A DNA stretch of 64,000 bases. It comes from Thermoproteota archaeon (lineage in GTDB: Archaea; Korarchaeota; Korarchaeia; Korarchaeales; Korarchaeaceae). The notes beneath the pieces were generated by a model that was not told the origin of the DNA, ran no database searches, and worked only from the letters and a program-made list of their open reading frames with translations. The stretch lies in the NCBI GenBank assembly GCA_026986575.1, contig JALSOH010000004.1:248001-312000 (forward strand), written 5' to 3'. The translations under genes were made by a program, and so were the position numbers. Of the stretch, positions 1 to 64,000 are shown one piece after another; the first letter of the stretch is position 1; each line of letters begins with the position of its first letter.

Positions 1-270
1 CGGTGACACGGCCATCACGCTCATCAGATCGGCACCGGAGGAGAAGGCCAAATCAGCCTCTAGGTACCCCGTGTCCATGGTCTTAGTGTCAGCAAACAGC
101 TTAACCTCAGGAAATCTCTCCCTGAGTTTTCTCACAGATCTCATTCCTTCAGCCTTTATCAGTGGAGTCCCGACCTCAATCTCCGTGAAGCCAGCTTCCA
201 CCGCCAGCTCAGCTATCCTAATAGCCCTATCCAAGGATGTCAGATCGAGCGACAGGAACACCTCTACCAT
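1..270 (-). CDS. hxlA: 3-hexulose-6-phosphate synthase, C-terminally cut by window edge
   Basis: The minus strand is open from the ATG at 270 to the window edge (90 codons). The translation starts VEVFLSLDLTSLDRA and contains EVGTPLIKAEGMR and ADTKTMDTGYLEAD, the N-terminal half of the OMP decarboxylase/HPS fold; the DTKTMD metal- and phosphate-binding segment is the HPS form rather than the OMPDC form. The family condenses formaldehyde with ribulose 5-phosphate, and in archaea runs backwards to make pentose phosphates. The start overlaps the end of the upstream DUF131 gene by 7 bases, so the two are probably translated from one message. An in-frame ATG at 288 is possible. The C-terminal half is missing only because the window ends. 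Confidence 0.85.
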   Translation of the reverse strand, partial: MVEVFLSLDLTSLDRAIRIAELAVEAGFTEIEVGTPLIKAEGMRSVRKLRERFPEVKLFADTKTMDTGYLEADLAFSSGADLMSVMAVSP

Positions 271-536
271 TCCGAGCCCCCCATCCATCTCCTGACCACG
301 TAAATGAGTGCCAGAATTAAAACTAGAGAGATGAGGATCAGCGCCACGGTGATGTGTAGGGGGATGTTCTCCCCAGCGGCGAAGATGAAGGGACCTATTA
401 TCACCACGAAACCTCCACCGGAACCAGCTTCGGTGGAGTGAGAGACCATCAGGGCCATAAAGCCCATCATGACGAGGGACACCCCCATGAAGATCAAGAA
501 CACTCTGACGAAAATCTTCTCATCTATCTCACTCAT
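264..536 (-). CDS. DUF131 (TIGR00304-like) small membrane protein, second copy
   Basis: About 90 residues with two hydrophobic helices (around FLIFMGVSLVMMGFMALMV and ALILISLVLILALIYVV) separated by a Gly-rich segment GGGFVVIIGPFIFAAGE. The V-I-I-G-P-x-x-F segment is the signature I associate with the DUF131 family of short archaeal membrane proteins, whose function is not known to me. The ATG at 536 overlaps the stop of the preceding DUF131 gene (ATGA), so I prefer it to the TTG six bases upstream. It overlaps the HPS start at its 3' end. Together with the neighbouring copy it forms a tandem paralogous pair, suggesting a heteromeric membrane unit (inference). Confidence 0.7.
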   Translation of the reverse strand: MSEIDEKIFVRVFLIFMGVSLVMMGFMALMVSHSTEAGSGGGFVVIIGPFIFAAGENIPLHITVALILISLVLILALIYVVRRWMGGSEW

Positions 537-772
537 GACCAAGCCCCCATGAGAACTACCATGGTCAGCATCAGCAGGATGGATGTCGCTACTAGTACGA
601 TTAGAAGCGATGTCTTAATGTTCTTACCGAACACTATGGGGATAGGCCCTATTAGTATTACCCCACCAACGCTGTAGTCCCCGAACTTCCGGGATGGCAG
701 TAGCAGCGCCAGCACGATTAGCACAAGTCCCATCACTATTAGGAGAATACCCATGAGGTCTAGAGGGCTCAA
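533..772 (-). CDS. DUF131 (TIGR00304-like) small membrane protein, first copy
   Basis: A 79-residue protein with two transmembrane helices (LMGILLIVMGLVLIVLALLL near the N-terminus and LLIVLVATSILLMLTMVVLM near the C-terminus) around the conserved-looking loop GGVILIGPIPIVFGKN. This is the classical DUF131 pattern. It starts with TTG overlapping the wecB stop codon (TTGA) and its stop overlaps the next ATG, so four genes from wecB to hxlA seem translationally coupled. The function of the family is unknown to me; location in the cytoplasmic membrane is clear from the helices. Confidence 0.72.
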   Translation of the reverse strand: MSPLDLMGILLIVMGLVLIVLALLLPSRKFGDYSVGGVILIGPIPIVFGKNIKTSLLIVLVATSILLMLTMVVLMGAWS

Positions 773-2166
773 GATCTCATCCCCCCGACCAACTTAGCGA
801 GCTTGGGATAATTCGACGGATCCCCCCTGACCCTAACTATCTCTCCATCCATTAAAGGCGTGCTTGGGCTAAAGGGTAGGGGGAAACCGGACGGATCGTA
901 TATAGAAATGACCTCGTATCCGGTAATCTCTATGAATTGGGAAACGGTCATCCCTCTGGACTTGGATCTCCTCTCTACTTTAAAAGCCACATAGTGCGGC
1001 GAACCTCCCTTGAAGTAGGGTGATTCGTGCCTCAGGGACCTGAGGTCCCAGATCCTCCGGAGGACCTCGGCTATCATCTTGGATGCTGTACCATCCCCGA
1101 ACGGATTGGGGAGGCTCTCTATCCTTTTTCTAACCTCCTCCTCGTAGAGGAACCTCCTAACCGCTGACACTATGGAGGATGGATTGGCGCCCGCTATCTC
1201 GCCGAATCCAAGTTCAACTATCTCAGGCCTCTCCGTGTTATCCCTCAATATGATGCAGGGCTTCTTCAGGGTGGCTGACTCCTCCTGAACCCCGCCGGAA
1301 TCGGTAGCCACCACATCTGAAGCCGATAGAAGCCTCAAAAAATCTATGTAGCCTAGGGGCTCTATCAACATCACATGCTCCAACTTCCTCAGTTCGCCCA
1401 ACAGACCGAAAGCCTTCAGTCTCTTGTAAGTTCTCGGATGCAGAGGCCACACTATGGTCAGCTCATCCAATTCCCTCAGGGCTTTCACTATCCCCAGCAT
1501 CCTGTACTCCCTGTCGGCATTTTCCTTCCTGTGGACTGTGATAGTCATGAGGGGCTCACCCTCTATTACGCCCAATTCCTTCAGGATGTTGGATCGTCTA
1601 ATGGTACTCCACATCTTCTCAACGACGTCAACTATGGTATTGCCGCTCAATACAATTCTCTCAGGGGGATAGCCCTCCTCATTGAGATTGGAGAAAGCTC
1701 TGGGGGTGGGGGCGAAGTTCAGCGAAGCGAGGTGATCGGCGACCCTCCTGTTTATCTCCTCCGGCATCGTGAAATCGTAGCTCCTGAGCCCTGATTCTAT
1801 GTGTATGAAGGGAATCTCTAGTTTAGAAGCAGCCAAAGCAGTTCCAAGCACGGAGTTCGTATCGCCCACCGACAGGACAGCATCTGGTTCGTAGTTCTCC
1901 ACAACCTTTCCCATCTCATGTAGAACTCTAGCAGTCTGACCCACCTGATCTCCCGATCCTATGCCCAAGTTGAGGTCTGGCTCATCAAGTCCAAGCTCGG
2001 AGAAGAACACATCGCTCATTTCCCAATCGTAGTGCTGTCCGGTATGCACTAGAAACAGCTCTACATCCTTTATACGCGATAGAGCTTCGTATATGGGTGC
2101 CATCTTGATGATCTCAGGTCTAGTGCCCACCGACAGAAGCAACCTCATGTTCCTTCGCTTCTTCAT
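769..2166 (-). CDS. wecB: UDP-N-acetylglucosamine 2-epimerase with C-terminal RCK_C-like domain
   Basis: Residues 1 to about 375 are a full non-hydrolysing UDP-GlcNAc 2-epimerase: N-terminal LLLSVGTRPEIIKMAPI, HTGQHYDWEMSD, VLSVGDTNSVLGTALAA, HIESGLRSYD, MPEEINRRVADH, TVHRKEN, and ATDSGGVQEESATLKKPC. The enzyme interconverts UDP-GlcNAc and UDP-ManNAc, feeding the WecC-type dehydrogenase at 49342. Usual length is near 370 residues; this protein has 465. The extra part (about residues 391-465, bases 769-996) aligns by eye with the TrkA-C/RCK_C ligand-binding domain: MTVSQFIEITGYEVISI, then S-P-S-T-P-L, DGEIVRVRGDP. No SD is clear; a TATA box lies about 20 bases upstream of the ATG, so the message may be leaderless. 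Epimerase call is secure, the RCK_C call is by pattern. Confidence 0.9.
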   Translation of the reverse strand: MKKRRNMRLLLSVGTRPEIIKMAPIYEALSRIKDVELFLVHTGQHYDWEMSDVFFSELGLDEPDLNLGIGSGDQVGQTARVLHEMGKVVENYEPDAVLSVGDTNSVLGTALAASKLEIPFIHIESGLRSYDFTMPEEINRRVADHLASLNFAPTPRAFSNLNEEGYPPERIVLSGNTIVDVVEKMWSTIRRSNILKELGVIEGEPLMTITVHRKENADREYRMLGIVKALRELDELTIVWPLHPRTYKRLKAFGLLGELRKLEHVMLIEPLGYIDFLRLLSASDVVATDSGGVQEESATLKKPCIILRDNTERPEIVELGFGEIAGANPSSIVSAVRRFLYEEEVRKRIESLPNPFGDGTASKMIAEVLRRIWDLRSLRHESPYFKGGSPHYVAFKVERRSKSRGMTVSQFIEITGYEVISIYDPSGFPLPFSPSTPLMDGEIVRVRGDPSNYPKLAKLVGGMRS

Positions 2167-2178
2167 GACCTGTAATCA

Positions 2179-2190
2179 TTTTTAATAAAC
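2179..2190. promoter_or_regulatory. Shared TATA region between wecB and atpI
   Basis: The stretch TTTTTAATAAAC lies between the divergent genes wecB (start 2166) and atpI (start 2228). Read on the minus strand it is TTATTAAAAA about 20 bases before the wecB ATG; read on the plus strand it lies about 40 bases before the atpI ATG, leaving room for a short leader with the SD at 2217-2223. Identified only from composition and spacing. Confidence 0.4.
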
Positions 2191-2227
2191 GGAGGTGGAC
2201 CTACCAGACACCTGAAAGGTGATCTAC

Positions 2228-4639
2228 ATGCTCAAGCCGGAAAAGGTAGTCCGATTCTACGCTTACACAACCAAACTGCATGTAGACGATATGGCAGAAG
2301 CCCTCATGGAGTTCGATGATGTCCATGTAGAACCCCCAGAGGGACTCCCTGGAGTTAAACCTCCGGAGGGCCTGGAAACTCCGGATTTAGATGCTTATGA
2401 GGAGATGGTTAGGGCTGTAGAGAGAGTCAGCGCGCTGACGGGCATACCTATTGAAGAGATACTTGAAGAGGCTAAGAAAGGCAAACTACCCGAAGGGTCA
2501 GGGACTGACAACTACAGAGAAATGATATCGAAGCTAGATGACATTGTAGGTAAGTATCTAGCGTTAAAAAAGGAGATAGAACTGTCAAAGAAGGCTAAAT
2601 CATTACTGAAAGAGAGATCTAGAAGATTAGAGGAACTTGAAATCAAGATATCGGAAATAGAGGCTAAGATAAGGGAATACTACTCGACAGCCTTAGAGAT
2701 AACCGAGGAAGATCCATCCAAGCTGCGGCTCGGGAGAATGATACTGCAGGTGGACAGAAACCTGATAAGAGCCTCCTCCCTAGTTAACATGGCCGCTGAC
2801 CCATCGATGACTGTAAGTGACGTAGATGAGATAATGAAGAATGCTTTAGACGCCTTAGAAGATGCGGACATAACGCTAGAGGACCTGAGTGAAGAAGTTA
2901 GGGAGGAGCTCCTCGTAAAGATAAAATCCAAGTTGGAGGAGCTTAAAGATCTCATAAAGGATGTCAGGAAGGACATAGTGGAATATTCTTCCATTCAAGA
3001 CAGGCTGTCCGAGTTCAAGGCCATAGAAAGCATGTGGAGCAGCATAAAAGACACCATAAAGAGCTTGCCAGAGCTAAGCCCGCTTCTGGCAGAGAAAGAA
3101 CCAGCAATCACTAAGGTAACTCAAAGGATCTCAGAGCTGGAGGAAGAGGTGAAACGCAGAGAGATTGAGATTAGGAATAAGGTTCTAGAGGTAAAGAAGT
3201 TAGCGTCCCAGGTGAGGAGCCTCTATGTAGAATTCAGGGACAAGCTCCTCACCATAAAGGAGGTAGCTGCCGGCGAGGCGGAAAGAAGGGTTTCAGAGCT
3301 CATAGAAGAAGCTAAACCTGTGATAACGGAGAAAGGGAAGCTAGAAGAGGAGATAGAGAAGTTGAAGGCTCTTTCAAGGAAGGAAGAGGTCGGTAGGCTG
3401 AAGCAGGAAGCTGAAAAGTTCTTACAGCTTGTGAGAGAGCAAGCAGCAGAAGTAGCTGCCTTAGCTCTCAATATAAAGCCAAGGGCACTGGTTCAGAAGC
3501 TGAAGACCCTGACGTACGTCGGAGAGGAGATCGCCGTCACCTCTGGATGGATACCCGCCTCTAAAAAGGAGGATTTCGAGAGCCGCATGAAAGACAGACT
3601 AGAGAATTACTTGGCAATGGAGTATGAGGAGCCGAAGGAAGCTAGTGAAGCACCTTCTAAGGTTAAGCTACCCAGCTTTCTCAAGCCCATTAGCCTACTC
3701 ACGCACAAGCTGTACGGATTTCCGTCCATATTCGAGGTGGATCCCACTGCCCTCACCGCGATATTCTTCCCGATAATGTTCGGCATGATGTTCGGAGATG
3801 TAGGGCACGGCCTGACGCTGGCCTTATTCGGCGCGTTCCTCTATGCTAAAACGAGAGGTGGAATGAGAGATCTGGGGGGTATACTGGTCTACTCAGGAAT
3901 AGCTGCCGCTTTCTTTGGATATCTGTACGGGATGGTGTTCTTCATCGCCTTCACCGAGCACCCCATAATGAGCCCCCTTCATGACACCTTCCAGCTCATA
4001 GCCGTCGCGCTGCTTTTCGGTGCCTTTGAACTGATGGTGGGATTCGTCCTGAACACGGTGAACAAGATACTGGAAGGGGATGTATTCGCAGCCCTCTTCG
4101 AGTATAAAGGACTCGCGACTCTAGTAATGTACGCCGGCGCCGTCTATGCCATACTCAGAAACAATGCTCAAATAATGCTCGTGCTGAAGGACCCCTTGTT
4201 CCAGGCCATGGTCATTCCCCTGCTAATCACGGTCCTATCTCCGATATACAGATCGATCAAGGAGGGCCACGGTATCGGACTGGGCGCCACGGAAGCAGTA
4301 GAGACCTTCTTGGAAAGCGTCTTAGCCCTGCTTAGCAACTCTCTGTCCTACGTCAGGCTGGCCGCGTTTGCTGTAATCCACGAGGTGTTCGGTGTCTTAG
4401 CGGCTCAGCTCATCGCTGGCCAAGAGGTGGTCTCTATAAGCAATATAGGTGTCCTCCTGTCTCCTGTCGCCCTAGTATCCTTCATCTTCGTGAACGTGGC
4501 TGTGATGGGATTGGAGGGCATGCTGTCCTTCATACAAGCGACTAGGCTCACCTTCTACGAGTTCTTCACCAAATTCTACAAAGCCGCGGGGAGGCAGTTC
4601 AAGAGGGTCTCTGAGCTCCTAGGACCGGTCCTCTCCTGA
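2228..4639 (+). CDS. atpI: A-type ATP synthase subunit I (a subunit)
   Basis: An ~800-residue protein with a long soluble, coiled-coil N-terminal half (to about residue 480; rich in E, K, R and L heptads) and a C-terminal half with about eight membrane helices. The membrane half has the family hallmarks FFPIMFGMMFGDVGHG, the GATEAVETFLESVLALLSNSLSYVRLAAFAVIHEV segment (shown here joined but seen at bases 4286-4385) with the essential Arg in SYVRLAAFA, and GLEGMLSFIQATRLTFYEFF. It forms the ion half-channels and the peripheral stalk anchor. I chose the ATG at 2228 because AGGTGAT (2217-2223) sits four bases upstream; a GTG at 2219 is the longer alternative. It is followed 75 bases later by the c-ring gene on the same strand, and faces the rest of the ATPase genes. 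Confidence 0.95.
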   Translation: MLKPEKVVRFYAYTTKLHVDDMAEALMEFDDVHVEPPEGLPGVKPPEGLETPDLDAYEEMVRAVERVSALTGIPIEEILEEAKKGKLPEGSGTDNYREMISKLDDIVGKYLALKKEIELSKKAKSLLKERSRRLEELEIKISEIEAKIREYYSTALEITEEDPSKLRLGRMILQVDRNLIRASSLVNMAADPSMTVSDVDEIMKNALDALEDADITLEDLSEEVREELLVKIKSKLEELKDLIKDVRKDIVEYSSIQDRLSEFKAIESMWSSIKDTIKSLPELSPLLAEKEPAITKVTQRISELEEEVKRREIEIRNKVLEVKKLASQVRSLYVEFRDKLLTIKEVAAGEAERRVSELIEEAKPVITEKGKLEEEIEKLKALSRKEEVGRLKQEAEKFLQLVREQAAEVAALALNIKPRALVQKLKTLTYVGEEIAVTSGWIPASKKEDFESRMKDRLENYLAMEYEEPKEASEAPSKVKLPSFLKPISLLTHKLYGFPSIFEVDPTALTAIFFPIMFGMMFGDVGHGLTLALFGAFLYAKTRGGMRDLGGILVYSGIAAAFFGYLYGMVFFIAFTEHPIMSPLHDTFQLIAVALLFGAFELMVGFVLNTVNKILEGDVFAALFEYKGLATLVMYAGAVYAILRNNAQIMLVLKDPLFQAMVIPLLITVLSPIYRSIKEGHGIGLGATEAVETFLESVLALLSNSLSYVRLAAFAVIHEVFGVLAAQLIAGQEVVSISNIGVLLSPVALVSFIFVNVAVMGLEGMLSFIQATRLTFYEFFTKFYKAAGRQFKRVSELLGPVLS

Positions 4640-4714
4640 TAACAAATTTTTTAATTACCCCGTATCCTCACATCCGGTGGCTTTAGGAGACCCAGATGAT
4701 CCAAGGGTGATCGT

Positions 4715-5035
4715 ATGGTGAGCATGAAGACCAAGAAGATGCTTTCCTATGTGATCTTAGGACTTCCTCTGATCCTAATCCCAATGACCGTGATCGGAGT
4801 AGCTGCTGCACCTCAGGAAGCCCCTCAGGAGGGTTCTGGGCTCAAATACATTGGAGCCGCGCTAGCTGTGCTCGGTAGCACCATAGGTGCGGGAATAGGG
4901 CTCTATGGAGTTGCCATAGGTGGTAGTGCCTTATTGGCCGAGAATCCCAATGCGTTTACTCAGGTACTGATATTAGGAGGTCTCGCTGAAGGAGTTGCCG
5001 TTTACGGGCTGTTGGTCGCCTTCCTCCTCATATGA
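4715..5035 (+). CDS. atpK: A-type ATP synthase subunit K (c-ring proteolipid)
   Basis: A 106-residue protein with three hydrophobic stretches. The first (MLSYVILGLPLILIPMTVIG) ends in AAAPQEAPQEG and looks like a signal or leader segment; the next two form the c-subunit hairpin: YIGAALAVLGSTIGAGIGLY and VLILGGLAEGVAVYGLLVAF. The ion-binding Glu is the one in GLAEGVAVYG. AENPNAF in the polar loop is typical of the family. It makes the rotor ring that couples ion flow to rotation. Start ATG at 4715 is preceded by GGGTGAT with short spacing; an internal ATG at 4724 is possible. It is the last plus-strand ATPase gene and converges with atpC. The motif does not tell safely whether H+ or Na+ is used. 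Confidence 0.93.
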   Translation: MVSMKTKKMLSYVILGLPLILIPMTVIGVAAAPQEAPQEGSGLKYIGAALAVLGSTIGAGIGLYGVAIGGSALLAENPNAFTQVLILGGLAEGVAVYGLLVAFLLI

Positions 5036-5162
5036 GGGGGAAGCCTTCCCTATTTTCTAATTCTACACTCACGTCTTCTCTAGATGAGAGGAGTTACCAT
5101 CCATCAGCGTTGCAGAAGAAGGTGACTGCCAAGGGAGGAGAAGTAAAAAGTAGAAAGAACTC

Positions 5163-6203
5163 TCATCCAGATGGAGGAGCAAGTAGCTTGTATAACACTT
5201 CTGGGTCGACCTTGCTTGCCCGGCCCAATAGGACTGTTTTTATGCTCTGTGATTCCCACTCTGAGGCCACTAGATACATGATTATATAGGCAAGGGTCAT
5301 AGATCCCTTTAAGGAGATCCTTAAGCCATCCATGTAAGCCCTCTTCCCGATAACATGCTCGATCACCCAAGGTTCACCGACTTCCTTCAAGGCATTCCTG
5401 ATCTCTACGGCTAGGGCCTTATATGGGGGCAGATTAATGAGCTCGTCGAGGAACTCGGGCAGAGTCCCCGTCTTATCAGATATCCTTAGCAATCTCTTGA
5501 AGGGAATCCTGCGGAACGCTATTGATAGGAGCTCCCTGTCCACCTCTAGATACTTAGCTTTCAGCAACGTCCTGAGGAACACATTCTCGGCATAAGAGTA
5601 GACGATCTGATATATGGGGGACTGCTTCCCAGCCTTTATCTCCTTCAAGTGGGAGAAGAGCTTGTCTATGTAGTACCTGTCGAGGGCGAGATCGATCTCC
5701 GTGACCTCACGGCTACCGCTGAGCCATGTCGAGAGGAGCCGTTTCAACCTCTTGTCGTCCAGCATCTCGAGCAGATCCTCGAATCTTTTAGCCTTTGAGA
5801 GCTTGTCTACATCGATTACGCCAAATCTAGCAGGAAGTAGCCTAAGCTCCTCCTGCTTCCTTCCAAAAAGTAGGGAGAACACAATCCTCCTGAGGTTTTC
5901 TATATCATATTTGCTCATGAAAGTTGTGATCAGTCCCTCGATCCTAGTGCCTCTAGATAGGGACATTACCCTCCTAGCCCTGAATGAGTTGACCTTGATG
6001 CATACGTCTTCCACCTTGGCCACATTGCTCAAATCCTCGGGTCCCTCGAAGAAACTACCGTAGAGAGTCGGTGACAGCTTATCGAACAGGCTTTCATCGC
6101 TCTCAACAAAGACCCATGATCTTATGTCCTCGGGATCCAACAAGTGGGACTTTAGACCATGAGTTCTGACTACCAGATACTTCTCCTTAGCTCTCTTAAG
6201 CAT
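5163..6203 (-). CDS. atpC: A-type ATP synthase subunit C
   Basis: About 346 residues, mostly helical and soluble, matching subunit C of the A/V-ATPase (the d-like funnel that joins the central stalk to the c-ring). Family features seen are the three repeated helical modules each starting near a V/I-R-x-H/G-L-K pattern (VRTHGLKSHLLDPEDI near the N-terminus), the IENLRRIVFSLLFG segment, and the C-terminal SEWESQSIKTVLLGRASKV, corresponding to the conserved E-x-x-N/S-I-K/R region. ATG at 6203 follows GAGGGGTG at good distance and overlaps the end of atpD; a GTG at 6212 is the longer option. It is the last gene of the F-H-E-A-B-D-C string and converges with atpK over a 127-base gap. Confidence 0.88.
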   Translation of the reverse strand: MLKRAKEKYLVVRTHGLKSHLLDPEDIRSWVFVESDESLFDKLSPTLYGSFFEGPEDLSNVAKVEDVCIKVNSFRARRVMSLSRGTRIEGLITTFMSKYDIENLRRIVFSLLFGRKQEELRLLPARFGVIDVDKLSKAKRFEDLLEMLDDKRLKRLLSTWLSGSREVTEIDLALDRYYIDKLFSHLKEIKAGKQSPIYQIVYSYAENVFLRTLLKAKYLEVDRELLSIAFRRIPFKRLLRISDKTGTLPEFLDELINLPPYKALAVEIRNALKEVGEPWVIEHVIGKRAYMDGLRISLKGSMTLAYIIMYLVASEWESQSIKTVLLGRASKVDPEVLYKLLAPPSG

Positions 6204-6204
6204 C

Positions 6205-6828
6205 TCAAGCACCCCTCTTCAGCTGCCTATACTTCTTCACGCGGAGGAATTCTTCTAGAGCGTCCTCTTCCAGCGCCTCCTCTATGTACTTTATGGCGGC
6301 CTCGTGATCAGGTATTATTATCTTTTCTAATGCATTCACCTTCCTCATTGTATCGGCAAGGGCCGCAGCCAGCCTTTCAAACTTGGCCTCGGAGTTTACT
6401 AGCGGCATAAGCTCCTTTATCGCCTCTGAGAACTTCCTAGCAGCGGCTATTACCACTGCGTTCAAGGATGGAGATGTAGCCAAAGCGAACTCCCTTATCT
6501 CTATCTCGGGTATCTCCACGCCAATGACGCTCCGCACCTTCATTTCCGTGAGGAGGGGCATAGTCAACAAGGCCGCTTTCCTCATCTCATCGGGTCCGGC
6601 AGCGGCGTAAGCCAGCCTTAGAAGCTTGTAGGCCTCCTCTAACTTCTTCTCGACCTCGCTCCTCCTCCTAAGATCTGGAAGCAAGTTCTGACTTTCCTTG
6701 ACCAGCTGGTCTCTCTTCATCTTGAGGGCGTCAACTCCCGAGCGGAGGAGACGCGTTCTCTCCCTTAAGCGGATCAAGAATCCCTTGGTGGGGAGGACCC
6801 TCCCCACGGAGCGGAAGCTCAATCTCAC
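6205..6828 (-). CDS. atpD: A-type ATP synthase subunit D (central stalk)
   Basis: A 207-residue protein, almost entirely helical, with the family start [21 protein letters not shown] followed by [12 protein letters not shown] and a C-terminal long helix ([22 protein letters not shown]) that pairs with the N-terminal one to form the rotor shaft. It connects the A3B3 head to subunits F and C. The start is a GTG overlapping the atpB stop codon by four bases (GTGA), so translation is coupled to atpB. The last codons overlap the upstream region of atpC. Length is normal for archaeal subunit D. Confidence 0.92.
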
Positions 6829-8231
6829 TCACCCTCTGCCTGGGCTGCGATCCTCCTCTTCGGGTGGAACTTGTTAAGGGTCTTCTCGCTTATTCTCGTC
6901 AGTTCAGCTTCGGGCAGTATGGACAGTATGTCCCAAGCGATGTCCAGAGTCTCCTCTATACTCCTCCTCTCCCTGAAGCCTTGAGCCACGAACTCTCTCT
7001 CGAACCTCCTAGCGAACTCCAAGTACAGCTTCTCCCTCGGGCTCAGTCCCGCCTCACCTACTATCTGGACGAGCTCCCTAGCCTTGGTACCCTGGCTGTA
7101 AGCGGCGTAGAGCTGATCTGAGACCTCCTTGTGGTCTTCCCTAGTCTTTCCTGGACCTATACCGTCCTTCATGAGTCTGCTAAGACTTGGCAGGACGTTG
7201 ATCGGTGGATAGATGCCCCTGTTGTGGAGATCCAAGTCTAAGAATATCTGACCTTCGGTGATGTAGCCCGTCAGATCAGGTATGGGGTGGGTCAGGTCCC
7301 CGCCGGGCATGGTGAGTATGGGCATGAAGGTTATCGAGCCGGACCTGCCGATTATCCTGCCTGCCCTCTCGTAGATGCTCGCTAGATCGCTATACATGTA
7401 GCCGGGATATCCCTTCCTGCTGGGTACCTCCTCCCTAGCGGAGCTGAGCTCCCTCAGCGCCTCGCAGTAGTTGGTCATGTCCGTGATTATGACTAGAACG
7501 TCCATACCCAAGTCGAACGCTAGGTACTCGGCAGCAGTCAGGGCGACCCTCGGGGTGGTTATCCTCTCTATGACCGGGTCGTTGGCTAGGTTTAGGAAGA
7601 GCACGGACCTGCTCAGCGCCCCGAATTCCTCGAACTGCCTCCTGAAGAAGAGGACGTCGTCGTACTTCAGACCTACTGCCGCGAAGACTATGGAGAACCT
7701 CTCAGCCTTTCCGGGGACGACCGCCTGCCTCGCCACCTGAGCGGCTACCTCGTTATGAGGCAGTCCGGACTCGGAGAATATTGGAAGCTTCTGGCCCCTG
7801 ACCAAGCTCAGCATTCCGTCAATGGCGGATATACCTGTCTCGATGAACTCGTCCGGGTAGTCCCTCTTGGCTGGATTTATGGGAGCGCCGTTTATGTCCC
7901 TATAGTCGTCCGCCCTTATCTTAGGGCCTCCATCTATCGGCTCACCTGCGCCGTTGAACACTCTACCGAGCATCTCATCCGACACAGGGATCTTCAGGGT
8001 CGAGCCGGTGAACTTGACCATGGCGTTGGAATCCAGCCCCTCAGTGTCGCCCAGCACCTGTATGACGACCTTATCCCTGCCGGCCTCCAGCACCTGACCG
8101 AACCATTCTCTGCCGTCCTCGGAGTAAATCCTGACCACTTCCTCGTAAGCAGCCCCGGGAACGCCCCTCATTATGACGAGGGGCCCCTTCACCTGATCAA
8201 TCCCCTTGTAAGTCAGACCATACACGGACAT
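6825..8231 (-). CDS. atpB: A-type ATP synthase subunit B (non-catalytic)
   Basis: A 468-residue homologue of the catalytic A subunit without a working Walker A: the loop reads [19 protein letters not shown] where subunit A has GFGTGKT. Other hallmarks are [16 protein letters not shown], the [19 protein letters not shown] segment, [41 protein letters not shown] (seen at 7380-7420) and [23 protein letters not shown]. It builds the non-catalytic half of the A3B3 head. The ATG at 8231 follows GAGGTGA within the end of atpA; the two genes are separated by one base. Length and all signature stretches are normal. Confidence 0.96.
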
Positions 8232-8232
8232 C

Positions 8233-10020
8233 TCATCTCACCTCCGCGAGAAGGGAGGATATCTCAGCCTCAAGTTGCGCTATAGCCTCCTTGACAGCGT
8301 TCTCGAATTCCTCCTCGGGCACGAACTTGAGCCTCCTGAGGAGACCCAGTGATCTCATCTCGGCTATCCTAGATACGGGGACTCCTGCATCTATCATGGG
8401 TCTGGCTCTATCGTAGAACTCCAGCAGCGTCTTCAGGAGGAGGGCCTGCTTCTTCGGGGAGCAATAGGTATCTACCTCGTGGTAGGCGTTCTGCACCAAG
8501 AACCCCTCCTTGATGAGCTCAGCAGACAGGAGGACGAGCCTGTTCTCATCGGAGAGAGCCGCCTCCCCCACTACTCTGGCCACTTCCTCCAGACTGGAGG
8601 CCCTCTGCAGAAGGGCCATGGCCTTATCCCTGTAAGCCATCATGTCATGTCCGGTGTTCTTGATCCACCACTCCTTCAATCCACCGGTATACTTTGAGAA
8701 GCTCCTCAGCCAGTTTATGGACGGGAAGTGCCTCTTGAACGCCAAGTCCTTGTCTAGAGCCCAGAAGGCGCCCACGTATCTCATAGTGTGTTGAGTGACG
8801 GGCTCGTTGAGGTCCCCTCCGGAGGGACTCACGGCCCCTATAACAGCGACGGACCCTAATTCGTCCCTCCTACCTTGGACCTTAATCCTACCAGCCCTCT
8901 CGTAGAACGAGGCTATGTAGTCAGGTAGATAGGCTGGATATCCCCTCTCAGATGGTATCTCCTCAAGCCTAGAGCTGAGCTCTCTCAGCGCCTCGGCCCA
9001 TCTGGAGGTAGAATCTGCCGTAAGGACTACATGAAGCCCCATGTCTCTGTAATACTCAGCGTAAGTGATTCCCATGAAGATGCTGGCTTCTCTAGCGGGG
9101 ACGGGCATGTTGCTGGTGTTGGCTATAAGGACGCTCCTCTCGAGCAGGGGTCTCCCGCTCTTGGGGTCTACCAGCTTCGGGAAGGTGTGGAGCAAATCGG
9201 TCATCTCATTACCTCTCTCCCCGCAACCCACGTACACCACAACATCTGCATCTGCCCATTTCGAGATTTGATGGAGGGTAACCGTCTTACCGGTACCGAA
9301 GCCACCAGGCACGGCGGAAGTGCCTCCCTTAACTATGGGAAAGAAGGTGTCTATCACCCTCTGCCCGGTTACTAGAAGCTCCACGGGGGCTAGCTTCTCC
9401 CTGAAAGGTCTAGGTGTCCTGACAGGCCATTTATGATACATCTTAACCTCTTCCTTACCGCCTATGTGCTCCACCACGACTACAGGCTCCTCTATAGTAT
9501 AGTCCCCCTCAGGAAGGACCTCTATGACCCTGGCCTTCTCTATGGTCGGCGGGAGCATTATCTTATGAGTGACGGATCCCTCTGGGACGGTTCCTAGGAC
9601 ATCCCCAGCGACGACATCGTCTCCAGGCTTGACCAAGGGGGTCCACTGCCACTTCTTATCCCTAGGGAGGGTGGGCGCCTTAATTCCTCTGGTGATGAAT
9701 GGACCACCAGCTTTCTCGGCTATGACTTCTAAGGGCCTGCCCAGTCCATCGAGAACCTGTCCTAGTAGTCCCGGCCCTAATTCAGCTGAGAGAGGCTCCC
9801 CAGTCCTCTCGACAGGTTCACCCGCCTTCACTCCACCAGTAGGCTCGTAGACCTGTATTATCGCTTTGTCTCCTTCTATCCTGACTATTTCACCTATGAG
9901 TCTCTCCTCCCCGACGTAAACGACCTCCCTGATCTTGGCACCCCTCATTCCCTCGGCTTCTACTACGGGACCCTTTATGTGGACGATAACACCTTTACCC
10001 TCATAAACTAACTCGGACAA
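8233..10020 (-). CDS. atpA: A-type ATP synthase subunit A (catalytic)
   Basis: A 595-residue catalytic subunit. Walker A is [13 protein letters not shown] near residue 240, the catalytic Glu lies in [16 protein letters not shown], and the Ser-Arg-Trp stretch [19 protein letters not shown] and [14 protein letters not shown] are all present. The archaeal-specific non-homologous insert (about residues 115-200) is present with [16 protein letters not shown]. No intein interrupts the P-loop region, a common intein site in archaeal A subunits. Start is TTG at 10020, preceded by GGGGGTG with a six-base spacer inside the end of atpE; no ATG lies nearby in frame. It hydrolyses or makes ATP in the cytoplasmic head of the enzyme. 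Confidence 0.96.
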
Positions 10021-10023
10021 GCT

Positions 10024-10665
10024 TTACACCCCCTCAAACAACTTACCTATTAGCTCTATTTCCTTGGCCTCTCTGTAGGCCCTCAGCCTACCATCGAAGG
10101 TGTTGTAGTACCTCCTCTCATCCCCGCTGTCCCTCACCACAACCCCTCCTATGACTGGAACCGTTCTCTTGTCAACGGAGGCCTTTATACCTTCCTTCTC
10201 CAACTTCTTAGCTACCTTTTCGAGCAGAGACCCATCCTTCTCTCTACCCATGAGGAATACCTCCTTCTCTCCTAGGATCTTCGCTCCCTCTAGTGAGTAT
10301 TTCGTCAGTATCTCCTCGTAGTTCCATCCCGGCTCTTGGCCATCGGCTGTAGCGGCTAGCTTCTCGTGCACTCTCCTGAAGAATTCCCTTAGCATCTCGG
10401 ATTTGGTCATGAGAACTATCTGATTAGCCTCTACCTCAGCAGCGCTTCTCTTCCTCGCAATTTCTTCCCTCATCTCCCTCTCTGCCCTTTCCCTCCTAGA
10501 TCTCAGTATCTCCTCCGCCTCTCTCCGAGCTGACTCAATGATCTCCTTAGCTCTCTTCTCGGCCTCCTTCCTGATGGCATTAGCCCGGTCCTCGGCCATC
10601 TTGAGGATAGCCCTGACGATGGCCTCGGAGTCCTTATCCACACTAACTACTTCCTCCCCACTCAC
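10024..10665 (-). CDS. atpE: A-type ATP synthase subunit E (peripheral stalk)
   Basis: About 213 residues. The N-terminal third is a charged coiled coil (AEKRAKEIIESARREAEEILRS), the C-terminal part is globular with SLEGAKILGEKEVFLMG and VPVIGGVVVRDSGDERRYYNTFDGRL, the usual 'GG(V/L)V..S.DG....N(T/S)' end of subunit E. It pairs with subunit H to make the peripheral stalk. Start choice is uncertain: GTG at 10665 has GGAGGTG upstream; ATG at 10692 and GTG at 10641 are alternatives. All overlap or touch the end of the H gene, so coupling is likely. Confidence 0.87.
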   Translation of the reverse strand: MSGEEVVSVDKDSEAIVRAILKMAEDRANAIRKEAEKRAKEIIESARREAEEILRSRRERAEREMREEIARKRSAAEVEANQIVLMTKSEMLREFFRRVHEKLAATADGQEPGWNYEEILTKYSLEGAKILGEKEVFLMGREKDGSLLEKVAKKLEKEGIKASVDKRTVPVIGGVVVRDSGDERRYYNTFDGRLRAYREAKEIELIGKLFEGV

Positions 10666-10954
10666 CCTCGAGCACCTCCCTAACGACTTCATCGACTAGG
10701 GAACTCATCCTCTCGGATGCAACCCTCTTTAGCTCCTCAGCTTTCACCTTAGCTCTATCAACAATCTCCTTAACTTCTCTCTCTATATCTTCCATTACAG
10801 CTACCTCTACTGGCGTGTTCTTGGCTTCCTCGACTATTTTCTTTGCCTCCTCCTCGGCCTCCTCAATTATCCTTTTGGCTTCCTCCTCTGCCTCCTGAAT
10901 AATCTTGGCAGCCTCCTTCTCGGCCTCCATAATTGCCTCAACTAATCTTGGCAT
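10643..10954 (-). CDS. atpH: A-type ATP synthase subunit H (G-like, coiled coil)
   Basis: About 103 residues of nearly pure heptad coiled coil. The middle repeats an 11-residue-like pattern (EEAKRIIEEAEEEAKKIVEE), the right-handed coiled coil typical of the stalk subunit H/G that pairs with subunit E. ATG at 10954 is chosen because GAGGTGA lies five bases upstream; the GTG at 10963 would place the SD inside the gene. The 3' end overlaps the atpE start region. Identity rests on composition, size and place between atpF and atpE. Confidence 0.82.
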   Translation of the reverse strand: MPRLVEAIMEAEKEAAKIIQEAEEEAKRIIEEAEEEAKKIVEEAKNTPVEVAVMEDIEREVKEIVDRAKVKAEELKRVASERMSSLVDEVVREVLEGEWGGSS

Positions 10955-10970
10955 TTCTCTCACCTCACGA

Positions 10971-11315
10971 TCAGAACTTCAGCTCCTCGCTACCTAAAGC
11001 CCTAGCCAGCAAGGATGCCAGCTCCTTCAACCTCACACCTCTTGCACCTTCCATGTCGGGCACCACTGCGAACACAGGGCTCACTTTACCCCTTCTGAGT
11101 AGATCTTCCCTGTAATCTCTGATCTCCTCAGCTACCCTCTCGTTGATGAATACCACATGTGGTAACTCACTCTCGTTGTCCCTGAAAAATCTTATCAGAT
11201 TCCTGCGACCCTTGATTACCTTCGCAGGCACTCCGATCATCTCGAATCCCAGAGCGAGCACTTCGTCGTCCGTCACAGCTATAGGGGAGCTGGCAATCCT
11301 CGTCCGTTCGCTCAC
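10971..11315 (-). CDS. atpF: A-type ATP synthase subunit F
   Basis: A 114-residue Rossmann-like protein with the subunit F features: IAVTDDEVLALGFEMIGVP at the N-terminus, HVVFINERVAEEIRDY in the middle and PVFAVVPDMEGARG near the end. Subunit F binds subunit D in the central stalk. GTG start at 11315 follows GGGGTG by five bases. It is the first gene of the minus-strand ATPase string, so the promoter at about 11345 should drive all seven genes. Length is normal. Confidence 0.9.
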   Translation of the reverse strand: MSERTRIASSPIAVTDDEVLALGFEMIGVPAKVIKGRRNLIRFFRDNESELPHVVFINERVAEEIRDYREDLLRRGKVSPVFAVVPDMEGARGVRLKELASLLARALGSEELKF

Positions 11316-11340
11316 CGAAGCACCCCATGCCCGAAAGTTG

Positions 11341-11355
11341 GAAAATTATAAAAAG
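11341..11355. promoter_or_regulatory. TATA region between atpF and tRNA-Leu
   Basis: GAAAATTATAAAAAG is a good archaeal BRE/TATA on the plus strand, centred about 28 bases before the tRNA-Leu 5' end. Read on the minus strand the same stretch is centred about 32 bases before the atpF GTG. It may serve both directions. Called from sequence and spacing only. Confidence 0.5.
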
Positions 11356-11376
11356 CCATATAGCCCGCTTACCCTA

Positions 11377-11463
11377 GCGGGGGTGGCCGAGCTCGGACCA
11401 AGGCGGCGGACTTAAGATCCGCTGGGCGTCAGGCCCGCGTGGGTTCGAATCCCACCCCCCGCA
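11377..11463 (+). tRNA. tRNA-Leu (anticodon UAA)
   Basis: The acceptor stem GCGGGGG pairs with CCCCCGC at the 3' end, discriminator A at 11463. The anticodon arm is GCGGA-CTTAAGA-TCCGC with anticodon TAA at 11413-11415. A long variable arm and the T-arm GTGGG-TTCGAAT-CCCAC are present, as required for a class II leucine tRNA. No intron and no encoded CCA. Confidence 0.97.
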
Positions 11464-11508
11464 CTAGGGCCCCGCCGCCTTTCACCCCTTCATGAGGTGA
11501 GCATCTGC

Positions 11509-12078
11509 TTGGGAGTGGAAAGGGAAGTCAAGCTGAAGATCCCCCATAGCGAATTTCTGAGCCTTTTGAGGAGGAAGAAGATTTCTTTCAAGATACTTGA
11601 AACTATAGAGCAGGAGGATTTCTATGTAGATACTCGCTCCTGTGACCTCCTCACCTCAGGAAGGGTATTGAGGGTGAGGGTCATGGGAAATCTCGTTAGA
11701 GTCACTTACAAGGGGGGAAGGAAAAGCGGAGGTATAGAGAAGGTTAGGGAGGAGATTGAAGGGGAATTAGGGGATGAGAAATGCGGGAAAGCCCTATCTA
11801 AAGCAGGAATAAATGTAAATTGCCCGTCCGAACTCGACGAGCTGATGGACCTGCTCTCCAATGAAGGTTATGAGGTGAAGATCGTTGTGTGGAAGAGAAG
11901 GACGCCTGTCCTTTTGGATGGATTCGATGTAGAAGTCACACTGGATTACGTGAGAGATTTGGGAGAGTTCGTGGAGGTGGAGGGAGACGACGCAATGGAT
12001 TTAGTGCGACTACTCGGCGTAGCATGCAGAGCAGTTATACCCAGCTACGCTGATCTAATCCACGCCCTTAAGCAGTGA
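11509..12078 (+). CDS. CYTH-domain protein (CyaB/thiamine triphosphatase family)
   Basis: About 190 residues. The N-terminal EREVKLKI gives the ExExK motif that defines CYTH enzymes; further strands carry LRVRVMGNLVRVTYKGG, KVREEIEGEL, VVWKRRTPVLLDGFDVEVTLDYV and EFVEVEG, the acidic and basic residues lining the triphosphate tunnel. Members act on nucleotide or inorganic triphosphates with divalent metal; which substrate is used in archaea is not settled for this group. Start is uncertain: AGGTGA at 11495-11500 suits TTG 11509; GTG 11497 and GTG 11515 are alternatives. The 3' end overlaps the converging deaminase gene by 24 bases. Confidence 0.85.
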   Translation: MGVEREVKLKIPHSEFLSLLRRKKISFKILETIEQEDFYVDTRSCDLLTSGRVLRVRVMGNLVRVTYKGGRKSGGIEKVREEIEGELGDEKCGKALSKAGINVNCPSELDELMDLLSNEGYEVKIVVWKRRTPVLLDGFDVEVTLDYVRDLGEFVEVEGDDAMDLVRLLGVACRAVIPSYADLIHALKQ

Positions 12079-13374
12079 TTTAACGCCTGATTTCTCAAGC
12101 AAATCCAGAGAGGCCCTCTCTGCCTCAGCAAAGATATCCTCCTCGTCCCTCCTGGTAAATTTGCCGTCTTCTAAGATCACCTCGCCATCTATAAAGACAT
12201 ACCTCACATCTGTGGATCTAGCGGAGTAGACCAGATGGGACACTACGGAGTGAAGAGGTACCCACCAAGGTACTTTGACGTTCAGAAGAACAACATCTCC
12301 CCTGTATCCCCTACGGATCCTACCGATCTTCCATCGGAGGAAATCTCCGGGTATTTTAGTGGCCATGTCCAGCGCCATTTGAGCCGGAATTGCCTTAGGA
12401 TCCCTTTTCGAGACCTTGTGAATGAGAGCGGTCACCTTCATGGTCTCAAACATATCTAGGGTGTTGTTGCTGGCCGGTCCGTCGGTACCAAGGGAAACCC
12501 TAGCCCCCCTCTCCACTAGATCTGGGACCGGGGAGATCCCTGAGGCCAGCTTAAGATTGCTCACTGGATTGTGAGATACTAAGGTGGATGTCTCCCTAAG
12601 GAGAGCGATCTCCCTCTGGCTAGGCCAAACTACGTGCGCAGCGACAGTTCTATCACCCAATATACCGTATTCATGGGCCAGCTCTATCACCCCCTTCCCG
12701 TACCTCTCTTTGATATCAGACACCTCCTTCTCGGTCTCCGCTAGGTGAATCTGGATGATGGACCTATTCTCCCTCGCCTTCTCTGAAATTTCCCTCATCC
12801 TCTCCGGAGAGACCGTGTAGGGAGCGTGAGGACCATAACCCGGCTCGATCAATGGGTGATCATGCCACTTCTGAACGAATCGTTCCGCCAAAACCATACA
12901 CTCGTCTACATTCTTGCATTCCGGCGTTCCAAAGTCTATTATCGCCTCGCTCAACACACCCCTCATCCCCAGATCGCTTAGGACCTCAGCTACAATGTCC
13001 TCAAAGAAGTACATATCGAAGATCGTCGTGGTACCAGTTCGCACCGCCTCTAGCACTCCCAGAGCTGTTCCGGCCCTTATGTGATCCGGTCTTAGATGAG
13101 ATTCCATGGGCCAGATCTTCTCCTGCAACCACGGGAATAGGTCCATGTCATCGGCCACTCCCCTCAGAAGGGTCATCGGTATGTGGGAGTGTGTGTTAAT
13201 CAACCCGGGAATTGCCACCATGCCGCTCCCATCAATCACCTCATCGACAGGCCCCTTCACATCACCCACATCCTCGATCGCTCCGTCCTTTATCAGGATG
13301 CTTGCTCCCTTCAGGATCCTCCTCCCATCGTCCTGAGTGATCACATACTCCAGCCCCTTGATGAGCACTTCCAA
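12055..13374 (-). CDS. mtaD: SAH/MTA deaminase-type amidohydrolase
   Basis: About 439 residues of the amidohydrolase superfamily. Metal ligands appear in INTHSHIPMTLLRG (HxH), PGYGPHAPYTVSP (His), IQIHLAETEKEV (His and Glu) and SLGTDGPASNNTLDMFETMK (Asp). This set, with TDGPASNN, is typical of the 5'-methylthioadenosine/S-adenosylhomocysteine deaminase and 5'-deoxyadenosine deaminase branch, which deaminate adenine nucleoside by-products of SAM chemistry. The exact substrate cannot be read from sequence. TTG at 13374 has GAGGGGGAT upstream; GTG at 13389 and GTG 13368 are alternatives. A TATA-like ATTTAATTTAT lies about 25-35 bases upstream. It converges on the CYTH gene. Confidence 0.85.
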   Translation of the reverse strand: MEVLIKGLEYVITQDDGRRILKGASILIKDGAIEDVGDVKGPVDEVIDGSGMVAIPGLINTHSHIPMTLLRGVADDMDLFPWLQEKIWPMESHLRPDHIRAGTALGVLEAVRTGTTTIFDMYFFEDIVAEVLSDLGMRGVLSEAIIDFGTPECKNVDECMVLAERFVQKWHDHPLIEPGYGPHAPYTVSPERMREISEKARENRSIIQIHLAETEKEVSDIKERYGKGVIELAHEYGILGDRTVAAHVVWPSQREIALLRETSTLVSHNPVSNLKLASGISPVPDLVERGARVSLGTDGPASNNTLDMFETMKVTALIHKVSKRDPKAIPAQMALDMATKIPGDFLRWKIGRIRRGYRGDVVLLNVKVPWWVPLHSVVSHLVYSARSTDVRYVFIDGEVILEDGKFTRRDEEDIFAEAERASLDLLEKSGVKSLLKGVD

Positions 13375-13442
13375 GGAAATCCCCCTCACCAGCAGCCGGA
13401 TAAATTAAATAGACGTTACTGGATTCCAGCTCGGTATCTCAA

Positions 13443-15074
13443 ATGAAGTGGAAGGTCCTTGTCCTATTGACGATTGTTCTGACGTTTCCTGCAGTGATCC
13501 CCTCGACTCAGCAGGAGGGGAGTGGGCATTACACCTACATATACACGGTAAAGGAGAGCGGCTGGATAGACATAGTGACTCGGTTCAACTCGACAGTAGA
13601 GGGAAGTACCTGGGTCCTTGTGCCGAAGTTCAGGGACTACAACTTCACGGTCCTCTCAGGGTCCATTAAGGATAAGAAGCTAATAAGAGACACATCCTAC
13701 TACTTCTACTCGAACCTCACGTTCTCATATACACCAGGAACTAGTGTGGAGATCTCTTGGAGTTACAGATTCGGCGCTCTCATCGTAGAACCCAACGGAG
13801 CGTTCTTCTCCACGCAGATAGCCTTCTCTCGGGGAGATGATGCGACCATACTGGTGAAACTTCCAACAGGCTTCATTCCTCAGGGGATCGAGCCGAAGGG
13901 ATACGAGCTTCGGAGAGAGGGAGACTACAATGTGGTGGAGTACGATGTGGATGGGAGCAAGAACAACACGATGAGGGTCCTCATATCGTTCAAGGTGAAG
14001 AATGGTCAGGAGTTCAGGAAAAGGGAGGTCGGCAAGCTCACTATAAGCTACCCGCCCAGATACGAGGACGTTGTCGACAATATAACCAAGTACTACGAGG
14101 CCACTCTACCCTTAATAGAGGAGTACACATCTGTTAAAGAGGAGATACCTGTCAAAGTCAAGTTGTTCGTGCCGGGGACCATGGAGGAGATAACAACCCT
14201 AGGATACACGGGACCTAGGTTCACTTCTGATGTGATAACTCAAGGAGAGATAAACCTGAACATGATGCTGGTCAGGATGCCCGATTACGAGCTGCCGAAC
14301 ACCTTCGTACACGAACTCCTCCACCAGTACATGCAGGCAGCAGGACTCAGTGTGGACCTGAGGTGGGCTCACGAAGGTTTGGCCCAATATTTAAGCTCTG
14401 TGATAGTTGAGAAGGCGCTTAAATTCCACGTTCCCTACGATAAGGAAGCTGAAAGAGCCGTGATGATGCAAACCGGTGGAGACCTCAGTTTCATCTTAGG
14501 ATGGAAGGGCGGAGGCCTCCCGGGCAATCCCGGTCTATACTACGCGGCTAGTGAGGTCCTGATAAGGAGGCTGGCGAACAAGTACGGAGGACCCGACCTC
14601 TACAAGAGGTTCTTCCAGCTTATCAGGAGAGACAGGGTCATCGTCAAGGAGCCAGGGGACTTCGTCAGGTACCTCAGCGAGGCAGCTGGTCAGGACATCT
14701 CCGACTTTCTCAAGTCATTCGGCATAGACGTAGAATCGATAGATGAGACGACCCTAGCTCTAGTGAGAACAGCTAGGGAGTATGCGGAGGCCACCTCGTG
14801 GTTCAACCCATTTTCAAAGGAGGCGCTCGAGGTTCTGAGCGAGAGCAGGACTAAGGAGGCGGCCATACAGGCAATGGCAATAGTGGCGCTTGGACTTGTC
14901 ACCGAGGCCTTAATCGCCGCGGTGGTAATTTCAGGCGTCGCATTCCTTCTAAGAGGCAGGAACATTCCTTATGAACATGGATCAATCACAAACGAAAGGG
15001 AAGGGGACGGAGAGGATCTCAGAATACCCTCTCCGACTTCTCAAGATGAAGCAGGAAGTTCCACTTCTCCATGA
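13443..15074 (+). CDS. Secreted, membrane-anchored zinc metalloprotease (gluzincin, M1-like)
   Basis: A 543-residue protein. Residues 1-20 (WKVLVLLTIVLTFPAVIPS) form a signal peptide. About residues 25-200 are beta-rich with several N-x-S/T sites. The catalytic motif HELLHQ is near residue 290 and is followed about 20 residues later by HEGLAQY, giving the HExxH...E set of gluzincins, as in M1/M61-type peptidases. A single C-terminal helix (AIVALGLVTEALIAAVVISGVAFLL) followed by a charged tail anchors it to the membrane with the protease outside. The N-terminal beta domain does not match aminopeptidase N in an obvious way and no GAMEN exopeptidase motif is seen, so I would not call it an aminopeptidase. 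The gene overlaps porB (converging) by 56 bases. Confidence 0.75.
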   Translation: MKWKVLVLLTIVLTFPAVIPSTQQEGSGHYTYIYTVKESGWIDIVTRFNSTVEGSTWVLVPKFRDYNFTVLSGSIKDKKLIRDTSYYFYSNLTFSYTPGTSVEISWSYRFGALIVEPNGAFFSTQIAFSRGDDATILVKLPTGFIPQGIEPKGYELRREGDYNVVEYDVDGSKNNTMRVLISFKVKNGQEFRKREVGKLTISYPPRYEDVVDNITKYYEATLPLIEEYTSVKEEIPVKVKLFVPGTMEEITTLGYTGPRFTSDVITQGEINLNMMLVRMPDYELPNTFVHELLHQYMQAAGLSVDLRWAHEGLAQYLSSVIVEKALKFHVPYDKEAERAVMMQTGGDLSFILGWKGGGLPGNPGLYYAASEVLIRRLANKYGGPDLYKRFFQLIRRDRVIVKEPGDFVRYLSEAAGQDISDFLKSFGIDVESIDETTLALVRTAREYAEATSWFNPFSKEALEVLSESRTKEAAIQAMAIVALGLVTEALIAAVVISGVAFLLRGRNIPYEHGSITNEREGDGEDLRIPSPTSQDEAGSSTSP

Positions 15075-15906
15075 CTATTTTCTCCAACTCCTCAATTTCC
15101 TCATCACTTAACCCCCTGAATCTGTCCTGAAGCTCCAAGAACTCCTTAAGGGGTCTCTTCCTCGGTTTCACCGTTATCCTCAATTTCCCATTCTCTATCT
15201 CGTACAGAGGCCAGAAGTATGTATCTACCGCGAGCTTGGCCACTTCAGCGGTTTTACTTACTGGGGAATTCCAGCCAGGCGGACAGGTCGAGAATATGTG
15301 TATGTACCTGAATCCCTTTATTCTCTTGGCCTTCTCGAACTTGTTCGCTAGATCAAAGGGATATCCAACGCTGGCGGTAGCTACATAAGGAACTCTATGC
15401 GCCGCCACTATCATGGGCATGTCCTTAGGCATCTCCCTCTTACCAGTCGGAGTGGTCTTGGTCCAAGCCATGAGAGGTGTGGCGCCTGACCTCTGAATAC
15501 CCGTGTTCATATATGCTTCATTATCGTAACATACGTAGATTATGTCCTCTCCCCTCTCCGCGGCCCCTGATAGGGCCTGTATGCCTATGTCAACGGTTCC
15601 TCCGTCCCCTGCCCAGACGACAACGTTCACATTTCTCCCAATCATCTTATAAGCCCTGTACACCCCAGATGCCGTGGCAGCAGCTGCTGGGAATGCTATA
15701 TTGTAGAGAGGTGCCGAGATGGCGCTCTTGGGGAACGGTGACTGAATGACACTGAAGCATGAGGCAGGGACCACGTATATGGTGTTTGGTCCCAGCACCC
15801 TGGAAGCTATCCTGAACGCTAGAGTCGCTCCGCAGCCGGGACATGCTGCAGATCCCGGAAGATAGGAACCAGATTCCTTCCTCAGATCGTGTATGGTCAA
15901 TGTCAT
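15019..15906 (-). CDS. porB: Pyruvate/2-oxoacid:ferredoxin oxidoreductase beta subunit
   Basis: A 295-residue beta subunit that binds thiamine diphosphate and one [4Fe-4S] cluster. ACPGCGATLAFR holds the first two cluster cysteines, ASCF a third, and FSTCPPGWN is typical near the C-terminus; the ThDP motif is WAGDGGTVDIGIQALSGA followed by YDNEAYMNTGIQRSG. The YMNTGIQRSGATP stretch is the pyruvate-type form. It works with PorA, PorD and a PorG that is not here. The start overlaps the porA stop by four bases. The 3' end overlaps the converging metalloprotease gene. Confidence 0.93.
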   Translation of the reverse strand: MTLTIHDLRKESGSYLPGSAACPGCGATLAFRIASRVLGPNTIYVVPASCFSVIQSPFPKSAISAPLYNIAFPAAAATASGVYRAYKMIGRNVNVVVWAGDGGTVDIGIQALSGAAERGEDIIYVCYDNEAYMNTGIQRSGATPLMAWTKTTPTGKREMPKDMPMIVAAHRVPYVATASVGYPFDLANKFEKAKRIKGFRYIHIFSTCPPGWNSPVSKTAEVAKLAVDTYFWPLYEIENGKLRITVKPRKRPLKEFLELQDRFRGLSDEEIEELEKIVMEKWNFLLHLEKSERVF

Positions 15907-17132
15907 AACCTCACCTCCTCCGAGAGCTCTATCTTCTCATACTCTGGCTTGAGCTTGTACCAGTAGTAGGGTCTCCCTAGCCGATCGGAAGTTATCCTCC
16001 CAATCCCATCTTTGGTCATCTTAACTATGTCCTCATACGTTACGTCCCTGCCTCCTAAACCCGTAACGTAGTTGACTATGGGAGGACTGCCAGATCTGTT
16101 GTAAAGCGAAGATCGTACCTCTATCCCAATGGGACCGCCAGAGCTGAAGGCAATGCTCCTGTCTATGATGATCGCTCCCTTCCTGTCCTGCAGAACCTCA
16201 GCCATGTCCCTATGGGGAAACGGCCTAAACGCTCTCACCTTCAAGAGGCCGACCTTCATTCCCTCCTCCCTGAGCTCGTCCACCGCAACCTCGGCCTCAG
16301 AGGCCATGGTACCGGCCGTTACTATGATGTAGTCGGCGTCCTCCACTTTGTACTTCCAAGTGGCCCCTCCATGGTACCTGCCGAACTTCTGGAAGAACTC
16401 CTCAGCGACATCCTCGATGAGGTCGAGAGCCCTCCTCATCGAGAGGTCCATGGACCACCTCATCTCCTGATACTCATCTGGAAGCGCCAGATTGCCGAAT
16501 GTTATAGGATTCTCAGGATCTAGCTTCCAGTGAGGTGGGCTGTACTCTGGGAGGAACTCATCGACATCCTCCTGCCTCGGGACATTGACGGGCATGTAGG
16601 TGTGACTGAGCACGAATCCGTCCAAACACACCATGAACGGCAGGAGGACATCGGGGTGTTCAGCCACCTTGTACATCATGAGTATTGTATCCAACACTTC
16701 CTGATTTGATGATATGTAGACTTGGAGCCAGCCAGTATCCCTCTGGGACATGGCGTCTTGGTGATCGACATGAATGTTCCAAGGGGGGCCCACCGCCCTG
16801 TTGACGACGGCCATACCTATCGGCAGCCTAGAGCCAGCCGCCCAGTGGAGAACCTCCGACATCAGCAGCAATCCTTGACTGGCGGTGGCCGTGAAGGCCC
16901 TCACCCCGGCTGCTGACGCCCCTATAGCAGCGGCCATGGCACTGTGCTCGCTCTCAACCCTTATATACTCGGCATCCATGTGGCCTGACTCTATGAACGA
17001 AGCTATGTACTCCACTATGGTCGTCTGAGGGGTAATAGGATACGCTGGAACGACCTTAACACGAGCAAGCTTAGCTGCTATGGCTGCGGCATGATTACCA
17101 GTTATTATCTCCCAAGTTCCCTCGACCGCCAT
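15903..17132 (-). CDS. porA: Pyruvate/2-oxoacid:ferredoxin oxidoreductase alpha subunit
   Basis: A 409-residue alpha subunit containing the N-terminal Pyr domain (VVPAYPITPQTTIVEYIA, VESEHSAMAAAIGASAAG, TATASQGLLLMSEVLHWAAG) and a C-terminal domain with GTMASEAEVAVDELREEG and KVRAFRPFPHRDMAEVL. GPPWNIHVDHQDAMSQRDTG fits the pyruvate type. It oxidatively decarboxylates pyruvate to acetyl-CoA, or does the reverse, with ferredoxin. It follows porD by one base on the minus strand and overlaps porB, so D-A-B form an operon. Confidence 0.93.
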   Translation of the reverse strand: MAVEGTWEIITGNHAAAIAAKLARVKVVPAYPITPQTTIVEYIASFIESGHMDAEYIRVESEHSAMAAAIGASAAGVRAFTATASQGLLLMSEVLHWAAGSRLPIGMAVVNRAVGPPWNIHVDHQDAMSQRDTGWLQVYISSNQEVLDTILMMYKVAEHPDVLLPFMVCLDGFVLSHTYMPVNVPRQEDVDEFLPEYSPPHWKLDPENPITFGNLALPDEYQEMRWSMDLSMRRALDLIEDVAEEFFQKFGRYHGGATWKYKVEDADYIIVTAGTMASEAEVAVDELREEGMKVGLLKVRAFRPFPHRDMAEVLQDRKGAIIIDRSIAFSSGGPIGIEVRSSLYNRSGSPPIVNYVTGLGGRDVTYEDIVKMTKDGIGRITSDRLGRPYYWYKLKPEYEKIELSEEVRL

Positions 17133-17133
17133 A

Positions 17134-17403
17134 TCACTCCTCCTCCTTGGTCATTTGTATGGCCTTCGTGGGGCATACGTCAGCGCAGACACCGCATCCC
17201 TTGCAGAATGTATAATCTATCTGCGGGAACCCGTTGGGTCCCTCGGTTATCACATCCTCAGGACAGTAAAGCCAGCACAGCCAGCACTTTATGCACTTAT
17301 CCTCATCAACTACGGGCTTCTCGACCCTCCAAAGACCAGTTTTACCAGCCGATCCTTTAGACGGCTTAGATACTGGGATGATAATCGGGACACCTAGGCC
17401 CAT
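17134..17403 (-). CDS. porD: Pyruvate/2-oxoacid:ferredoxin oxidoreductase delta subunit (2[4Fe-4S])
   Basis: An 89-residue ferredoxin-like subunit with two cluster motifs: CIKCWLCWLYCPED and CKGCGVCADVCPTKAI. The N-terminal ~30 residues (VSKPSKGSAGKTGLWRVEKPV) are the usual delta-subunit lead that docks on the alpha/beta core. It relays electrons to free ferredoxin. It is the first gene of porDAB; a TATA box at about 17437-17446 lies 35-40 bases upstream. In most clusters a gamma gene (porG) precedes it; here the upstream gene is unrelated. Confidence 0.93.
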   Translation of the reverse strand: MGLGVPIIIPVSKPSKGSAGKTGLWRVEKPVVDEDKCIKCWLCWLYCPEDVITEGPNGFPQIDYTFCKGCGVCADVCPTKAIQMTKEEE

Positions 17404-17436
17404 CTAACAGGCACCAAGGACTCTTACAAGAAAACC

Positions 17437-17446
17437 TCTATAAACA
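17437..17446 (-). promoter_or_regulatory. TATA box of the porDAB operon
   Basis: Minus-strand GTTTATAG (plus CTATAAAC) is centred about 39 bases before the porD ATG. With the usual 26-base spacing this gives a leader of roughly a dozen bases. It sits between porD and the terminator-like hairpin of the neighbouring gene. Confidence 0.45.
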
Positions 17447-17469
17447 TTGTTAAGCATAGATCGGTCGGA

Positions 17470-17506
17470 AAAAGCCCCTCCTAAAATAAGGAATTTGTAG
17501 GGGCTC
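17470..17506 (-). terminator. Hairpin plus T-run after the 84-residue ORF
   Basis: On the minus strand AGCCCCT is followed 22 bases later by AGGGGCT and then TTTTT. The 7-base stem starts at the stop codon of the gene ending at 17505. It looks like an intrinsic terminator separating this gene from porDAB. Confidence 0.55.
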
Positions 17507-17759
17507 AGTAAGCCCCCGCACCGGCTCTAGCAGGCCTCCTCTCGACGGCCTCCTCCTTTACTATGAGCCTCTTGCCCTCGAACTCGAGCTCAAGGGTCTC
17601 CCCAGCAAGAGCACCAGGCTTCACGCTCACCTCAATGGGCTGCTCGTCTCTCATGGGGTAAAAGATCTTCCAGACGTTGGCCTTGAGTCCAGGCCTCTTC
17701 TCCTCAAGGAATTCAAGTATCCGGTCCGTCATGGGAACTCCAACCCTTCTCGTTACCAT
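17505..17759 (-). CDS. Conserved-looking small protein of unknown function
   Basis: An 84-residue soluble protein that I do not recognise. It begins VTRRVGVPMTDRILEFLEE, has a beta-rich middle (QPIEVSVKPGALAGETLELEF) and a low-complexity tail ERRPARAGAGAY. The ATG at 17759 has GAGGTGA five bases upstream, so translation is likely real. A TATA-like stretch (TTATATTTTTAAA) lies at about 17821-17835 and the gene ends in a hairpin-T terminator, so it is probably a single-gene unit. It marks the border between conserved genes and the decayed accessory region. Confidence 0.6.
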   Translation of the reverse strand: MVTRRVGVPMTDRILEFLEEKRPGLKANVWKIFYPMRDEQPIEVSVKPGALAGETLELEFEGKRLIVKEEAVERRPARAGAGAY

Positions 17760-17848
17760 ATTGCTCACCTCTCGCACTGCCCGTTATGGGGCCAGTCTAC
17801 TCCCTCGTGCTACTGTCCATTTAAAAATATAATCTCTGGAAAGGTCGC

Positions 17849-18845
17849 ATGCTTATTAGCGTTGGATGGTCTTACCCTAGGATGGACGAGTCCGAAAGGT
17901 TGGAGGGGCTGCCTCCTTGGGCCATAGATACGCTAAAAACACTCGCACTCAGCAAGTCTCTTAAGGAGGGAACTACCAGACGAGTGGAGACATGTGAAAG
18001 TGAGACTGAGACGAGGAGAAATCCGCGATAAACTCCTCACCAGAGAGGAAGCTCATTGAGGCAGCTCCCTCAGCGAAGGCTAAGGCCCTAGTTGCGGCTG
18101 TCTATGATGGAGCTCTGAGGATTTCCGAAGCTATCTCGTTAAGGGTGAAGGATTTAGTGCCCTTTCATCATGATGGCGCCGTTGTGGGTTATATCACTTC
18201 AGCTAGGGGGGAAATGTGGGAGAGAACAATTCTGTTTGTCGACTCCTATCCTTATTTGAGGGAGTGGTTGTTAGTGCATCCCCTACCAGACCCAGATATG
18301 CCCCTCTTTCCCTCTTCCCTTAACATCTATAGACCTATGAGTAGACGAACCGCAGAGGACTTGTTTAAAACCATTAGAAGGAGAGCGGGATCAGAACATG
18401 TGACATGGCATTGGTTGAGGCATACACGACTCACTGAGCTAGCTTCGAAGCTTATAGAGAGCGAATTGAGACTCGTTGTGGGCTAACACCTAACTCGAAG
18501 ATGGTGGAGACCTACTTGCACCTCTCAGGGCGAGATGCCGTCTCAGCGATGGCAAGGAAGGTTTACGGCCTCGAACCAGAGGGTGAGGAACCAATCACAT
18601 CATCCATAGCTCCCAGAGTCTGCCTCGTATGTGGGTATACGAATCCTACAACAGGGAGGCTTTGCCTTCAGTGTGGCGCTGGGCTGGTCCTGAGTGAAGA
18701 GGAGAAAGTAGAAGTTGTAAAAAGGGAGCTGCTCGTGGATAGTATCATGTCCGCCGTAATGAGCGATGAGGAGGCTGCATCACTATTGAGAAAGGCCGTA
18801 GAGATAGCAGTGAAGCGAGGGCTTATCACATTGAGATTAAACTGA
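17849..18845 (+). pseudogene. Tyrosine recombinase (archaeal integrase) broken by frameshifts
   Basis: Three overlapping reading frames together give one XerC/D-like integrase. The N-terminal part is open from 17849 (PPWAIDTLKTLALSKSL). A shift leads to RRGEIRDKLLTREEA, a second near 18050 to IEAAPSAKAKALVAAVYDGALRISEAISLR (bases 18053-18144; Arg-I in GALRISEA). The box II motif HWLRHTRLT lies at about 18410. A third shift near 18480 precedes the nucleophile motif MVETYLHLSG. The protein ended in a zinc ribbon (CLVCGYTNP...CLQCGAGL) and a helical tail, as in several archaeal integrases. Every catalytic residue is still legible, so decay looks recent. No att repeats were found around it. Confidence 0.8.
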
Positions 18846-19578
18846 AAATCCCGCTTCTTCCTCTTCTACCCCAATTGTATATTTTATAACAGCATTTTTC
18901 TTAGCTCATTCCACATGAGAAGAACACTCTCCTTGCTTATCGAAAAACTAGAAAAAATTTGCACTTCAATAAAGTAAGCCCTCTCCTTTGAGATTCGGGG
19001 AAAATAATCTATTTTGAAGGACTTAAGAAAACTGTCAATGGAGGGGAGGGTAATAAAAATAAGAGGGGTATTAGGGGGCTGGTACTTGCTAACACAAAGA
19101 GAAAGGAGAAATGAGAACAACTTAAGACCCATTCTCTCCTCTTCTTGATCATTAAATTAGGATACCTCCTTCTTGGTACTCTATATAATCTTCCCTCCTT
19201 GCTTCTCTTTCTGGTAGAGAAGGGAAGAGAGCAGCCTCGTGGAGAGTGAAAGAGAAGGGGTTAGGAACACCACGCCCATCACATGAAGATGAAAATGGAA
19301 GAGAGCATCACTCACTCTCATAAAGAGGATGAAAGAGATGTTGTTACCTCAAAGAGCACGCAGAAGAACAGGTATCTTCAAGAAAATGAAAAAGAGGGGG
19401 CTGTAACCACTCCCACCGCGTATAATTCCCATCAAGAGGCTAAAAAACACTATTACAGAGAACGCAGAAAGTGACCTGAGCCCAAGTGAGAACCCAGAAG
19501 ATGTGGAGTAGCCTCGCCCATTAAGAGATCAGGGTAAAGGGAAAGAGAATGAGTAATTTTCACTTTCTACTTTCTGGT
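18846..19578. other. Gene-poor, A/T- and purine-rich stretch
   Basis: About 730 bases without a convincing gene. Short open frames exist on both strands (for example 18884-19132 minus and 19283-19474 plus) but their translations are low-complexity (runs of K, E, H, T), lack an SD and resemble nothing I know. The plus strand has long GA-rich tracts around 19200-19420. It may be degraded mobile DNA. Confidence 0.5.
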
Positions 19579-19995
19579 TTAGTATAGCGTCCTCTCTTTG
19601 AAAGTGCCTAACATGTTTAACACTACTTTGATGGGGATCACCTCCAGCTGACCTTCCCTTCCAGTGAGAAGAACCGGGTAACCCCTTTTCAAGCCTAGAG
19701 CGTTGAAGAAGGGCTTGGGAATTGTGTATCTGACCGAACCGTCTCTTTGTTTGACTACCTTTACTTTCTTGACATTCCACCCCCGCCCCCTCAGTATTTG
19801 AACTGCTTTTTGCTTGCCGAGCTCTGAGTCTAGGTTAGTGAAGAGGATGCGATCCTTCCCTAAAATGGCCAGTACGAAGTCACCTATACGCGAGATGATG
19901 TGAGATGTTTGGATGAAGTAGGAATCACATCGAGGTCTCTTCTGAATCAGAACCACACTGTAGTAGGTATGATCGTCCCTTGTGTACGGCGTCAT
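19579..19995 (-). CDS. AbrB/SpoVT-like DNA-binding regulator with unknown N-terminal domain
   Basis: A 138-residue protein. The segment from about residue 75 to 125 (VVKQRDGSVRYTIPKPFFN, then ALGLKRGYPVLLTGREGQLEVIPI) has the swapped-hairpin AbrB pattern 'G..r.tIPk.....LgLk.Gd.v.l....g.l.l.pi'. The first 70 residues (VVLIQKRPRCDSYFI, FVLAILGKDRILFTNLDSE) are a separate beta-rich domain I do not recognise. The gene starts five bases downstream of a CCTATATAGG palindrome and diverges from the ParB-DUF488 gene. A likely role is repressor of the cassette and of itself (inference from layout). It has no frameshift, unlike most neighbours. Confidence 0.6.
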   Translation of the reverse strand: MTPYTRDDHTYYSVVLIQKRPRCDSYFIQTSHIISRIGDFVLAILGKDRILFTNLDSELGKQKAVQILRGRGWNVKKVKVVKQRDGSVRYTIPKPFFNALGLKRGYPVLLTGREGQLEVIPIKVVLNMLGTFKERTLY

Positions 19996-20000
19996 AGTAT

Positions 20001-20010
20001 CCTATATAGG
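20001..20010. promoter_or_regulatory. Palindromic operator candidate 1 (CCTATATAGG)
   Basis: A perfect 10-base palindrome lying 6-15 bases before the ATG of the AbrB-like gene, where its leaderless or short-leader transcript should start. Binding here would block that promoter. The same 10 bases recur 30 bases away. Confidence 0.55.
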
Positions 20011-20030
20011 CTTTTTTCTATTAAATAATT

Positions 20031-20040
20031 CCTATATAGG
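20031..20040. promoter_or_regulatory. Palindromic operator candidate 2 (CCTATATAGG)
   Basis: Identical to the palindrome at 20001, start-to-start distance exactly 30 bases, about three helical turns, so both sites face nearly the same side of the DNA. It lies just upstream of the TATA-like TTATATTGG (20051-20059) of the ParB-DUF488 gene. The A/T-only spacer between the copies (with TATTTAATAG on the minus strand) can hold the TATA box of the AbrB-like gene. Confidence 0.55.
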
Positions 20041-20075
20041 ATCTACAAGGTTATATTGGAATTCCCACCACCCCA

Positions 20076-21143
20076 ATGGCGGAGGGTACGAGTGTGAAGA
20101 TAGCCATTGACAAGATCGTCGTTAACCCGGATCTCATAGCTAGGTCGAGTTTAAACGACGAGTACCTTGAAATGCTTGCAAAAAGTCTTGATGAGGATGG
20201 TCTCCTCCATCCGATAACAGTCAGACCACTAAGTGACGGTAGGTATGAGCTAATTGATGGTCTTCATAGGCTAAGTGCGGCAAAAAGGCTTGGTTGGAAG
20301 GATATAGAGGCTAATGTAATCGATGCAGATGACCTAGAGGCGAGGTTTCTCTCCCTCAAGGCGAATCTCGTGAGGAGAAGCTTAGAACCTGTTGAGGAGG
20401 GAGAGGTAGTCTATAGGATAATGGTCAAGCATGGTCTTACTGAGAAGGAGGTAGCAAAGAGGCTGGGGGTCACTACCAAGTGGGTATCTGAGAGGTTGGC
20501 CTTGGTGCTCAAGGTTCCAGAGGAAGTCAAGAAGATGGTTGCTGAAGGTAAGCTCGGTTTAGGACACGCGGTTGTTATCTCCAAGATAGAGGAAAAGGAG
20601 AAGCAGTTAAAGTTCGCCAGACTAATAGTTAGAGAGGGCTGGTCAGTCAAAGAAGCAGAGAGAATGCTACCAGAGTTCTTAAACGACACGATCTACACTA
20701 TAGGCTACGATGGGAGAACTTTCGAGGAGCTACTCTCCATCCTCAAAGAGAACGGCATAGTCATGGTGCTCGATGTGAGACACGATGTGGAGTTCGTCAA
20801 ACCGGAATTTTCGATAGAGGTTCTTAAGAGACAGCTTCCAGCCAATGGGATAAAGTATGTGCACGTTAAGGAGCTCGGAGTCCCCAAACTAATTAGGGAG
20901 CCGTATGTAAAGGGTAAAATGTCCTATGAATGCTTCAGACAATGGTATGAGTGGTGGTTAGAGGAAAACTCCGAAATCCTCGAAAGGGCTTTGAGAGAGG
21001 CAAAATCCACTGGTCCAACAGCTTTACTCTGTCAAGAGAGATATCCTACTCCGAAGAAGGGTCAGAAGCACTACTGCCATAGACATATACTCGCTGAGGT
21101 CGCCTTGGAGTTAGGTATATTTGAAAAAAGACTCGATTTATGA
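20076..21143 (+). CDS. ParB-like N-domain fused to DUF488
   Basis: A 355-residue two-part protein. Residues 1-95 are a ParB/Srx-like domain: ITVRPLSDGRYELIDGLHRLSAAKRLGW (bases 20217-20300) holds the G-x-H-R phosphate-binding box, followed by NLVRRSLEPVEEGEVV. Residues 120-200 hold the KorB-like HTH (EKEVAKRLGVTTKWVSERL). From residue about 202 a DUF488 domain follows: TIYTIGYDGRTFEELLSIL, VLDVRHDVEFVKPEFS, YVHVKELG, then the Cys/His pair LLCQERYP and HYCHRHILAEVA. ParB domains bind or cut nucleotides or DNA; DUF488 function is unknown to me. ATG at 20076 would be nearly leaderless; GTG at 20094 with GGAGGGT upstream is an alternative. Intact, in contrast to flanking genes. Confidence 0.8.
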   Translation: MAEGTSVKIAIDKIVVNPDLIARSSLNDEYLEMLAKSLDEDGLLHPITVRPLSDGRYELIDGLHRLSAAKRLGWKDIEANVIDADDLEARFLSLKANLVRRSLEPVEEGEVVYRIMVKHGLTEKEVAKRLGVTTKWVSERLALVLKVPEEVKKMVAEGKLGLGHAVVISKIEEKEKQLKFARLIVREGWSVKEAERMLPEFLNDTIYTIGYDGRTFEELLSILKENGIVMVLDVRHDVEFVKPEFSIEVLKRQLPANGIKYVHVKELGVPKLIREPYVKGKMSYECFRQWYEWWLEENSEILERALREAKSTGPTALLCQERYPTPKKGQKHYCHRHILAEVALELGIFEKRLDL

Positions 21144-22026
21144 GAGGGTATGTAAGCTGCCGAGGGAAAAGATAATAGTTTTGGCAAAAACTTATCCAGA
21201 AGTAAGCTCAAAGTACGGGCCACTTGTCTGCGTTGCAGGAGTTACTCTGAAGGGAGAGTGGAGGAGGCTCTATCCCATCCAGTTCAAGCTTTTCTATGAT
21301 AAGGAATTCGAGCATGCGAAATTCAAGAAATGGGATATCATTGAAGTTGAAACTACCACAGCGGAACACGATCCGAGGAGAGAGAGCAGAAAGGTAGTGG
21401 ATTGGAGAGCTATCAGACCCATTAGTCACGTGAGAGATTGGAGTTTGAGGCTTTACATCACATCGAGATTCTTAGATCCTAGTATCGAGGATATAGTAAA
21501 TAGTGGTAAGAGTCTCGGGATAGTTAAGCCTAGATCTATCAAGAAGTTCTACAGAAAAGAAAGAGCTAGGATCAGAGATAGAGGTGAACTTCAAGTTCTT
21601 GAGAGGATGGAAGCTGTTAGTCTCACCCAATATATTGAGATGGGGGACGAATATTTGCTTCCCGAAGTTAAACGCCGAGAAGTGATTCCCGAAGAATTAC
21701 CTTGGTTGGGATATAGATTCGTGTGTGAGGGTGAAGGTTGTAAGGGACATGACATGATGGTAATAGATTGGGAAATTCAAGAGCTTTACAGAAAATTAAG
21801 ACAGGAGAGGAATGAAGAGGAAGCTTTCGAAAAGACCAAAGAGAAGGCTATGTGGATGGCCACAGAGAGGAACTTATACTTCGTCGTTGGAAACACTTGG
21901 AGATATCACAAAAGCTTCATGATCATCGGCCTTATCTACCCACCGAAGGATGTAAAACCAGTAAATCCATTGGAGGACCTCTTTGAGCAGTCAGAAGAGG
22001 AGGTGCTAACACGGTTTCTTGAGTGA
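21121..22026 (+). CDS. Unknown protein coupled to ParB-DUF488 (Cys-rich HD-like motif)
   Basis: A 301-residue soluble protein I do not recognise. It starts PREKIIVLAKTYPEVSSKYG, contains LKGEWRRLYPIQFKLF and KFKKWDIIEVETTTAEHDPRRESR, and near residue 202 a compact motif CEGEGCKGHDMMVIDWEI that may bind a metal ion, then WMATERNLYFVVGNTWRYHKSFMIIGLIYPP close to the end (bases 21852-21935). The start appears to be TTG at 21121, inside the last 23 bases of the ParB-DUF488 gene; no later start lies in frame before the conserved-looking segment, so translation is probably coupled. A short frame (TTG at about 22014, 29 codons, ending VTARGYLALIRRLV) overlaps its 3' end and looks like the end of a wHTH protein. 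Confidence 0.65.
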   Translation: MKKDSIYERVCKLPREKIIVLAKTYPEVSSKYGPLVCVAGVTLKGEWRRLYPIQFKLFYDKEFEHAKFKKWDIIEVETTTAEHDPRRESRKVVDWRAIRPISHVRDWSLRLYITSRFLDPSIEDIVNSGKSLGIVKPRSIKKFYRKERARIRDRGELQVLERMEAVSLTQYIEMGDEYLLPEVKRREVIPEELPWLGYRFVCEGEGCKGHDMMVIDWEIQELYRKLRQERNEEEAFEKTKEKAMWMATERNLYFVVGNTWRYHKSFMIIGLIYPPKDVKPVNPLEDLFEQSEEEVLTRFLE

Positions 22027-22114
22027 ATTCATCTTATCTGCAGATGGAGAAATTTCCGTGACCGCTAGAGGTTATCTCGCGCTAATAAGGAGATTAGTCT
22101 AAAGTAGTTTTCCC

Positions 22115-22659
22115 TCATATCCGTATCTCAGTGCTGGTATGTGCACCCTTCACGATCTCAAGGATTCTCTCAACGTCATCCTCCCTACACCATCACGATT
22201 TTCAATCCGAGGGGAACCACCTTTTCTATGTTCCCCTTCACCTGACCGGGCTCATTCCTCACCTCTCCGGGGACTTGACCTCTATTGAGACTGTATCCTC
22301 TAAATCCCAAGTCCATTCTTCTAGAGGGATGGCTAGGAAGTCAGGTTGGAATTCACCCTTCTGCATTAGTGTAACCACTAAGTATCCAGCCTCCTGTAGT
22401 GCATAACAGCTTCCTCGGCCACCGATGGTGACACTTTCCTCACGTTAATCTGTGATCTTAGATATCTCCTTCCCGATCCCGTCGTCTCTAATATCTTTAT
22501 TCTACCCCTCTCCACTTCCTTCCCGGCCTTCAGCCTCATAAGGCCCTGATCTAAGAACTTCTTGATGCGTTTTGGTACATCAGCTCTGCTCAAACCGAGA
22601 CTCTCCTCCATCTCCATCACGTAAGCCTTTTCTCCCAGCATGTCTATGAGATTTAACAC
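22115..22659 (-). pseudogene. Winged-helix plus PD-(D/E)XK nuclease-like protein, frameshifted
   Basis: Four frame pieces read as one protein of about 180 residues. The first (22378-22659) is a winged helix: LNLIDMLGEKAYVMEMEES, LGLSRADVPKRIKKFLDQG, ILETTGSGRRYLRS. After a lost base (at about 22400) comes LQEAGYLVVTLMQKGEFQPD, then FLAIPLEE and VSIEVKSP: the D...ExK spacing of restriction-endonuclease folds. After another lost base, GEVRNEPGQVKGNIEKVVPL continues, and after a third, REDDVERILEIVKGAHTS to the stop at 22115. It lies 60 bases after the ATPase relic on the same strand, so it was probably the last gene of that operon. Confidence 0.6.
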
Positions 22660-22719
22660 TGCATAGTCCTTTGGATCGGGGAGTTTCTCGACATCTATTA
22701 GATAGATCTAAAAACAGAG

Positions 22720-24759
22720 CTACTCTATTCTCATCTCCCTCTCTGATGCCTTGTACGTCTCCCTCATCCTCCTCACTATTTCCATAGCCTCCTCTCTATC
22801 TCTCAAGGCTCGGGGAGGTGGGCTCATCCTCACTCGATATAATAAGAAGGGCTTTCTTGGATCCGAGGGCCTAATCCCCACCAAAGCGACATGGTTCGGT
22901 AGGCTCACCAAATCGTGGCGTATGTCCTCCTTCATACTTGGGCCTATTATGCTCGCTAATCTACTCGCATCCTCTCCTGAAACGCGAAACATTATCTGGG
23001 TAGCTGTATTAGTGAGAATAGAGGCTATTAATTCATCTAAGAGCTGCTTGAGGTTCTGATGAATGTGTGTGCGTAGTAGCTTATATTTCCTACTTTCAGA
23101 AAGTAGAGAGGTTTTGCAGGTTCTGGAACTCATCAACGAATAACAGGATAGGTGTCCTCTCCTCATAAAGGTATTCCCTAGCCCTAGACAGGACAGCGAA
23201 CCATATGGAAAGCGCTACGGCAGCACTCCCAGCTCAAGCACCTAGCCCGGTAGGTCGGCCTTCGAAAATCTCCAGATTACCAATTTACCATCCTCTAGGA
23301 GCTCCTCCATTCTCACAGTACTCTTTCTCCTTGAGAACGTCCCCCTAAGGAGAGGAGATGTAGCGAAAGCCTGTAACTTGTTTAGAGCTGCTGCAAATGC
23401 ATCAGAAGGAAGCCTCTGTATGAATTCCATGCTCTCTTTTATCGCCTGCTCGTCCTTCAGAACCTGTTGCATCTCCATCGTGAGCATCAAACCCTTCTTT
23501 CTAAGCCTCATTATCACGTTATAGAGATCCCTAAACGTTGGCCTATCACTCTTCAAGTAAAGTAGCGTAGACATGTCTGTAAAACCTAAGTTAGTCTAGG
23601 TGCTTTTTGTGTTGCGATGCTAAATAATTGTTCGAAGATCTTCATCATTTCGGAGATTTTCAGCTCAACAAGAATATCACATTTCTCCTCATCCTCATAC
23701 GGAGCTAGTTCGAGAGGATTCGGTGAGTAGCCGACTTCGATTATATCGAAGTAGTAGAGTGAGCTGGGATCCAGATCTACCTCTAGAAGTTCTCTCGCTA
23801 AATCACTATGTGGATCAATTACATGTATGGCAGCCTTATATCTCTTCTTTCTCAGTCCAACTATGAGATTTTCAGTATTGTGCTCTTTCCGTGCCTGAAG
23901 CCCCTATTACATATGTGTGTAGCTCTAACGCGTAGAATGGGAGCTTAAACAGGTCTCATCTCCTCACTGAGAACCTGCGTCAACTCTTCCTTAGCCTCCT
24001 TAACCAGAGTTTTCAACCTCCCTAAACGTTCCATACTTACAAGATCACCCCCGACGCTATGCTGTCTTCTTAGGGGGATAGCTAGCAGCCCTAACTGAAC
24101 TCCGCAAGCCACTTTAGAGGAAGAGACTCGTCATCGGGTAACCTCACGAAATCAGTGATCTCTTGCGATGTCGCTGGGATTGTGAGTAAATGCTTCATAT
24201 CCAGCCTCTCTTCAATCCTCTTCTTCAATGAGCCCCTATTCACCTTAATTCCACGATATGCGATCTCCTTTATATATCCTTCTAGCTAGGAGACCCTTCA
24301 CGACATATAGTTGAAGAGACTCATAATCCCCTCTCTGTGCCCATGCATCCTTCAAAAGAAGGGAAGCCATCTTCCTAGCCATCTCTCGCCAGTCATATTC
24401 AATTACCAATATCTGGAGCAGGGCCCTTTCTGCTGTGGAGAGGGAACGGAGTGCGTTGTTTATCGAATTCACTCCGCTAGGCTCAATAAACGTAAAACCG
24501 TTCCCTACTGAAAAGGCCAACGATAAAGATGACAGCAAGTGGGTTAGGAGGTACCCAGATCCTCACCTTCCTAAAGCTAACATTCCTATACACTCCTCTC
24601 AGCAGATCGACCATCTCTCTACGCGAGGGAGAGAAGATCCTCGTCCTTATCTTCCCACCCTCAATATGATACTCTATACACCCCCTGAAGCCACTGGCTA
24701 GTTGGAGTGCCTCCTCTTTTCCAATTCAACTGGTGGATACTCTATCTCATATCCAAGAA
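22720..24759 (-). pseudogene. HerA/FtsK/VirB4-like DNA-translocating ATPase, many frameshifts
   Basis: Pieces in all three minus frames line up as one ATPase. In gene order: VVLGYEIEYPPVELEK and IRTRIFSPSRREMVDLLRG (about 24590-24745); NNALRSLSTAERALLQILV (24245-24538 piece); KLPFYALELHTYVIGASGT then GKSTILK in another frame, a Walker A broken by one missing G (about 23876-23905); VGLRKKRYKAAIHVIDPHSD; the piece 23242-23574 (LPSDAFAAALNKLQAFATSP); Walker B ILLFVDEFQN at 23129-23150; and the C-terminal piece 22720-23100 (IHQNLKQLLDELIASILTN, TQIMFRVSGEDASRLA). At least six single-base lesions. The family pumps DNA in repair, conjugation or defence; this copy cannot work. Confidence 0.75.
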
Positions 24760-25545
24760 CTACCGTTTCCTCTTCACCTCCACTTCAACATCTGAGAAGA
24801 CGAGTACGGTGTCTCCCTCCAATTCACCCTTCAATAGCACGCGTGTACCCTTATACGAGGTGAAAACACGCGTGAGATTGACGTAATTCTTCCCTTTTCT
24901 CACTGTATAATCCGTGATGGGGCGTACGGCCACCTCCACATTGTATTCTCCCCTCTCCTTCTCTTCTATCTCTCCCTCATCTTCAACAGTGAAAGATACA
25001 GTCAGAGGCATCGTCTCCAAGAGAGGGAAACTTGACAGCTCTCAGCCTCGCAGGTCTGAAAACCAGCTTCACAGTGCACCTTCCATCCTTCATGTATGTG
25101 TACTCCTCGATCGCGAAGAGTAGCTTCTCCTCCGCCCACTTTCCTAACTTGATACCTCTCTTCTCCACCTCCTCTCTCAGCTTCCTGAAAGCCTCGTTCC
25201 TTACTTCATTGTAATCCTTTCCCTCTAGGAGGACGGCTATCTTTTCATCGCTCACTCGCGCGCGATGCCTCGATCGGTATCACAGGTACCTCCTCCCTCT
25301 CCAGTGAAGTGATCCTCCAGCCTATGGGTATGAACCTCCTTTGCAGATACTCTACGACCTCCTCCACTATACACCCATAATGGCGGATTGAACATCTTAT
25401 CATCTAGCACTTCACCGCTAGGACCCTTAACGATCAATCTCAGGGAAGGATTGTGGACGTACTCATCAGGTCTCCTAGTAAACATAAAAATACCAGCATT
25501 TGTTGCCGTATACTCACCATTCCTACTTGTTACGCGCGCTTTCAC
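24760..25545 (-). pseudogene. Unknown gene upstream of the ATPase relic, frameshifted
   Basis: Three frames combine: 25252-25545 (YTATNAGIFMFTRRPDEY, LIVKGPSGEVLDD), then after a shift near 25390 IVEEVVEYLQRRFIPIGW, LEREEVPVIPIEASRA and EKIAVLLEGKDYNEVRNEAF, KWAEEKLLFAIEEYTYM, VKLVFRPARLRAVKFPSL, then after a second shift near 25020 LTVSFTVEDEGEIEEKER to EVEVKRKR. The product would be about 260 residues, mixed alpha/beta, no membrane helix. I do not recognise it. It sits between the AlbA_2 relic (13 bases upstream) and the ATPase relic (touching), so it belonged to the same operon. Confidence 0.5.
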
Positions 25546-25557
25546 CGTATAAAGAGG

Positions 25558-25945
25558 CTATTTCATCAGTCTAGCCTTCCTTGTACTTGAACCCATCCTC
25601 AGGTAGACGTCATTCCCAAATACGTAGATCTTATTCTTCTCAGGTGTGACTTTTATCACGAATACTCTCTTATCATCGAGAAATACCCACTCATACTCCA
25701 GACGGGGTTTAGGCTGGAGTGAGTTAAGGAAGTTAGTTAGCTTCTCCACACTATCATCTGGGCCCCCCAACTTCTCCTGAATCGTTAACACCAACAAGTA
25801 CAATCCCTCCTTCCCTATTTGCAAGAGCACAGATAGCCTGCATCAGCTTTTTATTCACCCTCTCCTTGAATTCTAATCGAGGGCCTTCTCCCCTCTTTAG
25901 AAGAGCTACTAACTCCTCCTTCTCTACATACGTACCATGATACAA
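25558..25945 (-). pseudogene. AlbA_2 (Schlafen-like) domain protein with a frameshift in a G6 tract
   Basis: Two frames join into one ~128-residue protein. The first, from ATG 25945, has GEGPRLEFKERVNKKLMQA and ICALANREGGIVLVGVNDSG, the clear AlbA_2/Schlafen-type signature (LEFK...ANx.GG.i.iGV.D.G). It runs into a stop after GEVGGPR. Removing one G from the G6 run (plus-strand C6 at 25763-25768) restores the frame GEVGGPDDSVEKLTNF, which continues NDVYLRMGSSTRKARLMK to the stop at 25558. Upstream there is a TATA-like ACATATATAAATG at about 25950-25962. The family includes nucleic-acid-binding regulators and defence proteins. Homopolymer slippage, decay or a read error could each explain the shift. 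Confidence 0.7.
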
Positions 25946-26123
25946 AACATAAACATATATAAATGCAGACGAAAAGTATGCGAATGTTTGAAATAGATTT
26001 GGGAACTTTCCACATGATTTTATATAATATAAGCAGTATAATAGACATAACTTCTAATTATCCCACGATCATATTACATTATCTTACCTACGTTTAATTT
26101 GTCTTCCTACCCAAAGAGAATAG

Positions 26124-26651
26124 GAATATCTGAGAGAGTTAGGTTTCTCTGTATCATTTACAGCTACCTACGCATCGCTGCACGAGCTGGGCCATTACCT
26201 CGCTAGGATAATATCGAAGTTGAGTCCAAGCGACATGGCCTTGATGAGGATGTTTATCCAAGGGCCTGTCAAGCCGTCCGATGTACCCATAATCCTCTCG
26301 ACGGGAACTATCTTCTCTCTCGCAGTCGTCCTGATCTTCCTCATAGTCGCCAAGGCTTCGGGTAAGACCTTCCTAGTCTACGCCGGTTTCGCTGCTAACG
26401 CGGCCTTCAACCTCCTGACGCCTGTGGGCGACGCTCTGTGGCCGATCCTCGACTTGGACACGTCTGCCCTCCTGTTCTACCTCAGGCATGCCCTCCTGTT
26501 CCTCCTGATCCTGTCACTCATCAACGATATGAAGCTCTTCACAACGGATCGCGCGCGGGAACTCGCTTCTTTCCGCGTTGTCGGGGAGGAAGAGAACATG
26601 AAGCTCGCTCTGGCTTCAATCTTCACGAAAGATTTGGAGAAGGGACACTAG
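26124..26651 (+). pseudogene. 5'-truncated M50-like membrane metalloprotease
   Basis: An open frame of 176 codons begins right after a stop at 26121. Its first part reads SFTATYASLHELGHYLARII, with a clear HExxH zinc motif of the intramembrane protease type, and is followed by hydrophobic segments (IFSLAVVLIFLIVAK, FLVYAGFAANAAFNLLTPVGDALWP (26385-26445), YLRHALLFLLILSL). The A-A-F-N-L-L-T-P-V-G-D stretch resembles the second M50 motif N-x-x-P-x-x-x-x-D. No ATG, GTG or TTG precedes the HELGH motif, so the 5' end has been lost; starts at TTG 26220 would lose the zinc site. Codon use is more G/C rich than the AT-rich surroundings. Confidence 0.6.
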
Positions 26652-26657
26652 GTCAAC

Positions 26658-27439
26658 GTGATAGCTCTGGGGCCCTCAGGAAGCGGAAAAACGACGATAA
26701 TAAAGGGCGCCCTCTCCGTTTTACCTCAAAATCACTACAAGGAGATAGTCCGCGCAACTGACGCGGCGTTCGAGTATGCTGCAGAGGAGCTGAAGCACAA
26801 GGTCATAGCGTTCATACAGATGCCAGCTGGACAGTCGAAGAGCGACACGATACATGTCCTAACGAGCGAGGGAGAGCTGAGGATACTCATAACGGTGAAG
26901 GACGAGGAGACGGGCACTAGGAGAACGGTGGAGAGGAAAGCGAAGGGCCCCGTCGTCTTGCTGGGGGCGATAGTGGACGAGAAACTTGTCAGGATCGACG
27001 AGCAGATGAAAACGAGGACCCTCTTCATCTCCCTCAACCCCTCTGGGTCCCAGACGATCGAGATAATCAGGAACAAGAAGTTACAGTGATGCATGTTCTA
27101 CCTCAACTCGATCTACGAGGATCAGCTCAGGGAGTTCAGGGAGTGTTATGAGTCTTTTTCCGCCGGCGCAATAAGGTAGGTCTATAATCTCCTCTTCCCG
27201 CTCATCGGAATAAACCCCGGGCTGGGGAGAGGGTGAGGAGGGACGTAGCCAAGGTCGAGAGCATCATAGATGTGCTCGCTTACCTGAGGCAGGGTAGGAG
27301 GTACATACTCAGGCTGAAGAAGAGGATAAGCGACAACGGTAAGGAGGAGAGGGTCTGGATGTCATCCCGCCTTCTGTGCAAGACCTGATGGATGCTGTAG
27401 ATATCGTCAAGTCAACACTTGAGAAAATAATTTTTTAGA
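26658..27439 (+). pseudogene. SF3-like helicase of a mobile-element primase-helicase, truncated and frameshifted
   Basis: The open part (26658-27089) starts VIALGPSGSGKTTIIKGAL, a Walker A, followed by HKVIAFIQMPAGQSKSDT (Walker B-like position), LTSEGELRILITVKDEETG, VERKAKGPVVLLGAIVD and a C-terminal RTLFISLNPSGSQTIEII. This order resembles helicase parts of archaeal virus and plasmid primases (SER..T.y.lr.lLS.g.l....KGP..il.TT..). The primase half is absent. After the stop, relics continue in other frames: CMFYLNSIYEDQLREFRE, RDVAKVESIIDVLAYLRQGR, and VQDLMDAVDIVKSTLEK ending at 27439. It starts seven bases after the protease fragment and shares its G/C-rich codon use. Confidence 0.55.
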
Positions 27440-27529
27440 ATATTCTCCATACTTAAAGAAAATTCTGGAAGCGCGCGAATTATTAAGAATATTAGGCACT
27501 ATATTCACAGTTTTCAACTCGGTGAATTC

Positions 27530-27640
27530 ATGAAAAAGAGTAGAAACACTATCCTTCGAAAAAGAAGGTCGAGGAAGAGGAAGAAAAGGGCCATTTTAGA
27601 ACAGATTAAGAGGGAAAAGATGAAAGAGGTGATCGTATGA
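27530..27640 (+). CDS. 36-residue strongly basic mini-protein
   Basis: ATG at 27530 with GGTGA four bases upstream, 36 codons and a stop overlapping the next ATG (ATGA). About 20 of the 36 residues are Lys or Arg, including RKRRSRKRKKRA, followed by the helix-forming LEQIKREKMKEVIV. Such a peptide could bind nucleic acid. It lies in a decayed region, yet is itself intact and followed by a gene with a strong SD (GAGGTGAT). I do not know a family. Confidence 0.35.
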   Translation: MKKSRNTILRKRRSRKRKKRAILEQIKREKMKEVIV

Positions 27641-27977
27641 GCGAGAATAACGAACTAATGCGTTTAGTTTAAGAGAGTGTGGTAGGGGTAAAAGAAATCC
27701 CGGTAAAATCTCGAAAGACCTTCTTAATGCTGATTTTGTCTCTCTTGTCTCGCTAAGGGAGGAGAAAGTTGTTCTCCTCGATGAAAGGGACAAAAACGAA
27801 CTCACCAAATCTCTAGGATTAAAAATGAGCTATAATTCGCTTGAAATGAAGAAGAAAGAAGGGAATGGCACTAATTTCGAAGAGAAAAGTGTCTTTGTGA
27901 TCGGAGACCTTCATGTCGGCAACAAGCTTTTTGATCATCCTGCTTTATTCTCTGCTCACTCAAATTCAAGAGAGTGA
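27637..27977 (+). pseudogene. Metallophosphoesterase-like gene fragment
   Basis: ATG 27637 has a good SD but stops after 11 codons (ENNELMRLV). One base later the frame is open again (ECGRGKRNPGKISKDLLNAD, FVSLVSLREEKVVLLDERDK) up to SVFVIGDLHVGNKLFDH, which has the D-x-H of calcineurin-like phosphoesterases, and closes at 27977. No later phosphoesterase motif is legible downstream, where a C7 homopolymer lies at about 28091. This looks like the N-terminal third of a broken gene. Confidence 0.4.
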
Positions 27978-28168
27978 GGAAAAGATAGATGAAATCGCAC
28001 TCGGTTTATCTTGCGAGAATGAAGCAGAAGAAGGCACGTATTTATATAACGGAGAATGTTGCTCTAATAGTGGCCTACTTGCCTCCCCCTCCCCCCCACT
28101 TCTCCTTTCTAAAAAGGAAGTTGTTGGATCTAAACGCAACTAAGTTGGCAGAATAACTAGTGATTTTT

Positions 28169-28788
28169 TTACATATTCTTTCCCGACTTTGTATTAACTT
28201 TCACAAGTTCATTTATAATTTGATTTATTTGACTGGTTTTATGTCTGTTAATCCTGAAGGATGCTAAAAAGATCATAGCAAACGCCAAAATAGTGATGAA
28301 TATATCTAAATTATATTTTTCAGTAGCAAAAGAATATATAGCCAATAGTAGAAGAGAAATGAGCGAGGATGAGCAGATGGATCCTCCTATATGTCGGATG
28401 TATATAACCCGTTCCAATCCTACAACGACACTTTTCCCATATTTTCTTTCTATAAAGAAGATGGCCTTAAAGAATGCTCCATACCCCTCACCGAATTCAT
28501 GAGGAGGCTTAACTCCCACATCAGTTATCTTGAGAGCTGCAACAGTCTCGCTGGAGAGTATTCCTAAAAAGTAAGATACCATGATAACTTCTAGGAATGA
28601 ATATATGTCAGATGCGGAGATTTTATATATAGACCCAGTCACCTGAGTAGATATATCCAATTACAGATAAGATATTGAAACCTCCCATTATATATGTTAG
28701 ATCTCTCATAATGAAGGAAGTGTACAACCTATCTCCCAACAAATCTCCACTGCTGACCAAAGGATCACACCCGAATTGATCCCTCACT
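28169..28788 (-). pseudogene. AT-rich membrane protein relic
   Basis: A 163-codon frame (28169-28660) holds a Y-rich N-terminus (DIYSFLEVIMVSYFLGILSS), a polar middle (KPPHEFGEGYGAFFKAIFF, VVVGLERVIYIRHIGGSI) and two helices (LISLLLLAIYSFA, FITILAFAMIFLASF). Upstream in another frame (start GTG about 28786) is GCDPLVSSGDLLGDRLYTSF followed by a hydrophobic segment IMGGFNILSVIGYI that leads into the first frame. The two probably formed one gene. Family unknown to me; strong A/T bias suggests foreign DNA. Confidence 0.45.
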
Positions 28789-28918
28789 ATCTACTAATAA
28801 CTTCAGCCTTACTTAGTTGAAATGGTTGAGCGTCGTTGAGGATTATTCCTAAGATATTTGTTAAATGTGCGATCTTCTCAATGTTTAATATAACTGCGAG
28901 AGTTATCCTGTCGGACAG

Positions 28919-29833
28919 GTGGTTTCCCTGAGCGGTCTTGAGGGTAGTATTGTCCCGTATAGCTTTCTAGGGATTCAGGAGAGCTACGAGGATTCGAGTT
29001 ACGTTATAGTAGGTGTCCCTTATGATGCAACTTCCTCTTGGATGCCTGGCTCCAGAGCGGGACCTCTAGCCATAATCGAGGCGTCTCGCTACATGGATCC
29101 CTACGATATGGATCTAGGATGTATACCTGCTGAAGCTGGCCTGCATACCATCACTGAACTCTCAGTGCTTGAATCTACCCCAGAGTCTATGGTGAATACG
29201 GTGAGAGAGGCAGTAGACAAGATAGTAAGCGATGGGAGGGTCCCCATTTTACTGGGAGGAGAGCATACCTTGAGCTTAGGAGGCGTGCAGGGGGTCAAGG
29301 ATGAAGCTGATGTTTACGTGACCCTAGACGCCCATGCAGACTTTTATGATGACTATGAGGGGCGAAGAATATCTCACGCGACAGTCTCCAAGAGAATCAG
29401 CGAGCTAGTGAGGGAGGTAATTATTTACGGGGTGAGGACCTTAGGATGGGAGGAGAAAGAGGAACTAGACTCCTCAGACAATGTTACTCTGATTCCTCTA
29501 CTCTCTCACGGGGGTGAAGGCGTAGACACTTTCCTTAGGAAGATAGAAGGGAAAAAGGTGTACCTGAGCGTGGATGTGGATGTGCTAGACCCATCTGTGC
29601 TTCCGTGCTTGGGAACACCGGAGCCTGGGGGAATGAGCTACAGAGAAGTAATAACGGTTCTCAAGGAGGTCTTCAGGAGGGCGAGCGTCATGGCGATGGA
29701 CTTCGTGGAATTCTCCCCGTGCCCGGGCATGAGGTCCGATGCTTACACCGTGGCTAGGCTAGTCTACAAGTCCATAGGGTATCACATCCTTTACTCTGGG
29801 AAGCAAGACCTCAGATGCGGCGCCGATGAGTAG
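28919..29833 (+). CDS. speB: Agmatinase/ureohydrolase
   Basis: A 304-residue arginase-fold protein. Mn-binding motifs are LLGGEHTLS, TLDAHADFYDDY and SVDVDVLDPSVLP; the N-terminal GVPYDATSSWMPGSRAGP is the agmatinase form. It hydrolyses agmatine to putrescine and urea in polyamine synthesis. It begins with GTG at 28919 just after the decayed region, which it bounds on the right. Its last 75 bases overlap the end of the converging membrane gene. All metal ligands are present and the length is normal. Confidence 0.92.
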   Translation: MVSLSGLEGSIVPYSFLGIQESYEDSSYVIVGVPYDATSSWMPGSRAGPLAIIEASRYMDPYDMDLGCIPAEAGLHTITELSVLESTPESMVNTVREAVDKIVSDGRVPILLGGEHTLSLGGVQGVKDEADVYVTLDAHADFYDDYEGRRISHATVSKRISELVREVIIYGVRTLGWEEKEELDSSDNVTLIPLLSHGGEGVDTFLRKIEGKKVYLSVDVDVLDPSVLPCLGTPEPGGMSYREVITVLKEVFRRASVMAMDFVEFSPCPGMRSDAYTVARLVYKSIGYHILYSGKQDLRCGADE

Positions 29834-30316
29834 TATCTCTATCCACGCCTTTATCAGTATCCCATAAATCACCGCGTCATCGATCCATCCAGATGCTTGG
29901 GGAGCTATCACCGGAATCCATAACTCGAAGCTAGCCCATGTGAAGATGGACTCTGGGATATATCCCACCAGTAGAGCTAGGAGTGGGTGACTCGTTTTTT
30001 TGGCTAGCAGTCCGGTGAATAGACCGGTTAAGGCCTTCCCTGGGAATATCAGGGATCCCGCTAGAGGTCCCAGCCAACCTAGCAGTCCGAATCTGACGAA
30101 GGGCACTAGAGAGATTATCGCTCCCACTAGGGCGGCGTCAACTGGGCCTAGCATGTAGGCAGAGAATACGGTAGCGATATGCGATAGATCCACCGCTATC
30201 TGGGGGTGTAAATTACCTAAAACCATCGAAAGTAGAGCAAGCACGTTACCTAGGGCCCCGAACATCGCTACAGCGGCAACTCTCTTGCTCTCGTCACGGA
30301 CCACCAAGGTAGCCAC
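29759..30316 (-). CDS. ECF-transporter S-component-like membrane protein
   Basis: A 185-residue integral membrane protein with about five or six helices. VAAVAMFGALGNVLALLSMV opens it, then IAVDLSHIATVFSAYMLGPV and AALVGAIISLVPF; the pattern of a short N-terminal helix pair, 'lGp..a..vg.i......' and a conserved Trp-rich stretch (ESIFTWASFELWIP) fits the substrate-binding S components of energy-coupling factor transporters (vitamin uptake). The substrate is unknown and no EcfA or EcfT gene is nearby. Its 3' end lies 75 bases inside speB on the other strand. Confidence 0.6.
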   Translation of the reverse strand: MATLVVRDESKRVAAVAMFGALGNVLALLSMVLGNLHPQIAVDLSHIATVFSAYMLGPVDAALVGAIISLVPFVRFGLLGWLGPLAGSLIFPGKALTGLFTGLLAKKTSHPLLALLVGYIPESIFTWASFELWIPVIAPQASGWIDDAVIYGILIKAWIEILLIGAASEVLLPRVKDVIPYGLVD

Positions 30317-30361
30317 CAGTGCGGCTATGTTTTCAAAAATAAAAATATTTCTAAAATGAAA

Positions 30362-31468
30362 TTACTCAGCTATCTCTAACTCCGGGGCCCGGACTATCGC
30401 TCTAACGAGTTCTCGGAGTCCTTCCCCACTCTTAGCCGATACTGGGATTATGGGAACCCCATCACCTAGCATTTCCCTAATGACTTCCTCTCTCGCATCG
30501 TACTCGTAGTCCTCTAGCCTGTCCACCTTGTTAGCGGCTATCACCAAAGACTCCCTTCCTTTACCTAGTTCGGATAGGATCTTCAGACTCTCAGCGAGCT
30601 TGACCCTCATGAGGTCCAGCTTGTCGGATACGTCCACCACCAGCACCTGCCTGTGGGAATGAGTTATGTCCAAGAGGTTCAACTGGAAAGAAGCTATCAG
30701 TCGCGGGTCCAGATCTAGAACGAACCCGATGGTGTCCACTAAATAGGTATTCTCTCCCTCTATTCCCCCATATTTGGACGAAAGGGTGGTGAATGGCATG
30801 TCACTGACGGGCTTCTCGAACCCCGTCAAAGCATTGAATAAACTCGTCTTCCCCGCGTTGTAGTAGCCGGTCAATACCGCGATCCTCGCCCCTCCCTCGA
30901 TCCTCTTCATTATTTCGAGCTCCTTCTGCCTGCTGAGCTTGTCTATCTTCCTCCTCAAGATCTTCATCCTCTTCTGTATGGCCCTGATCTGCTTGTGATA
31001 GGCGTACTCACCTCCTCCCCTGAAACCAGCCCTCATCTTCTTGTACTTTATCGATGCCGACAGCTTTACGTAGGGGAACGCCTTCTCTAAGGTGGCCAGC
31101 TCTATCTGGAGCTTCGATAGTATGTCGCTGGCGGCCTCTCTGAATATCATCAGGGTGACATCGTACCTGTCTATGACCTCAACACCTAGTTTCCTCTCCA
31201 GATTCCACTTCTGCTTGCTGGTTAGGGTGTTATAGACGACAAATACGTCAGGATTTATCCTCTTGATCCTTTCACGAATCTCCTCGACCTTACCCTTCCC
31301 GAATACATAGTCCACGGTCTCCTTGGGCCTCACCTGAATTATTCTCTCCACTATCCTGTAACCGAGAGCCCTGAGTAGGGACTCCAGCTCGCCCATCCTT
31401 ATCTTGTACATGTGGTGGTCGTGGACATTCGTCTTGACCATTCCCGTTACGGCCCTGTATCCGGCCAC
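30362..31468 (-). CDS. hflX: HflX-family GTPase
   Basis: A 368-residue GTPase. The N-terminal HflX domain has RPKETVDYVFGKGKVEEIRE, NLERKLGVEVIDRYDVTLMIF and REAASDILSKLQIELATLE; the region before the G domain has the coiled segment RAIQKRMKILRRKIDKLS. G motifs: GYYNAGKTSLFNALTG (G1), MPFTTLSSKYG (G2), VDTIGFVLDLDP (G3), ANKVD (G4), VSAKSGEG (G5). The family binds the large ribosomal subunit and can split or rescue ribosomes. Start GTG at 31468 or ATG at 31441. It lies downstream of the UbiD gene on the same strand. Confidence 0.93.
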   Translation of the reverse strand: MAGYRAVTGMVKTNVHDHHMYKIRMGELESLLRALGYRIVERIIQVRPKETVDYVFGKGKVEEIRERIKRINPDVFVVYNTLTSKQKWNLERKLGVEVIDRYDVTLMIFREAASDILSKLQIELATLEKAFPYVKLSASIKYKKMRAGFRGGGEYAYHKQIRAIQKRMKILRRKIDKLSRQKELEIMKRIEGGARIAVLTGYYNAGKTSLFNALTGFEKPVSDMPFTTLSSKYGGIEGENTYLVDTIGFVLDLDPRLIASFQLNLLDITHSHRQVLVVDVSDKLDLMRVKLAESLKILSELGKGRESLVIAANKVDRLEDYEYDAREEVIREMLGDGVPIIPVSAKSGEGLRELVRAIVRAPELEIAE

Positions 31469-31530
31469 CTACTCTTTCCTCCCTCTCTGTGCATCTGGGT
31501 ATCGAGTAAATAAACTGTTCGCTCTCGAGG

Positions 31531-32856
31531 CTACAGGTAAGGATTACAGGGTCTCTCCGTAAGTTCCTTCGGACCCTTAACAGTGGCATCTATTATCATT
31601 TTGCCTTGAGGGAGTTTGATAAGTCTCTTTTCACCATTCAATTCTATCTCCCTCAGGTTACTGTGATCTAGGGAGGACCCCTTAATCCCGGAGATCACCT
31701 TGAAATCGTCGGGTATATGTGCCCTCTGCAGTATGGCCCTCATGACCTCAACGTAGTCCGACACGTCCACATCATCGTCGACCACAATGACCCTCTTCAG
31801 GCTTTTATGGGCGGATATGGCCATCAACCCCACTAAAGCGGGTTGATCAGGTGAACTCTTCCTTATGGAGATCGCAGCCTCGATCCAGCCAGCCCCGCCG
31901 GGGGTCATTGCCACATCCACCACGTCTGCTACCTCGGAGACCCTGTCCTCGATGAGTGGTTCAACAGGAAGGCCCATCAGGAGCTGATGCTCGCTCCCAG
32001 CTGGAAGTATCGCCTGGTAGAATCCGTCGGGCCTCGCATAGATTTCCTCCACTTCAAAGACCGGTTGTTGTCTAACGATGTCCTTTCCCAATATCTCATA
32101 GAAGGGGCCTTCGGGGGCCATCTCCCTGGCCAGAATCTTTCCACAGATGACTATCTCCGATCTGGAGGGGGCCCACGCTTCAACTTCTTCGCACGGGGAA
32201 ATGCTTACGGACTCTCCAGCTATCCCTCCCGCCAGTGCTATCTTATCCATGTTCTCCGCCGGCACCGCCGAGGCTATCATCACCTCGAGGGGGCTCCCAA
32301 CGGAGATCGCCGCCGGCAAGTCCTCACCTCTCTCCGAAAACCTCTCTATGGTTCTACTGAGTTTTCTGCCCTCAACAGCTCTCAGAACGAGCTTTTTATC
32401 TCCGATAGGCATCATCCTGTGGTAAGATGATGAGAAGACGCCATCCTCGCCCTTGAATACGACAATAGAGGCCGTCATATAAGGACCGGGTTCACCTGTA
32501 TAGTGCTTCAGTATGGGAAGCTCTGATAGGGTTATACCTGCTCTAACCCATTCAGGATCCCCTTCTACTGGTGAGATGGGATTCTTGAGGGCCCTCCTTA
32601 TCCTACTTCTCATCTTCCTCATATCAGAGATGCTGAAGGAAGTAAGGAGGGTCTCCCTCGATGTCGCCACGCCACCCACTACCCGGAAAGCGCTCCTCCT
32701 TCCATCAACTAACAGGGGCTTTTCGAAGAGAACCGCCTTCTTGCCATCCCATTTCTTAAGGTGAGCCGCCATCTCATACTCTACGGAAGTTTCCTTGTCG
32801 ATTACGTGCAGAAGATCTCTTTCCTCCAGTCTTTTTAAGGCAAGCCTGAGATCCAT
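31531..32856 (-). CDS. UbiD-family decarboxylase, probable anhydromevalonate phosphate decarboxylase
   Basis: About 441 residues of the prenylated-FMN-dependent UbiD family. Features: LRLALKRLEERDLLHVID near the start, GLPLEV-like GSPLEVMIASAVP, EMAPEGPFYEILG (EGPFxE motif), PDGFYQAILPAGSEHQLLMG and IVVDDDVDVSDYVEVM near the end. In archaea such a short UbiD (~420-450 residues) has been shown in Aeropyrum pernix to turn trans-anhydromevalonate 5-phosphate into isopentenyl phosphate. The aconitase X at 58327 would supply the substrate, which supports this reading. ATG at 32856 has GGGGGAGG upstream; longer starts are less likely. Substrate is inference. Confidence 0.85.
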   Translation of the reverse strand: MDLRLALKRLEERDLLHVIDKETSVEYEMAAHLKKWDGKKAVLFEKPLLVDGRRSAFRVVGGVATSRETLLTSFSISDMRKMRSRIRRALKNPISPVEGDPEWVRAGITLSELPILKHYTGEPGPYMTASIVVFKGEDGVFSSSYHRMMPIGDKKLVLRAVEGRKLSRTIERFSERGEDLPAAISVGSPLEVMIASAVPAENMDKIALAGGIAGESVSISPCEEVEAWAPSRSEIVICGKILAREMAPEGPFYEILGKDIVRQQPVFEVEEIYARPDGFYQAILPAGSEHQLLMGLPVEPLIEDRVSEVADVVDVAMTPGGAGWIEAAISIRKSSPDQPALVGLMAISAHKSLKRVIVVDDDVDVSDYVEVMRAILQRAHIPDDFKVISGIKGSSLDHSNLREIELNGEKRLIKLPQGKMIIDATVKGPKELTERPCNPYL

Positions 32857-32927
32857 AAGCCTCCCCCTACCCGACCCTAACATCTTTTTATTCCCTACTC
32901 CGGATTCCCACCGAGGTGTCCTTCCCC

Positions 32928-34226
32928 ATGTGGAAATTCGGTGAAAGGACTCACTTCATAGGAGAGCTGCGAGACCTTCCCGAGGGAGAACGCGTTAGGA
33001 TAGCGGGTTGGGTGTACAGGAAGAGCGAGTTGGGAGGTGTGGTGTTCATACGACTTAGAGACTCCACAGGCGTTGTCCAAGTGGTGGTGAAAGAGGGAGA
33101 AGTTGGGCAAGACGATCTAGAGCGCGCCAGGAGTGCTGGCATCGAGGCATCCTTGGTTGTGGAGGGCATGGTGAAGAGGGATCCGAGGTCCCCTACAGGA
33201 GTCGAACTTATCGCCTCCAGCATCAAGATAGTTGGTTCCTCTCACGACTTCCCGATAAAACCCGACTCCGGCGAGGAATTCCTGCTGGATAACAGGCACC
33301 TCCATCTCAGAACCACCAAGATGAGGTACGCCCTATTGGTCAGGAGAGAGATCGTGAGGGCCGTGGAGGAGTGGTTCATAACCAACGGCTTCGTCAGGGT
33401 CGAGGGCCCGACCTTTGTGGGGGCGGCGGTCGAGGGAGGAGCCACGCTATTCGAGGTCCCTTACTTCAACAGGAAGGCATATCTAACCCAGAGCTCTCAA
33501 TTCTACCTAGAGGCCGCCATATTCGCGTTCGAGAATGTGTATACGGTGCAACCCAGCTTCAGAGCGGAGAAGTCTAGAACTAGGAGGCATCTGACCGAGT
33601 TCTGGCACGCCGAGGCGGAGATGGCTTGGGCCGATCTCAATGGCATGATGGACGTGGTCGAATCTCTTCTCAAATATGTTTCCCAGAAGGTGGTGGAGAG
33701 AGCTGGCCATGTGTTAGAAGCTCTAGGCAGAAGATTCGAGCCTCTGGAAGGAAACTTCCCTAGGATCACGTACGATGAGGCATTGGACATCGCCAAGAGA
33801 AAGGGCGCATCCATAGAGTGGGGGGAGGATTTCGGGACTGAGGTGGAGAGGGCCATCTCGCTCGAATTCGATCTACCTGTATTCGTGACCCACTATCCGA
33901 AGCAGGCCAAGGCTTTCTACCACAAACCAGATCCTGAAAGACCTGAAGTGGTCCTCTGCGCTGACCTATTGGCACCAGAGGGGATAGGTGAAATAGTGGG
34001 AGGAGGTCAGAGGATAGAATCCGAGGAAGAACTCCTTAGGAGGATAAGGGAGGAGGGACTGAATCCTTCGGACTACAAGTGGTATATAGATCTCAGGAAG
34101 TACGGTAGCGTACCCCACTCCGGCTTCGGCTTGGGAATAGAGAGGACGATAAGGTGGATAGCCGGCCTACCGCACATAAGGGATGCGATACCCTTCCCGA
34201 GGACTCCGACAAGGCTCTATCCCTGA
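32928..34226 (+). CDS. asnS: Asparaginyl-tRNA synthetase
   Basis: About 432 residues, class II. The N-terminal OB fold (RVRIAGWVYRKSELGGVVFI) binds the anticodon. Motif 2 is PSFRAEKSRTRRHLTEFWHAE and motif 3 is GSVPHSGFGLGIERTIRWIAG. RHLTEFWHAEAEMAW, GIGEIVGGGQR and the ending FPRTPTRLYP match archaeal AsnRS closely; archaeal AspRS has a different motif 2 (RHLNE). The gene charges tRNA-Asn, so Asn-tRNA is made directly. ATG at 32928 lies nine bases after GAGGTG; a GTG at 32916 overlaps that SD. The end overlaps the converging XPF gene by ten bases. Confidence 0.92.
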   Translation: MWKFGERTHFIGELRDLPEGERVRIAGWVYRKSELGGVVFIRLRDSTGVVQVVVKEGEVGQDDLERARSAGIEASLVVEGMVKRDPRSPTGVELIASSIKIVGSSHDFPIKPDSGEEFLLDNRHLHLRTTKMRYALLVRREIVRAVEEWFITNGFVRVEGPTFVGAAVEGGATLFEVPYFNRKAYLTQSSQFYLEAAIFAFENVYTVQPSFRAEKSRTRRHLTEFWHAEAEMAWADLNGMMDVVESLLKYVSQKVVERAGHVLEALGRRFEPLEGNFPRITYDEALDIAKRKGASIEWGEDFGTEVERAISLEFDLPVFVTHYPKQAKAFYHKPDPERPEVVLCADLLAPEGIGEIVGGGQRIESEEELLRRIREEGLNPSDYKWYIDLRKYGSVPHSGFGLGIERTIRWIAGLPHIRDAIPFPRTPTRLYP

Positions 34227-34885
34227 TCCCTCACATCCTCCAACTTCGCCTCTTTCACCCGCTTGAAGGGCGTGTTCAGGACCTCTTGGAGTTTCCTAGC
34301 CTTGGCCTCACCCACTACCCTTCTTAACCTGTGGAAATCGGCGCTAAAAACATCCCTTAGCGTTCCAAATTCATTCAACAACTTCTCGGCTGATTTAGGA
34401 CCTATGGAGGGAAAGCTCACGAGGATCGCATAGGCCTCCTCCCAAGACTTGGGCTTCCTCCTCCTCTTGACGGGTATTATTGAGGGTCTGTCCCCCTCGA
34501 CCTTCCTAGATAGGTAGGCTAGGAACCTAGCCGTGTCCTCGGGAGATATGACGTGGATTACTGAGATGCCCCTCAGGGCTAGGGAGGAGAGGGCCCCTAG
34601 GTAATGAGGGACGGCGTCTCGTTTGATGTGGAAGTGAGGCTCCTCTATGATTATTATGATTATCTCACAGTTAGTCCTCATTTGCTCGACCTGATCGAAC
34701 AGTCTACCGTCGTAGATGGACCTGATGAAATCGTTCAGCGATTTTCTTTCCACGCAGACGTTAGTGCCTATCAGATAGTCTGATACCTCTATCCTCCTCC
34801 TCTCAACGATCATCCCCTGCTTTCTAAGCAGTTTTTCTATTAGTTCTGGCTCCCTATCATCCATGATAATCCTCAATGTCCTCAC
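34217..34885 (-). CDS. xpf: XPF/ERCC4-type structure-specific endonuclease (short form)
   Basis: About 222 residues: an ERCC4 nuclease domain with RIIMDDREPELIEKLL and NVCVERKSLNDFIRSIYDGRL (the D...GDY/ERKxxxD catalytic set, here ERKS-x-x-D), followed by tandem helix-hairpin-helix motifs (LVSFPSIGPKSAEKLLNEFG and RRVVGEAKARKLQEVL). There is no helicase domain, so this is the short type known from Crenarchaeota that works with PCNA on flaps and forks. The start is unclear (GTG 34900, GTG 34885, TTG 34876); it overlaps the end of the RPA gene, so both are in one operon. Confidence 0.88.
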   Translation of the reverse strand: MRTLRIIMDDREPELIEKLLRKQGMIVERRRIEVSDYLIGTNVCVERKSLNDFIRSIYDGRLFDQVEQMRTNCEIIIIIIEEPHFHIKRDAVPHYLGALSSLALRGISVIHVISPEDTARFLAYLSRKVEGDRPSIIPVKRRRKPKSWEEAYAILVSFPSIGPKSAEKLLNEFGTLRDVFSADFHRLRRVVGEAKARKLQEVLNTPFKRVKEAKLEDVRDQG

Positions 34886-36563
34886 CGCTGAGCCATACAC
34901 CCCTTATTTCCTTAATTAGTTCCCTACTCTCCTCAGCTGAGTTAGCGTACTCCATCTCATCCAGTACCATCCTAACGGCACCGCTCTCCAAGTAGGTGGC
35001 CCTTCCCCTGACTATCACTTCCCGACCCATCATCTCTCCCGCTATCTTATCGGTTGGTACGGAATGGGAGGGCTCTCCTAACTCGTCAGCTGCTTTTATC
35101 ACGTCCTCGGTGCTCATTCCTAGTATCCTCTCAGCCCTATCCCTGAAGGCCACGACCCTCGCTATCCCCGTGCCATCATCTATTGTGAATGTGAGGTAGA
35201 GCAGCGGGGTGGCCCTCTCCAACTCACCGCAATTGGGACAATGAAATCTACCGTACTCAAACTCCACACGCGCACCGCAGTTAGGACAGTGCCAAGTCAC
35301 CCTCGCAGTATCTGAGAACGAGATGACGGTCCCCCTGAACTCCCTTAGGCCATCGGATGACTCGCCTATCCACATCCTCCTGTACTTTATCTTCTTAGCC
35401 GCCTTTTCCAGTTTAGTAGGAATTGGCTGCGAAATCTTCTCGAGAATCTCGACCGTTCCGGACCTACTAAGGACGATTAATCCATCATCATCGGTGTATA
35501 CTGGCCCAAACCTGAGCCTGAAGGGAGGACTCTCTTCGGACAGCAGATCTGCCCAATCTCCCCAGACCCTCAGGATCTCTAAGGAACCATCGATCTCAAC
35601 CAGTAAGTCGAGGAATTTCCTACCCTTGGTTCCTATCTCCTCCAAAGGGAATGAGAAGAGAACTGTACCCTCCAGCATTCCGCTGCTACCCTCTTCTAGG
35701 ACTTCCAATTTAGTGCGCGGCGTGGAGTGCAGCTCTAGTGAGTCGTCCCTCATGACTACCCTAGCATCGGTGAGGATAACGGTAGATCCCTCCACGATTC
35801 TATCCGTCAGGGGGGCCCTGTCTCCCCAGAGAACAACTCTCACCACGTCTCCTTCCTCGTCCCTTATTAGGAAGGAGCCCCTCCTGCCGATACTGCCATC
35901 GCTTCTAGTGAATTCTGAGACAGGATAGACCCTAATAACCGTCCCCTTGAAATCGACCACGTCACCATCTTTGTCGTAGAGTTCCCTCACCTTCAGGATT
36001 TTTCTCTCCTCCACCGGGAGATCCTCATAACCGCTGGGTAGGACCTCTATGTCCGAACCGGAGTCGAGGTGCAGGGCGACCCTACCGAACCTCTCCGAGA
36101 CTCTCGCGTTGGTCACCTTGATCACGTCGCCCTCTCCTATCTCCCCCCTGCGTATCCTGTCGACCAAACTCTTCGACCAGACAATGACATCTATGTGCCC
36201 AGTCTCATCTGCTAGTTTGAACTCGGCCCTCTCAGATGGCTCCCCGCTTCTGTTGACGTAGTTGAGTATACCGTACATCCTCACTATCTTTCCTTGTACG
36301 GTGGCCTTCCTCATACCGGGAACTAGCTTGCTAATCTTGATGGTTGGGTAGTGAACCTGTTCATCCTTGGACACCTGACCTACATCGAGCTCGACGGCTA
36401 TGAGGGAGAGGGCGCCATCGGGTTTAACGAGACCCTTCATTTCCTCCACATACCTCCTTACCCTCTCCAGCACATCCTCTACTGTAAGGCCAGCTTTGGA
36501 AGCCACTAATCTCACTTTCTCCATGAACTCCTCGTCAAAACCCTCATCATGTCCAGTCTCCAA
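34857..36563 (-). CDS. rpa: Replication protein A, large multi-OB subunit with zinc finger
   Basis: A 568-residue protein with about four OB folds. The first begins LVPGMRKATVQGKIVRMYGI with FKLADETGHIDVIVWSKS; the second VVDFKGTVIRVYPVSEF with FLIRDEEGDVVRVVLWGD; a third ILRVWGDWADLL; the fourth contains a zinc finger, WHCPNCGARVEFEYGRFHC with a final CPNCG, as in eukaryotic RPA70 domain C. It binds single-stranded DNA in replication and repair. The 3' end overlaps xpf, and rtcA lies two bases upstream, so rtcA-rpa-xpf form one operon. Starts with ATG in METGHDEGFDEEFM. Confidence 0.88.
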   Translation of the reverse strand: METGHDEGFDEEFMEKVRLVASKAGLTVEDVLERVRRYVEEMKGLVKPDGALSLIAVELDVGQVSKDEQVHYPTIKISKLVPGMRKATVQGKIVRMYGILNYVNRSGEPSERAEFKLADETGHIDVIVWSKSLVDRIRRGEIGEGDVIKVTNARVSERFGRVALHLDSGSDIEVLPSGYEDLPVEERKILKVRELYDKDGDVVDFKGTVIRVYPVSEFTRSDGSIGRRGSFLIRDEEGDVVRVVLWGDRAPLTDRIVEGSTVILTDARVVMRDDSLELHSTPRTKLEVLEEGSSGMLEGTVLFSFPLEEIGTKGRKFLDLLVEIDGSLEILRVWGDWADLLSEESPPFRLRFGPVYTDDDGLIVLSRSGTVEILEKISQPIPTKLEKAAKKIKYRRMWIGESSDGLREFRGTVISFSDTARVTWHCPNCGARVEFEYGRFHCPNCGELERATPLLYLTFTIDDGTGIARVVAFRDRAERILGMSTEDVIKAADELGEPSHSVPTDKIAGEMMGREVIVRGRATYLESGAVRMVLDEMEYANSAEESRELIKEIRGVWLSGEDIEDYHG

Positions 36564-36565
36564 CC

Positions 36566-37606
36566 TTAAACACCCGAGCCCTCCACCTCCACAACCGACG
36601 GCCTATTCAACCCACCCTCCACTCTAAACTTAACCGGTAGGAATTTCTCCACCAGCCATATATTACTTTCAGCGTGCAAAGTCAGCCTCGAGATGCCTAT
36701 CCTCGACCTCCCCGAGGCTATTGCCAAGTAGGGAATTATCATATCCCCTGAATGGTTGTCAAAAGCCATCTCGGTATCCAACTCCTCCAATAACTTGGTT
36801 GCAGCGTTCTTTCCAACCATCTCACTAGGCTTACCCCTCTCTCCAAGATCATCAGCGCCTATAACTGGCTCACTTTCAGTCCAGAGGACTATGCCAGCAC
36901 CCGGACCTAGGTGCCCGTCCTGGGACCAGTCCTCCTCTATTAGCACTTTGAACCCCCTGCCTTTCAATAACTCACTCGCTGCCCTGATCATCCTCCTCGT
37001 GACATGCCTGGGTAGCTTTACCGCGTGTGCTCTTCCCCTGATTAGAGAGATGTCATCCCTCTTCACCTCATCGAGACCTGAGAGGTCCGATGGCTGCACC
37101 CTCAGCTCCACCATTCCGCCGCCCTTTGGATAGTGGCCTCTCTTGATCAGTCTAATTTCCGCATGGGCTCCCATCATAGCGATATTCGGGAGGAAGACCT
37201 CTCTCATGTAGTCGATGGGAGGTGCCATGGGAACATCCGTTCCTCCCCTGATGAGGAACCTCACTCCGCTGTCAGATGTCAGGCAAGCTGGCAGCAACGC
37301 TTGAATCACAAGAGTCACGCTTCCAGCCGTACCTATATCTACCTCAAACGCCCCTCCTCTCTTATTCCTAGGTACGAAGAGCACTCGAGTGGAACCCACC
37401 CTAGCTCCTTCCACATGCGCTTCCGTTAGCTTAGCGAGGGCCATCACAGCATTGAGATGCTGTGGCCTAAGGCCCGGTTTCTTCCTCTTGGCCCTTATAT
37501 TGTACACCTCAACAGGCTTGAGCGTGACGGCGGACAAGGATAAGGCGTATCTGAGTATGGACCCCCCACCCTCTCCGTAACTTCCGTCGATCCTTATAGG
37601 CTCCAT
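36566..37606 (-). CDS. rtcA: RNA 3'-terminal phosphate cyclase
   Basis: A 346-residue cyclase. IDGSYGEGGGSILRYALSLSA at the start, then KKPGLRPQHLNAVMALAKLT, DIGTAGSVTLVIQALLPACL, KRGHYPKGGGMVELRV and the catalytic His region FDNHSGDMIIPYLAIASG (adenylated His in 'H.gDq'). It converts an RNA 3'-phosphate to a 2',3'-cyclic phosphate with ATP, in RNA repair or processing. It is the first gene of the operon with rpa and xpf, which are DNA proteins; the pairing is a link between RNA and DNA repair by position only. Length and motifs are normal. Confidence 0.94.
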   Translation of the reverse strand: MEPIRIDGSYGEGGGSILRYALSLSAVTLKPVEVYNIRAKRKKPGLRPQHLNAVMALAKLTEAHVEGARVGSTRVLFVPRNKRGGAFEVDIGTAGSVTLVIQALLPACLTSDSGVRFLIRGGTDVPMAPPIDYMREVFLPNIAMMGAHAEIRLIKRGHYPKGGGMVELRVQPSDLSGLDEVKRDDISLIRGRAHAVKLPRHVTRRMIRAASELLKGRGFKVLIEEDWSQDGHLGPGAGIVLWTESEPVIGADDLGERGKPSEMVGKNAATKLLEELDTEMAFDNHSGDMIIPYLAIASGRSRIGISRLTLHAESNIWLVEKFLPVKFRVEGGLNRPSVVEVEGSGV

Positions 37607-37673
37607 ACAGATGGGAAGGCCCTGTGTTCCCCTTTAAATAGCATTCCCTTGTCCTTTAGACCGGTGAAAGGGG

Positions 37674-38315
37674 ATGGCGGGGACGAGGATAAAGTTCGTC
37701 ATAGAGGAGGTGGACGGTAGGTACGTGGGAATAGGAGTCGGCGGAAGGGAGCTCTACTGCAATACGATCCCCCTTCCCTCCAAAGAGGAGGCGGAGGCCG
37801 ACCTGAGAGCTACCTGCTACTCAGCTTGGGGAGATTCATTGGATCTAATGCCTGAATACCACATACCCTCGGCCTACAGATTGGCCCTCCTGATAAGTAA
37901 GCTATTCTCCGGAGAGAGCGTAGATCTCTCCGGGATCAGACTGGCCCGCCATCCCCGGGAGAAATTTTGGAACGCCATTCTGCTGATGAGCTCCATCCCG
38001 AGGGGCATGGTAACAACTTACGGGGAGCTTGCGAGGGCTTTGGGCACATCACCGAGGGCCGCCGGAAACTACGCCTCTCGAAACCCGTTTCCACTCATAG
38101 TCCCCTGCCACAGGGTGATAAGGAGCGACATGAGGATAGGAGGCTACAGCTACGGCCCTATACTGAAAGCGTCACTGTTAATTGCTGAAGGTGTGAAGGT
38201 GGACTTCGACACCGGCAAGGTAGATCCCTCAAGGGTAATCAGATCCGAGGAATTACTGTCCCTTAAGGAGGTGCGGGGAATTGTCAGTTACCACCAAACC
38301 CATCTTCGCATCTGA
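37674..38315 (+). CDS. ogt: O6-alkylguanine-DNA alkyltransferase
   Basis: A 213-residue protein. The C-terminal half carries the family motifs GMVTTYGELARALGTSPRAAG (helix-turn-helix with Arg finger), then NPFPLIVPCHRVIRSD, with the alkyl-accepting Cys in PCHRV. The N-terminal half is a poorly conserved alpha/beta domain. It transfers alkyl groups from guanine O6 to itself. The tail after the usual end (about 30 residues from VDFDTGKVDPSRV) is longer than in the minimal family. The last 35 bases overlap the start of the crenactin-like gene, whose SD GGAGGTG lies inside ogt. Confidence 0.9.
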   Translation: MAGTRIKFVIEEVDGRYVGIGVGGRELYCNTIPLPSKEEAEADLRATCYSAWGDSLDLMPEYHIPSAYRLALLISKLFSGESVDLSGIRLARHPREKFWNAILLMSSIPRGMVTTYGELARALGTSPRAAGNYASRNPFPLIVPCHRVIRSDMRIGGYSYGPILKASLLIAEGVKVDFDTGKVDPSRVIRSEELLSLKEVRGIVSYHQTHLRI

Positions 38316-39564
38316 CTTCGGTACCTCATACTACAAGTTCGGGCCTTGGTGGCTCATGAAGACCGGGCCCGACATGGTGGAGAACAGGGGGTACTTTCCC
38401 AGAATATCGAAGCTCTCTGCCGAGGTCAGGGGCATTAAATCGAGGGAGGTAGTTGTAGGTAATGAGGTAACAGAGTACTTGGAATCTAAGGCTGACCTAT
38501 CTAGGCTCTACTACCCCATGAGAAACGGCATAGTGGAGAGGGGAGATGAGAGGGGTTGGAAGGTAATAAAGGAGCTCGTGAGATACGGGCTTCTCAAATA
38601 CCACCCTGGGAGAACGGACTCTACCGGAGTTCCCTTCCACGGTTTCTTCGTAGTCGCATCGCTAGCTGCACAAGCACCGACATACATGTACGAGAGGCTG
38701 TTTGAGATTCACAAGGAGGTGAACGCCGAGGAAGGAGGTGGCCTTGTAAGGGCGGTTACCATAATACCGCAGCCGTTAGCGGTTGCCATAGCGGAGAAGG
38801 CGGTGACGTGTGTTGTGGTTGAGGCAGGGCACGGAAACACCCAGATAACGCCCATAAGCAGGGACGTGATTAAGGCTGCCTTGATCCCCCTCAACAGGGG
38901 AGGAAGCGATTCGGACAGGATCGCAGCTCAGATCCTGAAGGATCTCGGTTACTCCGACTTAGCTAGGGAGGAGAAATTCGTCCGCATATTCAAGGAATCC
39001 GTTGGTCTCCTCCCCTTAGACGTGGATAAAGCCATATCTTGGGCTAAGGATCATCCTAGCGCGCTACAATCAGTCTTCCGCATTCCCGGTACTACAGTGG
39101 AGGTGGACATGGGAGATAAGGCGTGGCAGAGGTTCCTCATAGGCGAGTTCTTCTTCAATCCCGGACACGAGATCTTCGAGAGCTACTACTCTAGGGGCTT
39201 CACACCACCCAAGGACACTCTCGTGGGAGGTGAAGTGATCCCAGGGGACGTGAGTCTGGCTGAAGCTATAAGGGAAGCCATTTCTAAGACCCCAGTGGAG
39301 CTTCAGTCGTCCATAGTGAGGCACATTATCCTATCGGGAGGGGCCTTCAACTGGCAAGTCCCCAAAGGGTTGGAGGGAATAGCCACGGACTCGCCGACCA
39401 AGCTTAAGGTGATGATGAAATCCGTGGGGCTGGAAACCGATCCCAAGATGGTCTCGGATCCCCAGTTCAGCGTGTGGAGAGGGGCCATAGTCTACGGATT
39501 GGCGGTCGGGGAAGGAATTAAGTGGGACTGGGGAAAGATGGAGGGCTGGTTCTATGTGGAATGA
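38281..39564 (+). CDS. Crenactin-like actin-family protein
   Basis: A 427-residue protein with the actin/Hsp70 ATPase frame: phosphate 1 IFASDFGTSYYKFG at the N-terminus, phosphate 2 VVVEAGHGNTQITPI near residue 180, and the adenosine motif RHIILSGGAFNW near residue 355. The size is that of crenactin (about 430), the archaeal actin relative that polymerises into helical filaments and is linked to cell shape. The RLYYPMRNGIVERGDERGWK stretch corresponds to the actin/MreB 'l.yPi..G.i.dwd..e.i' region and strongly supports this call. Start TTG 38281 follows GGAGGTG by seven bases. No arcadin-like genes adjoin it. A ParM-like actin is the alternative. Confidence 0.78.
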   Translation: MSVTTKPIFASDFGTSYYKFGPWWLMKTGPDMVENRGYFPRISKLSAEVRGIKSREVVVGNEVTEYLESKADLSRLYYPMRNGIVERGDERGWKVIKELVRYGLLKYHPGRTDSTGVPFHGFFVVASLAAQAPTYMYERLFEIHKEVNAEEGGGLVRAVTIIPQPLAVAIAEKAVTCVVVEAGHGNTQITPISRDVIKAALIPLNRGGSDSDRIAAQILKDLGYSDLAREEKFVRIFKESVGLLPLDVDKAISWAKDHPSALQSVFRIPGTTVEVDMGDKAWQRFLIGEFFFNPGHEIFESYYSRGFTPPKDTLVGGEVIPGDVSLAEAIREAISKTPVELQSSIVRHIILSGGAFNWQVPKGLEGIATDSPTKLKVMMKSVGLETDPKMVSDPQFSVWRGAIVYGLAVGEGIKWDWGKMEGWFYVE

Positions 39565-40295
39565 ACCATCTCTTGGAATTGAATGGCGTTTTCGAAGCTG
39601 AAATAGGAGTTATTGAACAGCACGTAGTTCTCCCTCAAGGACCACCCCTCCACAATCTCTCTAAGCCTTTCTAACTCTTCCTTCCCGTACTTGTGGGAAT
39701 ATATGATTTTCTTCCCCTCCCTCCTACCATGCAACCTGTAGTATCGGATCTTACCATAAACGGGAGCTTCGTACATGGGATCCACAACGTGAGAGATCCC
39801 TAGGTCCTCCAGAAGGTCCCTGAACTTCGGGCTCTTGAGCCAACCAGCCTCTCTGACCTCCCATGCCAGTAGAAAGCCCCCCGAGATGGTGGAGAAGAAC
39901 TCTCGCGCGTTGGCGAGATTGACCTCGTTGAATTCGAAGGAGGGCGGGCTTTGAAAAACTACAACACTTGCTCCTAGCTCCTTCACCGGAACTTCGAATT
40001 CCTCCCACAGGTTGAAGTTCTCCTTGGTGGGCTTGAGCGACCCATAGGAGTCATCCTTGGGAAGGCCTGTCTTACCCCATATCCTGCTTCTGGGATTATG
40101 GGTGAATGCCATCCAGGCCTTTACAGTGAACTCGAAGTCTTTAGGAGCCTCCTCACGCCACCTCCTCAAGGTTTCAATCTTAGGCGGTTTGTAAAATGTC
40201 TTCTGAACCTCTACCAACCTGAGTTTCTCATAATATCTCTTCCTAGAGACCTGAAATCCGCAGCAACCCACCTTCACGGTAGCAGATATCCCCAT
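39552..40295 (-). CDS. DUF72-family protein
   Basis: A 247-residue TIM-barrel-like DUF72 protein. Features: KVGCCGFQVSRKRYYEKL, VEVQKTFYKPPKIETLRRW, DFEFTVKAWMAFTHNP, VVFQSPPSF, AWEVREAGW, YYRLHGRRE and FNNSYFSFENAIQF (family form 'y.yFNN...g.A..na'). The family function is not firmly known to me. It lies between the crenactin-like gene (converging, overlap of 13 bases) and the RuBisCO-like gene, whose end it overlaps by 22 bases on the same strand, so the two are probably co-transcribed. Confidence 0.85.
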   Translation of the reverse strand: MGISATVKVGCCGFQVSRKRYYEKLRLVEVQKTFYKPPKIETLRRWREEAPKDFEFTVKAWMAFTHNPRSRIWGKTGLPKDDSYGSLKPTKENFNLWEEFEVPVKELGASVVVFQSPPSFEFNEVNLANAREFFSTISGGFLLAWEVREAGWLKSPKFRDLLEDLGISHVVDPMYEAPVYGKIRYYRLHGRREGKKIIYSHKYGKEELERLREIVEGWSLRENYVLFNNSYFSFENAIQFQEMVHST

Positions 40296-41359
40296 TTCTC
40301 CACCATCGCCTCCACATCCTTATCCCTCCTGATTACTGATAAGAGGTTTTCACCTCTCATGAAGGAATCCAGCACCTCTCTTATGGATCTTACTCCAGCT
40401 ATGATCCCTCTGGGGTGATCGTATATTCCTAGATCCCCATTGAGGATCACCTGCAGGTCCTCAGGAATATTGGCGATGGCTATCCCTTGGTGGACTTGGG
40501 GGGAAGTTAACGGCATCGCAGCGCCCTTCCCGCTTCCAATGACCTCATCTAGCTCCCTAACGATCTCCAGATCCTCCCTCCTCCATGCCACGGATCTCTC
40601 GATCAGATCAAAGCCGCTAGCTCTCAAGAGCTTGTAAGTGGCTTTAATTCCCAATCCTACCTCTCTAATGAAGCAGTTCACGCCCCTCGCTGCCAAGAAT
40701 ATGTTGTCCATGAACTCGATCGCGAGCCTGAGCATCCCCAGATCCCAGCACAGATGGACGTAAAACCCCTTTATCCCCAAGGAGATGGCGCGCTCTAGAT
40801 CTTCTGAGGATAAGGGGAGTCTCATGAAGTACAGTACTCGCTTACCTTCCTCCTCTTTTATCCTATCAGTGATTTCGACTATCTGATGAGCCCTATCTAG
40901 GTAAGGAGAAACCTCTCTATCAGTTAAATTGAGGGGATCGAAGCCTACGTGGAGGCCGGCCTTGCACATCTCCCTAAATAATCTTGCATGCGAGAGGGGA
41001 TGCAAGACAACGTTTTTTCCCACCGAGGCCGCTACACCCGGACCTCTAAGCCCTAAGTACTTCTTCAATCCAGATTTGCCCGGGGTGGGAGACCTCACCC
41101 TGTCGAGAGGGAATTCAACCCCCTTCACCTCACAGATCGGGGGAAAATGCTCCAGCAGCGACTCTACAGCATAGTATACGGATGTGAGTAGGAGATCCCC
41201 TCCCACCAGTTCCTCAGGAAGATCGACAGTGTATCGGTACTTTCCTATCTCATCCAATTCAATCTTCGCCTCTACCTCCTCTTCTAAGTCTGCCGGTAAG
41301 GATGCCTTCCCCAAAGGCTTTTTACACTCTAGTTCCAAGATCAAGACCTTTTCACCCAC
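40274..41359 (-). CDS. Divergent RuBisCO-like protein without the catalytic lysines
   Basis: A 361-residue protein whose layout follows the RuBisCO large subunit. An N-terminal alpha/beta domain ends in VEFPLDRVRSPTPGKSGLKK, YLGLRGP, matching the form III 'lRFP....F.GP.fGieG.R..lGv..RP' segment. The barrel continues LHVGFDPLNLTDRE (RuBisCO VDFVKDDENLTD), DRAHQIVEITDRIKEEEGKR, FMRLP, GLGIKATYKLLRASGFD and MPLTSPQVHQGIAI, ILNGDLGIYDHPRGIIAGVRS (RuBisCO MPVASGGLHPG and GGGVHGHPDG.RAG). The KPK motif and the carbamylated Lys and Glu of KDDE are gone. So carboxylase activity is not expected; role unknown. GTG 41359 is the assumed start; TTG 41344 is possible. Confidence 0.65.
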   Translation of the reverse strand: MGEKVLILELECKKPLGKASLPADLEEEVEAKIELDEIGKYRYTVDLPEELVGGDLLLTSVYYAVESLLEHFPPICEVKGVEFPLDRVRSPTPGKSGLKKYLGLRGPGVAASVGKNVVLHPLSHARLFREMCKAGLHVGFDPLNLTDREVSPYLDRAHQIVEITDRIKEEEGKRVLYFMRLPLSSEDLERAISLGIKGFYVHLCWDLGMLRLAIEFMDNIFLAARGVNCFIREVGLGIKATYKLLRASGFDLIERSVAWRREDLEIVRELDEVIGSGKGAAMPLTSPQVHQGIAIANIPEDLQVILNGDLGIYDHPRGIIAGVRSIREVLDSFMRGENLLSVIRRDKDVEAMVEKWGYLLP

Positions 41360-41411
41360 ATCTGGTCGTCACCCGGGGTTCTCTTAAATGATTCCGGTGT
41401 GAGTATGTCCG

Positions 41412-42647
41412 ATGCCAGAAGAAGTGGAAATACCTAAGGGTGAAGGGGTATTAGTGAGGTCACCAGCATCTATTAAACTCCTAAGCGGCAATATTGAGGT
41501 CTGGGGCGCCGAGTTCAATGAGATAGCAGTTCAGATGGACGGTGTTGAGCTACTAGTCACATCTTCCACTGACTCGAAAGTGGTTGTAGATGGGCACTAC
41601 GTGAAGTTGGAGAGCCCCATTCCGGACTGGTGGAGGGAGCTTCCTGAAATTGTGATGGACAAGAAGACCATGTTTATAGGCAGAGTTGACTCGGGCAAGA
41701 GCTCCACAATAGTTTTTACGATCAACAAGATAGTGAGAGGGGGTAGCACGGTCTCCATCATCGATTCAGACGTTGGCCAGTCAGATCTGGGACCGCCCGG
41801 GGTGATTTCCAGCAAGGATGTGGAAAAACCAGTAGCCCACACCAAGTTACTGGAACCGGACTTCATGTACTTCATCGGCGACAAAACACCAAGTGGCCAC
41901 TTCCTTCCAATGGTGAAGGGGCTCCTCAATGCCTTAGATAGGTCCAGGAGCAGGACCGTCCTGATAAACACAACGGGCTTCGTGGATGGAGGAGCGGCTA
42001 GGGCTCTGAAGAGGTTCAAAGTAGAGTTCTTGGATCCGGATATCTTGGTACTGATAGAGAAGGAAGAGGGAGACTTGGATCACATAGCTAAGATGGTTCC
42101 TAGGGATGTAAAGGTCCTGAAAGTCAGATCTCCCGTGAGAGATCTGACCAAAAGTAGGAATTACAGGATCGCTGTCAGGAGGGCCCTCCTGAGGAGGTAC
42201 CTATCTGGCGCCACTACGAGAAAGCTCGACCTCCGAGGAATCGAGCTGACGAACACGTTCCTAACGACAGGCAGGGCGAAAGACGAGTACATCCCATTCT
42301 TAGAGCGTATCTTGGGGGTGAGAGTGCGGTGGATGGAGGAGTCTCCCGACATGCTCATAGCGATCACGGAAGGCGAGGTCGACAGGAGGAAAATCGCAAC
42401 GCTCTCAGATCTCCTGAACAAAGAGGTGAGGGTGGGCCCAATGGATGTGTACAAGGGGCTCTACGTGGGTCTCATTCAAGGGAGAGAATGCAAGAGTGTC
42501 GGCATAATACAATCGATGGACATTAAGGAGGGTTGGATGAACATCTTAACCAAGTACGAGGGACCGGTAGATGGAATCGCACTGGGATACATCAGGTTTA
42601 ATGCTGAGGGCGAGGAACTCGGCTCAAGGGGGATGAACCTTCCATGA
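41412..42647 (+). CDS. clp1: Clp1/Nol9-type polynucleotide 5'-hydroxyl kinase
   Basis: A 411-residue protein. After an N-terminal beta domain (VEIPKGEGVLVRSPASIKLL) the P-loop reads FIGRVDSGKSSTIVF, followed by STVSIIDSDVGQSDLGPPG, the Clp1/Grc3 signature, and INTTGFVDGGAARALKRFK in the Walker B region. The C-terminal domain is beta-rich. The archaeal enzyme phosphorylates the 5'-OH of RNA and DNA with ATP or GTP. The stop overlaps the glycerate kinase start by four bases (ATGA), so both are co-translated although their roles are not obviously linked. Confidence 0.9.
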   Translation: MPEEVEIPKGEGVLVRSPASIKLLSGNIEVWGAEFNEIAVQMDGVELLVTSSTDSKVVVDGHYVKLESPIPDWWRELPEIVMDKKTMFIGRVDSGKSSTIVFTINKIVRGGSTVSIIDSDVGQSDLGPPGVISSKDVEKPVAHTKLLEPDFMYFIGDKTPSGHFLPMVKGLLNALDRSRSRTVLINTTGFVDGGAARALKRFKVEFLDPDILVLIEKEEGDLDHIAKMVPRDVKVLKVRSPVRDLTKSRNYRIAVRRALLRRYLSGATTRKLDLRGIELTNTFLTTGRAKDEYIPFLERILGVRVRWMEESPDMLIAITEGEVDRRKIATLSDLLNKEVRVGPMDVYKGLYVGLIQGRECKSVGIIQSMDIKEGWMNILTKYEGPVDGIALGYIRFNAEGEELGSRGMNLP

Positions 42648-44029
42648 GCTCCTCCTACATAAAAAATCTGGATGAGCTTGTTGACAACGGAGCGACTAGG
42701 AGGGACAAGGACGCCAGAAGGGCCCTGCTACTGGCCTTCGATAAGGCGATCACGGCTGCCGACGCTTATAAAGCGGTATTCTCCAGATTCTCGGATCAGG
42801 AGATAATATTCGGTACTTCATCCGTCGATATAGGATCCTTTGAAGGCGTTTACGTGGTGGGAGCAGGAAAAGCTGGAAGCATGATGGCTAAAGCCGTGGA
42901 GGACAGGATAGGGGATCGCATATCGTCCGGTTGGGTCAATGTCCCCGCTAAGACCGAGAAAGCCGTTTCCCTCTCGAAGATCATGTTGAATCCAGCCGGT
43001 CACCCAATCCCCGATGAGGGTAGCCTGAAAGGGGCTAAAGAGATCTTAGATACAGCTAAAAGGGCGGGAGAAAGGGACCTAATCCTCTCCCTGATATCGG
43101 GCGGTGGCTCTGCTCTAATGGAATACCCCATGGAGGGTATCTCTTTGAACGACCTACGAGAGATGAACAGGTTGCTCGTACTTTCAGGGGCGGATATCAG
43201 GGAGATAAACGCCGTCAGGAAGCACGTATCTCAGATAAAGGGTGGTAGGCTCGCCAAGGCCGCCTATCCGGCTACTGTCGTATCGTTGATAATATCCGAC
43301 GTCATAGGAGATCCCTTAGATGTTATAGCCTCCGGCCCAACTGCACCCGATGAGACGACTTTCGAGGACGCTTGGCAGGTGCTTGAAAACTATTCACTCA
43401 TCGATAAAATGCCGGAGTCCGTGATAAAAGTGCTGAAGCGCGGGTTAAAGGGTGAGATACCGGAGACCCCTAAGCCGGGCGACGAGGTATTCGATAGGGT
43501 CATGAACGTTATAGTGGCCAATAATCTGAAGGCCGTCCAGGCAGCTGAGAGGGCGCTGGTTGAGATGGGCTATAACGTGCTAGTGCTCGGCTCTAGGGCA
43601 CAAGGGGAGGCCAGACACATAGGTAAGTTTCTGGCAGGCCTTGCAGTCTCCATAGCGAAGGAGGGGCTGCCTCTCACCCCGCCTGCAGCCGTCATCTTGG
43701 GTGGAGAGACCACTGTGAAGGTGACTGGGCAGGGAATTGGAGGTAGGAATCAAGAACTGGTTTTAGGAGGGATCCCAACGATATCAGGTCTCGAGGGGGT
43801 CGTGCTGGGATCTGTGGGGACTGATGGAGTAGACGGAGTGTCTGACGCAGCGGGAGCGATAGCTGACGGCCGGACTTTGGAAAGAGCTCTCTCAGAAGGA
43901 CTGAGACCGGAGGTTTTCCTGAAAAATAACGACTCTCACACGTTCTTCTCGTGGCTCGGTGATGCTATCTTCACTGGTCCCACTATGACCAATGTGATGG
44001 ATGTTATGGGCTTGGTGGTTCAAGAGTGA
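42644..44029 (+). CDS. Glycerate 2-kinase (MOFRL family)
   Basis: A 461-residue enzyme of the GCK/MOFRL family: YVVGAGKAGSMMAKAVED, NPAGHPIPDEGSLKGAKEIL, LISGGGSALMEYPMEGI, NAVRKHVSQIKGGRLAKAAYP, SDVIGDPLDVIASGPTAPD, GIGGRNQELVLGG and GSVGTDGVDGVSDAAGAIAD. It phosphorylates D-glycerate to 2-phosphoglycerate, as in the semi- and non-phosphorylative Entner-Doudoroff routes of archaea. It has no paralogue in the window. It starts on the ATGA overlap with clp1 and all motifs are intact. Confidence 0.93.
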   Translation: MSSSYIKNLDELVDNGATRRDKDARRALLLAFDKAITAADAYKAVFSRFSDQEIIFGTSSVDIGSFEGVYVVGAGKAGSMMAKAVEDRIGDRISSGWVNVPAKTEKAVSLSKIMLNPAGHPIPDEGSLKGAKEILDTAKRAGERDLILSLISGGGSALMEYPMEGISLNDLREMNRLLVLSGADIREINAVRKHVSQIKGGRLAKAAYPATVVSLIISDVIGDPLDVIASGPTAPDETTFEDAWQVLENYSLIDKMPESVIKVLKRGLKGEIPETPKPGDEVFDRVMNVIVANNLKAVQAAERALVEMGYNVLVLGSRAQGEARHIGKFLAGLAVSIAKEGLPLTPPAAVILGGETTVKVTGQGIGGRNQELVLGGIPTISGLEGVVLGSVGTDGVDGVSDAAGAIADGRTLERALSEGLRPEVFLKNNDSHTFFSWLGDAIFTGPTMTNVMDVMGLVVQE

Positions 44030-44092
44030 AGCCTTCAACAATGATTTTTAAGTGGGGAAATCCCACCTATCTAGCGAATCCGTGGGGATAAC

Positions 44093-44401
44093 ATGCCGAG
44101 AAGGAACCCGAAAGGGAACGACTCCTCCCGAGGTTGGAAGGGGAGACTGGGCAGGAAGGCTAAGGGAAGCTTGTATGTGACCAGATTCGACAAGCCGGAG
44201 GAGAGATCCTCCTCTCTAAAGCCTGGGGACTTAATAGAAGTGCTGGTCCAGTCCGTCAACAGGAGGGGCGAGGGAGAAGGGATCTACAGGGGCAGACCCG
44301 TGGTGATAGTAGGCGCCGCAGACCCAGGAATCACCGTAACAGCTAGGGTAAGGAAGATCTCTGGTGGTAAGATAATAGCTGAGATGGTAGAAGTCCACTG
44401 A
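44093..44401 (+). CDS. TRAM-domain small RNA-binding protein
   Basis: A 102-residue protein with a basic, disordered start (NPKGNDSSRGWKGRLGRKAKG) and a TRAM domain: LKPGDLIEVLVQSVNRRGEG, GIYRGRPVVIVGAADPG, VTARVRKISGGKIIAEMVEV. TRAM is an RNA-binding beta barrel; small archaeal TRAM proteins can act as RNA chaperones in cold response. ATG at 44093 follows GTGGGGATAAC, and a TATA-like TTTTTAAG lies about 40 bases upstream. The TrmB-family gene starts one base after its stop, so both form one unit. Confidence 0.88.
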   Translation: MPRRNPKGNDSSRGWKGRLGRKAKGSLYVTRFDKPEERSSSLKPGDLIEVLVQSVNRRGEGEGIYRGRPVVIVGAADPGITVTARVRKISGGKIIAEMVEVH

Positions 44402-44402
44402 G

Positions 44403-45137
44403 ATGAACAGCGAAGACAGAACATTATCCAGTCTGGAGAGGCTTCTAAGAGAGTTGGGTCTCTCCTCGTACGAATCCAAGGCATTAGCTTATCTCGCCCT
44501 CTCTAGGGAACAGGTTAAGGCTAGCGATTTGAGCAAGGCTACAGGAATACCCAGAACCAAGGTGTATGCGGTCTTGGAATCCCTAGAAGACCTAGGCTTA
44601 GTGAAAGTGTTTCCCACTAGGCCGTTGAGGGCATCATCTCCTCCTCCCGAGCTTTTACCAACTCTACTCTCCGAGATGGTGGTAGAGGAAGCCCTCAGAA
44701 AGCTCTCGTTACTCAAGAAGATGTTCAAGATAGAGTTCAGCGAGGGCCTCTGGGTCCTCGGAGAGATCACCCTGCCAGTGGGAGGTAGGAACACCATAAG
44801 AAGGGTCTCCAACGTTCTGCTGAGGGATTTCAAAGACTTCCTTATTTTGGTAACCAATGGGGAAGGGGTAGAATTCGTACCCTTTGGTCTGAGGTGCAGG
44901 AACGTAAGCTTGGTTGTGGATAGTCCGGACACCTATGAGAAGCTGAGGAACAGGGGTCTCGGAACAAGAAGCGTCAGAATGGCAAATCCAGGACTCTTCG
45001 CGTTTGTCACCGAGAAATCAGGTCTTATATCCGATGAAAATATGATGAACGGATTTATCTCGACGGAACCAGGGCTAGTAAAGGCCCTCACGGTCCTTTT
45101 GAGGGCGCTATACCTGACCTCACCTGCTCTTAAATAA
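44403..45137 (+). CDS. TrmB-family transcriptional regulator
   Basis: A 244-residue protein. The N-terminal winged helix LRELGLSSYESKALAYLALS, SDLSKATGIPRTKVYAVLES, LEDLGLVKVFPTRPLRA is the classical TrmB HTH. It is followed by a short coiled coil (MVVEEALRKLSLLKKMF) and a C-terminal phospholipase-D-like effector fold without catalytic HKD motif. TrmB proteins sense sugars or other small molecules; the ligand here is unknown. It is next to the TRAM gene and not to a transporter. Confidence 0.85.
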   Translation: MNSEDRTLSSLERLLRELGLSSYESKALAYLALSREQVKASDLSKATGIPRTKVYAVLESLEDLGLVKVFPTRPLRASSPPPELLPTLLSEMVVEEALRKLSLLKKMFKIEFSEGLWVLGEITLPVGGRNTIRRVSNVLLRDFKDFLILVTNGEGVEFVPFGLRCRNVSLVVDSPDTYEKLRNRGLGTRSVRMANPGLFAFVTEKSGLISDENMMNGFISTEPGLVKALTVLLRALYLTSPALK

Positions 45138-45175
45138 AGGTTAAATCCCAACCCGTCAACGTGTGGGGGGATGGG

Positions 45176-45547
45176 ATGGACCCTGAGGAGAAGGAGGGTT
45201 GTGATTGGGAGCTTGAATTGCTGCAACTAAACTCCTTGCTCGATCTCCTAAGGTTAGCAGCGGCATCCAACTCCATTACAGTCCTGCTAGAGTTCAGGAG
45301 TGAGTCACTTGGAAAGAGGGTGATAGGTACCTTCGCGAACAACTACGGGGCTACGAAACCAGACATATTCTCCTACGTCCTCTATGAAGATGAGGATGAA
45401 GGAAGTTTCCTAGTATACAAAGCTGATGAGACGGGAGAGCAGTACAATTTCTCTAACGGAATTTCTCCGGCTGGCAGCATGGCCTTCCCCTTGGTGAAGC
45501 TCCCAAAGGAACCTAAATGGTTTTCAGAGAGGTTCTCCGATGAGTAG
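45176..45547 (+). CDS. Unknown acidic cytosolic protein
   Basis: About 123 residues, not recognised. It begins with an acidic helical part (DPEEKEGCDWELELLQLNSL, LDLLRLAAASNSI) and a beta-rich part (TVLLEFRSESLGKRVIGTF, FSYVLYEDEDEGSFLVYKAD). No membrane helix or signal peptide. ATG at 45176 is preceded by GGGGGGAT; GTG at 45161 is the longer option. Its stop overlaps the next gene's ATG region by eight bases, so both are probably translated together. Confidence 0.55.
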   Translation: MDPEEKEGCDWELELLQLNSLLDLLRLAAASNSITVLLEFRSESLGKRVIGTFANNYGATKPDIFSYVLYEDEDEGSFLVYKADETGEQYNFSNGISPAGSMAFPLVKLPKEPKWFSERFSDE

Positions 45548-45905
45548 GAGTAGGCTTCCCCTCGCAGCGCTTGTTTCTCTGGGCCTAATCTCAATAATAG
45601 CCGTTTCCCTCTCATACATCTCAGTCTCTTCGCTTAGGACAGATGTCGCTGGAAGCCTCTCCTGCATCGGTGAGGAGGCGATCTTAGAGGTGGTGAATAG
45701 GGGCGGGAGGATCACAGTCTACTACGTGAGCGTGATAAAGGGGGATCGTGTGGTGGAGCTTAGACGGGTGAATACGGTTCTAGACGAGGGCAAAGCCCTA
45801 AACCTGCGGTTAGAACTTCCTAAGGGTTCTAAAGTATCCATACTGCTGGATAAGGGGGTCATTCCGAACCTGTCTTGTGGGGAGAGAGGGCGCTCCCAGC
45901 CGTGA
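45540..45905 (+). CDS. Unknown protein with one N-terminal membrane anchor
   Basis: A 121-residue protein with an N-terminal hydrophobic segment LPLAALVSLGLISIIAVSLS preceded by RSR, so the rest is probably outside the cell. The outer part is beta-rich (EEAILEVVNRGGRITVYYV, KALNLRLELPKGSKVSILLD) with two Cys (SLSCIG and NLSCGE) that could form a disulfide. This resembles single-domain pilin-like or archaellin-stator-like beta domains only in general form; I cannot name a family. The gene overlaps the previous one by eight bases and ends 32 bases before tRNA-Pro. Confidence 0.55.
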   Translation: MSRSRLPLAALVSLGLISIIAVSLSYISVSSLRTDVAGSLSCIGEEAILEVVNRGGRITVYYVSVIKGDRVVELRRVNTVLDEGKALNLRLELPKGSKVSILLDKGVIPNLSCGERGRSQP

Positions 45906-45937
45906 AATAGTTTTATTCGATGAGTTCCTTACTGAGA

Positions 45938-46011
45938 GGGGCCGTGGTCTAGCTTGGTAGGATGCCGGCCTTGGGAGCCGGAGGTCCCGGGTTCAAATCC
46001 CGGCGGCCCCA
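45938..46011 (+). tRNA. tRNA-Pro (anticodon UGG)
   Basis: Acceptor GGGGCCG pairs with CGGCCCC, discriminator A at 46011. The anticodon arm CCGGC-CTTGGGA-GCCGG has TGG at 45972-45974. The T-arm CCGGG-TTCAAAT-CCCGG is standard. No intron, no encoded CCA. A TATA-like TTTTATTCG lies about 28 bases upstream. Confidence 0.97.
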
Positions 46012-46023
46012 TTTACGGGGATC

Positions 46024-46224
46024 ATGATGACAGTAAAGGTTTTCACCAAAAGAGGCCTGCTCAAGTTCCTGTCGTCCTACTTAGAGGATGCTGTTTACTC
46101 GGTTGAGATCGGAGAGAACAGCATCTCGATTCGTCGAGTCTCTCCAGTGACTGAAGGAACCTTGGGAATGAAACTGGACGATGAGACGGTTAATTACCTA
46201 ATCTCGAGGGGGGCAACCCTTTGA
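46024..46224 (+). CDS. Small protein upstream of PIN toxin, probable antitoxin
   Basis: A 66-residue protein (TVKVFTKRGLLKFLSSYLED, AVYSVEIGENSISIRRVSP, DDETVNYLISRGATL). It has no clear AbrB, RHH or Phd signature, and I do not recognise it. Its stop codon overlaps the TTG start of the PIN-domain gene (TTGA), the usual antitoxin-toxin arrangement, so antitoxin is the natural guess. It begins 12 bases after tRNA-Pro and may be cotranscribed or start just after it. Confidence 0.5.
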   Translation: MMTVKVFTKRGLLKFLSSYLEDAVYSVEIGENSISIRRVSPVTEGTLGMKLDDETVNYLISRGATL

Positions 46225-46610
46225 GGGCCGTGGTGGATACCAACGTGCTGATCCATGCCTACTTCAGTGATGCGGAGAGACACGACGAAGCTAGGAAACT
46301 TCTCATCTCATTGGACAAGTGGATAATTCCCTTCGTAGTCGTGGTGGAACTGTTCTGGTTCAGCAGAGGAGCCGGTCTCGATGCTAAAAGGACAAGGGAT
46401 TTGATACTGACGTATCTAGCGGATAAACGGGCTGAGTTGGCGTATAACGAGCTGGATGAGATCTTCGATTCCCTAGTATGCGAGGATCCATTGGACTGGG
46501 AGGATGAGCTCATACTATCCATAGCTGAGAGGGAAGGCGTTCCCCTAGCTACGTTCGATGGCAAGATGAGAGATAAGGCGGGAGGAAGGGGCATCCTAGT
46601 TATTCCATGA
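46221..46610 (+). CDS. PIN-domain ribonuclease (VapC-like toxin)
   Basis: A 129-residue PIN domain. Acidic residues are VVDTNVLIHAYF (first Asp), VVVVELFW (Glu) and DWEDELILSIAEREGVPLATFDGKM (bases 46494-46568; the two later Asp). The family cleaves RNA with Mg2+ or Mn2+, VapC toxins often tRNA or rRNA. The gene starts with TTG overlapping the stop of the small upstream gene. It lies between two tRNA genes, ending ten bases before the 3' end of the converging tRNA-Met. Confidence 0.85.
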   Translation: MRAVVDTNVLIHAYFSDAERHDEARKLLISLDKWIIPFVVVVELFWFSRGAGLDAKRTRDLILTYLADKRAELAYNELDEIFDSLVCEDPLDWEDELILSIAEREGVPLATFDGKMRDKAGGRGILVIP

Positions 46611-46619
46611 GTGAATTGG

Positions 46620-46728
46620 TGCCGGGGCCGGGATTTGAACCCGGGACCCCCGGATTTCCCAGCGGGAGCACCGTGGGCCCGACTCAACTTATGAGTCCGG
46701 TGCTCTAACCAGGCTGAGCTACCCCGGC
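46620..46728 (-). tRNA. tRNA-Met (CAU, elongator type) with 34-base intron
   Basis: On the minus strand acceptor GCCGGGG pairs with CCCCGGC; D-arm GCTC...GAGC; anticodon stem CCGGA/TCCGG; anticodon CAT (plus-strand 46691-46693). The loop is interrupted one base after the anticodon by an intron at about 46656-46689 that contains a G/C-rich hairpin core (GGGCCCAC...). Position 37/38 is the usual place for archaeal introns cut by the splicing endonuclease. Removing it gives CTCATAA, a perfect loop. The body matches archaeal elongator tRNA-Met rather than initiator. Confidence 0.93.
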
Positions 46729-46809
46729 TCCAGTGGAGTGGATGGATCACCGCACTAATAAAAATTGACCCTCACCATTGACGCGATTCACACGTACGAT
46801 CATTCACAT

Positions 46810-46896
46810 TCACAGGGGCCCACGCTCGGTGTGAGCTGGGAACTCCATCTCCGCTAAGGATTCGTTGATGTTCGCTCTCCTCATCGCGTGGGCCAT
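46810..46896 (-). CDS. Possible leaderless 28-residue peptide
   Basis: ATG at 46896 opens a 28-codon frame (AHAMRRANINESLAEMEFPA and HTERGPL). A good TATA (minus CCTTAAAAAT, centred near 46921) lies about 26 bases upstream, so transcription should start at or next to the ATG, giving a leaderless message. There is no SD. The frame is open further upstream but without a supported start. Coding status is uncertain; a short RNA from this promoter is the alternative. Confidence 0.3.
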   Translation of the reverse strand: MAHAMRRANINESLAEMEFPAHTERGPL

Positions 46897-46913
46897 GTAG
46901 GATTGGGCTCTCT

Positions 46914-46945
46914 GGATTTTTAAGGTTATGGAGATATTTTTAACG
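46914..46945. promoter_or_regulatory. Back-to-back TATA boxes between the 28-residue ORF and the Yip1-like gene
   Basis: Two TTTTTAA-type boxes lie 20 bases apart: ATTTTTAAGG (46916-46925), usable leftwards as CCTTAAAAAT, and ATATTTTTAACGC (46934-46946), usable rightwards about 30 bases before the ATG at 46971. This supports a transcript in each direction. Confidence 0.45.
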
Positions 46946-46970
46946 CATAAGCGAGTCGTACAACTCGGTG

Positions 46971-47690
46971 ATGGGCGTGGGCTTCGAAATATCTGAAGAG
47001 TTTGAAGAGGAAATCCCCTACTCACTCACCGATTACCTCCTTCAACCAATGAAGCTAGCCTCATCTGTCTTCAGGGCGCTGGTGATTAGGCCGAAGCTCA
47101 AGTACTGGTTAGTGGCCCTACTGATGGGCTCCGCTTTCACTGGCTTGGGCATGTGGATGGTATTTCAGAAGATAGAGATCAACTTGGTGGGCGGAGGGAA
47201 CATACCGGAGGAGGCCTTAGAGGCGGCCAAGGAGATGATGAACGTATTCATGAAGAATCCGGCAATCATCTACTTAGAAGCCCTTCTTTCGGAGCTCTTC
47301 ATACAGTTAGTAACTGCAGTGGTCCTCTTCGTGCTAGTAAAGCTCATGTCGGGCGAGGGAGGTTTCTCCTCATCGCTGATGGTGGCGGGCCTTAAGAACA
47401 TACCTTCGATACTCTCAGGGCTCCTGATGGCATACATAGGCTATATCATGCCCCCCGTGAGATGGGAGATAGACCTCTCCACCGGGAACGTAGGAGGGTT
47501 CGGTGGGGGAATGCCCCAAGGCCTTGAGGTACAACAGCAAGCCATAAACCTGCTGGTCTCCCTGTGGATGGTAGTTATCGTTTATTTGGCTTGCAGGTAT
47601 GGGTTCAAGATGAACAAGGGAAGATCTCTGCTTATCACGGTCATACTATGGGTAGTCCTCAACTTCACAGTATTCCTGAGTCTCCTGTAG
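46971..47690 (+). CDS. Yip1-domain-like integral membrane protein
   Basis: About 239 residues with five predicted helices: YWLVALLMGSAFTGLGMWMV, LFIQLVTAVVLFVLVKLM, LSGLLMAYIGYIMPP, LLVSLWMVVIVYLACRYGF and LITVILWVVLNFTVFLSLL. The order of a cytosolic N-terminus (DYLLQPMKLASSVFRALVIR), first helix, long outer loop and four packed helices with a polar G-E-G-G-F between helices 2 and 3 fits the YIP1 membrane domain widespread in archaea. Function unknown. ATG 46971 chosen over GTG 46968 because the TATA at 46940 puts the start of transcription about five bases before it. Confidence 0.6.
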   Translation: MGVGFEISEEFEEEIPYSLTDYLLQPMKLASSVFRALVIRPKLKYWLVALLMGSAFTGLGMWMVFQKIEINLVGGGNIPEEALEAAKEMMNVFMKNPAIIYLEALLSELFIQLVTAVVLFVLVKLMSGEGGFSSSLMVAGLKNIPSILSGLLMAYIGYIMPPVRWEIDLSTGNVGGFGGGMPQGLEVQQQAINLLVSLWMVVIVYLACRYGFKMNKGRSLLITVILWVVLNFTVFLSLL

Positions 47691-47703
47691 TCTAACCTTA
47701 CCT

Positions 47704-48528
47704 TCACTCCTCTCTATTTATCGAATAAAGGGCCAGATCCCTAAGCAGGTCTCTCTGGGTGGTATTCTCCAGTACCTCCAACCTCTCTATGGCTTCAGCG
47801 GCTAGACTGTTGGCCATCTCCTCCAAGAGCTCCTTCAATCCCTCCTCCTTAAGAAGAGAGGTAAGTTCCCCTGGAGACCCCCAGTCCAATAGATCGTCCT
47901 TTATCTGGTAAGCCATTCCCATATAGAGCCCGTATAAACCTAGGTCATCCGAGATATCGGGCCTACCGGCAATAACAGCGCCCAACGATGTGGCTGCCTC
48001 GAAAAGGACAGCGGTCTTGTACTTGAGTATCTCCAAGTACTCATCCAAGGAGAGGGGATTCTTGGCCTCTAACACTTGTACTTCCCTCATCTCCCCCACA
48101 GACATGAGCTTAGATGCTTTAGATAGGATTTCACCCACTCTTCTGTCTTCATACATGCTCGCTATATCTAGAACCAGCGATAGTATGAAGTCAGCCACGA
48201 GGATGGACATCTCGAACCCGTACTTCAGGTGGAAGGAGAACTCCCCTCTCCTCTGAGTGCTTCTGTCTATTATATCGTCGTGTATCAGGGAAGCCGCGTG
48301 TATGAGCTCTATTGCGGCAGCCGCGGGACCCGGATTTCCACCTCCACCACAGGCATCATGGACGATCAGGAGGAGAGCAGGCCTTACCTTTTTCCCTCCG
48401 CTCAGGAATTCCTTTAAGGGAAGGAAGAAAGGGGTATTCGACTCTTTATCCAATATCTCGTCGATAGCAATTCTAGCCTCGCTGACGTAGTGTTCCAGCG
48501 ATGATTTTATGCGGTCCTTTAACGCTAT
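47704..48528 (-). CDS. Geranylgeranyl-diphosphate-type polyprenyl synthase, apparent AUA start
   Basis: About 274 residues. First Asp-rich motif LIHDDIIDRSTQRRG, second YQIKDDLLDW; GGKKVRPALLLIVHDACG and KTAVLFEAATSLGAVIAG are also typical. It makes the C20 (or C25) prenyl chain of archaeal lipids. The coding sequence clearly extends upstream of the first usual start (TTG 48453), because LKDRIKSSLEHYVSEARIAIDEI in frame forms the first helix of the fold. The frame runs up to ATA at 48526-48528, which has GAGGTGA six bases upstream; beyond it a TGA follows. So translation may begin at AUA, or the gene starts at TTG without helix A. Confidence 0.85.
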   Translation of the reverse strand: MALKDRIKSSLEHYVSEARIAIDEILDKESNTPFFLPLKEFLSGGKKVRPALLLIVHDACGGGGNPGPAAAAIELIHAASLIHDDIIDRSTQRRGEFSFHLKYGFEMSILVADFILSLVLDIASMYEDRRVGEILSKASKLMSVGEMREVQVLEAKNPLSLDEYLEILKYKTAVLFEAATSLGAVIAGRPDISDDLGLYGLYMGMAYQIKDDLLDWGSPGELTSLLKEEGLKELLEEMANSLAAEAIERLEVLENTTQRDLLRDLALYSINREE

Positions 48529-48557
48529 GCGCGCTCACCTCAATAGTGGCTGCCGCG

Positions 48558-49301
48558 TCACTCCTCTAAAATAATGCTCCTCCTCTTGACCACCTTCTCG
48601 GGGTGCACAACTATTCCATTATCCGTAATCTCGAAGGGATGCCTCCTCATGGAGTGGGCGGTCCCCCTCATCTTCCATATTATGAGGCTCCTGACGAGCT
48701 CGCCATCCCACTCATCCAAGTCCAGTCTGATGATACCATCGGCTGCATGCTCGACTCCAGGGCCGCCGAACCCCCTCTCAGTGACCCCCACTTGGCTAAT
48801 CAGGATGGATGTAGTTCCCGTTCCCGATAACACCTTCTTCAGGAGGAGGACGGTTTTCCTCGCCACCACGGGCTTAGTCAGGTAGAGCGCGGTCACCGAA
48901 TCCACAACGACTCTAACAGCCCCTACCTCACTGATAGCGGCCTTCATTTCGTCTATGAGACTGTGGACATCCTCCGGGTCGGTAACAACGTACTTCTCCC
49001 TCTTGGCCGCTCCCCCTATGCCACCTGTGTATGCATCCACTATAGCGAACCTGCCCGCCTCCTCGTAAGGCCTAGGATCCCACCCGAATGCGGACATGTT
49101 AATCCTGACCTGCACCGGATGCTCCTCCAGAGCCACATAGACACCAGCCTCTCCATTCTTCAATCCATTGTACAGGTACTGCATCCCGAAGATCGTCTTT
49201 CCCGTTCCTGGCCCGCCTGAAAGGAGCACGACGTTCCTCTCAGGTATGCCTCCATTGAGGAGCTCATCCATGCCGGGTATGCCAGTCTTTACCCTCCTCA
49301 T
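48558..49301 (-). CDS. KaiC/RecA-like ATPase (single domain)
   Basis: A 247-residue single KaiC-type domain. [20 protein letters not shown] precedes Walker [36 protein letters not shown] has the catalytic Glu pair; Walker B is [22 protein letters not shown] and [11 protein letters not shown] complete the fold. Archaeal relatives are linked to signalling, motility or gas-vesicle control, but a particular role cannot be given. The gene is read towards the prenyl synthase gene with 29 bases between them, so they may be cotranscribed. Confidence 0.88.
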
Positions 49302-49341
49302 AAGCTCACCCGATTCTAACTACCTTTAAAGTAAGTTAATA

Positions 49342-50742
49342 ATGTCAACTCCCGATGGGAAAATGAAGTTGTTCGACATGGAAGAGGGTGAGATAAGGAG
49401 AGCGCTCCGCGATGGTAAGATAAAAGTCTCGGTTTATGGATTGGGTCATGTCGGTTCCCCCATACTAGCGGCATGGCTCCAAGCGGGCGCTAGCGGTATA
49501 GGCGTGGATGTGGACGAGGGAAAGGTACTCAAACTCAACAGAGGGGAGTCTCCAGTTGATGAGCCCTGTCTCACAGATGTCTTCAGAAAAGCTTTAGAGG
49601 AGGGGAGGTTAAAAGCGACGAGTGATGGCGAATGGGCCTCTAGGGAAACTCACGTCAAGATAATAGCTGTTCCGACTCTAATAGATGATGAGGGGAAGCC
49701 GAACCTCGATGCTCTCAGGTCCGCAGCTGAGTCCATAGCCTCGGGACTCAAGGAAGGGGACCTAGTTATACTTGAGAGTAGCGTACCCCCTGGAACCACT
49801 AGAGAAGTTCTCAAACCTATTTTAGAAGAGCTAAGCGGGCTTCAAGCTGGAAAGGATTTCGGTCTTGCTTACAGTCCAGAGAGGATATCAGAGGGAAGGG
49901 CGCTGAGGGACATAGTAGAGTCCTATCCCAAGGTGGTGGGAGGTATCGATGCTAAAAGCACGGAAGTAGCGGCTAGTCTCTACTCGCTTGTAGTTAAAAG
50001 AGGGGTGATAAAGCTGTCAAGCGATTTAGCTGCGGAGCTCGAGAAGTTGGCCGAGGGGATCTACAGGGATGTAAACATAGCTTTGGCCAATGAGATAGCA
50101 GCCCTTTGCAGGAGGTTAGGTGTGGATTACGATGAGGTAAGGATGGCCGCCAATAGTCAACCCCATTCCCACCTACATAAACCAGGCACGGGAGTTGGAG
50201 GTTTGTGTATCCCTGTATACCCGAGATTCCTCATTTGGAAGGCTAAGGACCTAGGCATGGAACTTCCTTTAACTGCTATCGCCAGAACCATAAATGAGAA
50301 CATGCCTGCAGAGGTATCCCGTCTTGTCAGAGAGGGTATGAAAAGGCTCGGTATATCGGACCCTAAATTAGCGATCTTGGGGCTGGCTTTTAGAGGTGAC
50401 GTACCTGACTCACGTCTTTCCCCAACTTACGATCTGATAAACCACATGTTCTCAATGGGAATCAGGGAGATAGTTGTTCATGATCCTATGATAAGGGAGG
50501 ATGTCAAGCTTGATGAAATAGGGGTGCCCCTAACGAACGACTTAATCGAAGCTCTCGGGGGAGCCGACATTGCAGTGATATCCACCGATCACTCCGTTTA
50601 CCGAATGAAATCAAGCGAAATGTTTCAGCTGTCAGATAAGTTGAGGTTGATAGTGGATGGGAGGCATGTGATCGAGGTGGACTCTCTGCCCTCTGGAGTC
50701 CTGTATGTGGGGGTGGGGAGGCCTTGGAGGGAGGGCGGCTAG
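49342..50742 (+). CDS. wecC: UDP-N-acetyl-D-mannosamine dehydrogenase-type nucleotide-sugar dehydrogenase
   Basis: A 466-residue enzyme. The NAD fold is SVYGLGHVGSPILAAWLQAG, and AVPTLIDDEGKPNLDALRSA, ILESSVPPGTTREVL, LAYSPERISEGRALRDI follow. The catalytic Cys is in GTGVGGLCIPVYPRFLIW. SPER-I-x-E-G and Pro after Cys-Ile fit the UDP-ManNAc branch (GGxCIPxxP) better than UDP-glucose dehydrogenase, which has C-F/W-P-K-D. It oxidises UDP-ManNAc to UDP-ManNAcA, the step after the epimerase at 769-2166. The 3' end overlaps the converging aldolase gene by four bases. UDP-GlcNAc dehydrogenase is the alternative. Confidence 0.88.
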   Translation: MSTPDGKMKLFDMEEGEIRRALRDGKIKVSVYGLGHVGSPILAAWLQAGASGIGVDVDEGKVLKLNRGESPVDEPCLTDVFRKALEEGRLKATSDGEWASRETHVKIIAVPTLIDDEGKPNLDALRSAAESIASGLKEGDLVILESSVPPGTTREVLKPILEELSGLQAGKDFGLAYSPERISEGRALRDIVESYPKVVGGIDAKSTEVAASLYSLVVKRGVIKLSSDLAAELEKLAEGIYRDVNIALANEIAALCRRLGVDYDEVRMAANSQPHSHLHKPGTGVGGLCIPVYPRFLIWKAKDLGMELPLTAIARTINENMPAEVSRLVREGMKRLGISDPKLAILGLAFRGDVPDSRLSPTYDLINHMFSMGIREIVVHDPMIREDVKLDEIGVPLTNDLIEALGGADIAVISTDHSVYRMKSSEMFQLSDKLRLIVDGRHVIEVDSLPSGVLYVGVGRPWREGG

Positions 50743-51341
50743 CCTACTAGCCGCCTCACCAAGTTTATCGTGAACACTTCAACTAGGGAATCCATGGCTG
50801 ATAGTGCAAGCCAAGGATCTTTAGAAACGACAAATGCGCCGTGCCTCGATACCACAACGGCATTAACGTCTTTCAGTGCGTTAGATATGATCTCAGCCAA
50901 TTCCTCAGTACCGTATGGCTTCCAAGGTAGTATTTTCACATCTCTCAGCAGGATCCTCGCTTCTTCTGTCCAATCAAATTCCCTCAATGGAGCTGGAACC
51001 GCTCTATCGATCTCCAAATTCACCATGGACATCGCCAACCCAGTTACCACTGCATGATGACAGTGGAGGATCGCTCCCACATCTGGCCTGATCTCATAGA
51101 CCTTCAGATGAAGCTTCCACTCCGAGCTAGGCCTCCCTTTACCCTCTAAGACTCTTCCTTGATAATCAATCAGTATCATGTCCTCGGCCCTCAACCTTCC
51201 CTTGAATTGGCCCGAGGGGGTTATGAGTATCCCCTCGTCCACACGAGCGCTCGCATTCCCCCCCGCTCCAGTAGTATAACCCCTCTCATAAGCTAACTTC
51301 ATGACTTCAGCCAGTTCTGAGGCTCTACCAATAAGGTCCAT
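50739..51341 (-). CDS. Class II aldolase (fuculose/rhamnulose-phosphate aldolase type)
   Basis: A 200-residue class II aldolase/adducin-domain protein. GYTTGAGGNASARVDEGILITPSG is the substrate phosphate loop (seen at bases 51224-51293), PSSEWKLHLKVYEIRPDVGAILHCHH gives the Zn ligands (HxHH type, bases 51055-51125) with the catalytic Glu in SSEWK, and SRHGAFVVSKDP holds the third His. It cleaves sugar 1-phosphates to dihydroxyacetone phosphate and an aldehyde; in archaea related proteins act in pentose or 5-deoxyribose salvage, and the exact substrate is open. The start overlaps the rhomboid stop by 17 bases. Confidence 0.87.
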   Translation of the reverse strand: MDLIGRASELAEVMKLAYERGYTTGAGGNASARVDEGILITPSGQFKGRLRAEDMILIDYQGRVLEGKGRPSSEWKLHLKVYEIRPDVGAILHCHHAVVTGLAMSMVNLEIDRAVPAPLREFDWTEEARILLRDVKILPWKPYGTEELAEIISNALKDVNAVVVSRHGAFVVSKDPWLALSAMDSLVEVFTINLVRRLVG

Positions 51342-52020
51342 GATGGTACCTCTCCATCATCCAGAGCCTCCTCAAGTACCTAACCCTATGCCTGTAAGGA
51401 TACGCCATTAGGACCCCTGCTATGAATCCACCCACATGGGCCCAGTAGGCAACCCCAGTTGCCTCTCCAGCCAGCAGACCTGGAATGAGCTGCCATATGA
51501 ACCAGAACGTTATGTAATACTTAGCCGGTATGGGTTCAACCGTTATGAAATACCAAATGAGGATGGCCGTCATTATCCTAGCTTGGGGGAAGAAGACGAG
51601 ATAGGCCCCCAATACACCGCTTATCGCTCCACTGGCACCTACAGCCGGTATCTCTGATAGGGGGAATACTGCCATGTGGAGGAAGCTCGCAGCAACTCCA
51701 GATATGATGTAGAAAATCAGGTACTTGAGGTGGCCAAAGGCGGCCTCCACATTATCACCGAATATGTAGAGATAGAGCATGTTCCCCAACAAGTGGAGCC
51801 AACCTCCATGCATGAACATCGAGGTGAAGAGCCTGTACGCGTTGGAGGCAGGATCCTCAAGGAAGAACCTAGGGATGAACCCGTACTCGTAGATCAGCAA
51901 CTCGAACCTCACGGGTCCGCCAGCTATTTCCCAGAGGAAGACCAGCGCATTGAATAGGATCAATCCGTAAGTAACCCAAGGGGTTATTGGACTGGGATTC
52001 TCATCCTTAAAGGGGAACAA
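51325..52020 (-). CDS. Rhomboid intramembrane serine protease
   Basis: A 231-residue protein with six helices. SMFMHGGWLHLLGNMLYLYI is the HxxxN region, AVGASGAISGVLGAYLVFF has the catalytic Ser in GASGAI, and AYWAHVGGFIAGVLMAYP the catalytic His (HxGG). A cytosolic tail RHRVRYLRRLWMMERYHHG follows. It cleaves membrane proteins inside the bilayer. TTG start at 52020 follows GGGAGGAT. The end overlaps the aldolase gene. Confidence 0.93.
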   Translation of the reverse strand: MFPFKDENPSPITPWVTYGLILFNALVFLWEIAGGPVRFELLIYEYGFIPRFFLEDPASNAYRLFTSMFMHGGWLHLLGNMLYLYIFGDNVEAAFGHLKYLIFYIISGVAASFLHMAVFPLSEIPAVGASGAISGVLGAYLVFFPQARIMTAILIWYFITVEPIPAKYYITFWFIWQLIPGLLAGEATGVAYWAHVGGFIAGVLMAYPYRHRVRYLRRLWMMERYHHGPYW

Positions 52021-52123
52021 GGGATCATCCTCCCGGAGGGCTCAGCTGACCCTCTTCTGGGCCATATACACCCTCTTGCCGAATACTCATCATGGCCCCT
52101 TGGGAAAATTTGGGGAGAGGGGC

Positions 52124-52684
52124 TTAAACTTTTACCCCCTTGAGGAGAGACCCACCTATCTCCTTACCCTTATCCACCGCTCTCAAGTTCAAATCTATGA
52201 ATTGAGGCTTCACCATTCTCCTTATCGCTTCCTTCAAGTTTTCCAAGGGTATGATCCCGGAAACCGTGACGAAAACTCCAAGCATGAGCATGTTAGCCAC
52301 GAGCCTGTTGCCCAGCCTCTCAGCCTCATCGGTGGCGGGGATCTTGTAGATGGTCCTTACCTTACCTTCCACCGGATCGAAGTACTTTATCATCGAGGAG
52401 TCCGCCAAGATTATGGTCTTGTCCAATGGGTATCTCTTGGAGAAGGTGTTGAGAGACATTTGATTCATCGCTATCCAGTAATCCGGACTTATTATCTTAG
52501 GATAGTCAATTTCCTCGTCCGAGATGACCACTTCCGACCTCGTGGACCCCAATCTCGCCTCAGGCCCGTATGTGTAGGTGGCGGCCGCGTAGTAGTTGCT
52601 CAGTACTGAGGCTTGGGATAAAACCGCGCCGGATAACACTACTCCTTGACCACCGAAGCCCGAGATCATTACTTCAATCCTCAA
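52124..52684 (-). CDS. korC: 2-oxoacid:ferredoxin oxidoreductase gamma subunit
   Basis: About 186 residues. RIEVMISGFGGQGVVLSGAV at the start and TYTYGPEARLGSTRSEVVIS are the gamma-subunit hallmarks; the 'YGPE.RGG.s..' region here reads YGPEARLGSTRSE, with LG in place of GG. It completes the A-B-D-C enzyme. TTG at 52684 gives the natural beginning and lies within the last codons of korD; an ATG at 52669 is possible. It might also be shared with the PorDAB enzyme, which has no gamma gene beside it. Confidence 0.9.
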   Translation of the reverse strand: MRIEVMISGFGGQGVVLSGAVLSQASVLSNYYAAATYTYGPEARLGSTRSEVVISDEEIDYPKIISPDYWIAMNQMSLNTFSKRYPLDKTIILADSSMIKYFDPVEGKVRTIYKIPATDEAERLGNRLVANMLMLGVFVTVSGIIPLENLKEAIRRMVKPQFIDLNLRAVDKGKEIGGSLLKGVKV

Positions 52685-53012
52685 GCCACCACACCCCCTT
52701 CCTAACGACCTCATCCCTTTTCCTGACCCTTTCCAACCAGGGCTTCTCGTAATTCTCCTCTACCTCTAGAAGCACCTTCTCCTCCTTCTCGTCCACTATG
52801 ACTTGGAGTGCGAAATCCGGGCAGTACCATTCACAGAGTCTGCAGGCCCTGCACTGGTCTATTCTGGCGGCATAGGGCTTCTTCACCCCTCTCCAATTCC
52901 TTTCCTCGCTTATCTCTAGAACATCCCATGGGCAGGCCCATATACAGAGGTAACAGCCCTTGCAGAGTTTGTCGCTCACTGCTATCTGCTGCACCTTCAC
53001 CGGAGATGCCAT
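52674..53012 (-). CDS. korD: 2-oxoacid:ferredoxin oxidoreductase delta (ferredoxin) subunit
   Basis: About 112 residues. Two [4Fe-4S] motifs: CKGCYLCIWACPWDVLEIS and CRACRLCEWYCPDFALQV. The C-terminal ~45 residues (VLLEVEENYEKPWLERVRK) are charged and helical, longer than in simple ferredoxins. ATG at 53012 is placed by GGAGGTGA in the end of korB, five bases upstream. It lies third in the korA-B-D-C string. Confidence 0.9.
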   Translation of the reverse strand: MASPVKVQQIAVSDKLCKGCYLCIWACPWDVLEISEERNWRGVKKPYAARIDQCRACRLCEWYCPDFALQVIVDEKEEKVLLEVEENYEKPWLERVRKRDEVVRKGVWWLED

Positions 53013-53017
53013 CGACT

Positions 53018-53869
53018 TCACCTCCCCTTGCCCTTTGCCCTCTCCTCCAGCTCCCTCAGCCTCTCAGTGTACTCCTTTCTATCAGTCCGGTGCAGATACT
53101 CTCCTACTATGATCTTGCCCCTCAGCTCCTCAGGGCTCTTATTCTTCGCAACTCCCAAGGGGATAGAGTTCTCCTTGAACCACTGCATCATGTCCCTTGG
53201 ATCGGGACGATTTAGTATGTACCTGCCAGCGTAAGTGGGGCACTGAAACACTATCTCTATGGCAGCGAAACCCTTGTGCTTTACTGCCTTCTTTATGCTG
53301 TTTTTAGCTTGAATGAAATGATAAGTAGTCCATCTAGCCAGATACGTGGCTCCAGCAGCCTTCAAAAGTTCCATCAGGTCAAAGTTGGGTTCTATGTTAC
53401 CGTATGGTGTGGTGTTAGTCTTGGCTCCTTCTGGGGTGGTTGGAGACATCTGGCCACCGGTAAGGGAGTACAGCATGTTTGTAGCTATGATTGCGGTGAT
53501 TCCTATGTTCCTCCTTGCCGCATGGATCAAGTGGTTGCCTCCTATTCCCATGCTATCTCCATCCCCCATTACCACGATGACGTTTAGATCTGGCCTAGAC
53601 GCCTTCAGAGCAGTGGCGAAAGCTAGCGCCCTACCGTGTAGGGTATGAGCCGCGTCCCTCCTGAAGTAGAGGGGAGTCCAACCGGAGCACCCTATACCCG
53701 ACACGAAAACGGTCCTATCCCACTCCTCCTGTCCCAACTCCTCGAAAGCCATCAGGATCATCCTTTCAATGATGCCCAAGCCGCAACCGGGGCAGAAGGC
53801 ATGGGGCATGATCTCAGTTCTCATATACTTCTTAGCTAGGACATGCTCGAATTCTGCTTCAGGAAGCAT
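53018..53869 (-). CDS. korB: 2-oxoacid:ferredoxin oxidoreductase beta subunit
   Basis: A 283-residue beta subunit. HAFCPGCGLGIIERMILMAF has the first cluster cysteines, VSGIGCSGWTPLYF the third; the ThDP motif is VVMGDGDSMGIGGNHLIHAAR followed by TNMLYSLTGGQMSPTTPEG. The LTGGQ(M)SPTT stretch is characteristic of the 2-oxoglutarate and 2-oxoisovalerate types, unlike the pyruvate form at 15019. It decarboxylates a longer 2-oxoacid to the acyl-CoA, with ferredoxin as acceptor. Four bases separate it from korA. Confidence 0.92.
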   Translation of the reverse strand: MLPEAEFEHVLAKKYMRTEIMPHAFCPGCGLGIIERMILMAFEELGQEEWDRTVFVSGIGCSGWTPLYFRRDAAHTLHGRALAFATALKASRPDLNVIVVMGDGDSMGIGGNHLIHAARRNIGITAIIATNMLYSLTGGQMSPTTPEGAKTNTTPYGNIEPNFDLMELLKAAGATYLARWTTYHFIQAKNSIKKAVKHKGFAAIEIVFQCPTYAGRYILNRPDPRDMMQWFKENSIPLGVAKNKSPEELRGKIIVGEYLHRTDRKEYTERLRELEERAKGKGR

Positions 53870-53873
53870 AACA

Positions 53874-55031
53874 TCACCTCACAGCACTCTTTATCACAGC
53901 CAAAATTTCATCTGGATGGTGGAGCACTCCTCCCACCTTGGGTACCGACATCACCTTTGCCTGACCTTTGGAGGCCCTGTCCACCTCTCTTACGATCTTT
54001 CCCATGTTCATCTCAGGTACAATTATTGCCTTAACCTGATTGGCGGTCTCCTCTATGAGATGATCATAGAAGGGCCATAATGTGATCATCCTTATCAGAC
54101 CAGCCTTTATACCTTGGTTTCTAGCTTCTCTGACAGCTCTAAGGGCCGTTCTTGCCGTAGAACCGTAGGCAACGACGGCAACCTCAGCATCCTCCATATA
54201 TCTCTTCTCATACATAGCTATCTTGTCCACGTTCTTCTCAATCTTGTAATAGATCCTCTTTATCGTTCTCTCAGCGGCCACATGATCGGTCCCTATCCTG
54301 TGACCGAACTCGTCGTGCATCACGCTCTCCACCAGTACGTTATAACCCTCCCCGAATGCAGGCATGGGAGCCACCCACTCACCCGGATCTGGGAGATAAG
54401 GTATATATTCCTCCGGAGGGACACTGGGTCTCCTTCTCTCGACTATCTCTATCTCCTCGTATGGAGGGACCTTGACAGGTTCCCTGACGTGGGCGATCAC
54501 CTCATCTGCGAGTATTATCACGGGGTTCCTGTAAGTCTCAGCTAGGTTGAAGGCTTTGATGGCTAGATCAAACATGTCCTGAGCGCTAGACGGGGCTAGG
54601 GCTATGGTGGCGTAATCGCCGTGGCTACCCCACCTAGCCTGCATCACATCGCCTTGAGAGGGCAGGGTCACGAGCCCGGTAGAGGGCCCACCCCTCTGGA
54701 CATCCACTATCACGATGGGAGTCTCCGTGATTATCGCGTAACCAAGACCCTCCTGCATTAGGGAGTATCCCGGCCCGCTGGTAGCGGTCATGGACTTCCT
54801 TCCCGCCCAAGAAGCGCCGATGATCGCCATTATAGATGCCAACTCGTCCTCCATCTGCATGAACACTCCACCGACTTGGGGCATACGCCTAGACATCCTT
54901 TCAGCGATCTCTGTGGCTGGCGTAATCGGGTAACCGGCAAAAAACCGGCATCCTGCAATTAGTGCGCCCTCTACTATCGCTTCATCACCCTGCATTAGAT
55001 GGGTTCCAGGCTCGACATACAAGCCTAACAC
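53874..55031 (-). CDS. korA: 2-oxoacid:ferredoxin oxidoreductase alpha subunit
   Basis: A 385-residue alpha subunit. GTHLMQGDEAIVEGALIAGC starts it, RFFAGYPITPATEIAERMSR and QMEDELASIMAIIGASWAGR, MTATSGPGYSLMQEGLGYAI, VDVQRGGPSTGLVTLPSQGD follow: the RGGPSTG stretch marks the 2-oxoglutarate/isovalerate family. A C-terminal domain has VAYGSTARTALRAVREARN and RMITLWPFYDHLIEETA. It is the first gene of korA-B-D-C. Together with the amino-acid ABC importer it fits use of amino acids as carbon or energy source (inference). Confidence 0.92.
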   Translation of the reverse strand: MLGLYVEPGTHLMQGDEAIVEGALIAGCRFFAGYPITPATEIAERMSRRMPQVGGVFMQMEDELASIMAIIGASWAGRKSMTATSGPGYSLMQEGLGYAIITETPIVIVDVQRGGPSTGLVTLPSQGDVMQARWGSHGDYATIALAPSSAQDMFDLAIKAFNLAETYRNPVIILADEVIAHVREPVKVPPYEEIEIVERRRPSVPPEEYIPYLPDPGEWVAPMPAFGEGYNVLVESVMHDEFGHRIGTDHVAAERTIKRIYYKIEKNVDKIAMYEKRYMEDAEVAVVAYGSTARTALRAVREARNQGIKAGLIRMITLWPFYDHLIEETANQVKAIIVPEMNMGKIVREVDRASKGQAKVMSVPKVGGVLHHPDEILAVIKSAVR

Positions 55032-55072
55032 CGGCCGTAGCCCCTATCGAGTAGAAGAAAAATATAGCGCAT

Positions 55073-55561
55073 TTACCCCTTAATGAGCCTGCCCTCAGGA
55101 TCTATCTCTCCTGCTCTAATTCTATGAGATTTCAGAGGTGCGCCATCCTCGGCCAGAACGGTTGGCACTACAACTATGAAGAGTTCCCTCAGACCATTTC
55201 TCCTCCTCTCTTCATTTATCATGAGAGCTCTTTCATATGTCTCTGGTGATACGACTATTAGATCGGCCTCCTCATCGGTCCCCGCCGGACCTATCGGTTC
55301 AACGATTTTAACTATCTGAAAGGGTATATTTTTCCCAGTGAGGTAGCTGGTCAGCAGGGCCCTCCTCTCATCGAAGGGCAGTATCCTCTCCCTGAAAGCC
55401 TTCCCTGCCAGCAGGGGACCATCCGCCAGACCAACCATCAAGCTATCGGCCAGCTTAACGGCAGTATCTAGTAAAGCTCTGTGGCCCTTATGAAGTCTAT
55501 CGAATGCCCCACCGACTATAGCCTTCCTAAAAGGTTTCTCACAGCAGTCCCTACCTTCCAT
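55073..55561 (-). CDS. coaD: Phosphopantetheine adenylyltransferase (archaeal/eukaryotic type)
   Basis: A 162-residue nucleotidyltransferase. AIVGGAFDRLHKGHRALLDTA holds the HxGH motif (HKGH), LIVVSPETYERALMINEERR and VVPTVLAEDGAPLKSHRIR complete the family; the last has S-S/H-T/R-x-I-R for ATP binding. It makes dephospho-CoA. The archaeal type differs strongly from bacterial CoaD. ATG at 55561 is the only start before the motif; it overlaps the end of the upstream HAD gene by 46 bases, so both are coupled. Confidence 0.92.
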   Translation of the reverse strand: MEGRDCCEKPFRKAIVGGAFDRLHKGHRALLDTAVKLADSLMVGLADGPLLAGKAFRERILPFDERRALLTSYLTGKNIPFQIVKIVEPIGPAGTDEEADLIVVSPETYERALMINEERRRNGLRELFIVVVPTVLAEDGAPLKSHRIRAGEIDPEGRLIKG

Positions 55562-56169
55562 ACCTCGTATACCTCCTCAGTCTTCCCGTTCTCCAACACC
55601 TCAGCGCCGTTCTCGGTCATCCGCACCACGAACTTAACACGCGCTTTGATGGCCTCTCTTAATGACTCCTCCGAATTCAAGACATATATCGTTTTATGTG
55701 GGTCGAAATCTCCGGAGAACACGTTTTCCAGCGTATAATCCCCCCCAATCCAGGACTTGTGGATTAGATGGTGTATGTTCAATCTCAAGACCTTCTCCCA
55801 CTCCTTTACTGGATCTCCCCTAGAGAAAACACCAATCTTAAAACCGCTCTCTCTCGCAGCTAAGATGGCGTCTATTATTCCTGGAATTGGCTTCAGAAAC
55901 GCCCTTTTAACGTCATGGTACGCTATGACTCCGGCGGCGATGACCCTGTAATCCTCCTTCAGCCCAAGCTTGATCATCATCTCGTTAAAGTGGAACGGAT
56001 AATCCTCGCCTTTCTCCCTTACGACTTCCATTAAGGTTTCCATAGCCGTGTCAAAGTCCACTGGAAGACCGGCCTCCTTCATTGCGGTAATAGCCCATTC
56101 CCTAGCGATTCCCTTCAGCAGGTTAGAGTCGTATAGGACATTGTCGATCTCAAGTAAAAGGAGCTTCAT
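55516..56169 (-). CDS. HAD-superfamily protein with altered catalytic residues
   Basis: A 217-residue HAD fold. Motif I, normally F-D-x-D-x-T/V-L-Y, reads LLLEIDNVLYDSNLLKG: the nucleophilic Asp position is Glu. The cap is helical (EWAITAMKEAGLPVDFD...). Motif II is IGVFSRGDPVKEW (Ser), while motif IV (GDxxxxD) is replaced by IYVLNSEESLREAIKA, without the acidic pair. So hydrolase activity is doubtful. It overlaps the SIS gene by four bases upstream and coaD downstream. Confidence 0.75.
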   Translation of the reverse strand: MKLLLLEIDNVLYDSNLLKGIAREWAITAMKEAGLPVDFDTAMETLMEVVREKGEDYPFHFNEMMIKLGLKEDYRVIAAGVIAYHDVKRAFLKPIPGIIDAILAARESGFKIGVFSRGDPVKEWEKVLRLNIHHLIHKSWIGGDYTLENVFSGDFDPHKTIYVLNSEESLREAIKARVKFVVRMTENGAEVLENGKTEEVYEVWKVGTAVRNLLGRL

Positions 56170-57188
56170 TCCCTCACCACCTTTGAGAGCTTCTCAGGCT
56201 TATCAGGATCCAGACCCTTTAAAATGGATGTCTCATAAGAGAGGAGCTGCATCGGTATGACCATTAACATAGGTGAGAATTCATACTCGGTGAGTGGCAA
56301 GGGGAAATCCCCATCCTCACCAACCAATAGGGGTTCACCCCCGAAAGACGACACCTTCTGCACGACCTCCATCACTTCCTTCCAATTGAGGAATATGACC
56401 GGTGTACCTCTATCTACCAGCTGAATGGGCCCATGAAGGAACTCCCTAGCGGCGTATCCGACATAGTGCAGATTAGAGGTCTCCCTGAGTTTCAGTGCCG
56501 CTTCCAGCGCTGTAGGATAGTTAGGACCTTTGCCGAGGACGAACCCCACTGGTTTCTCGGCTATCTTGGGTGCTAGATCGTGAGCGGGGGACCTTGATGC
56601 ATCTATGGAGCGAAGCACTTTATCCGGCAGAAGTTCGAGCTCGGTAATGAGGAGATCCACCTCTTTACCTTGGGTTGAGGCCAAGCTGACGGAGAGTAGG
56701 AAGGATGCCGCTAACTGCGTAGTGTAGCTCTTAGTGGCCGCAACAGCTCTCTCCTCACCGGCCCGGGTCAGGATCACTTGGTCCGATAGCTTAGCAAGAG
56801 TGCTATCTGGAGTATTGGTTATCCCAATTATAGGCGCGGCCGGATTCAACTCCCTAAATCTCCTAACTGCCGTCAGCACATCCTTGCTCTCCCCACTTTG
56901 GGAGAAGGCGACCAAGGCAGAATCTCCCAGGTCATTGGGTAGCCAGTCAGGCAGTTCAGAGGCTTGGATGGAGATCACCCGCAGGCCGGATATCTTCATC
57001 AGCGTTCTCCCTAGAACCAGGGATGCATGGTAGCTAGAACCGCTACCTGTCGTGTAGACGAATCTCTCCTTCAGGCGGCGGGCCGCCTCCATCGCCTCAC
57101 TCCTAGCCTCGTCTAATGTACGCCTTATCGCCTCTGGTTGATCTAAGATTTCAGATATCATGTACTGACCCGGTCTCTTCCCTTCCAT
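56166..57188 (-). CDS. SIS-domain amino-sugar isomerase/deaminase (GlmS-like without glutaminase)
   Basis: A 340-residue protein with two SIS domains. MISEILDQPEAIRRTLDEA at the start, YTTGSGSSYHASLVLGRTL, ALVAFSQSGESKDVLTAVRR, RAVAATKSYTTQLAASFLLS, VLGKGPNYPTALEAALKLRE, AAREFLHGPIQLVDRGTPV all match the isomerase half of GlmS. There is no N-terminal glutaminase (no start Cys). Archaeal stand-alone forms act as glucosamine-6-phosphate deaminases or use free ammonia. It leads the SIS-HAD-coaD operon and fits the UDP-GlcNAc chemistry of wecB and wecC. Confidence 0.85.
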   Translation of the reverse strand: MEGKRPGQYMISEILDQPEAIRRTLDEARSEAMEAARRLKERFVYTTGSGSSYHASLVLGRTLMKISGLRVISIQASELPDWLPNDLGDSALVAFSQSGESKDVLTAVRRFRELNPAAPIIGITNTPDSTLAKLSDQVILTRAGEERAVAATKSYTTQLAASFLLSVSLASTQGKEVDLLITELELLPDKVLRSIDASRSPAHDLAPKIAEKPVGFVLGKGPNYPTALEAALKLRETSNLHYVGYAAREFLHGPIQLVDRGTPVIFLNWKEVMEVVQKVSSFGGEPLLVGEDGDFPLPLTEYEFSPMLMVIPMQLLSYETSILKGLDPDKPEKLSKVVRE

Positions 57189-57247
57189 CGCGATGAGGCG
57201 CTTCGGCTAAGGATAAAGTTATTTACCTGCTAGCAGGGGTAGGTCAT

Positions 57248-58330
57248 ATGGACGAGGAAACGATCTCCTTCTTTTCTAGATTTTCCGAGGCTTTTGGTCC
57301 CTCTGGATTCGAGATGGAACCCCTGAGGATGCTCAAGGACAGGTATTCATCGTTTGCAGACGAGGTACTGACTGACAGGCTAGGTTCGCTCATAATGAAG
57401 AAGACCGGAACGAGCGATAGGCCTCGGATAATGGCGGCTGGCCACAGTGACGAGGTCGGCTTCATAATTGTCTCCATCGAGGACAACGGCTTCCTCAAGT
57501 TCGAGCCCTTAGGAGGCTGGGTCTCCACAACCTTACCCGCCCACAGAGTGGTCATAAGGACGAAGAAAGGGGATTACGTGGGAGTGATAACGAGCAAGCC
57601 CCCTCATCTCATGACCCCAGAGGAGAGAAAGAAACCCCTAGAGATAAAGGACCTCTACATCGATGTCTGCGCTAAGAACAAGGACCAAATAAAGGAGATG
57701 GGAATAAGGATAGGGGATCCCGTGGCGCCTCTAGCTCCGTTCGAGGTGCTAAGGGGCGGCAAAGCATGGTTGGGCAAGGCGTTCGACGATAGAGTGGGGG
57801 CATTCATAGTAATGGAGGCCCTCAAGAGGCTTAGAGAGGATGGAGTCCAGCACTCCAACACCTACTACGCGGTGGCAACCGTCCAGGAAGAAGTCGGTCT
57901 GAGGGGGGCTGAGACTGCAGCGGATGTGGTGGACCCAGACGTCTTTATAGCTGTTGACGTAGACATAGCAGGTGACTCTCCTGGCGTGTCTCCGAGTGAA
58001 GCTCCAGCTAAGATGGGTGAGGGCGTCTCGATACTGACTTGGGACAGGAGTATGATCCCTAACTCCCGCTTAAAGGAGTTCGTGATAGAAGTAGCGGAGG
58101 AGGAGAACATACCCTACCAGCTCTCTGCCGTTAGGGGAGGTACTGACGCTGGAAGGGTGCACCTACACAAGTACGGAGTTCCATCAATCGTACTAGGGGT
58201 TCCCACGAGGCACATTCATTCTCACAGCTCGATAATGTCTCCGGACGATGTGGAGTCCGCCATAAAGCTAGTAATGGCCCTGATCAGGAGGATGGATGAG
58301 GAGACTGTGAGGAGGTTCACGGGAATTTGA
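57248..58330 (+). CDS. M42-family aminopeptidase
   Basis: A 360-residue cytosolic metallopeptidase. The two-metal ligands are AAGHSDEVGFI (His), KAFDDRVGAFIV (bridging Asp), TVQEEVGLRGAETA (catalytic Glu and Glu ligand), FIAVDVDIAGD (Asp) and TRHIHSHSS (His). GPSGFEMEPLRMLKD at the N-terminus is typical. The family forms large tetrahedral complexes that trim peptides. ATG at 57248. Its stop overlaps the TTG start of the aconitase X gene (TTGA). Confidence 0.93.
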   Translation: MDEETISFFSRFSEAFGPSGFEMEPLRMLKDRYSSFADEVLTDRLGSLIMKKTGTSDRPRIMAAGHSDEVGFIIVSIEDNGFLKFEPLGGWVSTTLPAHRVVIRTKKGDYVGVITSKPPHLMTPEERKKPLEIKDLYIDVCAKNKDQIKEMGIRIGDPVAPLAPFEVLRGGKAWLGKAFDDRVGAFIVMEALKRLREDGVQHSNTYYAVATVQEEVGLRGAETAADVVDPDVFIAVDVDIAGDSPGVSPSEAPAKMGEGVSILTWDRSMIPNSRLKEFVIEVAEEENIPYQLSAVRGGTDAGRVHLHKYGVPSIVLGVPTRHIHSHSSIMSPDDVESAIKLVMALIRRMDEETVRRFTGI

Positions 58331-59754
58331 AGGAGCTGAGACTCACCCACCCAATTTCTTGGCTCGACGGAATAGACCTGAGGACTGGTAAGATAATCCA
58401 ACCGGATCACCCCCAGAGAGGGGAAAGCATCGCGGGGAAGGTGCTGTACATACCCCATTCCATTGGATCCACCGTGGGAGCGTATATCTTCTTCAGCCTG
58501 AAAAAATACGGGACGGCTCCTCTCAAGATAGTCTTGGAAGAGCCGGACAGCATAACCATCAGTGCGGAACTGGCTGGAATACCTGTGGAATTGAAGGGAA
58601 GAAGAGAACTAAGGCTTGAGGACCCGGAGGTCCCCGATGAGTTCAGGAGGTACTTGGAGAAGGAGGCCTCCATCTCCGGCGCCGAGGGTTTCGTCAGAGT
58701 GAGCTCAGTGCACATATCTGGGGTCTCGTATGCAACTATAGGCGATGCAGGGAGGAAGTGGCTGGAGGAGATAAAGGAAAGGGTGAAATTCAGGGTTCTA
58801 GCGACAACTAATCCTCTAGGAATGGATCTGACCAAGTGGAGAGATATGGGGATTCCAGAGGGCTTCGCAAGCGGTCAGCTGAGCATAGTAGAATCCCTTC
58901 TGCAGATGGGGGCGACTCCGTCCTTCACATGCACTCCCTACTTGGTGGGCAATCTACCCCACTTCGGGGAGCACATATCTTGGGGAGAATCTAGCGCGGT
59001 TGCCTATGCAAATAGCGTACTTGGGGCCAAGACTAACAGGGAAGGAGGGACTAAGACTATAGTTTCGGCCGCAACAGGGTACACCTCCCTCTACGGCAGG
59101 CATCTAGAGATCAATAGGAGGCCCGATTTCAGAGTGAAGCCACCTGAAATGGAGGATCTCTCGGATTACTACGCTCTAGCCTTCCTCGTGGGTAGAGAAT
59201 ACCCTAATGCCGTCCCAGTATACCTCGTGAGCGGATCCGTACCAGAGATGAAGGCCCTATCGGCTGCTGGAGCGGCTTCAGGCTCCATAGAGGTATTCCA
59301 TGTCCCAGGAGTGACGCCAAACCCTCTTCAACCGGTCGATCGAGAGGTAGAGGTGACCAGAAGCGAGTTGAGGGGGGTATACGAGGACCTGAGCACATTT
59401 GATGGGGGAACAGATCTGGTAGTTTTAGGGTGTCCGCACCTCTCCCTCCAAGAGTTCAGAACCATTGCTCAAATGGTGAACGGGAGGAAAGCCACGACTC
59501 GATTTTGGCTTTATACATCTAGAGCCGTGCTCTCAATGGTTGAGAGATCCGGCCTGAAGAACATACTCGACAGGTTTGGTGCGGAGATATGGGCCGACAC
59601 TTGCATGGTCGTCTCTCCCCTAGAGGACATGGGGGTGAGGAAGGTAACCACTAATTCCGCCAAGGCAGCTAAATACCTGAAGACCTTAAGGGGCCTAGAA
59701 GTCGAGTTTCTAGACCTAAAAGAAATACTGGAGAGATATAGCGTGCTTCGCTAG
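58327..59754 (+). CDS. Aconitase X, small and large domains fused; probable phosphomevalonate dehydratase
   Basis: A 475-residue protein in two parts. Residues ~1-95 are the small AcnX (DUF126) domain: SWLDGIDLRTGKIIQPDHPQ, GKVLYIPHSIGSTVGAYIFF, GTAPLKIVLEEPDSI. The rest is the large (DUF521) domain: VSSVHISGVSYATIGDAGRK, ATPSFTCTPYLVGNLPHFGE, WGESSAVAYANSVLGAKTNR, VVLGCPHLSLQEF, WADTCMVVSP. The three Cys (FTCTPY, LGCPH, ADTCM) can hold the Fe-S cluster. In Aeropyrum pernix two separate subunits of this type dehydrate mevalonate 5-phosphate; here they appear as one chain. A UbiD for the next step lies at 31531. Start TTG 58327 overlaps the M42 stop. Hydroxyproline dehydratase is the alternative. 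Confidence 0.85.
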   Translation: MKELRLTHPISWLDGIDLRTGKIIQPDHPQRGESIAGKVLYIPHSIGSTVGAYIFFSLKKYGTAPLKIVLEEPDSITISAELAGIPVELKGRRELRLEDPEVPDEFRRYLEKEASISGAEGFVRVSSVHISGVSYATIGDAGRKWLEEIKERVKFRVLATTNPLGMDLTKWRDMGIPEGFASGQLSIVESLLQMGATPSFTCTPYLVGNLPHFGEHISWGESSAVAYANSVLGAKTNREGGTKTIVSAATGYTSLYGRHLEINRRPDFRVKPPEMEDLSDYYALAFLVGREYPNAVPVYLVSGSVPEMKALSAAGAASGSIEVFHVPGVTPNPLQPVDREVEVTRSELRGVYEDLSTFDGGTDLVVLGCPHLSLQEFRTIAQMVNGRKATTRFWLYTSRAVLSMVERSGLKNILDRFGAEIWADTCMVVSPLEDMGVRKVTTNSAKAAKYLKTLRGLEVEFLDLKEILERYSVLR

Positions 59755-59759
59755 TTATA

Positions 59760-60467
59760 TTATATCCCCAGATAAGCCTTTCTCACGTGCTCATTTCCCA
59801 GAAGATCTTTACCCGTACCTTCCATCACAGTAACGCCGTTCTCAATCACATAAGCTCTGTGAGATATACTCAATGCCATGTAGGCGTTTTGCTCGGCGAT
59901 TAGTATGGTAACCCTCCTCTCCCTGTTTATCTGATTTATCGTCTCGAATATCCTGTCGACCAGCAAGGGCGCCAAGCCTAACGAGGGTTCATCGAGCAGT
60001 AGCAGTTTTGGCCCGCCCATGAGTCCCTTACCTATGGCGAGCATCTGCTGTTCCCCACCACTGAGGGTTCCGGCGAGCTGTTTTTCTCTCTCCTTCAGCA
60101 CCGGAAAGAGCGAGTATACGAACTCCATGTCCCTCTCAATCTCATCCCTATCGGTCCTCATGAACGCCCCCATCTCCAAGTTCTCCCTCACCGTCATATC
60201 GGGGAAGAGACCTCTACCCTCGGGTACATGGATTATTCCCAAGGAGGCTATCTGATAGGGCTCCATACCGACTATACTCTTTTCTTGGAAGACCACATCT
60301 CCCCTCAAGGGCCTGAGTATACCAGTTATTACCCTCAACGTGGTCGTCTTCCCCGCTCCGTTGGCCCCTATGAGGGAGACGATCTCCCCCTCACCTACGT
60401 AAAGCGAGATATCTTTGAGGGCGATTGCCTTCCCATAAGCGGCGGAAATGTCCTTAACTTCTAACAT
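59760..60467 (-). CDS. livF: Branched-chain amino acid ABC transporter ATPase LivF
   Basis: A 235-residue ATPase. Walker A is LIGANGAGKTTTLRVITG, the Q-loop follows, signature TLSGGEQQMLAIGKGLMGGP, Walker B KLLLLDEPSLGLAPLL and the switch His in ILIAEQNAYMAL (Q-N in place of usual H-D, normal for LivF). It starts inside the last bases of livG (14-base overlap). It is the last gene of the livKHMGF operon and converges with the aconitase X gene five bases away. Confidence 0.93.
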   Translation of the reverse strand: MLEVKDISAAYGKAIALKDISLYVGEGEIVSLIGANGAGKTTTLRVITGILRPLRGDVVFQEKSIVGMEPYQIASLGIIHVPEGRGLFPDMTVRENLEMGAFMRTDRDEIERDMEFVYSLFPVLKEREKQLAGTLSGGEQQMLAIGKGLMGGPKLLLLDEPSLGLAPLLVDRIFETINQINRERRVTILIAEQNAYMALSISHRAYVIENGVTVMEGTGKDLLGNEHVRKAYLGI

Positions 60468-61194
60468 GGAACCTCTCCCCCAAATAAGCCTTTATTACCT
60501 CTTCATTCCTCGAGATCTCCTCCGGACTTCCCTCGGCTATTTTCCTACCGAAGTTGAGGACCATTATTCTCTCGCACACGTTCATTATCACCCTCATGTT
60601 GTGCTCTATTATCACCACAGCGACCCCGGACTCCCTCACTCTCCTCACCACTTCCATAACCTCATCCATCTCCGTAGGAGTGAGCCCTCCAGCCGGTTCA
60701 TCCAGCATGAGGAGCTTGGGTTCGGTAGCCAAAGCCCTAGCAATTTCCAACCTCTTCCTCTCACCATGAGGTAGAGCCTCTGCCAGTATATCCTTCCTAT
60801 GCAGTAGGCCAGCAAACTCCAAAATCTCCTCGGCCTTCTCTACAGCTGCCTTCTCACTAATCCCAGATATCACACCCTTAGTCGCGTAGATAGATACCAG
60901 CACATTGTCCAAGACACTCATCCCTAGAAAGGGCTTCACTATCTGCCATGTCCTCGTTAATCCAAGCTTAGCCAGCTTGTTTGGTCTCATGCCAGTTATG
61001 TCTTTTCCTTGGAACCTCACTCTGCCTGAATCTGGCTTGTAGAAGCCCGTTATTACGTTGAAAAGTGTGGTCTTACCGGCGCCGTTGGGCCCTATTATCC
61101 CGAAGATCTCTCCTTCCTTCACGCTGAAGCTGACATCGTCCACTGCGACGAGCCCACCGAACCTCTTAACTACCCCCTCCACCTCTAAGATCAT
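60454..61194 (-). CDS. livG: Branched-chain amino acid ABC transporter ATPase LivG
   Basis: A 246-residue ATPase. Walker [21 protein letters not shown], family stretch [20 protein letters not shown], a signature reading [17 protein letters not shown] (PHGE instead of SxGQ, an LPHGxxR form common in LivG), Walker [16 protein letters not shown] and [12 protein letters not shown]. It pairs with LivF below the LivH/LivM channel. It overlaps livM by four bases. Confidence 0.93.
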
Positions 61195-62147
61195 TCTCTC
61201 ACCTTCCTTAAGATGAACTGAACGATGCCGTAGATCCCCGATGGGAAGAACTTCATCACAAGAATGATCAGCATTCCATAGATTAGGTACCTGTACTCTA
61301 GGTAGGATCTGAGCAACTCCTGAAGTAGTGATAAGACTGCTGCTCCCATGACGGGTCCTATCAGCGTACCGAACCCGCCGATTATGGTCATGGAGAGTAT
61401 GTATATCGACTCTCCCAATGTGGATATCTCAGGACTGATGTACCTGAGGTAATGAGCGTAAAGCCCTCCCGATATTCCAGCGAAGAATGTGGCTATCAGA
61501 AAAGCGTAAACCTTGAATAAGGGGACGTCGACACCCACCGACAGAGCAGCATCCTCGTCCTCCCTTATTGACATGAGTATCTTCCCGATCCTAGACTTCG
61601 TTAGCAGATGCAGTAGGAAGATGGAGATCAAGGTGAAAGCGAGTGCCACATAGTAGAACGCCACCTTACTCCTGAAGTCGATGGGACCTATTCTAGGGAG
61701 AGGAGGAATTCCCGGTATCCCCAACGGTCCTCTGGTGAGCCAATCCAAGTTTATCAGCATCAACCAAACTATTACTCCGAATCCCAGACTGGATATGGCT
61801 AGATAAGGCCCTCTCAGCTTCAAAGAGGGCACTCCAAGTATCAGCCCGAACACGGAGGCCATTAAACCGCCGATGAATATCCCGATCCAGGGACTCACAC
61901 CCCAATTCATCGCGAGGAGGGTTGATGTATATGCCCCAACAGCGAAGAAGGCTGCATGCCCTAGTGAAAGTCTACCGGTATATCCTACCAGTATGTCCAA
62001 GCTGGCAGCCGTCACTGCGTAAAGCATGACCAATATAGTCACGTGAGTGATGTAGTCCCCAGCCAGAGGAACGGGTATCAGCAAGATTAGAGCAATCAGA
62101 TAATACTTGGAGATTTCCGTAACCACATCCTTAGTGATCCCAAGCAT
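61191..62147 (-). CDS. livM: Branched-chain amino acid ABC transporter permease LivM
   Basis: A 318-residue permease with about nine or ten helices. The central [20 protein letters not shown] and [20 protein letters not shown] are the LivM signature, and [23 protein letters not shown] is the coupling-helix EAA-like loop. ATG start shares one base with the livH stop (TAATG). Length is normal. Confidence 0.92.
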
Positions 62148-63064
62148 TACTTCCTCCCCCCTCCTAGGATGCCTTCTGGCCTGACCCAGAGCACTATGAT
62201 CATTATCACGAAAGCCACGACCTGCTTATACTCAGTTCCTAGAAACAGTCCTCCCAAGCTCTCAGCTAGGCCGATGAGAAAGCCTGCCAAGATGCTTCCA
62301 ATTACGTTCCCCATGCCTCCCGTGATCACGACTACGAAGGCCTTAGCGACCACATCCAGACCCATGGTCGGATATACATTGTAAATGGGTCCAAGAATGC
62401 CGCCAGCGAGCGCGGCTAGTCCCGTAGATAGAAACATGGTGATGTCGTATATCCTGTATATGTTCACCCCTACAAGCATTGCCGCTGATGGGTTCTGGGC
62501 CGTTGCTCTTATTGCTCTACCCGTCTTAGTGAACTTGAGGAAAGCATACAGCCCAACAAGCGTTGCTATGGCCACCACAAATGCTATTAGCCTAGCCAAA
62601 CTGAATGATAACCCTCCAGGCAGCTTGATTATGTGCTTGGTCAGAGGGCTGGGTATGGAGATCGGTATGGGTCCCCACAAGACTAGCGCCAGATCCACGA
62701 AGAGTATGCTGAGACCTATGGTGAGCATGATGAACTTCAGATCTTGGAAGTAGAAAGCTGCGGCACCCTTAGCCTCTTTCAGCTCCTCATACAGGGACTT
62801 GAACAGTAGCTTGTTTATGGCTATACCGACCGCTCCGACGGCGATGGCCGCTAGAGGAGCCAAGATGAACGGATCTCCTCCTATTAATGTAACGAAGGTG
62901 TAAGTGAAGTAAGCCCCCAGCATGTAGAACTCTCCATGCGCGAAGTTGCTCAATCTCATGACCCCGAATATCATTGTGAGGCCGACGCCTATCACTCCGT
63001 AGATGCCACCTATCATCAGGCCGAAGAGTATCTGCTCTAGGAGCTCCATGGGCTGTATTACCAC
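62147..63064 (-). CDS. livH: Branched-chain amino acid ABC transporter permease LivH
   Basis: A 305-residue permease. GLMIGGIYGVIGVGLTMIFG and MRLSNFAHGEFYMLGAYFTY are the LivH hallmarks; the coupling loop is AIRATAQNPSAAMLVGVNIY; later LAALAGGILGPIYNVYPTMG. It forms the channel with LivM. Start GTG at 63064 or ATG at 63049. It follows the binding-protein gene by 43 bases. Confidence 0.92.
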   Translation of the reverse strand: MVIQPMELLEQILFGLMIGGIYGVIGVGLTMIFGVMRLSNFAHGEFYMLGAYFTYTFVTLIGGDPFILAPLAAIAVGAVGIAINKLLFKSLYEELKEAKGAAAFYFQDLKFIMLTIGLSILFVDLALVLWGPIPISIPSPLTKHIIKLPGGLSFSLARLIAFVVAIATLVGLYAFLKFTKTGRAIRATAQNPSAAMLVGVNIYRIYDITMFLSTGLAALAGGILGPIYNVYPTMGLDVVAKAFVVVITGGMGNVIGSILAGFLIGLAESLGGLFLGTEYKQVVAFVIMIIVLWVRPEGILGGGRK

Positions 63065-63107
63065 GGTTCATCCCTTCCCAAAAGGAAAAAGTGGAAATGA
63101 GGGTTGA

Positions 63108-64000
63108 TCAGCCACCGTAAAGCTTCTCTGGAGGTATGTACTCTCCCTGCTTATCCGACGGTGGGTAAAGGATGACTCTCTTGAGTTTCCCTCCCACTTT
63201 CTGTACTTGAACGAGCAGTACCTTGGTCTGGGCCTGGCCTTTCTCATCGAAGTATATGGTTCCTTGGGCTCCCTCGAACTTGAGAGATCTTATGGCATCA
63301 GCCACTTTATCGACATCCCATGTACCCGCTTTCTCAACGCCCAGCTTGAACGCCAAGAAGGCGTCCCAGACCCCAGCTGCGTACATCGCGGGGTTCCTTC
63401 CCCATCTCTCTCTGAACTTCTTGACGAACTCAGCTGCAGCAGGCCTCTTAGATGTGGGCTCGAAGTAACTCACATGAACTAGCCCAAGAGCGTCGTCATC
63501 CGCCAGCTGTAGGAACTCATCGCTGGTCACTCCGCCTAGCATGACGAATTGCTTGTAGAGGCCTATCTCGTGAGCCTGCCTGAGTATGTTGGCGGCATCC
63601 CTTATGTTAGCGACGACGAATATCACATCAGGATTGGCTGCCTTTATCTTGGATAGCTGCGATGTGAAGTCAGTCGATCCCTTGTCAAAATACTCCTCTG
63701 CAACTATCTTGACTCCCTTCGACTTGGCCCGATCTCCCCATATTTTGAGCCCCTCTCTTCCATAATCGTCATTCACACCCAGCATTGCAGCAGTCTTGGG
63801 TTTCAGATGCTCCACTACCCAATCAGCGTTCTGCGTTGTCTGCATCCACTGATTAGCGCAAGTCCTGAATGTGTACTTGTATCCCTGCTCCGTTATCTTA
63901 GTAGCTACTGAGACTGGGACGAACAGAAGCTTCTTAGCCTCCATGATCGAAGGCTGAACAGCTAAAGTAACCGTAGAACAGTACTCTCCAAATACGGCGT
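63108..64000 (-). CDS. livK: Branched-chain amino acid ABC transporter binding protein LivK, N-terminus cut by window edge
   Basis: The frame is open from the window edge (297 codons and two bases). It begins AVFGEYCSTVTLAVQPSIME, within lobe 1 of the periplasmic-binding-protein fold type I, and continues FRTCANQWMQTTQNADWVVE, KTAAMLGVNDDYGREGLKIW, EEYFDKGSTDFTSQLSKIKA, NPDVIFVVANIRDAANILRQ. The signal peptide and the first part of lobe 1 lie beyond the window. It captures amino acids outside the cell for LivHMGF. The tail LKRVILYPPSDKQGEYIPPE is longer than in E. coli LivK, as in many archaeal copies. Confidence 0.92.
   Translation of the reverse strand, partial: AVFGEYCSTVTLAVQPSIMEAKKLLFVPVSVATKITEQGYKYTFRTCANQWMQTTQNADWVVEHLKPKTAAMLGVNDDYGREGLKIWGDRAKSKGVKIVAEEYFDKGSTDFTSQLSKIKAANPDVIFVVANIRDAANILRQAHEIGLYKQFVMLGGVTSDEFLQLADDDALGLVHVSYFEPTSKRPAAAEFVKKFRERWGRNPAMYAAGVWDAFLAFKLGVEKAGTWDVDKVADAIRSLKFEGAQGTIYFDEKGQAQTKVLLVQVQKVGGKLKRVILYPPSDKQGEYIPPEKLYGG

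Follow-up and report, generated by a model that had tools for sequence, protein, structure and literature searches.

The closest described relative of the locus presented here is PDC-M19, a candidate phage defence system of PADLOC made up of two components, M19A and M19B. PDC classes were proposed from gene context, by "guilt by embedding" (Payne et al. 2024, preprint, cited in PMC12988326), and according to PMC12988326 the majority of them are without experimental validation. PDC-M19 is not named in the main text of that article, and the accessible literature offers no experimental proof of defence by PDC-M19. A comparable pair is carried by a Gordonia phage, in which gene 43, the phrog_25907 protein, lies beside gene 42, a DUF488 gene. 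The ParB side of the locus has its own relatives in the Noc, Spo0J and ParB clamps of chromosome segregation. Moreover, an archaeal ParB-DUF488-HTH fusion has been reported to bind CTP via its ParB fold (Kaljevic et al. 2025, PMC12704722); it has the same domain combination as the protein described below, and the accessible part of that study deals with CTP binding and not with the partner genes or with DUF488 function.

In the 64-kb stretch of DNA analysed here (the window), neither of the two genes, A (20076..21143, + strand, 355 aa) and B (21121..22026, + strand, 301 aa, TTG start), is interrupted, and their reading frames overlap by 23 bases, as the original prediction had it. The fusion of a ParB-like half to a complete DUF488 domain, also proposed there, is real: Pfam recognises in A a ParB_N domain (residues 8-98, E 1e-14), HTH_ParB (102-200, E 4e-21) and DUF488 (216-342, E 6e-17). 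Since homologues start at the equivalent of residue 7 and a GTG at 20094 stands behind a GGAGG, A may in fact begin at this GTG instead of the ATG at 20076. A matches M19A with an E value of 7e-22, over model positions 137-281 only, which correspond to the DUF488 half, whereas the Panacea-DUF488 protein of another archaeal locus, L145, covers positions 1-285 of the 294. As L145 fits the whole M19A model, the ParB form of the window is an architectural variant of PDC-M19A, in which the Panacea front end is swapped for a ParB-CTPase domain and an HTH, so that only the DUF488 half of A is matched. The second protein had been described as an orphan, which is ruled out by its matches to the three M19B models of PADLOC (E 4e-45, 1e-44 and 2e-21, two of them matched nearly full length) and to phrog_25907 (E 1e-41); it has no match in Pfam or NCBIfam. 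The DUF488 domain also matches PDC-M45 (M45B/M45C), at E 3e-15, more weakly than M19A, and B belongs to M19 and not to M45. Thus, the pair agrees with PDC-M19 in both component matches and in gene adjacency, and a system that had been called unknown was already a candidate defence system. We give a probability of about one half to the reading that it is a ParB-carrying archaeal variant of PDC-M19, acting as a mobile CTP-gated anti-invader module and carried as cargo by a now-dead integrative, probably conjugative element.

The ParB half of A finds its strongest structural and sequence matches in Noc, Spo0J and KorB. It shares with the segregation clamps not only the ParB_N and HTH_ParB domains but also the CTP-binding box I (GLLHPITVRP) and the GxxR arginine (GLHR). 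In contrast to them, it lacks the glutamates of box II (GERR) and box III (ENxQR), which sequence comparison of the window, Sulfolobus and Haloquadratum fusions shows to be replaced by L or S and by A, N or T, respectively. Both glutamates are tied to CTP hydrolysis, that of box II being E93 in Myxococcus xanthus. In the M. xanthus E93A entry 7o0n, the mutated residue is indeed that of box II, where GERR reads GARR. The Q52A variant of M. xanthus ParB is deficient in hydrolysis (PMC12462528), and the position corresponding to Q52 is apparently altered too in the thermophile proteins. The ParB half of A is therefore predicted, on residue comparison, to bind CTP without efficient hydrolysis; lacking the residues needed for turnover, it should remain closed or serve as a CTP sensor, and not cycle.

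The same likeness might suggest that the pair serves plasmid maintenance or partition together with transcriptional control, A being a KorB- or Noc-like regulator of the element and B its partner, and plasmids are indeed numerous among the carriers. However, A ends in DUF488 where a canonical ParB has its C-terminal dimerisation domain, and no ParA gene was seen next to the pair in any annotated region or ORF list inspected. Moreover, DUF488 and B are widely found together without ParB, and elsewhere among archaeal genomes Panacea takes the place of the ParB half or that half is missing. We consider this explanation unlikely. Under the preferred reading of an anti-invader module, the ParB half would be a clamp that binds CTP and either keeps the complex on DNA or sets its position there.

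DUF488 is a widespread domain, which 6 of 14 control genomes contain, that of E. coli among them; no activity of it was found in the literature searched, and no related solved structure by sequence search. Foldseek on A was dominated by the ParB half, and was thus uninformative for DUF488. The DxR, CxE and CHR residues of the domain, which are those expected of the active DUF488 subclade, are invariant across the phage and archaeal forms (alignment A6), and might make it the catalytic half of A. For B, a sequence search gave no related solved structure either, and the AlphaFold2 model (pLDDT 70, pTM 0.73) retrieved with Foldseek HIN-200, RPA, telomere-end-binding, POT1 and SSB proteins, mostly OB-fold nucleic-acid binders, with a best E value of 0.004 and none passing 0.001. 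B also carries a partly conserved Cys/His cluster (C202, C207 and H210). The model suggests, with low confidence, that B is a tandem OB-fold nucleic-acid binder.

An OB-fold-like partner next to a conserved set of Cys, His, Arg, Asp and Glu residues, together with carriage by phages, could also be understood as DNA or RNA modification or repair, in which DUF488 would modify bases or remove altered nucleotides and B would deliver the single-stranded substrate. The element would then be the one to gain, by a shield from host restriction, and not host defence. No recurring modification or precursor-synthesis genes were seen in the loci inspected, and we regard this possibility as decidedly improbable. 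If the pair is instead a module directed against invaders, B would bind nucleic acid via its two OB-folds and DUF488 would act with it on the nucleic acid or nucleotides of the invader.

The original prediction could be assessed by asking whether the two genes recur side by side, and they do, in distant archaea and bacteria and on plasmids, phages and genomes alike. We examined 21 loci with full-length B, picked for spread and non-random: plasmids of Sulfolobus/Saccharolobus, Haloquadratum, cyanobacteria, proteobacteria and actinobacteria, Gordonia phages, two thermophilic archaeal metagenome-assembled genomes (MAGs), five other archaeal genomes and the window. One further locus (L148), with a partial B (E 1e-13) adjoining masked sequence, was left out of the count. 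An intact DUF488 gene adjoins B in 20 of the 21, spanning archaea, bacteria and phages; the sole exception is the Sulfolobus plasmid pSOG2, in which A is reduced to its last 35 codons, while the sister plasmid pSOG1 has the entire gene. Comparison of pSOG2 (4878-5861) with pSOG1 (4936-6864) reveals a natural deletion of A that keeps B and the gene that follows it.

The front end of the DUF488 partner varies. The ParB-HTH-DUF488 form is found in the window, its two closest relatives (L056 and L057), pSOG1, pBEU9E1 and Haloquadratum, and a longer ParB-DUF488 protein in L147. Panacea is a SocA-like antitoxin chaperone domain. It precedes DUF488 in L145 (8709-9554, - strand), directly upstream of B, and an N-terminus resembling this Panacea part is fused to DUF488 in L143 (5180-5998), again directly upstream of B. 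Streptomyces has an XRE-HTH-DUF488 partner, and most bacteria, L144 and L146 have a bare DUF488. Many of the bacterial pairs are convergent overlaps and most of the other archaeal pairs are overlapping operons; in the Gordonia phage, DUF488 is stand-alone and convergent, unlike the fusion of the window.

These partner forms raise the possibility of a toxin-antitoxin or addiction module, with B or DUF488 as the toxic part and the variable N-terminus of A (Panacea, XRE-HTH or ParB) neutralising or repressing it. An antitoxin domain and an antitoxin-typical XRE-HTH do stand N-terminal to DUF488 beside B, and the gene pairs overlap; but the majority of bacterial partners consist of DUF488 alone, with no antitoxin-like domain, the convergent order is atypical of such pairs, B resembles a binding protein and not a known toxin fold, and pSOG2 exists with B but without an intact A. 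Although this alternative deserves weighing, we find it doubtful. The interchangeable front ends are best read as sensor domains, gating a DUF488-B complex that would act on nucleic acid.

Several neighbourhoods of the pair match conflict with invaders. In another archaeal genome (L144), the surroundings of the DUF488-B operon include a short PIWI/pAgo-like gene, two PIN-type toxin pairs and a gene for a Cas4-like nuclease (646-2418, 5035-8362), the pair of L143 has as neighbour a PLD-SNF2 helicase with close similarity to known defence helicases, the Haloquadratum pair is accompanied by DNA methyltransferases, and the Gordonia phage pair is located in the lysogeny region. The context of L146, where the pair sits among housekeeping genes, does not match. 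Among the plasmid carriers, 11 of 24 were typed as conjugative, and one carrier, that in the window, is an integrated element. In viral contigs, the queries P0002, A1 and single bacterial B proteins brought up nothing beyond ParB proteins and one Gordonia phage; the degenerate alignment of B was too divergent to serve in contig scans. Two viral matches described as "DUF488-like" (L053 and L054) were rejected: they look like phage terminase large subunits, matched by chance over 27 residues.

Compared with PDC-M19, the archaeal cassette adds a regulator gene, R, and, in relatives, a third gene, C. In L056 and L057, which belong to Acidilobaceae and Desulfurococcales MAGs and whose A proteins are 66-67% identical to that of the window, the gene order is divergent R, A, B, C. 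In the window, R (19579..19995, - strand) is a small divergent gene whose product appears AbrB-like by eye and has no Pfam match; alignable homologues, 38-42% identical, occupy the same place and orientation in both relatives. Between R and A are two CCTATATAGG palindromes (20001..20040), 30 bp apart. This palindrome has only these two copies in the window, against 0.15 expected, and the spaced pair is found once in the genome, so that it is likely, judging from its sequence and placement, to be an operator; the R-A intergenic region of L056 has another palindrome, AAACTATTTATATAAATAGTTT. R is part of the cassette and, we infer, would repress the operon from the paired palindromes. Such a compact regulator-operon layout with a unique double palindrome would suit an addiction module as well.

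Gene C (163-173 aa) follows B in L056, L057, pSOG1, pSOG2 and pBEU9E1. It has no Pfam or PADLOC match, and the pattern EIDxxAL...FExK...EQA, present in four sequences and typical of PD-(D/E)XK nucleases, makes it a putative member of these enzymes that would complete the cassette in the related hyperthermophiles. No remnant of C was detected in the window at E 0.1. The earlier description of the system as intact is thus correct for A and B, and fails for the third gene of the nearest relatives. Without C and in decayed surroundings, the copy in the window may be inactive or recently stranded. In L057, a small zinc-ribbon-like ORF (9050-9340) lies between A and B; it is missing from the window and L056.

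The cassette lies in a strain-specific inserted element of about 11.05 kb (17833..28893, right end approximate). Alignment of five congeneric genomes places position 17832 of the window immediately next to 28887, with seven bases in common, and the genes flanking the element sit side by side there, which identifies the region as an insertion that those genomes lack. The element is bounded by a 7-bp direct repeat, whose end is TATAA, and its GC content is lower (0.38-0.51 within the element versus 0.51-0.55). B was not detected in the 60 near and distant relatives searched, which took in the genus as well. The decay around the pair noted by the original prediction is confirmed in three genes. 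The tyrosine integrase (18145..18845, + strand) has a catalytic part split by a frameshift (PF00589 in the first fragment, E 1e-6) and a C-terminal zinc ribbon (DZR, second fragment); the remnants of a VirB4/HerA-like conjugal-transfer ATPase (22378..24538, - strand; NCBIfam NF045971, E 1e-5 on 22723-23166) lie in pieces in several frames; and a Schlafen AlbA_2-domain gene (24760..25945, - strand; PF04326 on two overlapping frames) is spread over at least three frames. Such breakage agrees with a conjugative or integrative element that is now dead. Low-GC ORFs are also present near its right end (28169-28660 and 26220-27089), one of which holds a P-loop fragment.

Reading by eye, there are many frame breaks in about 5 kb of coding DNA of the element versus none in the 1.95 kb of A and B. 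This intactness had been taken to indicate selection for the pair; it is suggestive and not proof, since the pair might alternatively be the newest arrival in the element, and an addiction module would also account for a pair that survives in a decaying element. The family as a whole, in contrast, is clearly under purifying selection: the comparison of L056 with L057 gives a dN of 0.07 and a dS of 1.8 for A, and 0.13 and 2.6 for B. Between these relatives and the window, dN reaches 0.25 for A and about 0.42 for B, with dS saturated. The association of A and B is a real and conserved observation, and not noise.

PDC-M19 had already been classed as a candidate defence system, and the ParB-DUF488 fusion had already been published. 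In the sources searched, we did not find a connection of the ParB fusion to PDC-M19B, the archaeal cassette with R and C, the absence of the residues for hydrolysis, the probable OB-folds of B or the exact empty site. As a nearly constant neighbour of DUF488, in both domains and in phages, B provides a concrete handle on the function of this domain. That a ParB CTP clamp can stand in for Panacea points to modular sensing in a candidate defence system and to a possible non-hydrolysing CTP switch. In its boldest form, which is quite unlikely, the proposal is that of a CTP-gated immune effector, in which a naturally hydrolysis-dead ParB clamp would load the DUF488 enzyme and its OB-fold partner onto invading DNA, the trigger being the CTP level or clamp loading itself. 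If true, this would be, to our knowledge, the first case of a CTP switch driving a defence system, as well as the first activity of DUF488.
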